28,225 bases of DNA, taken from positions 1-28,225 of the IMG/VR virus record IMGVR_UViG_3300046009_013899; one strand, given 5' to 3'. The notes beneath the pieces were generated by a model. The model saw only the letters and a list, made by a program, of their open reading frames with translations. It made no database searches and had not been told where the DNA came from. This stretch comes from a virus. The translations under genes and the position numbers were made by a program. Below, one piece after another: positions 1 through 28,225 of the stretch; within the stretch, counting starts at the first letter, position 1; every line of letters begins with the position of its first letter.

Positions 1-51
1 AACATTATTTGATTTGACATATTTTTTACGATATTATTTATTATATTGATA

Positions 52-759
52 TTACAAATTAAATAGTTTCTTCAAGTCCCAGTTAGGAATTTCCTCTATA
101 GCTATTTCACTCCAAGTTAAGGGTTTGTGCGTGAAGCTCTCAATTGTGCATTTAGGCGGAGAGAATGTTCCTTTATGTCTAATGTCTATTGCTGGATGTT
201 CTGACCTCCATACCTCAAAATCATCATCTGAGAAGCCACCCCTCTTTCTCTTTTTAGTACCAGGCTCGAAACCCATTTTTCTAACCCATCCTGCGTTACA
301 CCCAGATTCCAAGTCAAACCCTTTTTCGATTATAAAATCCATTCTTCTTTTAAAGTGATCTAAGGCGAATAGTCTATTAGCACACATGCAGGACAATGGA
401 ATCATTCTATCATAACTAATGGCTTTTTCAGCTCCGAATATCCACCGTAAATTATTTTCATTGTAATAAAAGATATTATCTCTCGGTGGAATGAATGAGA
501 AACAGGATTTATTATAGAGAATGTCATGCTCGGCCATATACACATAATCAGCCTCACTACGCTCTAAGCACGATATTATTTGTTTCAGCATTGTTGGATA
601 ACTTCTTTTTGCGTCTATAACTTCATTATCCCCAAATGTTATCGGCCTTAAGGACGCACTTGTTATTGGCAATCCAGATTCCAGAATGAACCCTTGCACA
701 ATTGAGTACAAAGGTTCATCTAATTGGTTATCAGTATAATAGCAAATTCCTGCTTTCAT
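52..759 (-). CDS. Putative GT-A-like glycosyltransferase, last gene of glycan operon
   Basis: 235 residues. It has no close family that I recognise by name, but it carries an acidic E-x-D motif (E77-H78-D79) inside a hydrophobic strand, followed by L-Y and F-x-F-x-P. This layout is typical of the metal and nucleotide-sugar site of GT-A glycosyltransferases. The same segment occurs in the gene at 3872-4564 and in the C-terminal half of the fusion at 1894-3318, so the window holds three paralogous copies. The ATG directly follows the TAA of the upstream methyltransferase, so the gene is almost certainly co-transcribed and translationally coupled. It is the last gene on this side of the window; 51 AT-rich bases follow with no clear feature. 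Donor, acceptor and even true transferase activity are inferred from the motif and context. Confidence 0.6.
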   Translation of the reverse strand: MKAGICYYTDNQLDEPLYSIVQGFILESGLPITSASLRPITFGDNEVIDAKRSYPTMLKQIISCLERSEADYVYMAEHDILYNKSCFSFIPPRDNIFYYNENNLRWIFGAEKAISYDRMIPLSCMCANRLFALDHFKRRMDFIIEKGFDLESGCNAGWVRKMGFEPGTKKRKRGGFSDDDFEVWRSEHPAIDIRHKGTFSPPKCTIESFTHKPLTWSEIAIEEIPNWDLKKLFNL

Positions 760-1407
760 TTAGTTTCTAATGTCATTAGTCCAAGGCTCTGGTTTGAACC
801 ACATCCAACTCCTCCAGCGATCCCGAGTTTCACCATCCTTAGCATCCTTGCTTCCTAACACCCACCAGTCTTTTATGTCCATAGCTGCGGTATAAGCGTC
901 TACAACATAATGCACATGGCATCCCCCAGCTTTTGATCGTGAAAAAGTATAAATATAATCATGACCGCACAGAATCCCCCCCGGTTTCAATTTCTTCGTC
1001 CACTTACAAATATCTTCAGAAATATACTGAAACCAGTGATTGCCGTCGATATAAACAAAATCCAAACTTTCATCTGCAAAATCCTCTACGGCATCTGCTG
1101 ATGATTTTCGAATAATCTTAGCATTTGGGTATGGAGCCAACACTCGCTGAGAATGCTCGAATTGTTGGTCAAGTCTCTTTTGCCCCCTAGAGTTATCATA
1201 ATCATCATACAGTTTCCATGGGTCTATAAAGAAAACTTCTAATCCTGATTTAGCTAATACTTCACTATATTCTGCTTTGTAAACACCGATTTCTACTCCA
1301 CGCTCGAACCCAAGATCTTTAAATAACTCCGGTAAATCATTTCTTCCGCAGTTAGGTATTTGAGCACATTTTCCTCGATATTTTTTGATTGCTTCTATTA
1401 ATTTCAT
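760..1407 (-). CDS. Class I SAM-dependent methyltransferase (Methyltransf_24-like)
   Basis: 215 residues. Motif I, a Rossmann SAM-binding loop, is seen as GVEIGVYKAEYS at about residues 37-48. The acidic end of strand beta2 is IDPW (61-64). The motif after beta4 is DFVYIDGNHWFQ (116-127), and LKPGGILCGHDY (140-151) forms the usual post-motif. This pattern is typical of small-molecule or sugar O-methyltransferases of the Methyltransf_24 type that sit in glycan clusters. The start ATG overlaps the TGA of the upstream gene by four bases (ATGA), and the stop abuts the next ATG, so it lies inside a tightly coupled operon. The acceptor is unknown; a sugar being built by the neighbouring transferases is the obvious inference. 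Confidence 0.8.
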   Translation of the reverse strand: MKLIEAIKKYRGKCAQIPNCGRNDLPELFKDLGFERGVEIGVYKAEYSEVLAKSGLEVFFIDPWKLYDDYDNSRGQKRLDQQFEHSQRVLAPYPNAKIIRKSSADAVEDFADESLDFVYIDGNHWFQYISEDICKWTKKLKPGGILCGHDYIYTFSRSKAGGCHVHYVVDAYTAAMDIKDWWVLGSKDAKDGETRDRWRSWMWFKPEPWTNDIRN

Positions 1408-1892
1408 ATTGTTATATTATAAAAATTACTTAATATGGATGTTTGTGGTGAACAATCATTCCAATGGTGAACATATTTAAACTGCTTATATAAATCTGCT
1501 GCTAATGGTTTGAATTTTCTATGATCAGTATCATGCACTACTATATAATCAGCTTTATCCTTTAGCTTTATAATGCTTTTTACTCTCTGTTGCATTGAAT
1601 TGCCATGATCGACCAATACGACGCTCCAATGTGTTTTTGTATCTATACTATCCCAATCAGTTATTAATCTTACTCTATGATTACCACTCCTGAATCCTTT
1701 TATAAACGGGAAATAACTCTCATCATCGTCATATGTTAATAGGTATCTTTTTTTTTCACGGCACATCCAATGTAATAGTGGCGTACTAAAATATCCTCCA
1801 CCCAACTCCATAACAGGTCCGTTGGTAGCATTTATGCATTTTATTAGCATTGGGATATGTGTTGTGAAATTCTTATTTAATCTTATTTCCAT
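1404..1892 (-). CDS. Small methyltransferase-like Rossmann protein
   Basis: 162 residues, short for a SAM methyltransferase. A glycine-rich loop VMELGGGYFSTPLL (27-40) resembles motif I, YDDDESY (54-60) could be the acidic loop after beta2, WSVVLVDHG (89-97) resembles motif II, and ADYIVVHDTDH (114-124) the following strand. The residues are arranged as in class I methyltransferases, but the protein lacks a substrate-binding extension, so it may be a minimal or partly degenerate enzyme. Its ATG follows the TAA of the radical SAM fusion gene with one base between, and its TGA overlaps the start of the next methyltransferase. The family call rests on motif layout only. Confidence 0.6.
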   Translation of the reverse strand: MEIRLNKNFTTHIPMLIKCINATNGPVMELGGGYFSTPLLHWMCREKKRYLLTYDDDESYFPFIKGFRSGNHRVRLITDWDSIDTKTHWSVVLVDHGNSMQQRVKSIIKLKDKADYIVVHDTDHRKFKPLAADLYKQFKYVHHWNDCSPQTSILSNFYNITI

Positions 1893-1893
1893 A

Positions 1894-3318
1894 TTATTCT
1901 AAATATTTTTCTCTTACTTCTTTTGCTGTTCCCCAGAACTTTATATCTGTAACAGATCCTGCTATGAAACCAGTTTTGAATCCTATTCCCTCACGAGTTT
2001 TTAGAACGCATACAGGATTCTCACCACTCCATATTCCCTCTCCTGTCAATGGGAACACGAATGGAGGATTAACTTTTTGGGGTTCCCATGTTGAAGTGTC
2101 TATCGCCTCCTCAATGCATTTGATCCAATATTCTCTTCCTGCCATCTGGGCACCTTCTACACTTCTTTTTTTCCAGAACTTATCTCTTCCATCGAAATGA
2201 ACATATAAATTATTGTATCTATAAACCCTATCCTCCTCTTTTGGAGTAAAGTTAAAATATTCTGGTGGATAAAGCGTATCAGATTCAGTTGCAATGCAAA
2301 ACTTTGTTTTTGCCGCCTTAAGTCCAATAAGTATTTGCCTAAATGAGTTTGAGTAGCAGACGTTAGTCTCTCCTATGCAAATATTAGTTCCAAGTTTTGT
2401 TGGTTTCCTTGTTATACTTATTATTTGCATATCACCAGCTTGTTTTTTTATGTTTTCAATTACCTTTGCCTCTAACTTAGGATTTTCCGTGTTTGCAGAA
2501 TAATAAAGGATAGTAGTATCATTTTTCTTCGGCATAATTGTGCCATTATAATTACATGTTTTACATGGAATCATATTGAAATCAAGTTTTCTATGTCTCT
2601 TTCTTAGCCACCTTGCGGAGTCCCATATCTCCCTGAGAGTATTTTTATTCACATCACCTAGAATTAACTTGTCATCATAGTTCATGCAACAAGTTGTTAC
2701 TCTTCCGTCCCAGAAAATATTTATACTGTTCATTAACGACCAACAAGGCTTCTTTATTTCTTCCTTTTCACCAGCAGATTTTCTATCCCCTCCCCAGTTT
2801 TTGAAGGATCTTATGTGAGTATTGTTACCCCATTTCTTTTTGAATAAGTCAATTTCATTGATTGTGTCATCATTTACCACCATAGAAACTTTTACTTTGA
2901 ATTTTGCTTTAGCAATCAATTCTTTTACATTAGACTCAACTCTATCAAAATCAGGACCCAACATTGCTTTATTGTATGTTTCTTTAGTAGCACCATTGAT
3001 GCTACAATTTATATATCTAATATTTGGATATTTTACGATTCTTTCGACATCGATATATTCTGCGTTAGTGTAGAGCGCAACTTGAACACCCTCATCTCGC
3101 ATATAATCAAGCCACTTCCATATCCTAGAAAAAATAAAAGGCTCACCATTTAAAAAAGGTAGAAAAAAAGAAGCGTTTATTTCCTTTCCATCTTTTATTA
3201 TTTTATGGAACAATTCATCACTCATTTCCCCCCGTTTACGAGTCATATCGTTGCGTGGACAAAATACACAATTAGCGTTGCAGCTAATGTTTGGCTCAAA
3301 TTGTACACGAATACTCAT
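1894..3318 (-). CDS. Radical SAM/SPASM protein fused to GT-A-like glycosyltransferase domain
   Basis: 474 residues in two domains. Residues 1-260 are a radical SAM enzyme: C13-x3-C17-x2-C20 binds the 4Fe-4S cluster that cleaves SAM, and GEP at 58-60 fits the SAM-amino motif. Further cysteines at C192, C210-C211, C252 and C255, with G-D-V and W near 221-232, match a SPASM domain for an auxiliary cluster. Residues about 266-474 are a separate domain with an E-S-D motif (345-347) followed by L-Y and F-N-F, homologous to the proteins at 52-759 and 3872-4564. The gene overlaps the preceding methyltransferase by ATGA and ends one base before the next start. Radical chemistry on a sugar or peptide coupled to glycosyl transfer is plausible; the substrate is unknown. 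I see no internal stop or frameshift at the domain junction, so the fusion appears real. Confidence 0.8.
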   Translation of the reverse strand: MSIRVQFEPNISCNANCVFCPRNDMTRKRGEMSDELFHKIIKDGKEINASFFLPFLNGEPFIFSRIWKWLDYMRDEGVQVALYTNAEYIDVERIVKYPNIRYINCSINGATKETYNKAMLGPDFDRVESNVKELIAKAKFKVKVSMVVNDDTINEIDLFKKKWGNNTHIRSFKNWGGDRKSAGEKEEIKKPCWSLMNSINIFWDGRVTTCCMNYDDKLILGDVNKNTLREIWDSARWLRKRHRKLDFNMIPCKTCNYNGTIMPKKNDTTILYYSANTENPKLEAKVIENIKKQAGDMQIISITRKPTKLGTNICIGETNVCYSNSFRQILIGLKAAKTKFCIATESDTLYPPEYFNFTPKEEDRVYRYNNLYVHFDGRDKFWKKRSVEGAQMAGREYWIKCIEEAIDTSTWEPQKVNPPFVFPLTGEGIWSGENPVCVLKTREGIGFKTGFIAGSVTDIKFWGTAKEVREKYLE

Positions 3319-3875
3319 ATTTTTTTAAACTTAACATAGGCGCGATCTTCCGCTCCATTTTTTATTATTGAAACATCATCTGTTTTAAAACCTTCTCTTT
3401 CCACTAAAACGAGAAACTCCCCGATTGTCCAGTTGTTGTATTCGTATGGATCACTCAGTTTTGATTTTAGTGGTGTAGCTATATATAAGTACTTTCTTAT
3501 TACCCGTCTAGCCTCTCTGATACATAAAGAAGGATCTTTTATGTGTTCCAATGTATCACCCATATAGGCAGATTCAAATTTTTCATCCCTATATGGCAAG
3601 CTACAAGCGTCTCCAATATCAACAAATATTCCAAAACTTCTTGCTAATTCTACTGCCTTTTCACTGCTGTCTATCCCATTAATTCCAAGCATAGAGACTA
3701 AAACACCTTCTCCAGCTCCGATGTCTATTACGCTTTTTTCTTTTATCCAGTCCTTTACCCTGTCTATATGAATACGATATTTTTCTTTGCCTTCATACCA
3801 TCTAAAATGATAAGCTCCATACAAAGAATATTTATCAAAATCTTCTTTGATGATTTTTTCTGTTTCATTTTTCAT
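3315..3875 (-). CDS. Class I SAM-dependent methyltransferase (Methyltransf_11-like)
   Basis: 186 residues. Motif I is VIDIGAGEG (49-57), the acidic residue after beta2 is in GIDSSEKA (67-74), and the beta3 region ends in GDACSLPYRDEKF. FESAYMGDTLEHIKDP follows as motif II, and the 'LEH' signature is typical of Methyltransf_11 enzymes. The protein is shorter than most family members, with a small C-terminal half. The start overlaps the TGA of the upstream glycosyltransferase by ATGA, and its own TGA overlaps the start of the radical SAM fusion, so all three are translationally coupled. The acceptor cannot be read from sequence; membership of this operon suggests a glycan intermediate. Confidence 0.8.
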   Translation of the reverse strand: MKNETEKIIKEDFDKYSLYGAYHFRWYEGKEKYRIHIDRVKDWIKEKSVIDIGAGEGVLVSMLGINGIDSSEKAVELARSFGIFVDIGDACSLPYRDEKFESAYMGDTLEHIKDPSLCIREARRVIRKYLYIATPLKSKLSDPYEYNNWTIGEFLVLVEREGFKTDDVSIIKNGAEDRAYVKFKKI

Positions 3876-4564
3876 ATAAATTTTTCCATAATATTTTTAG
3901 CCTGGCCCCAGTACGGTATTGAATACGCCCTAATCATTCCTCTCCTCTTACGACCATTTTTTTCAAGAGGGTCAATTCCAAATTCATGGTGCAAACAAAC
4001 TATACCAGTGGTTGTGCTGAACTCAATTACTTTTCTTGGAATTAATCCAAGTCTTTTTTCCATTCTTGTTTTACCAACTTCCCCCATTCCTCCTCGCGGG
4101 TCTGGGAAAGGGTATTTAGCAAATCTTTCTTCTAACGCTTCAATCAACAACTCCCTTGGGGCAATTAAAGCGTAATTAGCCAACCTTTTCCTCCAATAAT
4201 ACATAGGAGTATCAAACATATGGATTTGCCACCTAACCATGTTATATGCAAAGGTATCTATCGGTGGCCGATAAAAATTGAAATGTTCATAACAATACAA
4301 AACATCGTCTTCGGCTATAGCTACATATGGAGTGGTGGCAATTTTAGCTGCTCTCAATATTTGCCAATAAATGTTTGCAGTGCTAGGCTCCTCAGCCTGG
4401 ATGAGGTTGACACCGAAGTCCATTGGTTCCTTGCTTACAGAAATAACATCAGCATCACCTATGGCTTTCTTTAGTACATCTAACTGATACTCTGCCCACT
4501 TTTTAGGGACACGGTTGATGGTTAGAAATAAAATTGTTATGTCACGCATTGTGTTATTTTTCAT
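3872..4564 (-). CDS. Putative GT-A-like glycosyltransferase
   Basis: 230 residues from the chosen start. The frame is open to an ATG at 4576, but the ATG at 4564 lies six bases past the stop of the HNH gene and has the local TATATG context used by most genes here. An E-D-D motif sits at 85-87 in VAIAEDDVLY, followed by F-x-F-x-R-P-P, the same layout as in the genes at 52-759 and 1894-3318. The N-terminal strand ITILFLTINR (9-18) resembles the first strand of a nucleotide-sugar fold. The 3' end overlaps the downstream methyltransferase by ATGA. The function is a glycosyltransferase by motif and context; I cannot assign a CAZy family. Confidence 0.6.
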   Translation of the reverse strand: MKNNTMRDITILFLTINRVPKKWAEYQLDVLKKAIGDADVISVSKEPMDFGVNLIQAEEPSTANIYWQILRAAKIATTPYVAIAEDDVLYCYEHFNFYRPPIDTFAYNMVRWQIHMFDTPMYYWRKRLANYALIAPRELLIEALEERFAKYPFPDPRGGMGEVGKTRMEKRLGLIPRKVIEFSTTTGIVCLHHEFGIDPLEKNGRKRRGMIRAYSIPYWGQAKNIMEKFI

Positions 4565-4569
4565 ATATG

Positions 4570-5211
4570 CTACCATCTTTTATGAACTTTTTTATGGCAA
4601 TCTTTACAAAGAGTTCTTCCATTATCTATCGCAAGTCTTAATTCAGGGAATAAAGCGAAGGGTTTTATATGATCTGCATGTAGTTTGTTTCCATGCTCCT
4701 TGCCTCCCCAAATACATTGATAATTATCTCTTTCAAAAACAGCTTTTCTCCATAATTTATATTCTGTAGATGTTCTTATTTTATTATTTTCTGTAGTAAT
4801 ACCACCTTGCCAATTTGGATGATCTTTTCCACAATACTTTCCCATGCGAACTTCACTCAGTTTTCTTCTATGTTCTTTTGAAAATTTTATTCCCTTGCGG
4901 GCAATACTCATATTAATCCTAGCATTTTCAGAAAATGGTGCTAATTTTTTACCAGTTTTAGCTCTGCTAATCTTGTCCCTTGTATCTATCGAAACCTTAT
5001 GACCCTTAAGAGCATTACCTATATTGTTTTTCCACTCCTCTGTATGTTTTTTCCCAGTTTGGGCAAGAATTATTTTTTTCCTAATCTCCAATGACGGATG
5101 AGTACCGAACAATGGATTTTTATCTCCAGTCTTCGCCAAACTCATATTTTTTCTATGCTCTTCAGAAAAAATCCTTTTGACATTTATTTTGTTTCCTTTT
5201 TTAAATGGCAT
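4570..5211 (-). CDS. HNH homing endonuclease with NUMOD3 repeats
   Basis: 213 residues. The N-terminal two thirds hold about six NUMOD3-type helical DNA-binding repeats, recognisable by recurring (S/T)-x-E-x-(R/K)-x-K-x-S-x-A-x-x-G-K blocks. The C-terminus is an HNH domain, with YQCIWGG, then LHADHIKPF, then the second zinc pair in TLCKDCHKKVH. The second cysteine of the first CxxC pair is a glycine (C-I-W-G), which may weaken zinc binding. A GTG at 5229 lies upstream in frame; the ATG at 5211 is preferred because it follows the upstream stop by four bases with the usual AAAATATG context. The gene sits between two glycan genes without disrupting either, so it is a free-standing mobile endonuclease inserted into an operon. 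Confidence 0.85.
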   Translation of the reverse strand: MPFKKGNKINVKRIFSEEHRKNMSLAKTGDKNPLFGTHPSLEIRKKIILAQTGKKHTEEWKNNIGNALKGHKVSIDTRDKISRAKTGKKLAPFSENARINMSIARKGIKFSKEHRRKLSEVRMGKYCGKDHPNWQGGITTENNKIRTSTEYKLWRKAVFERDNYQCIWGGKEHGNKLHADHIKPFALFPELRLAIDNGRTLCKDCHKKVHKRW

Positions 5212-5215
5212 ATTT

Positions 5216-6040
5216 TTATTCGTTTTCACATTTTTTATCCCACTTAGGTTTAATTTCTTCTAACCAATATTTCTCCCACACGAACAGAGAATACATCCAT
5301 CCAGCTTGTTTGTTTGCTGGATTCTCTTTTGTACCGTCTGAATGTGTTCTAGAGAAACTTCTGTCTTTATGTGCATACCACATTCTTTTATCATATAAAA
5401 GTCTTCCACCAACTTTCCATGTTTTAAAGAGTGCTTCATGGCTATCGCCGTACAAGGGACCATAGCCTTCTGTTTCTAATTCAATAATAGCGCTATCCCA
5501 GTGAGCTTTGGACGTAACCCAAAAACTGCCCTGCATTGCCTGAGCCTCTATAATGTTATCATCCTTAAACTTTTCAGAACGACTTTTCCAATTATGTCCA
5601 GCGAATTTACGTATACCATCACCGCAGTCTTGTATAGTAAGTTTTTCACAATCAATAAAACCTTTTTCTTCCATAATGGACCAAGTTTCTGGATTTAGAA
5701 AATATCTCCTACCTGTAATCATGTCTTTAGGACCACAGCTATCAGTTAAAATTTTATCATATCCGGGAGAAAATTTTATGTGCTCATCACATCTTGCTAT
5801 AAATTCGCCCCTTGCAGTTCTTACGCCAGCATTAATAGCCCCTCTCATTCCGAGGTTCTTTCCAAGCCTGATATAAACTACTCTAGGGTCTTTAACAATC
5901 CATTCATCCGGCATTGAATATCCATCTTGCACAACTATAATTTCTAAATCATCTCCTAGTTCGGAGTTTTTTAATAAATCTTCAACAGTGTTTTTATTAT
6001 ATTTGTCTTTGTATGATGGGATAACAATTGAAAGTTTCAT
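5216..6040 (-). CDS. Family 2 glycosyltransferase
   Basis: 274 residues from MKLSIVIPSY. The frame is open to 6079, but the first 13 codons are unlikely because the family begins with exactly this strand. The GT2 pattern is clear: SIVIPSY at 4-10, IIVVQDG at 34-40, a loop with KNLGMRGAINAGVRTARGEF (61-80), and a D-E-H metal and nucleotide-sugar motif at 85-87. QAMQGSFWVTSKAHW and GYGPLYGDSHE further on fit the acceptor-side region with its conserved acidic pair. It is the first gene of the operon, about 40 bases downstream of the predicted transcription start. GT2 enzymes transfer a sugar from a nucleotide donor with inversion; the acceptor is unknown. Confidence 0.85.
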   Translation of the reverse strand: MKLSIVIPSYKDKYNKNTVEDLLKNSELGDDLEIIVVQDGYSMPDEWIVKDPRVVYIRLGKNLGMRGAINAGVRTARGEFIARCDEHIKFSPGYDKILTDSCGPKDMITGRRYFLNPETWSIMEEKGFIDCEKLTIQDCGDGIRKFAGHNWKSRSEKFKDDNIIEAQAMQGSFWVTSKAHWDSAIIELETEGYGPLYGDSHEALFKTWKVGGRLLYDKRMWYAHKDRSFSRTHSDGTKENPANKQAGWMYSLFVWEKYWLEEIKPKWDKKCENE

Positions 6041-6085
6041 ATCTTTAAAATTATAATTTAATATATGCGACACAACCATAAGTTA

Positions 6086-6114
6086 AGTATCTTCCTGTAT
6101 TTACTATTTGTCAA
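6086..6114 (-). promoter_or_regulatory. Sigma70-like promoter of glycan operon
   Basis: Read on the minus strand, TTGACA (6109-6114) is a perfect -35 box. A 17-base spacer separates it from GATACT (6086-6091), which keeps four of six consensus -10 bases. Transcription would start near 6079, about 40 bases before the GT2 start codon. The site lies directly after an intrinsic terminator, which fits an operon boundary. Confidence 0.6.
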
Positions 6115-6115
6115 A

Positions 6116-6147
6116 TAAAAAAAACACACCTGATTTGATGTGTTTTT
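6116..6147 (-). terminator. Intrinsic terminator after the structural genes
   Basis: On the minus strand a nine-pair stem AAAAACACA / TGTGTTTTT (6139-6147 with 6120-6128) closes a ten-base loop, and the T-run continues past the stem. It lies 43 bases downstream of the fibre gene stop and immediately before the promoter of the glycan operon. The A-rich outer stem could also work in the plus direction, but nothing on the plus strand needs it. Confidence 0.7.
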
Positions 6148-6155
6148 AAATCATC

Positions 6156-6174
6156 ATCTACAAAAGTAGAAATC
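6156..6174 (-). repeat. Solitary Cas12a (type V-A) CRISPR repeat-like hairpin
   Basis: The minus strand reads GATTTCTACTTTTGTAGAT. Eighteen of these bases, ATTTCTACTTTTGTAGAT, fit the Cas12a direct-repeat handle as I know it (AATTTCTACTnTTGTAGAT), including the UCUAC/GUAGA stem and a four-base U-rich loop. The upstream run of T and A also resembles the 5' half of such repeats. It starts 15 bases after the stop codon of the fibre gene and is followed by about eight bases and then the terminator. No second copy follows at array spacing and no cas gene is present in the window. See the corresponding finding for interpretation. Confidence 0.5.
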
Positions 6175-6189
6175 TTTTTTAAAATCACC

Positions 6190-7119
6190 CTACAGCGAAG
6201 GAGAAACTGATGGAGATGCTGATGGAGATGCCGAAACAGAAGGTGAAACTGATACTGAAGGTGATTTAGAAGGTGAAATTGAAACAGAAGGTGATGTGGA
6301 AGGTGATACGGACGGAGAAAGAGATGGTGATTCAGAAGCAGAAGGAGAAATGGAAGGTGAAATAGAGGTTGAAGGAGAGACAGAAACTGAAGGTGATACT
6401 GACGGAGAAGCAGATGGAGATTCAGAAACAGAAGGTGAAACTGATGGGGAAGCAGAAGGCGAAACAGAAGGAGAAGCAGAAGGAGATGCAGAGGGGGAGA
6501 CTGAAATAGAAGGAGAGACAGATGGGCTAGATGAAATAATAACAACATGATCTGATGTTTTAGGATTAACAATAACAGATTGAGATCCTCTGACTACCAT
6601 GTTTCCGATAGTCATCGCATCAGTCGAGTTATCATATAAATACAAACTTAATGGTCCATGAGGAATAGAACTATCTGCTACTTGGTACACTCTCACAAAG
6701 TTTATAAAAAACTTTACAAACCCAGCTTGCCAGACAATCTTAAAAAATGTATTCGTTCCTTCCCAATCAGAATTCCAAACGATTGTTGGTGATTCGGTTG
6801 TAGTGACTCCATCGCTAGTTTGACAAGTCATATTTTCTCCAATTTTAAATCGGACATATTGAGTTGCACTTGCATTCGATAATCCGAAATACCTAGCAAA
6901 AGCCACATTTGGAGCTGTTCCAACATTTATGTCGAAAGAAACATCTCCTTTTGTGATGTCAGTATAGCTAACCGCAGCACCAGCAACTCCCGTACCTGCT
7001 CCTACTTGTATTCTTCCATTCAAGTCTGAGAATGGAGCACCTGCTAGTGTGTGCCATAGGTTAGTATCATAACCTTGGCGTTGTGTATCATAATTAAAGT
7101 TTTGAAGTATTGAGATCAT
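6190..7119 (-). CDS. Fibre or surface protein with Ser-Pro repeat stalk
   Basis: 309 residues. Residues 1-195 form a globular domain with alternating beta-rich segments, aromatic residues and a G-N-M-V-V ending, reminiscent of a lectin-like or jelly-roll sugar-binding fold; I cannot name the family. Residues 196-309 are a low-complexity stalk of S-P-S-x units with V, I, A, E, T or K at the variable position. Such Ser-Pro stalks occur in phage fibres and secreted surface proteins and are often rigid and extended. The start is 12 bases downstream of a good -10 box, so the message would be nearly leaderless. It is the last of the structural genes before a terminator, which is consistent with a late virion component. 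The repeat creates spurious open frames on both strands. Confidence 0.6.
   Translation of the reverse strand: MISILQNFNYDTQRQGYDTNLWHTLAGAPFSDLNGRIQVGAGTGVAGAAVSYTDITKGDVSFDINVGTAPNVAFARYFGLSNASATQYVRFKIGENMTCQTSDGVTTTESPTIVWNSDWEGTNTFFKIVWQAGFVKFFINFVRVYQVADSSIPHGPLSLYLYDNSTDAMTIGNMVVRGSQSVIVNPKTSDHVVIISSSPSVSPSISVSPSASPSASPSVSPSASPSVSPSVSESPSASPSVSPSVSVSPSTSISPSISPSASESPSLSPSVSPSTSPSVSISPSKSPSVSVSPSVSASPSASPSVSPSL
6193..6534 (-). repeat. Degenerate 12-base tandem repeat encoding S-P-S-x
   Basis: About 340 bases made of related GGA/GAA-rich units (plus-strand view), which encode repeated Ser-Pro-Ser-x in the fibre gene. Codons vary while the peptide pattern is kept, so the repeat is old enough to have diverged at silent positions. 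Repeat number probably varies between relatives. Confidence 0.8.
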
Positions 7120-7130
7120 AAATTTTGTTT

Positions 7131-7159
7131 ATTATGCTTTATAATAATAATACTATCAA
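7131..7159 (-). promoter_or_regulatory. Sigma70-like promoter of fibre gene
   Basis: On the minus strand TTGATA (7154-7159) is followed after 17 bases by CATAAT (7131-7136), five of six matches in each box. Predicted initiation near 7124 leaves only about five untranslated bases before the ATG at 7119. The 11-mer GGACTTTGATA that includes the -35 box recurs upstream of the portal gene near 20520-20530. Confidence 0.45.
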
Positions 7160-7185
7160 AGTCCCAAAAATAATACCGAGGAAAA

Positions 7186-7761
7186 TTACATTACTTCTGT
7201 AACTACTTCTACTTTCTCAGCTACAACTGGAGCCTCTGCAATAACTTTTTCTACTACCACTTGAGGTTTTTTGTATCCAGATTTTCTTCCTGGTCTTCTT
7301 TTCATCGCCCTTGGGGCTGTATTATTACTTTCTTTATTATTAGAAACAATTTTCTTTAGCGTCTCCTCTACCATTGTTGGCAACATCGTTTTCGCCAATT
7401 CTATGGCTGCGGATTGTACTAACTTTTGAATTTCTGGGGATAGTTTTGGCGCCTCACCTAACTTGACTTCATGGCTGATAGGTGTTCCAAATTTTAATTC
7501 GGTCACCTCATGTGCAGGCTCACTAGCTACTCTGGAATTTGCGTATGGATCAACTGCAACATTATCTGAAGCAATGAAATCGCTATTAAACCCTGGATGA
7601 GCAAGAGTCATTTTTATTAATTCAGGTTGCTCTACTTCCGCCACACCATCTTTAAATCTTACTGATAATGTTGGTACTGCTGGTGTTCCTGTTAATGGTT
7701 GAGCAGACATACCTGGTCTAAGAACAATCATTAAATTAGAACTTTTTGAGATAAATTTCAT
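7186..7761 (-). CDS. Unknown, probable virion-associated protein
   Basis: 191 residues that I do not recognise. The N-terminal half has alternating hydrophobic and polar stretches (MIVLRPGM, LSVRFKDGVAEV, IKMTLAHPGF). Residues 105-140 look helical and amphipathic. Next comes a basic patch (about 150-168, rich in K and R), and the tail is rich in V, E, K and A with repeated V-V-x-E-K-V. The gene lies between two probable structural genes and has a strong hairpin terminator just upstream, so it may have its own promoter or depend on read-through. The start ATG has the common TATATG context. A role in head or tail completion would fit the location but is not shown by sequence. Confidence 0.55.
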   Translation of the reverse strand: MKFISKSSNLMIVLRPGMSAQPLTGTPAVPTLSVRFKDGVAEVEQPELIKMTLAHPGFNSDFIASDNVAVDPYANSRVASEPAHEVTELKFGTPISHEVKLGEAPKLSPEIQKLVQSAAIELAKTMLPTMVEETLKKIVSNNKESNNTAPRAMKRRPGRKSGYKKPQVVVEKVIAEAPVVAEKVEVVTEVM

Positions 7762-7794
7762 ATATTTTATTCATAATTAATTATTTAAAACCTT

Positions 7795-7824
7795 GTTACG
7801 GGAGGCTGTATGGCCTCCCGTAAC
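7795..7824 (-). terminator. Strong hairpin, probable terminator
   Basis: A perfect 12-base-pair stem GTTACGGGAGGC / GCCTCCCGTAAC with a six-base loop, the most GC-rich hairpin of the window. On the minus strand it begins eight bases after the stop of the gene at 7833-8537 and is followed by AAGGTTTTAAATAATT, a weak T-tract. It could terminate, attenuate or protect the 3' end of the capsid message. Confidence 0.6.
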
Positions 7825-7832
7825 GTGAAAAA

Positions 7833-8537
7833 CTATTCAATTGTTCCGATAGCGGCAATCTTAGTTGCATTGCTAGAAGCATTTACAACTGTTCCATCAA
7901 AGAAAACTACTAATTCTTCGTTTTCTCCTCCGGTGATATGTCCGATTCCAGATGCCCATGAAAGAGAAGTTAGTGTATCATCTACATTTTTTGTAGAAAA
8001 CACCAATCTTTCTGTTCCATTTTTAGTTCTGGTATAAACCTTCAATGTATCAATTCCAACCGTGTTGTTAACCAAATAGTCAATTTGTTGTAGAACTACT
8101 CGATGTCCCTTAACATAGTTAAAACTTTCCATTGGAGATAAGCAAACTGCTTGTGTAGTTGCTCCTGATGTATCCATCAAAAGTTTATACACTACCAAGC
8201 CATCTACATCCACAGAAGCTGAAATTGTAGCTGTAAGGAAAGCACTAGCTGTAGCTTGAGTTGTGATAGTATCTTGAAGTTTTGCTTCAAAGATTCCATC
8301 AGCATTGATAGCTGCAACCAATAACCCCATATTAGATGTACCAGCTCCGAATGTGTAGGTGTCTGTTAGACCATCAGTTGTGATCAATACTACCGTAGTA
8401 GCAGTTGTGTCAACGCTGGTAACAGTACCAGTTCCGATGTATCTAAGTTTGATACCAACAGCGGTATCTTCGTGTGTTTGTGAGACTACGCCCTTTGCAA
8501 GCAATTTGCGAGTCTCTAATCCATCTCGTGATGCCAT
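7833..8537 (-). CDS. Unknown probable structural protein downstream of capsid gene
   Basis: 234 residues, rich in T, V, G, A and S with few charged residues in the centre, a composition typical of beta-rich virion proteins. It begins MASRDGLETRKLLAKG, and the middle (about 30-110) alternates short hydrophobic strands with G/T turns. The C-terminal part has repeated beta-type strands (VVLQQIDYL, LKVYTRTKNG, ERLVFS, EELVVFFDG). Placement right after the major capsid protein is the usual site of a head decoration or head-tail joining protein. I see no diagnostic motif, so decoration is only one possibility. It is followed by a strong hairpin at 7795-7824. Confidence 0.55.
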   Translation of the reverse strand: MASRDGLETRKLLAKGVVSQTHEDTAVGIKLRYIGTGTVTSVDTTATTVVLITTDGLTDTYTFGAGTSNMGLLVAAINADGIFEAKLQDTITTQATASAFLTATISASVDVDGLVVYKLLMDTSGATTQAVCLSPMESFNYVKGHRVVLQQIDYLVNNTVGIDTLKVYTRTKNGTERLVFSTKNVDDTLTSLSWASGIGHITGGENEELVVFFDGTVVNASSNATKIAAIGTIE

Positions 8538-8646
8538 AAATTTATTGTTATTAAGTTTGGTTGATTAATTACCGGTCAATAACCCGTGACCATTTCGGAC
8601 CCATTGCTGGGATTAAAATGATTTATCGTCCCATTTTAACCAAGGA

Positions 8647-9351
8647 CTATGCACCCAAACTAGATGCAGGTGTCCACTCCGGGGACACAATATTATGTTT
8701 GAACTTTTCTGCGACTTTTACGCACATTTCTATAAATTGATCTGTGGTTTGGATTGTCTTAGATCTATTGCATCTTCCACAGCATGGTACAATATTATCA
8801 GGATTATATCCAAATTTAGGATCTTTTCTGTCTAGTCCTATTCCTTTTATTTCATCTCCGCAATAGTAACATGGCTTTTCCCAATACAACATGAATTCTT
8901 CGAAGGATAGTGCAAAATCTATTTTTCTGACTTTTGCACTTGACCTATAGGTTTGGAATCTATGGGCAGGAGTGTTTTTATCTCTAACCCCCCTAGCATT
9001 ATGACATACACGACACTCATGTGATCTTCCCATAGAGGCCCTCCTGTTTTTATTCCTACCAAACTCGCCTAGGGATTTTTTTTCATGACAGACATAACAT
9101 ATTCTTGTCATATTAATAATGTCAGTTGTAATCTTTCTACCTTCCACTATCGGACGATATTTTTTCCGCTTTAACTGATTAGCGTCCTGACAAGAATCAC
9201 ACCGGCATCCCTTAGAATAATACCAAGCTGTTCCGTGCCCTTTTATTGGAGATTCAGTACGATATACAGATTTAGCCTTCTTACACTTTTCACATCGGCA
9301 TCCTTTGTTATACTCTTTTGCAGTTCCATGTTCTCTTGGTTTTTCAAACAT
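8647..9351 (-). CDS. Free-standing HNH endonuclease with N-terminal zinc-binding repeats
   Basis: 234 residues. The N-terminus has two similar zinc-knuckle units, HGT-x-x-x-Y-x-KGCRC-x-x-C at about 9-24 and 39-54, and a third C-x2-C pair at about 85-120. The C-terminal HNH domain reads PCYYCGDEI, then GLDRKDP, then NIVPCCGRCNRSK, with all zinc cysteines and the histidine-substituting D-R-K-D region typical of this HNH subtype. The ATG lies inside one arm of a 21-base inverted repeat whose other arm is in the last codons of the gene. It stands between the major capsid gene and the next structural gene, and I see no group I core around it, so it is probably a free-standing homing endonuclease that targets a relative of this locus. 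Confidence 0.85.
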   Translation of the reverse strand: MFEKPREHGTAKEYNKGCRCEKCKKAKSVYRTESPIKGHGTAWYYSKGCRCDSCQDANQLKRKKYRPIVEGRKITTDIINMTRICYVCHEKKSLGEFGRNKNRRASMGRSHECRVCHNARGVRDKNTPAHRFQTYRSSAKVRKIDFALSFEEFMLYWEKPCYYCGDEIKGIGLDRKDPKFGYNPDNIVPCCGRCNRSKTIQTTDQFIEMCVKVAEKFKHNIVSPEWTPASSLGA

Positions 9352-9369
9352 ATTATTGTGTCCCCAGAG
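8677..9369. repeat. 21-bp inverted repeat enclosing the HNH gene
   Basis: The arms are 8677-8697 and 9349-9369. They match at 19 of 21 positions and share the core GGGGACACAATA. The right arm contains the start codon of the HNH gene and its 5' leader; the left arm is within the 3' end of the coding region. In RNA the two ends of the message could pair and cover the start site. Confidence 0.75.
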
Positions 9370-9373
9370 GGGA

Positions 9374-9405
9374 GAATTAGTTAATAATTACTTACTAACT
9401 AATCC
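9374..9405 (-). other. 14-bp hairpin after the capsid gene stop
   Basis: A 14-pair stem, including two G-U pairs on the minus strand, closes the loop GTAA; it starts 33 bases after the capsid stop codon. It lacks a following T-tract, so it may be an RNA-stability or processing element rather than a terminator. A second small hairpin CCCC-TCT-GGGG (9362-9372) follows and overlaps the inverted repeat of the HNH gene. Confidence 0.5.
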
Positions 9406-9438
9406 TAACACAATGTTTTTTAAAAAGCAAGTCCCGTG

Positions 9439-12400
9439 CTATGCACTGACCCCCTTCAAAAGTGAATGTCTAGGTGCCTGTTTTCGTTCCAAACCTACTT
9501 CAGAAATATATTGATCGATCTCTCCATCAACATCTGGAGCTTGAATGTTTGTCATTAATTGAGTGTCTCTAGCTTCCATGTATCGATATCGGAAACATTC
9601 CATATCAAGCAAGTAAGCTTGTCCAGCCAATTCTTCAACAAACAATGGGTTATGAACAATATTTACTGTTCCAAACGCTGTTTGCCATTCTGAAATTCTA
9701 ACGCCATAGGTAGTATCACCAGTCTTTGTAAGAATTTGTCCACGAGCAATTTCATTGATTGCTTGTAATACAAGTCCTCCGCAAAACAAAACTTTGGTGC
9801 TATTTCCATATGTAAATCCTTCACGAAGGAAGTTGTTAAGATCAGGAGCAGTCAATGGACCACCTTGATTTTGAACAAACGAACTTCCAGCAGAAATGAA
9901 TTCATCAATACCTCCAGTTGCTCGACGAGCATATGTAGAAGTATCAGCGTTCTTCTGACCAAACCAAAACGCTCTTTCGATGTCCAGCGCGTGTTCAGTT
10001 CCCTTCTTAGCACGTTGAAAAGGGAGATCTTTTCCGCCGTATAAATTAGCGGCTTTTTCTGTTCCAGAAACTGCAATGCTAGTTTTAAAAATCTGGCAAT
10101 AATTGCTTTGAGCAGCAGAACGAGTTGTGTTTACGTTTCTTGCTCCAGTATTTTCAGCACTTGCATTTCCAACAATAAACAATCCATCACCAGCTAAAAT
10201 AGCTGCTGCAGGAGTAGCTCCAAAGGAGTTTGTCACTGCAATAGTATTCCCGTCAGTGATTGCTGTTACTAGCATGTTTTCGCTAGTTCTAGCATTTCTA
10301 ACAATATCTCCAACCGTGAAGATATATGCTGGATTAGCTCCAGCTCCAGTCACATCGATCGATCCAGCAGAAGCTGATTCAGCTTTAGCTGCTCTAGCGT
10401 AGCGACCACCATAGACGTCTTCAACTTTCTTGTTACCCTAATCAGGGGACACATCATTTCTGTGTGTCTCTGTGCTTTCGTTTGTTATAGGCACAGATCG
10501 GACTGTCGCTTCACAATGACATATCACATTGTGTCTCTTCACTCAGTCTCTGCAGGTCCCTTTCGGGTTCCTGAGGGTTATCCGCTTCCGGACTTTCCCC
10601 ATTAATCAGAAGAGATTTTAAAATGGCTTGAATGTGTCTACCATTTAAATTCTGGATTCATTTCTTGTTACATCGGATCTCTCCGAGAGTCAATCATTTC
10701 TGTTGACTTCTGTATGTCTCCATACAGATCAGACTCTATCTTCTCATTGCGTTTTGTCAGCCACCTTGATTGTGTTTCAAGTTGCCGCGCAAGAGTCTTA
10801 CGTATAGTCGTTGAGATATCGTTAGAACCTAATTCATTAAGCTCTCTTAGTTGCTCTGCACAAACATATTCTCTGTCTGTGTAGGGAATCCTCTTGCCAT
10901 TCTTACGGCTCATAGCTCGTGATAGAGAGAATTCTTTTAGCAATTCCAATTGAAGCTTCTTTGAGACTATAAAAGGAGAAATCATTTCACAAAATTTCAC
11001 AATTTCAGTGAAACGACATACCTGCACGACATATCGGCGCTTGTGTTTCTTCGACCCTTCTTTTCTATCGCTTATATAATAAGCGATATTCAGTTGGTCT
11101 AGGATTAAACAACATTCGTCAATAATGTCTACTGAGGTATTTTCCATTGTTAGCTTCGGAGTCAACCCGAATTTCATTTCACGATTTCGGTATTCTCTCC
11201 TATTCTGTCTTACGATGGAAAATGTTCCTTCTCCGTCCCAAATGCCTGCTAACCAGGCTTTTTTTAGTTCTACCGTTATCTGCTGGTTGTCTCTATTCAT
11301 AATATTGTTACATATAAGTAATTATGACTTAACGAGATATTCTAGCAAATAGTAAGATTTTAGACCAGCCTCCATAATTAACCGGTCACTGCCTTCATGA
11401 TACTTGAACCTTGCCAAGCTTTACCCTAGTATGTTAGCTGCATGTTACCATGCAGATCGGACTATATCATCATTTATTTACATTAAGTTAAGCAAATAAA
11501 GTTCGGCGCTATTTGAAGTATTATGTTCTACTTATAAAGTAGTTTCAACCTCTAGTCTCTACACCTTCACATGTCTTTTAAACATGTGCTTGGCTCGGGA
11601 TTGTCCATCATTTTAAATGGAGTTTCCCCGAATTCACCGAATTATTGCCCTATAATCGCTTATAGGCGGGACAGTAAAATTTATCCCAAACTTTTCCAAC
11701 GTTCGTAAGCACATTATTGTTACACCATTTATATTGGTGGCGTGGTCATTTCTGCCACACTCTGCATGTCTCCATGCATGTTCGGACTATATCATACCGT
11801 TATTTAACGGTCCCAGCGTGTAGTCTCTGAGGATTTCGATTTTTCAATGTTTAAGTTTTTTTAACTCATCAATTAATGCAATTTCTTCGTCTGAATATTC
11901 TGCTCTACCAGATCCTTTTCTATTACCTCTACCTTCCATCTTTTTTTCACGAGATAATATGAATTTCATGACGATATCCATTTGTTCTCCTTTAACAAAC
12001 ACATAAGGACGAACTAAATTAATAAACTGCTTAACTTGAGTTTTTCCAGATAAACCAACATCGTAAAGATCCTTTACGGCTGTTCCATCTGTTCTTTTTT
12101 GATTTCTTCTTACACCTTTCCTGCAACTTATCCAACATTTTATTCCAGCAGAACTCAATTCGTTTTTTATGAATTCTAACGGCTTTATATCAGTGTTGCT
12201 AAGTCTGACTGAAGGGAGAATATTTCTATCATATGTTCCATCAATCTTCAAATGAGTTTTTTGTAAACCCATTCCGATATATCCTTCCCCATCGAAGAAA
12301 CCTCCAATATAACTTAAAAAATCGATCTTTCCTGCGGATTGTCTCATATCCATAAGATTTTTACTTAATAATAAGTACTTATGGCTTAGCGAGATGTTCC

Positions 12401-14880
12401 CGCATATAGCTAGGTTCTCTTAAGATATTAAGTATAACTTAATTGTATCTTAAGACGCTGCTTTTGTCAACGTTACGAGCGGATGCTTATTTGGCTCAAG
12501 TAGAAATATTTTCGTTTTGTTATCATGGCTTTTTTAATTACCATTTCTGCATATTACTATGCAGTCCAGACTATATCATCATCCAATCATATTGGATGGC
12601 CGGTGCTCGTGGAGTTTTTATATTCTTTCCTAAAACAGAAAGTTTCAAACTCTAGTCGTTACACGTTACGTTTTCATTTAGAAAACATCTTCGTTCGGGA
12701 TTGTCCATATAGGAGTTTCCCCGAATTCGCCGGCTTTGCTAACAGAATCTCTTCTGTAAGGGACATCGGTTGACTGTTTATGCAGTATATGTTAATATTC
12801 TATTATAATTATTAAATATACTAATATGATTAAAATTTGCGTTTTTTGCAATAAAGAATATGAAGTAACACGTGGATGTGCTATCAAAAAGAGTAAATAC
12901 TGTTCTCCTAGTTGTCACCATTCTTTTTGGCTTAAAAAAGGAAATAAATCTGGAAAATTTTTAGGAAATAAATTATCTCTAGGTAAAAAAATTCGAGAAA
13001 ACGAAACTCTTTCTAATGAACAAAGACAAATAGTATTTGGCACGTTATTAGGAGATGCTAGTATAGACTTATCTCGTGCTGGTTCTTCTTCTTTACGCTA
13101 TCAACATTCTGAAAAAAACTTAGACTATGTTTTATTAAAAAATAAATTTTTACAAAACTTTATAGTCAGAGAATTCCCAACTTTATCAAAGGCTCGAATT
13201 TGTTCTAAAATTAACGATATAGATGTAATAAGCAAGGCTTCATATACCGGATCGACGGTTACTCATCAAGATTTTAATGAAATAGAAAAACTATTTTACA
13301 TAAAAACCAGTAATGGTCGTCTTAAGATATTTACTCAAGAAATTGCTAGTCACATCACTATTCTTAGTATATTATTTTGGTATATGGATGATGGAACATT
13401 GTCTCCTCATAAAAAGAGTCCTTCTCGTTATTTTATCAATCTAAGTACTAATAATTTTTCGTATGAAGAAAATATTCTCATACAAAAAATGTTTTTAGAA
13501 AAATTCAACGTTCCTGCAAGCATTTACCTTATAAAATCTCAGAATAGATACTACATTCGATTTAACTCTGACAGTGCTGATATTTTAATGAACTTATTCT
13601 CTACTTTTGGAAAATATATTCCCGCAAGCATGAATTACAAATTTACATTTCTTAAACAGTAACCTTGTATTTATCCACTGCATCTACGATCATTCTACCT
13701 TCTGCTACTGAAACAGTTGTGTCTCTAGCAGCTGAAGTTACCGCTCCCTGATCATGGGTCGGTTCTGTGTAATTGATTATATTTTATAAGTGAGTTTTAA
13801 TTCTGCTCACTACCTACGTTTTCACGTAGGGCTAGACTGGCTCATAAAACCTATTCCATTAAGGTTTTTCCTGCGTACAGTCGTTGAGGTTGACACTGTT
13901 TCGGCTTTTTGTTACAATGGAGACATGAAAACATGTAAACATTGTAGCAAGGAATTTGCCGCTAAAGGTAAAAAATTATTTTGCACCGTAGCTTGCCAAC
14001 AAAAAAATTGGGCTATTTTACGAAACAAAAGTGGGAAACATACAAAGGACTCTAGGGATGCTGGTATACTTATCAGATCTATCAAGCCTACAGACCGCCA
14101 AAAAGGGATCATACTAGGAGCAATGATGGGTGATTCCAGTATCACTCAGAGGGAAAACGGAACTTGCCGCCTTCGTCTTTGTTGTGGAGAAAAACAAAAA
14201 GATTATCTTGAGTGGAAGAAAAACGAACTTAAAGAATTCATTGTTCAGAAAGAAGCTATTCGCTCAGTAGGAAGTGCTTTTGGCACAACTACTGTTGGAT
14301 TTTCTTATGATACAGTAATACATCCATTTTTTCAAGAATTGTTTCCAAAATTTTACGTCCGTTATGGAGGAAAGAAAAGAAGGACATTTGATATGAACAT
14401 TCTTAATCAACTCACACCTTTATCCGTACTTATATGGTTTCTTGATGATGGATGTTATTATTTCAATAAGAAGAAATCTGATCACTCTCTTTACTTATCT
14501 ACCTGTCGTTATTCTTTATCTGAGATTCAAATGATGAAGAAGTGGTTTTGGCATACATGGCACATTGAGTCTGTTATTTATTATGACAAAACTCATGACA
14601 CTAATTACCTTCACTTTCGTCGTGTCTCTCAGTTTCAATTTAATAATTTATTTCTTAAACCTTTTAAGGAAATAATTCCTTCCTGTATGTATTACAAGTT
14701 TCCTAACTTTTGACCTAAATAAACAGTGTCTTACCTGCGGATTGTCTCTATTCGTAGAATTTTTAGTTTTCGCCGCCAAGTTTTTATCTCAGACGGTATC
14801 CTACCTACGACTTAACGAGAGTTTCCCGCATATAGCAAGATTTTATATCCGCATTACGTTTACGGATATGTTGTACTCAT
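9439..14880 (-). CDS. Major capsid protein gene, seven exons split by six group I introns
   Basis: Reconstructed exons in order: 14862-14880, 13669-13752, 12470-12523, 11683-11711, 11381-11425, 10640-10658 and 9439-10424. They total 1236 bases, an exact multiple of three, giving 411 residues from MSTTYP to KGVSA. Each 5' exon ends in U, which pairs with G of an internal guide sequence 10-12 bases further on. Each intron ends in G. Several 3' exons pair with the guide loop (P10), best at the 4th, 3rd and 6th introns. The joined protein restores the family motif NPEFKW-FEDVYGGRYAR across the last junction and HPLVT-LLTNVGK across the third. The body (YCQIFKTSIAVSGT, then KGTEHALDIERAF) matches HK97-fold capsids of the DUF5309/SU10-like type. 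The 3' splice site of the first intron is the least certain. Confidence 0.8.
10425..10639 (-). ncRNA. Group I intron 6, no open reading frame
   Basis: 215 bases. P1 pairs exon AAATGGT with guide GCCATTT, and P10 pairs exon TTGAA with TTCAA directly before the guide, so both splice sites are well supported. Core elements: AATGGGGAAAGTCCGG (10585-10603), P7 strand GAGACTGAGTG (10540-10553) and GCGACAGTCCGATC (10495-10512). It ends GGTAACAAGAAAG. Confidence 0.85.
10659..11380 (-). ncRNA. Group I intron 5, core overlapped by its endonuclease gene
   Basis: 722 bases. P1 pairs exon GACCGGT with GCTGGTC, and the intron opens with TAATTATGGAG, close to the T4 td start. TAGAATATCTCGTTAAGTC (about 11330-11350) corresponds to the P3/P4 block of introns 1 and 3. 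P7 strands are AAGACTCTTGCGC (10787-10800) and GATAGAGTCTGATC (10725-10740), both inside the endonuclease gene. It ends AACAAGAAATG before the 19-base exon. Confidence 0.8.
10668..11300 (-). CDS. LAGLIDADG homing endonuclease in intron 5
   Basis: 210 residues. One clear LAGLIDADG motif, AWLAGIWDGEGTFSI, at about 14-28, with the catalytic acidic residue kept, so the enzyme probably acts as a homodimer. Basic residues are frequent in the centre, fitting DNA contact. The start codon lies in the P6 region of the intron (AATAGAGACAACCAGC), and the last 50 or so codons run through both P7 strands and the P9 hairpin, stopping nine bases before the 3' splice site. The C-terminal residues are therefore constrained by RNA structure as well as protein. 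In homing, such enzymes cut intron-less alleles so that the intron is copied in by repair. Confidence 0.85.
   Translation of the reverse strand: MNRDNQQITVELKKAWLAGIWDGEGTFSIVRQNRREYRNREMKFGLTPKLTMENTSVDIIDECCLILDQLNIAYYISDRKEGSKKHKRRYVVQVCRFTEIVKFCEMISPFIVSKKLQLELLKEFSLSRAMSRKNGKRIPYTDREYVCAEQLRELNELGSNDISTTIRKTLARQLETQSRWLTKRNEKIESDLYGDIQKSTEMIDSRRDPM
11426..11682 (-). ncRNA. Group I intron 4, no open reading frame
   Basis: 257 bases, a minimal ribozyme. P1 pairs exon GGGAT with guide GTCCC. P10 pairs exon GGTAAA with TTTACT, six pairs, which fixes the 3' splice site. The core block GAATTCGGGGAAACTCC ... GGACAATCCCGAG (11596-11636) is nearly identical to intron 2. P7 strands are GAGACTAGAGG (11550-11564) and GATGATATAGTCCGATC (11455-11470), followed by a P9 hairpin TGCATGGTAACATGCA. 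Confidence 0.9.
11712..12469 (-). ncRNA. Group I intron 3 with sense endonuclease gene
   Basis: 758 bases. P1 pairs exon ACGT with guide GCGT, and P10 pairs exon TGCTT with AAGCA of the guide loop. TATGCGGGAACATCTCGC (about 12388-12406) and AGACAATCCGCAGG (about 12330-12345) match intron 1. P7 strands are GAGACTACACGC (11816-11832) and GATATAGTCCGAA (11781-11798). The endonuclease gene runs from the P6 region to just before P7. Confidence 0.85.
11844..12353 (-). CDS. LAGLIDADG homing endonuclease in intron 3
   Basis: 169 residues, short, with a single motif FLSYIGGFFDGEGYIGMG at about 12-29 that keeps the acidic residue, so it is likely a homodimer. The ATG overlies the conserved AGACAATCCGCAGG element of the intron, as in the endonuclease of intron 5, and the two proteins share the layout motif, then a long basic helix-rich part, then K/R-rich C-terminus. 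The stop TGA lies just before the P7 strand at 11816-11832. Expression would come from the late capsid transcript or from an unseen promoter. Its target is presumably the exon 3 to exon 4 junction in relatives. Confidence 0.85.
   Translation of the reverse strand: MDMRQSAGKIDFLSYIGGFFDGEGYIGMGLQKTHLKIDGTYDRNILPSVRLSNTDIKPLEFIKNELSSAGIKCWISCRKGVRRNQKRTDGTAVKDLYDVGLSGKTQVKQFINLVRPYVFVKGEQMDIVMKFILSREKKMEGRGNRKGSGRAEYSDEEIALIDELKKLKH
12770..12798 (+). promoter_or_regulatory. Promoter of antisense endonuclease gene in intron 2
   Basis: TTGACT (12770-12775), a 17-base spacer and TAATAT (12793-12798) preceded by TG one base upstream, an extended -10 form. The predicted start is near 12805, giving a leader of about 20 bases to the ATG at 12826. 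The -35 box lies in one arm of the intron P2 stem. Confidence 0.55.
12826..13662 (+). CDS. LAGLIDADG endonuclease (two-motif type), antisense in intron 2
   Basis: 278 residues on the opposite strand to the capsid gene. The N-terminus has a zinc-finger-like C5-x2-C8 ... C-x3-C arrangement (KYCSPSCHH at 26-34). Two LAGLIDADG motifs are visible, IVFGTLLGDASI at about 68-79 and ILFWYMDDGTL at about 184-194, so it is a monomeric enzyme of the LAGLIDADG_2 type. It is homologous to the antisense gene in intron 1. It has its own plus-strand promoter (12770-12798) in the loop-closing stem, and its stop codon lies in the other arm of that stem. Its last codons also contain the complement of the guide sequence of the intron. 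Confidence 0.85.
   Translation: MIKICVFCNKEYEVTRGCAIKKSKYCSPSCHHSFWLKKGNKSGKFLGNKLSLGKKIRENETLSNEQRQIVFGTLLGDASIDLSRAGSSSLRYQHSEKNLDYVLLKNKFLQNFIVREFPTLSKARICSKINDIDVISKASYTGSTVTHQDFNEIEKLFYIKTSNGRLKIFTQEIASHITILSILFWYMDDGTLSPHKKSPSRYFINLSTNNFSYEENILIQKMFLEKFNVPASIYLIKSQNRYYIRFNSDSADILMNLFSTFGKYIPASMNYKFTFLKQ
13890..13918 (+). promoter_or_regulatory. Near-consensus promoter of antisense endonuclease gene in intron 1
   Basis: TTGACA (13890-13895), exactly 17 bases, TACAAT (13913-13918). Only six bases separate the -10 box from the ATG at 13925, so transcription probably starts at or next to the start codon and the message would be leaderless. The box positions also argue for 13925 rather than the open frame upstream. 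Confidence 0.7.
13925..14713 (+). CDS. LAGLIDADG endonuclease (two-motif type), antisense in intron 1
   Basis: 262 residues from MKTCKHC. The frame is open to a GTG at 13790, but that extension covers the P7 and P9 elements of the intron and precedes the promoter, so it is rejected. An N-terminal zinc-finger-like unit has C4-x2-C7 and later FCTVAC. The two motifs are GIILGAMMGDSSI (about 57-69) and VLIWFLDDGCYY (about 170-181), each with its acidic residue. The protein is homologous to the antisense gene of intron 2, with the same zinc finger, spacing of motifs and C-terminal Y-K-F ending. Both are read against the capsid gene from their own promoters, which would allow early expression independent of late transcription. 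Confidence 0.85.
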   Translation: MKTCKHCSKEFAAKGKKLFCTVACQQKNWAILRNKSGKHTKDSRDAGILIRSIKPTDRQKGIILGAMMGDSSITQRENGTCRLRLCCGEKQKDYLEWKKNELKEFIVQKEAIRSVGSAFGTTTVGFSYDTVIHPFFQELFPKFYVRYGGKKRRTFDMNILNQLTPLSVLIWFLDDGCYYFNKKKSDHSLYLSTCRYSLSEIQMMKKWFWHTWHIESVIYYDKTHDTNYLHFRRVSQFQFNNLFLKPFKEIIPSCMYYKFPNF

Positions 14881-14913
14881 ATTTGATTTTTAAGTTACAA
14901 ATTAATTAAACTC

Positions 14914-15714
14914 TTAATACCCACCCAAAAAAGAATTTGGGTTTGGTCTTCCTGAAATAAGAGTATCTACCATAGGAGTACCGTCTGTAGCATACTGAGC
15001 AGTTTGACCTCCGCCTTGTGCGTTTCCCATAACTTCTTTAGCTCTTTCTGCTGCATTGATTTCTGCTATTTTTTTTGCTTTTGATTCTGACATTTGACCT
15101 TTTACAGCATAATAAGCGATTTCTATATCGGTTACATCATGCGTATCTAGCCATTTATCAATATCGTCTGCATACTCTTGAAAATCAGGAGTTTTCTCAA
15201 TAAATTTTTGAGAATAATCTTGAAAGGTTTGTAGATCTGCTTTGTCCTCAAATTCCTTACGGAATTTAGCTACCTGTTCTTCAACCAACTTAGCAATGGA
15301 CTCTGGGGTAGCCATATCATAGGCCTTTTCTCCCAACTTTTCCCTTACCTCTGCATTGGCTTGTGAAACTGCAGCGACATCACGGACATCAACTCTCCCT
15401 TCAACTACCGCCTTAGCAATATCTTTATCAACCTTTCCATCGATAATGGCCTGAACAAGTTCAGGGGATTGATCTAGTTTGTCTAGTAACGGTGCAATGT
15501 TTTCGAAGAACTTTCTATACTCACCGAGCTCTTGCCCTTGTTGCCCTAAGCGGGCAGACAATTCTTCGTAGGCTTTTTGTTCGGTACCATTCGCACTTCC
15601 TGTCTCTTCCGTCTCCCCTCCTTGTGCACCTTGGTTTGGTGTTGCTGTCGGAGGAACGGTAGGGCTGCCCAGATTACTGGACCCTAAATTAGGATCAACC
15701 ATATTATTATTCAT
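14914..15714 (-). CDS. Probable capsid scaffold protein
   Basis: 266 residues. The N-terminal 45 residues are rich in P, T, N, G and S and are probably disordered. The rest is strongly acidic and helical, with predicted coiled-coil-like heptads (about 45-85 and 120-215), and the end TLISGRPNPNSFLGGY is short and conserved in style with other scaffolds. Position directly before the major capsid gene, length and helical acidic composition all match tailed-phage scaffolding proteins, which guide procapsid assembly and leave before packaging. Two in-frame ATGs, 15714 and 15702, both have good context; the first is kept. I see no protease motif, so it is not a protease-scaffold fusion. Confidence 0.7.
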   Translation of the reverse strand: MNNNMVDPNLGSSNLGSPTVPPTATPNQGAQGGETEETGSANGTEQKAYEELSARLGQQGQELGEYRKFFENIAPLLDKLDQSPELVQAIIDGKVDKDIAKAVVEGRVDVRDVAAVSQANAEVREKLGEKAYDMATPESIAKLVEEQVAKFRKEFEDKADLQTFQDYSQKFIEKTPDFQEYADDIDKWLDTHDVTDIEIAYYAVKGQMSESKAKKIAEINAAERAKEVMGNAQGGGQTAQYATDGTPMVDTLISGRPNPNSFLGGY

Positions 15715-15763
15715 ATTAATTAATTAACTTTTTATACTATACATTAGTCCCTTGGTTGCTGGT

Positions 15764-15925
15764 TTATTTTCCACAACCGCCCATTCCTGTTTTTTCTTTT
15801 TTGTCATTGACTGCTTTTCGTTTTGCAGAAAGTTTTGCCATTATCCCAAGTAGAGCTACTCCCTTCTTAGAACCAAAGCCTTTTCTTCCCTTTAACGCAG
15901 TCATAACTCCTGCTGTTTTGTTCAT
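15764..15925 (-). CDS. Small basic protein of 53 residues
   Basis: Found by reading the gap between two genes. It starts with ATG at 15925 in AAATATAAACCT-ATG context and stops with TAA at 15764. The product is very basic (many K, few acidic residues) and has a short hydrophobic segment GVALLGIMAKL at about 22-32. It ends TGMGGCGK, close to the G-M-G-G motifs of the portal tail and the protein at 16709-17308. It is the only reasonable coding use of the 230-base gap between the scaffold gene and the gene at 15945-16316. I do not recognise the family; a minor internal head component or DNA-binding protein is possible. Confidence 0.6.
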   Translation of the reverse strand: MNKTAGVMTALKGRKGFGSKKGVALLGIMAKLSAKRKAVNDKKEKTGMGGCGK

Positions 15926-15944
15926 AGGTTTATATTTTAATTGA

Positions 15945-16316
15945 TTAACTATATGTTTTAACTATTCCTTTAACTGTTTTTATTTTTAGTCCTTTTATTT
16001 TAGACATCTTAATAGGTTTTATTGTTGTTTTTGAAATTTTAAATTTAGATGCACCGCCTGACTTTAATAGAGATTTTATAATAGATGTCGCTGATGGTAG
16101 TTTTATTTTCTTACCCCCACCTGTTGAAATTCTGGTTGTTGATATTTTTGGAGAACTTTTCACTTTTCCATAATTAGCTGGTATAAAATTTTTAAAACCA
16201 GGACCTCCTCTCCCAACTAATTTTTTTAACAAGTTCTTTTTGACTCCACGAGATGATACTCCAACCTTAAGTCTTCCTTCGTTTTTTGAATTTTCTGTTG
16301 TTATTACTCCTTCCAT
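15945..16316 (-). CDS. Unknown, very basic small protein
   Basis: 123 residues from MEGVITTENS. The open frame extends to 16388, but this would overlap the upstream gene by 68 bases. The ATG at 16316 lies five bases past the upstream stop and has the usual context. The product is extremely rich in K, S, I, T and G, with repeated I-K-x-x-K patterns, no hydrophobic segment long enough for a membrane helix, and a GRGGPGFKNFIP stretch at about 35-46 that echoes the GGPGY motif of the portal tail. The charge suggests contact with DNA in the head or with the acidic scaffold. No function can be assigned. Confidence 0.6.
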   Translation of the reverse strand: MEGVITTENSKNEGRLKVGVSSRGVKKNLLKKLVGRGGPGFKNFIPANYGKVKSSPKISTTRISTGGGKKIKLPSATSIIKSLLKSGGASKFKISKTTIKPIKMSKIKGLKIKTVKGIVKTYS

Positions 16317-16320
16317 ATGA

Positions 16321-16689
16321 TTATATTTTTCCCTCTGGATCAAAGTTGGTGTTTTCTGCTTCCTCTTCTCCACCTTGCTTTGAGGCATTAAGATCTATTA
16401 CATAATTTTCAATGTCATAAATACCAGCCATAGCTCCTTGAGCCCAAGAAATAGTATGTGGATCTGCAGTTGGATTAGTAGACCTAAGTTGAGAGTCTAA
16501 CAATAGTGTTCTGGTGTTAACATATTTCAATATAGCTATCCATTGTCTAGTACTAATCATTTCTTTTAAAAGTGATTCCATTTCTTTTAATGTCATTTCG
16601 ACCATCAAGGCATTTATTTCTTTTGTAAAATATGATCTGACATTTGACGCTGGTTGTTCCTTTTTTTCTTCCTCTTTTTCTTTTTTCAT
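16321..16689 (-). CDS. Unknown small protein of portal-capsid interval
   Basis: 122 residues. The N-terminus is a charged K/E run, then a helical segment (residues 25-80) with LKEMESLLKEMISTRQW and AILKYVNTRTLLLDSQL. DPHTISWAQGAMAGIYDIENYVIDL (interrupted here only by description) follows at about 81-105, and an acidic tail ends the protein. Short helical proteins of this type, with a W-x-x-x-L-x-Y pattern and a later D-P-x-x-I-x-x-x-Q-G, are common next to phage portal genes, but I cannot name a function. The 5' end follows the gene at 16709 by 19 bases. Its stop lies five bases before the ATG of the next gene. Confidence 0.6.
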   Translation of the reverse strand: MKKEKEEEKKEQPASNVRSYFTKEINALMVEMTLKEMESLLKEMISTRQWIAILKYVNTRTLLLDSQLRSTNPTADPHTISWAQGAMAGIYDIENYVIDLNASKQGGEEEAENTNFDPEGKI

Positions 16690-16708
16690 ATAATTATATT
16701 TTAATTTA

Positions 16709-17308
16709 TTAGTACCCGTATATGCCCAATCGATTTATTGGAGCTGGTTGCTTATATCCTGGTCCTCCCATTCCAGACGGTCCCTTATCCATTGGTCCTA
16801 TTGGTGGTGGTGGTGGTATTGCTGTGGAATCTAATCCAGGAGGAGTCGCACCTTGGACCATCTCGCCTTTCTGAGACTTTATTTTATCAAGGATAGCTTG
16901 TATCTCACTACTACTACCACCTGCAGATGGACTTGATCCTTCTGGAGGCAAAGGAGCTTCTGACACTCCACTTAAGTTATCCCACTCCTTAGAGTAGTTT
17001 TTATAAGCTCCTATGACGGCCTTAACTCCATTTACCAACTCATTCACACTTCTACCAGGCTTATTCAGGAGATTTTCCATCATTTTTTGGAGTAATTGGC
17101 GTTTTAATCCATCAGTTTTTGGGTCTCCTGTTGCACCTCCAGTTGGAGTTGGAGTAGATTCAGGCTCACTTTCTTCCATCTCAGTAGAGGTTGGACCCAT
17201 TTCGGGCGTTGGTCCGCTAGGCATACCCATAGCAGCGTCTGGCGTTCCTCCCATCATTGTTGGCATTGTAGGATCCGGTGAACTATTTTTTACTTGTGAC
17301 ATGTCCAT
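16709..17308 (-). CDS. Unknown Pro/Gly/Met-rich protein next to the portal gene
   Basis: 199 residues. Residues 1-65 and 120-199 are low complexity and rich in P, G, S and M; the centre (about 65-118) is a helical segment with LKRQLLQKMMENLLNK and VNELVNGVKAVIGAYKN. The C-terminus SGMGGPGYKQPAPINRLG repeats a motif found in the C-terminal extension of the portal protein (ISGMGGPGYSMIP). It is transcribed directly after portal with a gap of 36 bases. Disordered ends around a small helical core suggest an assembly partner or adaptor; the function is unknown. Confidence 0.6.
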   Translation of the reverse strand: MDMSQVKNSSPDPTMPTMMGGTPDAAMGMPSGPTPEMGPTSTEMEESEPESTPTPTGGATGDPKTDGLKRQLLQKMMENLLNKPGRSVNELVNGVKAVIGAYKNYSKEWDNLSGVSEAPLPPEGSSPSAGGSSSEIQAILDKIKSQKGEMVQGATPPGLDSTAIPPPPPIGPMDKGPSGMGGPGYKQPAPINRLGIYGY

Positions 17309-17344
17309 AATATTTTTTATAATTATAAATTAAATATTTTTATC

Positions 17345-20300
17345 TTACTTCTTTCTGTTCTGAAGGGATAAAGCTTGATTGAGAATGTTCGAGCTAACAC
17401 TTGATGGCTTGCTAGAAGGTATATTAGTATCAACTCTTCCTCCTGTAGCCCTATTATGTCCTGCTATGTTTGGTATATTTGAACTCCATGTAGATTTATC
17501 TTGAGCTTGTACTCCTTTTGGAGTCGGTGGAATACCCATATTATTTAACAAGTTTACAGGATTGGCCATTTGTCCGTATGGGCTAACTTCACTTCCATAA
17601 TTTTCTCCAGTTCTTCTTAAGTGCTTTGTAACATTACGCAAAGAAGATTTCGGTATCATACTATAGCCTGGTCCGCCCATACCAGATATTGGTGCTGGTG
17701 GAGCAGGTGGCATCATTGGAATTCCAGCAGGAGGCATACCGGCGCCTGCTGAAGGAGCTAATCCAGATGCGCTAGGCTGTCCATCTGGCCCAACAGGCGC
17801 ATCTGGTGTAGTTGTTTCGTCTTTCGTAACACCATCCAATGACCACCCCCAATCCGATATAACGCGAGAAGTTAGTTTCTGAGGATCAACAAAAGGAAGG
17901 TTTATTAAAAGTTGATAAAGATCCATGTCCTGCTTCTTCTTAACCTCTCCATCGCCAGCTATTGATGGTAGAACTTTCGCTTTGTAATCAAAATAACCAT
18001 TCAAGTCGTCTTTTTCAATTAAAGGAAATTCTGGTTGTCCATTTTTTCCTATAATTCGAATTGTCATTTGTTCACTAAATAATTGCCTACTCATATCCAT
18101 CCAATATCTTAAAACGTCAGAATAAGCATCTCCTAAATGATTTACAAACATTCTAACTCTTTCTAATGTAGATTCTCGCAAATGCCTAACTTCTGTGGCG
18201 CTACTTGATCCGCCACCTACTCCTTGAGAAAAATCATCTACACCAGAGGCATATTGCATGTCTCCCTTTAAAAGTTCCTCTTCTTTGTATGCCGATGGCT
18301 TGATATCGCTAAATTGTATTTCACGTACACCATTAGGATCTACTGAATAGATTATACCAAACGGGCGAGTTACTAATTCGTCCTTATTAACATTCGCCAA
18401 TGGGTTAACGATCCACATCTTATGAATTGACAATGTAGCCGCGTCAAGTCGTTGATTTTTAACTAAATTTAGCATTATTTGTGGACTCTCTAATATCATA
18501 GGCAATCCATATCCCTCAAACTCACCTGGTATTTTTAAATAAGCAGCCTCTATAAAAGGAGCCTCCTTGAAGTCCATAGGGATGGGCATAACTCCATCTT
18601 TAAAGATAGGAACATAACTTCCCCCAACCATGACTGCGTATGCATCATCAAACGGTCTCCACCACTCGTATACTTCATACATTTTTACAGTAACATCTTG
18701 AGTATTTCTATATTTATCATATTCAGCTATTTGACCAGCAAAACCTGCGGTAGCCGCTGAAGATTTTGTTGTATAAATGTTTGTTGTTCTAACTCTTTGT
18801 CTAATAGCAGCATAATCTGTAAGATCCCCTCCAGGAGCCTCAAGAGCTAATTGTAATCTTTTCTTATCCGCCATTGGGTATCTTCTGACCAGTTCTGCTC
18901 TAGTTAGAACTAATCTCTTAAGCCAGTATTGTTTGCTTTGTCTGGCTGTGTTATGCCAATCATACCATAAATTATAGTTGTCTACCCATTCGCACATTGG
19001 GCCGTCAAAAAAAACTCTCTCCTCTTGTTTCCATTCATACTTCTTGCTCGTGATATCTTTGCTTCTCAAAAATTTCAACTTTCTAACATCCTTTTTCCAG
19101 CTAACCTGTAAAAAACCAGTTCCATAAATAAGGGTCGATCTAACGAAATCCTCATTTGTCCTATCCATATTCGCCCTCTCCCAATTGTAGTCCATTAGCT
19201 TAACTTGTTTTTCGGCTTTAGCTTGATCATCTTGGTTCCTTCCTACGACAGTAAACTCTGGTCTTGCGTCTACGATCCTAGGAACCATCGTCTCAACAGC
19301 AGATTGAATATATGGAATCTGAACGTTAGAATTTCCTGTAATAAAAATAAGTCCGTTTCTTTTTGCTATATAGTTAGTATTTCTAGTAGAAATACTCCAT
19401 ACTTTTCCTTTATAAGCAACCTTACGTATGTTTTTTTTACCTTGCACACATACAGAGTTGCTGTATGCAATATTTGCATACTTATCAGTAATAACGCTAC
19501 GCATACCAACGAGATGAACGAGAACTTGTAACCATTCTAGGAAATCTTTTTTAGGCTTTGTCACCATATGGTATTTTCCGTCTGGGCGCAAAGAACCATC
19601 TCCGAAACAAATTCCATCAAGAAGCCTACGCTTTTCACTCAATGTTAATTTCCATAATAAGTTGTTGGGCTTTCTATCAGGAACCCACTCAAGCATTTTC
19701 TTAACAACATCTCCGTTGCTTGGAAAATAAAATCTATGCTCATCATGGTAATGATCCATTTCCTTCTTCCTAGACCATTCTCTATATTCAACACCCAAGG
19801 AGATTATAAGATTTCTTAATCTAATAAGAGTTTCTGGTTTTGATTGCGTTATATAGGCTTGTTTTGAGTTTTTAGGAAAACAACCGTCAGTTAAAAACCA
19901 ACCGATTAGTTCTGCCCAATCTCCGCTTCCTGTTGACAGCTCACCATCATAGGAACCACTTAATGGTAATTGATAAACAGATCCACTATCTAAAAGGTCA
20001 CATGATTGAACGTATTGGAAGTTGTCATCCCAAATATGTTCTCGCTGATCCGCCTTAAGTATATTTATAATTGTTTTTTTTACTTTTTTTCCTTTTTTTA
20101 ATAGGACACGGTGATTACCAGTTAAAAGTTGATCTGTATTTGACTGTTTTATAGAAATCATCTCACCGTCAAAATCATAGCTAAATTCATCTTGAGCTGT
20201 ATCAATTTCTATCATTTTTGTTTCTGGATTGAAACTAAAAACAGACTCACCATTAGAAATTTGACCTATTTTTTTCCAACCTTCTGGTGAAAGTATTTCT

Positions 20301-20512
20301 GTATCCTCACTGACGCATTGCCACTTCTTTATTTCCCGTTGCCTGTCACCTCCATAAGCGATATAAAGCTTATATGACCTGTCTAGCCTGGGCTTTATCA
20401 CATTTAAGAAATATTGGCGTGAATCGTCACGTTGAAGAACGAAGAGTCTCCTCAGCTCAACTTCCTTGTCCCCATATTGGAATGGGCTATACATGTTTCC
20501 GTATTTTTCCAT
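17345..20512 (-). CDS. Portal protein with an intein
   Basis: 1055 residues as translated; about 726 after intein removal, a usual size for large portal proteins such as the P22 type. The intein spans residues 66-394. Downstream, YGTGFLQVSWKKD, then FFDGPMCEWVDNYNLWYDW, then a region with repeated short strands and the helical VRHLRESTLERVRMFVNHLGDAYSDVLRYW (read here as separate blocks) fit the wing, stem and crown regions of portal rings, which form the dodecameric channel for DNA. The final 170 residues are rich in P, G, S and N and include the GMGGPGY motif also seen in the neighbouring protein; such tails vary widely between phages. The gene follows terL with an 86-base gap, the usual order. 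Confidence 0.85.
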   Translation of the reverse strand: MEKYGNMYSPFQYGDKEVELRRLFVLQRDDSRQYFLNVIKPRLDRSYKLYIAYGGDRQREIKKWQCVSEDTEILSPEGWKKIGQISNGESVFSFNPETKMIEIDTAQDEFSYDFDGEMISIKQSNTDQLLTGNHRVLLKKGKKVKKTIINILKADQREHIWDDNFQYVQSCDLLDSGSVYQLPLSGSYDGELSTGSGDWAELIGWFLTDGCFPKNSKQAYITQSKPETLIRLRNLIISLGVEYREWSRKKEMDHYHDEHRFYFPSNGDVVKKMLEWVPDRKPNNLLWKLTLSEKRRLLDGICFGDGSLRPDGKYHMVTKPKKDFLEWLQVLVHLVGMRSVITDKYANIAYSNSVCVQGKKNIRKVAYKGKVWSISTRNTNYIAKRNGLIFITGNSNVQIPYIQSAVETMVPRIVDARPEFTVVGRNQDDQAKAEKQVKLMDYNWERANMDRTNEDFVRSTLIYGTGFLQVSWKKDVRKLKFLRSKDITSKKYEWKQEERVFFDGPMCEWVDNYNLWYDWHNTARQSKQYWLKRLVLTRAELVRRYPMADKKRLQLALEAPGGDLTDYAAIRQRVRTTNIYTTKSSAATAGFAGQIAEYDKYRNTQDVTVKMYEVYEWWRPFDDAYAVMVGGSYVPIFKDGVMPIPMDFKEAPFIEAAYLKIPGEFEGYGLPMILESPQIMLNLVKNQRLDAATLSIHKMWIVNPLANVNKDELVTRPFGIIYSVDPNGVREIQFSDIKPSAYKEEELLKGDMQYASGVDDFSQGVGGGSSSATEVRHLRESTLERVRMFVNHLGDAYSDVLRYWMDMSRQLFSEQMTIRIIGKNGQPEFPLIEKDDLNGYFDYKAKVLPSIAGDGEVKKKQDMDLYQLLINLPFVDPQKLTSRVISDWGWSLDGVTKDETTTPDAPVGPDGQPSASGLAPSAGAGMPPAGIPMMPPAPPAPISGMGGPGYSMIPKSSLRNVTKHLRRTGENYGSEVSPYGQMANPVNLLNNMGIPPTPKGVQAQDKSTWSSNIPNIAGHNRATGGRVDTNIPSSKPSSVSSNILNQALSLQNRKK
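19331..20317 (-). mobile_element. Intein in portal protein, with LAGLIDADG endonuclease domain
   Basis: 329 residues (66-394), inserted between Q65 and S395. Block A is CVSEDTEIL; block B has T-G-N-H near 131-134. LAGLIDADG-like blocks are ELIGWFLTDG (201-210) and LLDGICFGDG (297-306), both with the acidic residue, so the endonuclease may be active. The last two residues are G-N rather than the common H-N, followed by Ser as +1 nucleophile; a Gly at the penultimate place occurs in some inteins but can slow Asn cyclisation. Confidence 0.85.
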
Positions 20513-20598
20513 ATAAAAATTGTATCAAAGTCCTTTTTTTTATAAATAAAAAAATATTTGATTAAAAATTAATTAAAAATTAAAAGAAAATATGCTTT

Positions 20599-23500
20599 TT
20601 AGTATGAAAAGTTAGATGGCAACTCTTTTTCATAGTCAACTTGCTCCAATGCTCCACCAAACATAACTTTAAATCCTTGTAGGCATATAGCACTCGCGAA
20701 AATACAGTCATCATGAAATCCTGATTGAGCAACCATATCTCCGCCGTCATTAAACGTAAACGTTAACATTTCATCTATTGTAGCTTCAGTGTGAATTTTT
20801 AAACTCATGTCTGATAATCCTTCCCTTAAATCATCTATCATCAACGGTCTAGTTATTTTTGTAGTTTTCCAGCCGAGTCTATCAGAAAACCGTGTCCCCA
20901 TCACGTCCATCTTAACAACGGGCCTAAAATAAAGACGCGGATACATTTTATTTCTAATGGCGGTAACAGTGGAAATTCCGTGATTGTTTATTTCCACTAC
21001 CATCAACGCTTCATTAAAAAATCGTCCTATCTTGTCAAGAAGATGTCCAAACCTATCTGGAGCCATATGCCCACGCCAGAAAGCTACCTCATCCCCAGTT
21101 GTTCTGTCAAATATAGTGAAAACAGAATAATCACCACCGGTCACCCCCTCCGCGACATCAGCTCCAACAATATAATTGTGACCAGGTTTAGGTTTAAAAT
21201 AAATAATAACTTCATCTTCATTTTTTTCTACAACAGATTCTGCTCCAGCGTCATCTTTAACTTTTTGTCCTAAGTGAAAAACTCGTGACCTGAGTATTTT
21301 TATCAACGCAGATGGAAAAACAGGTCTTCCTGAAGCTAAAAATTCCAACCCATACTCCTGAGAAAATCTCATTGGATTGTTTATACGTTTTTTTATTATT
21401 TCTATTTGCTCTTGTGAATATCCCCACCACCACCCATATTTTTTTTTGCAGTAATCATTGTCGGACATCCACATCCTGTGATACTGGTTTCCCATGCCGT
21501 TCGGAGTTGACTCCACCACAATCTTCCCATTTTGTGGTACGGCATTTTCAATGGCAAGCATTTTCTCAGGTGCTTTATCCCAGAAGGCAAGCTCCGTGCA
21601 ATTATGTACCACTCCAGAATGAGTCAAAAAAGAATGCGGTTCTTTGTCTAACACAATATCATAGACAAATTCTTCCCTTTCTGTCTCACACACAGACCTG
21701 ACCTTCATCCAATAATGGAATCTTCCTCTCAACCATGACCTCCATCCATAATTTCTACCTGGATCATTTTCTTGTATCCATCGAAATCTACCATTATTGT
21801 AAACAGGGAGCCTGAAACCCAATTTTCTTCTAAATTTATAGTTCCCATGACCACTCAGGGACAGTGAATATACTTTATTACCAGGAGCCCCGTAGAGAGT
21901 TGACTCGCTAGATTGTATTGACGCTAAGCCTATTTTTAGAGAAACAAGCAATTTCTTAACCTGATACACTAACGCTGGACTTATTGACCTCAGCACAACC
22001 TTCCTATCATCGCTCTCTTGGAAGTATCCATCACCTAAAAATACTCCACGCAGAAACCCATACCCGAATTCCCAGCCGTAATACCAGCAGGAATCATTTA
22101 TTGTTTTGTTTAAAGCACCTGATCCAAATTTTTCTATCAAAAAACTAGATATTTGTTGCGATGTAATAGTAATAACTGAACTGAGACTACCAGACCGCCT
22201 ATCAACACTTATTTTTCCCAGTTCATTCCCAAAAACCGTTTTAATCAAAGAAATTAAATATTCTTCCTCTTTTCTATTTATTGAAAAAGAAATCCTTCCT
22301 TCCCTTACAAATCCTTTGGCAGAAAACCATCCACAAAATTCCCCGAAATCTCTATTTATTTCCACCTTTCCTATTTTTATAAATGACCCTGTTTTTACAG
22401 GATATAACGAAAAATCTATTTCCCTGAAACGATTCCTCATTTGGAAATAAGGATATGCTATGAAATCATTCTTTCTTATGTCCAAAGCTCTTTTCCAACC
22501 GTCTTTTGTTAGAATTTCATGATTTTCTGTTGTTTTTAATAAACCATCCGCCCCAACCACGTCTATTGCGAGCATCCTTTCGGTAGACTTCTTTTTTATT
22601 ATATTCCTTACAACAGAACCGCCACCATTTCCATTAATAACCTTACTCCCTTTTGTTATATCGGAAACCCTAACCGGTTTTCCATTTTCTCCGAAAACAA
22701 CAGTATCCCCTGACACGCACAAAACATTGTGTAAAGTGTACCCACGCCCCACATTTTCGCTGGAAGGTAACACTAATATCTTAGAATCAATTGCTGGAAA
22801 ACTTATTTCATACTTTGAATTATATTGTATTTTTGGCCTGATTGCTTCCGGAGTTGTTCTCCAGAAAGTTTTAACTTTGTCCAACAATTCAGCTGTTAAG
22901 TCTGAATTATACCCAATCAATGCAGTATTTGTCCCTGGCGTTGTGATGGTGTTATGATAAAGATAGCCTACTGCGGCTGTAGAATTATGAGACACAAATC
23001 CTTCTGCAATATAAGTATGTTCAGAAGTCTGTAAGTCTACCATATTAACAGAGGAAACTGCTTCCAGAGAGACGATCTTTGAAAACCACCCCTGTGGTAA
23101 TGTTTTCCCCTCCCATCCATTTTCTAACGTCACTTTACCCAAAACGGCGGGTATGCCTTTGATAACGTCTCCAATTTTCATATCTTCTATTTTTTCCCAA
23201 GCGTACTCCATATTGCTTTCCAATTTTTTTGACAATAACTTATGTTCCTTTGTTCCTACTAGGGAAACACCATTATCCAGAGTAATTTTTATCCCTGGTG
23301 ATTTAAAAGAAAATTTCTTTTCTACTATTGCTGCTTTCATTTTTCTTTGTAAACTTACCTCATGTATATTTTCGTCTACAGACACGACCTCATCTCCGAT
23401 ATTAACATCTTTTAATTCTACCCACGCTAGGTTTGACAATAATATTTTAGTGTGTTCTGACAAGCAAAAACCAATTTGCCGAGCTTTAAGTATGATCACC

Positions 23501-23658
23501 CGCGAATTTTCATTTATTGCGTTAAAAAGATCACATTGTGCATCGTTTAAAATAAAAGGTACGAGACCAGGTGTTTTTCCTTTTATCTTTGTGAAATATT
23601 CCAAATATTTTTTAGGATCACGTATTATTTCTAATAATTTCTTGTCTTCAGGTTTCAT
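20599..23658 (-). CDS. terL: Terminase large subunit (TerL) with two inteins
   Basis: 1019 residues as translated, about 485 after removal of both inteins, which is normal for TerL. The ATPase P-loop is KARQIGF (58-64) joined to S226-T227 after splicing of intein 1. The acidic motif is H-N-V-L (310-313) joined to C687-T-E-L-A-F, with E689 as the likely catalytic glutamate, so intein 2 splits it. The RNase H-like nuclease follows: VGADVAEG with D834, VVEINNHG with E889 and FHDDCIF with D983/D984. These motifs are the packaging motor and headful or site-specific cutter. The gene begins 10 bases after the probable terS stop and precedes portal. Both inteins must splice for the ATPase to form, so timing of late packaging depends on protein splicing. 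Confidence 0.95.
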   Translation of the reverse strand: MKPEDKKLLEIIRDPKKYLEYFTKIKGKTPGLVPFILNDAQCDLFNAINENSRVIILKARQIGFCLSEHTKILLSNLAWVELKDVNIGDEVVSVDENIHEVSLQRKMKAAIVEKKFSFKSPGIKITLDNGVSLVGTKEHKLLSKKLESNMEYAWEKIEDMKIGDVIKGIPAVLGKVTLENGWEGKTLPQGWFSKIVSLEAVSSVNMVDLQTSEHTYIAEGFVSHNSTAAVGYLYHNTITTPGTNTALIGYNSDLTAELLDKVKTFWRTTPEAIRPKIQYNSKYEISFPAIDSKILVLPSSENVGRGYTLHNVLCVSGDTVVFGENGKPVRVSDITKGSKVINGNGGGSVVRNIIKKKSTERMLAIDVVGADGLLKTTENHEILTKDGWKRALDIRKNDFIAYPYFQMRNRFREIDFSLYPVKTGSFIKIGKVEINRDFGEFCGWFSAKGFVREGRISFSINRKEEEYLISLIKTVFGNELGKISVDRRSGSLSSVITITSQQISSFLIEKFGSGALNKTINDSCWYYGWEFGYGFLRGVFLGDGYFQESDDRKVVLRSISPALVYQVKKLLVSLKIGLASIQSSESTLYGAPGNKVYSLSLSGHGNYKFRRKLGFRLPVYNNGRFRWIQENDPGRNYGWRSWLRGRFHYWMKVRSVCETEREEFVYDIVLDKEPHSFLTHSGVVHNCTELAFWDKAPEKMLAIENAVPQNGKIVVESTPNGMGNQYHRMWMSDNDYCKKKYGWWWGYSQEQIEIIKKRINNPMRFSQEYGLEFLASGRPVFPSALIKILRSRVFHLGQKVKDDAGAESVVEKNEDEVIIYFKPKPGHNYIVGADVAEGVTGGDYSVFTIFDRTTGDEVAFWRGHMAPDRFGHLLDKIGRFFNEALMVVEINNHGISTVTAIRNKMYPRLYFRPVVKMDVMGTRFSDRLGWKTTKITRPLMIDDLREGLSDMSLKIHTEATIDEMLTFTFNDGGDMVAQSGFHDDCIFASAICLQGFKVMFGGALEQVDYEKELPSNFSY
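21601..22719 (-). mobile_element. TerL intein 2, endonuclease domain partly degenerate
   Basis: 373 residues (314-686), from CVSGDTVVF to GVVHN with C687 as +1 residue. Block B has T-x-x-H (TTENHEIL, 377-383). The second LAGLIDADG block LRGVFLGDGY (536-545) keeps its acidic residue. The first block FCGWFSAKGF (441-450) has K where the catalytic D or E should be, so double-strand cutting is probably lost. The insertion is in the ATPase acidic motif of TerL. Confidence 0.85.
22984..23466 (-). mobile_element. TerL intein 1, mini-intein in the P-loop
   Basis: 161 residues (65-225), from CLSEHTKIL to FVSHN with S226 as +1 residue. Block B is GTKEHKLL (T136, H139). It has no room for an endonuclease domain, so it is a mini-intein that can splice but not home by itself. 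The insertion point is inside the Walker A motif, a frequent choice for inteins because the site is invariant. Confidence 0.9.
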
Positions 23659-23668
23659 TTTTTTTTAT

Positions 23669-24208
23669 TTATTTCTTAGTATCATAAACACTCCCAGTTA
23701 TCTCCTCTTCTTCTAGCTGATGCAATCGTTCCGATTCTGGTATTTCTGGGATTGTAACGCTGTATTTTACTGGACCATAAGTTTCTATCTCTTCATTCTT
23801 TTCCTCTTCTATTTTCTTTAATAAGGTATCCTCCCATGTACCATTGACGCCTTGCGAGTCAACATCATATGTTTCCATTCCAACTGATTTTAATAGGGTT
23901 TGAAACGCCTTAAGGCGTGTATCGGCTTTTTTTGCACTGTCAGCGATAGTTTTTATTCCCTTCGTTATGTAGTCAAAAGATATACCTGCTCGCGTTAAAG
24001 ACTCGTGGTACTCCTTTCTCATCGCCATTTTATCTAGCGTGCGATAAACCTCCGCCACCGTTTTCACTCCAATAATTTCTTTTAGCTTCTTAGGATCTTG
24101 TGTTATTTTTAACGCCTTCAAGAGAAACATTTGCTGAGTAGTGTTTTGGTAGTTACGCTTGTAGCGACTGACTCTCATTGTAACGGGTTTTAATTTAAAT
24201 TTTTCCAT
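23669..24208 (-). CDS. Probable terminase small subunit
   Basis: 179 residues. Residues 40-75 hold a helix-turn-helix-like segment (KKLKEIIGVKTVAEVYRTLDK). A helical pair at about 90-125 ends KADTRLKAFQTLLKSVGMET, where the R-L-K-A-x-x-x-L-L-K pattern is typical of the oligomerisation region of TerS proteins. The C-terminus is acidic, which is common for the part that contacts TerL. It lies directly upstream of terL with a 10-base gap, the usual place. TerS recognises the packaging site and feeds DNA to TerL. The assignment rests on position and pattern, not on a diagnostic motif. Confidence 0.65.
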   Translation of the reverse strand: MEKFKLKPVTMRVSRYKRNYQNTTQQMFLLKALKITQDPKKLKEIIGVKTVAEVYRTLDKMAMRKEYHESLTRAGISFDYITKGIKTIADSAKKADTRLKAFQTLLKSVGMETYDVDSQGVNGTWEDTLLKKIEEEKNEEIETYGPVKYSVTIPEIPESERLHQLEEEEITGSVYDTKK

Positions 24209-24238
24209 TATTTTATCTAAAAAATTATACGATATATT

Positions 24239-24916
24239 TTATTTCTTATCCTTTTTTACGTTTATATCTGCCTTTGGTTGTTGCTTACTAATTTTATCTC
24301 TATTTTTTATTAGGCGTAAACGGTTCTTATCCTCATATACCTCATATTTATCCACATCGTAATCTAAGTTATAACAAAGAGCCCAGTTAACAGAAAAATC
24401 AATAAAATCAGAAAGACTCATTTTTTTCTTTTCAGCCTCAGCTAATAATTCTAATCTATTATCTACCTCGTGAACAAAAAACAAAAAATCCAAAGTAATA
24501 TGCTTATAAGGATATGCATATTTTTTTGGATTTTTACTGGGGTCATCTTTTAAGAAGTCTGGGAAAAATTCATCAATATAAGAGACTGTTGATGTGAACA
24601 TCGGAGTTGAAGTGATGATGCGATGCGATGTTCCGACTGAATTATGCATAAATTTTGCATAAGCAGAATCTATGAACATACCGTTGTAACCACAAGAGGA
24701 CTTCGTGTTTCCTTTTATTAAAATTTGTTTATCCAGCCAAAGCTGGTTTACTGCTTGACTAAAAAGCTCTTTATTAGTTTTAAAATAAAGGGATTTAAAT
24801 CTAGCGACTAACTCATCCACAGAAAAGTCTTTAGCTTTGACATATTTTATAAAACATTTTTTACTAGATCCTATATTCTCGAATGTTTTCGGGTATTTCT
24901 TCATTTGGTTTTTCAT
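24239..24916 (-). CDS. Unknown protein upstream of terminase
   Basis: 225 residues, basic at both ends. The centre has hydrophobic and aromatic stretches (LDFLFFVHEV at about 144-153, FIDFSVNWALCYNLDYDVDKYEVY in separate blocks near 172-195). No membrane segment long enough is evident and I recognise no family. The start at 24916 overlaps the upstream gene by 53 bases; an alternative ATG at 24904 shortens the overlap to 41 bases. Overlap of this kind points to translational coupling. Position between a probable internal virion protein and TerS does not define a function; a DNA-binding or regulatory protein of packaging is possible. Confidence 0.55.
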   Translation of the reverse strand: MKNQMKKYPKTFENIGSSKKCFIKYVKAKDFSVDELVARFKSLYFKTNKELFSQAVNQLWLDKQILIKGNTKSSCGYNGMFIDSAYAKFMHNSVGTSHRIITSTPMFTSTVSYIDEFFPDFLKDDPSKNPKKYAYPYKHITLDFLFFVHEVDNRLELLAEAEKKKMSLSDFIDFSVNWALCYNLDYDVDKYEVYEDKNRLRLIKNRDKISKQQPKADINVKKDKK

Positions 24917-25247
24917 TATTCATATTATTTTGTCCTCCCATTAAAAAATCCATGGAGCTTTCAAACATAGCTGCTGTCTCTGGGTTGTTATTCCTAAGTT
25001 TTTCGATATACCCAGATACAGATTCTCTATTCGACAAATCGACTCCACTCATTTTCATTTTAGAGAATACCTCTCCTAATTTCTTTTTTCTTTCCGATTC
25101 AAATCTTATTTTAGAAGCATTAGTCCTCATTTTAGCATCCTCAGCTTGAGCCTTAAGTCTTCCCATAGCATAAACAAGTTGCTGACGCTTGTCGTCAGAT
25201 ATTAATCTTGATCCGATATCCTCTCCTTGTGGTTGTTGTATTTCCAT
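24864..25247 (-). CDS. Unknown small helical protein
   Basis: 127 residues. It begins MEIQQPQGEDIGSR. The centre (about 20-65) is strongly helical, with alternating K/R and E and hydrophobic residues at heptad-like spacing (AMGRLKAQAEDAKMR, FESERKKKLGEVFSKM), so it may form a coiled coil. The C-terminus is N/E-rich and disordered, and its last codons overlap the next gene. It follows the large gene at 25276 with a 28-base gap. I do not recognise it; a small adaptor of the head module is one reading of its position. Confidence 0.55.
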   Translation of the reverse strand: MEIQQPQGEDIGSRLISDDKRQQLVYAMGRLKAQAEDAKMRTNASKIRFESERKKKLGEVFSKMKMSGVDLSNRESVSGYIEKLRNNNPETAAMFESSMDFLMGGQNNMNNEKPNEEIPENIREYRI

Positions 25248-25275
25248 ATATATATTAGATAAAAGTACTTAAAAA

Positions 25276-28225
25276 TTATTTTTTAGAAGCAAAACTTGTA
25301 TTAACTGGAGTTTGGATAGGTATCCCAAGTGACGATGCAACAACTCTGGCTGTTTTTTGGACCTCAGGTTCCTTGCTTGATATGCCCAATTGATTTTTTC
25401 CCTCCTTAGCAGCGGATAACTGTCTCCACCTATAACTTGGTACATAATCTGCTATTTTTTCTGATCCTGGAAGCAATCCAGTATATTGCAGAATATTTGG
25501 GAAAACGGCTTCAGACAAAGATCTTGCACCATATCCTGTTTTTTCTAACAACGTGGCATCTATTGGATATAGTGGTTGTCCAAATTGACCCTGAGGTCTT
25601 GTCGCTTCATCCAATATTAACGGTTGAATAAAATAATCAAACAAAGTGCTCCCAAGAGGATCCTTCATGAGAGGTGAGTCTTGCAGTGTTTGCGCAAGTT
25701 GATTTCTTATTGACCCTCCGTAAGTAGTTTTGGTTGGATTAAACATATTTAAAGAATAGTAAGGGATCATGCTAGCCATATTCACATATACTGGATTTTG
25801 TTCAAAGAACGGTATTCGCATCATTCCTTGTTGGTTTAAGTAAGAATAAAAAGGTCCAGACAAAGATTTTTTTTCTAATGGAGTTTGTTGACCACCTACT
25901 TCTGACATAGCAAAACCAACCTTATTAAAAGCAGCCGGGTTTGTTGCCAATGTTTGCCCAGTTTTTATTGTCATTCCATACATGAAAGAAATGAAGGGAG
26001 ATCCTACAAGAGGAAGATTTCTTAATACTTTTACGGCAGATGGCATCGCTGCGTAATTCAAATACATCACATTCCCTAATTCAAGAGCATTTTTAGTAGA
26101 AAGTGCATATCTTGTCTCACCCTTATCAATAACTTTACGAATGCTACTTGGGTCTATGTCTACTATTTTTGATATTCTTCTCAATTCGTTTATTGAATAT
26201 CCATCAACCGTGGCTGTCATAAATGTTGCCATTTTAAAGCTTTGGTCAACTTTTTCATACCCCTCTGGCATTTTATTATAAATAAAATCCAAAATCTTAA
26301 ATGTTTTATTTTCAGGATCTTTTGCTGCCCTATCCGCTATATATGTGAACATCTCTGATGCTGCGTTAGAGCTGTACATTTCTTGAGAAACAAGGCCTGT
26401 TCCAATATCATATTTATTAACATTCTCCACTCCTCCGGCATCGCTTATTGCTTTTCTGCTGTTCGATGCTGAAGATTTGTTGGATAGTATATCTGCATTC
26501 TTAGAAATAGCGTCCATATGGGCGCTAGAAATTTTATTCTCCAATTCCATTTTGACATCTGCCATTGCTGATGCCAACTCATCATTGCTTAGTTCTCCAG
26601 ATAAAACTCCAATATCCCTACCTTTCATAGACAATTCAGCAGAAACATACTCCTGTAAACCTTTTTTCCCTAAGGCCTTATCGCCAATATAATTTATTTC
26701 TCCTAAACTACTCCTGACAGCTGTTTTAAATTCTCCCAATCCTCTTCTGATTTCATCTGGACCAACAACTCCTCCATCTTTAATGAAGGATCCTCCTGCT
26801 TTCATTAGAAGATCATCAAATTTTGCTCCAATTTTAGGGTTTTTTGTATAATAAAGTTCTCTTGATTCTTCTAGTCTTTTTAAAAATTTAGGCCCAATGC
26901 TTCCTCCTGCCATGTGGGTCATTATAAGATTACCAGCTACAGCGTTTACCCAAGATGATGGAGAAGCAGCTACCTTCGCTACCCTGAAAAGAGCCATGCC
27001 TTTGTCGTAAGTTTCTAGTGTTTTTTTCCCAACATTAAGAGTTTTTTCAGTTCCTGCTCGGTCTATTTTAATAGTATATTCCTTTACCCCTTTCATCATT
27101 TTATCAAACCATTTAACGCCCGTATCATTAACAGCTCCAGAGTTAACTATTTTTGATAAATAATCCAAAGTTATTCCTCCTCCAGTCATTTCGTTGCTTT
27201 TTTCTATCGCTTTTTGCATAAGATTATCATTTGATAATCTGGAGGCATTTTCAAATGGATCTGAGGATACAAAGGTGCCTTTTAAGTCATTAGCGACAGA
27301 AACAGCGTCATCAGCATCTTTTACCAAATGATTTGCGTTAGATGTAAAAATAGAATCCGCTCCCTCATTTCTAAGGCCACCGATGAAGGCATCTGTTTCA
27401 GCTTGATTCGGAAAAGAATTGGTGACTTCATTATTGATATCAAAGTCTTTCAAAAAACTCGAAGATCCAACTGGAACATTTTTTTGTATTTCTCTCATTT
27501 GCTGCTCCATTTCTCCCAAAAAAGGTTCAATTGTTTTACCTTCTGCGAAAGCGTTTACAGCTCCCTTAATATTAGCATCCTTTCCAAGCGTCTGTTGTAA
27601 TATGTCTTTTACTCTGGCCTGTTTTACCCACTCAGTTGGATCGTAAATAAAATGTTCCAAGAATCTCTGCGCTTTAGGTGAAGATTCTACCGCCTTATCA
27701 AAAAGTCCTTTTGATGTTTTCCTAAAAATACCCAACATATCTGCATTTTTATTTGCCACTATGCTTTCTGCTGTTATACCACTTAATTTTTCCCAAGCAG
27801 ATGTTGATTCAATAGCTTTTTTCCCTAGTGTAGAAAAAGCTTCTGTTTTTTTAACAAAAGGCAAATATTTACCGACAGTAACTGCCTTCTCAAGCATTCC
27901 AGCCTTGCTCGCTGTTTTTATTCCTCCTAAGACCGTTTCTCCGGTCTTAAACCCCTTATATGCTCCAGTCGCTATCTTAGGAATAAGAGCTCCTGTTCCC
28001 ATTGTAGCCCAGTTTACAGGATCAAACATTATGTCTAAAGCAAAACCGAGTGGGGCAGAAACTCCCCATGGAACATTCTTACTAGACAAAACATCACCAA
28101 ATGTGCTTTTTTCTTTTACCATGTTTTTTGCCACATCCTGGTATAAAGAACCAGTACTTTCTCCAGTAAAATGTTTTACCCCTCCAACGACCCCATAAAG
28201 TGGTCTGGATAAAAAATCTAAATCT
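25276..28225 (-). CDS. Large unknown virion-type protein, 5' end outside window
   Basis: At least 982 residues. The frame is open through the window edge: upstream of a GTG at 28134 the codons remain sense to 28225, reading LSRPLYGVVGGVKHFTGEST and so on, so the gene is cut by the boundary. The visible part is mostly helical, with hydrophobic stretches such as LGFALDIMFDPVNWATMGTG and, later, SPSSWVNAVAGNLIMTHMAG and LVGSPFISFMYGMTI, and a Gly/Pro-rich region near the C-terminus. Large helical proteins with W-x-N and R-N-x-P segments occur as internal or ejection proteins and as polyvalent phage proteins; I cannot decide between these. It precedes the small genes and the terminase in the same direction. 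Confidence 0.65.
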   Translation of the reverse strand, partial: DLDFLSRPLYGVVGGVKHFTGESTGSLYQDVAKNMVKEKSTFGDVLSSKNVPWGVSAPLGFALDIMFDPVNWATMGTGALIPKIATGAYKGFKTGETVLGGIKTASKAGMLEKAVTVGKYLPFVKKTEAFSTLGKKAIESTSAWEKLSGITAESIVANKNADMLGIFRKTSKGLFDKAVESSPKAQRFLEHFIYDPTEWVKQARVKDILQQTLGKDANIKGAVNAFAEGKTIEPFLGEMEQQMREIQKNVPVGSSSFLKDFDINNEVTNSFPNQAETDAFIGGLRNEGADSIFTSNANHLVKDADDAVSVANDLKGTFVSSDPFENASRLSNDNLMQKAIEKSNEMTGGGITLDYLSKIVNSGAVNDTGVKWFDKMMKGVKEYTIKIDRAGTEKTLNVGKKTLETYDKGMALFRVAKVAASPSSWVNAVAGNLIMTHMAGGSIGPKFLKRLEESRELYYTKNPKIGAKFDDLLMKAGGSFIKDGGVVGPDEIRRGLGEFKTAVRSSLGEINYIGDKALGKKGLQEYVSAELSMKGRDIGVLSGELSNDELASAMADVKMELENKISSAHMDAISKNADILSNKSSASNSRKAISDAGGVENVNKYDIGTGLVSQEMYSSNAASEMFTYIADRAAKDPENKTFKILDFIYNKMPEGYEKVDQSFKMATFMTATVDGYSINELRRISKIVDIDPSSIRKVIDKGETRYALSTKNALELGNVMYLNYAAMPSAVKVLRNLPLVGSPFISFMYGMTIKTGQTLATNPAAFNKVGFAMSEVGGQQTPLEKKSLSGPFYSYLNQQGMMRIPFFEQNPVYVNMASMIPYYSLNMFNPTKTTYGGSIRNQLAQTLQDSPLMKDPLGSTLFDYFIQPLILDEATRPQGQFGQPLYPIDATLLEKTGYGARSLSEAVFPNILQYTGLLPGSEKIADYVPSYRWRQLSAAKEGKNQLGISSKEPEVQKTARVVASSLGIPIQTPVNTSFASKK

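Follow-up and report, generated by a model that had tools for sequence, protein, structure and literature searches.

Six predicted group I introns in the SU10-type major capsid gene of an uncultured tailed phage

The window analysed here is a stretch of 28,225 nucleotides (positions 1 to 28,225 of IMG/VR virus record IMGVR_UViG_3300046009_013899), and it contains, with high confidence, a SU10-type major capsid gene, from an uncultured tailed phage, that is split on the minus strand by six group I introns (Table 1). The genes around it are also marked by insertions. Two intein-type insertions seem to be present in the large terminase, one with a Hint region near residues 60-150 and one with Intein_splicing and LAGLIDADG_3 domains at residues 330-686, and the SU10-type portal protein seems to contain an insertion with a LAGLIDADG_3 domain. 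As insertions are found in each of them, the terminase, portal and capsid genes have all been invaded by mobile elements. The gene directly 3' of the capsid gene possibly encodes a free-standing endonuclease, and further downstream lies a gene for a protein with a long repeat tail. A PHROGs search of nine neighbouring structural proteins gave no match.

Table 1. Position and strand of the features of the capsid locus and its neighbours (window coordinates; a slash marks a splice site)
Feature	Position	Strand	Details
Major capsid gene	14880-9439	-	seven exons
Exon 1	14862..14880	-	19 nt; ATG; MSTTYP + first base of Y; frame matches uninterrupted relatives
Intron 1	14861-13774	-	1088 nt; site YP/YY; last base A; R1 match 13811-13889, E = 5e-10
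Intron 1 endonuclease (LAGLIDADG_2)	13925..14713	+	antisense to capsid gene; PF03161, E = 1e-23
Sigma-70-like promoter, TTGACA-17-TACAAT	13890..13918	+	directly upstream of intron 1 endonuclease gene; near-consensus
Exon 2	13673..13773	-	101 nt; YYTEPTHDQGAV...IVDAVD, matches relatives
Intron 2	13672-12513	-	1160 nt; site VD/KI; P7.1-type core; RF00028 84.8 bits; R1 E = 4e-8
Intron 2 endonuclease (LAGLIDADG_2)	12826..13662	+	antisense; PF03161, E = 6.5e-28
Exon 3	12470..12512	-	43 nt; KIFLLEPNKHPLVT
Intron 3	12469-11712	-	758 nt; inside codon L54; RF00028 31.7 bits; R1 E = 8.5e-14
Sigma-70-like promoter, TTGACA-17-TACAAT	12442..12470	-	near-consensus; first bases of intron 3, before its endonuclease gene
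Intron 3 endonuclease (DGEG-type LAGLIDADG)	11844..12353	-	sense; BLASTP E = 8e-20 to L040 KD/LP intron endonuclease
Exon 4	11683..11711	-	29 nt; LTNVGKVWD
Intron 4	11682-11426	-	257 nt; site D/GK; no ORF; RF00028 87.9 bits
Exon 5	11381..11425	-	45 nt; GKAWQGSSIMKAVTG
Intron 5	11380-10659	-	722 nt; site G/NP; RF00028 37.6 bits; R1 E = 6e-12
Intron 5 endonuclease (LAGLIDADG_3)	10668..11300	-	sense; PF14528, E = 6e-6
Exon 6	10640..10658	-	19 nt; NPEFKW + 1 base
Intron 6	10639-10425	-	215 nt; inside codon F85; no ORF; RF00028 20.9 bits; R1 E = 6.5e-4
Exon 7	9439..10424	-	986 nt incl. stop; EDVYGG onwards; other three quarters of protein; PF17236, E = 2e-50
Open C-terminal ORF	9439-10353	-	304 aa; member of PF17236
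Gene directly 3' of capsid gene	8647-9351	-	endonuclease VII / HNH families; PHROG 1035, E = 1.5e-22
Protein with long SPSVSPS-type repeat tail	6190-7119	-	second open frame 6111-6572 across same stretch
Portal gene	17345-20512	-	domain matches
Large terminase gene	20599-23658	-	domain matches

Joined in order, the seven exons form a continuous frame of 1242 nt that encodes 413 amino acids. The preliminary description of this DNA had likewise placed six minus-strand segments within a single frame, but its joined length of 1236 nt and 411 residues is corrected by the exon boundaries given here. Its statement that gene calling would report only the C-terminal 304 residues was accurate. The joined protein matches PF17236 with 184.4 bits over residues 29-411 (cut-off 24.1), compared with 172 bits for the C-terminal ORF alone. 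Homologues of this family in cultured phages are only about 23-31% identical to the window protein. Relatives were collected by scanning viral contigs with the C-terminal frame, with a full-length alignment and with a C-terminal alignment independent of the N-terminal introns, and the junctions were set by comparison with the intronless relatives, not by motif alone. The joined protein is collinear with uninterrupted capsid proteins of 412-425 amino acids, which were found in at least 20 contigs (e.g., L001, L002, L007, L010, L019 and L029). The capsid protein of L001 is 87% identical to that of the window, and the window exons fit onto it in the order of Table 1 without any indel.

The small exons have diverged from L001 in the same manner as the large one, with dN 0.098 and dS 1.41 for exons 1-6 (computed without the first codon of exon 1) and dN 0.086 and dS 1.60 for exon 7. 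As the two ratios are similar, purifying selection acts on the small exons just as it does on the remainder of the gene.

Concentrating on the interrupting segments, a covariance search with group I models, the check proposed in the preliminary description, confirmed its assignment of a group I core to each of the six. With the Rfam model RF00028, only introns 4 and 2 scored above the gathering score and the other four fell below it, intron 1 reaching about 20 bits at each end. We also built a covariance model, R1, from the P7-P8-P9 halves of 14 introns of the relatives, with no window sequence included, and searched the whole window with it on both strands, unfiltered. R1 gave six matches, one per segment and all on the minus strand (E = 8.5e-14, 6e-12, 5e-10, 4e-8, 2e-7 and 6.5e-4), while the next match had E = 0.88. 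When applied to loci with an uninterrupted capsid gene, R1 found nothing significant except for one weak minus-strand match inside another gene of contig L098. In addition, P4/P5 blocks were read directly in all six introns; intron 4 folds with a z-score of -5.3 and displays P1, P2, P4-P6, P7.1/7.2, P8 and P9, and the fold of intron 6 has a z-score of -3.6. The R1 matches, the exact interruption of a conserved protein and the guide and P10 pairings described below together support the identification of all six segments as group I introns.

As introns 6 and 1 are weak in Rfam and the endonuclease genes of introns 1 and 2 lie on the opposite strand, an alternative hypothesis is that some segments are insertions of other kinds, such as endonuclease genes with intron remnants, nested introns or an assembly chimera. 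We regard this as very improbable, since each segment contains a single R1 match at the expected place and its own guide sequence, the exon pieces follow one another in order and in frame, antisense endonuclease genes in group I introns are already known (e.g., in myxomycete rDNA introns, PMC9548176), and site-matched introns exist in other contigs for intron 1 (L040, L104 and L118) and intron 4 (L009). An assembly chimera in particular was ruled out by the order and frame of the short exons and by contig L068 from another metagenome, which is 99.955% identical to the window over 6645 nt and spans exon 1 and the 5' half of intron 1; introns 2-6 are present in one assembly only.

The boundaries of the group I introns were finally defined by P1/P10 analysis and direct reading of the sequence. 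Junctions placed automatically from protein score and P1 alone were wrong for introns 4 and 5 and ambiguous for the introns at the F/ED site of the clade. In all six introns, the upstream exon ends in U, paired with a G of the guide sequence. The P1 helices containing this U.G pair comprise 8 bp in intron 1, where the end of exon 1 pairs with the internal guide sequence GCGGATAT, 4 bp in intron 3, 6 bp in intron 4 and 7 bp in introns 5 and 6. The P1 of intron 2 is short (GGAU with GUCC, then a mismatch, as judged by eye), and here the endonuclease gene is inserted between the P1 strands, the insert being closed by an inverted repeat, GGTTACTGTTTA...TAAACAGTCAACC, also recognized by eye. Perfect P10 pairings with the downstream exon, running on from the nucleotide beside the guide G, were found in intron 1 (GTAAT with ATTAC, 5 bp), intron 3 (AAGCA with TGCTT, 5 bp), intron 4 (7 bp) and intron 6 (TTCAA with TTGAA, 5 bp); chance alone would produce a single 5-bp P10 in about 0.7% of cases. 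In intron 5, the P10 recognized by eye is offset and 4 bp long, and no P10 was found in intron 2. The joined junctions predicted in this way are CCGT/ATTAC, GGAT/AAAATATTT and ACGT/TGCTT for introns 1-3 and GGGAT/GGTAAAG, CCGGT/AATCC and TGGT/TTGAAG for introns 4-6; across the first of them, exons 1 and 2 would read CCGT/ATTACACAG in the DNA and MSTTYPYYTEPTHDQGAVTSAAR in the peptide.

The U and G splice ends of the preliminary description thus hold for the U at every 5' site and for the terminal G of introns 2-6, but not for the terminal G of intron 1, whose last base is A because the frame and P10 both require the junction CCGT/ATTAC. A junction at a G was sought and rejected: there is no G within 20 nt upstream, and G sites as far as 30 nt upstream, or shortly downstream, of the intron end lead to a stop or a frameshift, with the exception of CATG/ATCAG. 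This cryptic site (CCATG/ATCAG) keeps the frame in the window as well as in L040 and would give an intron that ends in G. However, its use would produce a capsid protein without YTEPTHD, a loss of seven residues, all of which the window retains and most of which do not vary within the clade, and its P10 would comprise 2 bp, against 5 bp at the A. We therefore consider splicing at the cryptic G improbable.

The three other introns known at the YP/YY site provide a comparison for the A-ended reading of intron 1. Those of L104 and L118 end in G and carry their endonuclease genes in sense orientation, whereas the homologous intron of L040 ends UCA/AUCAC, also with A. L040 is a genome of 86-89 kb recovered in two assemblies that are identical across the 17.5 kb compared, and its endonuclease at this site and that of intron 1 are both antisense and only about half identical (52% over the alignment; 49% by BLASTP). 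Since the same-site intron of L040 also ends in A, the terminal A of intron 1 is not a sequencing error of a single contig. The two A-ended YP/YY introns also share two features of the core: the last pair of P7 is G-C instead of A-U, and a C precedes the 3' strand of P7, at the J8/7 position equivalent to A306, where L118 has A. In Tetrahymena, A306 is one of the bases of the base-triple stack by which the G-binding site holds the terminal G (PMC10020454). As a conjecture, these changes in P7 and J8/7 might offset the terminal A in the introns of the window and L040.

The terminal A could instead be read as a sign that the 5' quarter of the gene is decaying, with at least one intron, first of all intron 1, no longer splicing and a shorter frame giving rise to the capsid protein. 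With the G-binding pair of P7 unaltered, the A is not obviously compensated, and an in-frame ATG in exon 2 (residue 33) could start such a frame. This explanation seems unlikely to us, if marginally less so than the cryptic G, as purifying selection is equally strong on exons 1-6 and on exon 7, the residues right after the intron 1 junction (YYTEPTHDQG) are conserved, and the L040 intron has kept the same ending, UCA/AU, beside an endonuclease that is only about half identical.

An end in A is also the best reading for the introns at the T/Q site of L040 and the EP/NK site of L039, where an in-frame downstream G is possible at the price of one or two conserved residues. On this reading, the four A-ended introns end at window position 13774, L040 3666, L040 6303 and L039 5810, and all four have a strong promoter-like site upstream of the endonuclease gene. 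A search for further A-ended homologues by the P7/J8/7 pattern and endonuclease profiles found only L040 and its identical copy. Taken together, these comparisons tentatively suggest that there is a lineage of group I introns that are functional with A in place of the near-universal terminal G, a proposal to which we give somewhat less than an even chance. The group I intron database paper states that introns end 'most frequently' in G, and A-ended exceptions may have been catalogued already. A published natural A-ended group I intron was not found in our literature search, outside which most subscription journals lay, and as far as this search showed, the conserved terminal A is new. The A-ended introns beside G-ended homologues at one site are natural pairs in which the terminal-G rule could be tested.

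LAGLIDADG endonuclease genes are present in four of the six introns (1, 2, 3 and 5) and absent from introns 4 and 6. The intron 3 endonuclease has no match in Pfam, and no relative of the intron 2 endonuclease was found in the viral contigs. The frame of the intron 5 endonuclease crosses its own P7-P9 core almost to the 3' splice site, so that ribozyme and protein share sequence. Two of these genes are preceded by sigma-70-like promoter sequences (Table 1), and the L040 homologue of intron 1 has TTGACA-17-TATAAT at the matching place; promoter-like sites in front of intron endonuclease genes were located in L040 at 3535-3563 (-) and 3897-3925 (+). Of the 23 endonuclease genes borne by introns, six are preceded within 130 nt by a promoter-like site that agrees with the consensus at 11 or more of the 12 positions, while dinucleotide shuffles gave a mean of 0.1 such genes and never more than two in 1000 trials. 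Promoter-like sites are thus in clear excess before intron endonuclease genes. A consensus match is no proof of a promoter, and the use of these sites by the endonuclease genes is suggested by their sequence and placement. The endonuclease genes of at least two window introns seem to be served by promoters of their own and could therefore be expressed independently of capsid transcription.

Introns are widespread but patchy in the capsid genes of the relatives, and the clade is an intron hotspot. One capsid intron each was found in L003, L006, L036, L096, L104 and L118, and several in L009 (two), L039 (three), L014 (four) and L040 (five), whereas L001 and L002, the nearest relatives of the window, have none. 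In total, the clade has about 15 insertion sites, mostly within the first 85 codons. On a capsid tree built from the last part of the protein, in which L118 could not be placed, the presence of introns changes 10 times for 10 intron-bearing rows, and well-supported branches force at least seven changes. Endonucleases that share an insertion site are more closely related to one another than to any others (57-72% identity at EP/NK, 52-53% at F/ED and 43-54% at T/Q), as expected for homing. The grouping of the endonucleases by site and the patchiness of the introns on the capsid tree may reflect site-specific spread between lineages. The orientation of the endonuclease gene has flipped within site lineages, because both orientations occur at T/Q (sense in L014, antisense in L039 and L040) and at YP/YY (sense in L104 and L118, antisense in L040 and the window). 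The homologous introns at T/QIF (L014 5992-7009, L039 6966-8000 and L040 5117-6303) encode one endonuclease family in opposite orientations, and thus the gene was inverted within this intron lineage. A direct duplication of about 700 nt with about 72% identity was also noticed in relatives, downstream of the capsid gene (L074 9063-9744 and 9910-10590).

On the basis of these data, we propose that the capsid gene would be transcribed into one precursor mRNA of about 5.4 kb, in which the guide sequence of each intron would pair with the end of the upstream exon and an exogenous G bound in P7 would cut there. Alignment by P10 would be followed by ligation of the exons, and six such self-splicing events would yield the 413-aa protein; the splicing of all six introns is what their cores and pairings predict. 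The LAGLIDADG endonucleases, whose activity and homing are likewise deduced from sequence, may cleave the intronless capsid alleles that co-infecting phages bring in, and the intron would be copied into them during repair. In this way, each lineage may have gathered its own set of introns, distributed over about 15 sites of which most lie in the first 85 codons.

Late in infection, a phage requires its capsid gene product in many copies. The capsid gene of the window nevertheless tolerates six ribozymes and exons down to 19 nt, while its two nearest sequenced relatives are intronless. The relatives and the window form a natural series of 0, 1, 2, 3, 4, 5 and 6 introns in one orthologous phage gene, with which intron accumulation, endonuclease drive and the cost of splicing could be tested. 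For annotation, it is of importance that gene calling overlooks the N-terminal quarter of capsid proteins encoded in this way.

Compared with known systems, the kind of arrangement described here is familiar, and our literature search gave no earlier case of six introns in one phage gene. Within the papers covered by that search, six exceeds the number reported for any phage gene. The preliminary description had called six in one phage gene exceptional, which stands against the published phage genes (up to three introns, or four interruptions in a crAss-like phage) and is tempered by the 12 of a giant virus. In Bastillevirinae, DNA polymerase and terminase genes contain up to three group I introns per gene (PMC11878797), and orf142 of phage Twort contains three, with exon skipping (Landthaler and Shub 1999, cited in PMC11878797). 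These genes resemble that of the window in having several group I introns and very small internal exons, but differ in that their splicing is proven by experiment, that they have at most three introns per gene and that they are not capsid genes. Two or three fragments are also reported for the terL genes of Jug phages (PMC12363816).

The major capsid gene of a crAss-like phage of the Zeta group is broken into five ORF fragments (PMC7886860). This gene, like that of the window, is split by several group I introns in genomes that are also rich in inteins; in contrast, it has four interruptions instead of six, three of its four segments encode intron-type domains, and the phage belongs to a different group. 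No report of a terminal-A intron was found for this capsid gene. In mycobacteriophage LittleE, the capsid gene has an intron with an antisense endonuclease gene, and its splicing was confirmed by N-terminal sequencing (PMC3706429). LittleE thus shares with the window a group I intron in a phage capsid gene and an opposite-strand endonuclease gene, but it has a single intron with an HNH endonuclease and is an unrelated phage.

The richest case is that of Faustovirus E12, in whose major capsid gene five of the 12 introns belong to group I (PMC6247863). Similarly to the window, it is a many-exon major capsid gene with endonuclease genes in some of its introns; unlike the window, it belongs to a eukaryotic giant virus, its other seven introns are spliceosome-like and its endonucleases are of the GIY-YIG type. 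Beside eukaryotic giant viruses, six introns in a major capsid gene are less exceptional than they are among phages.
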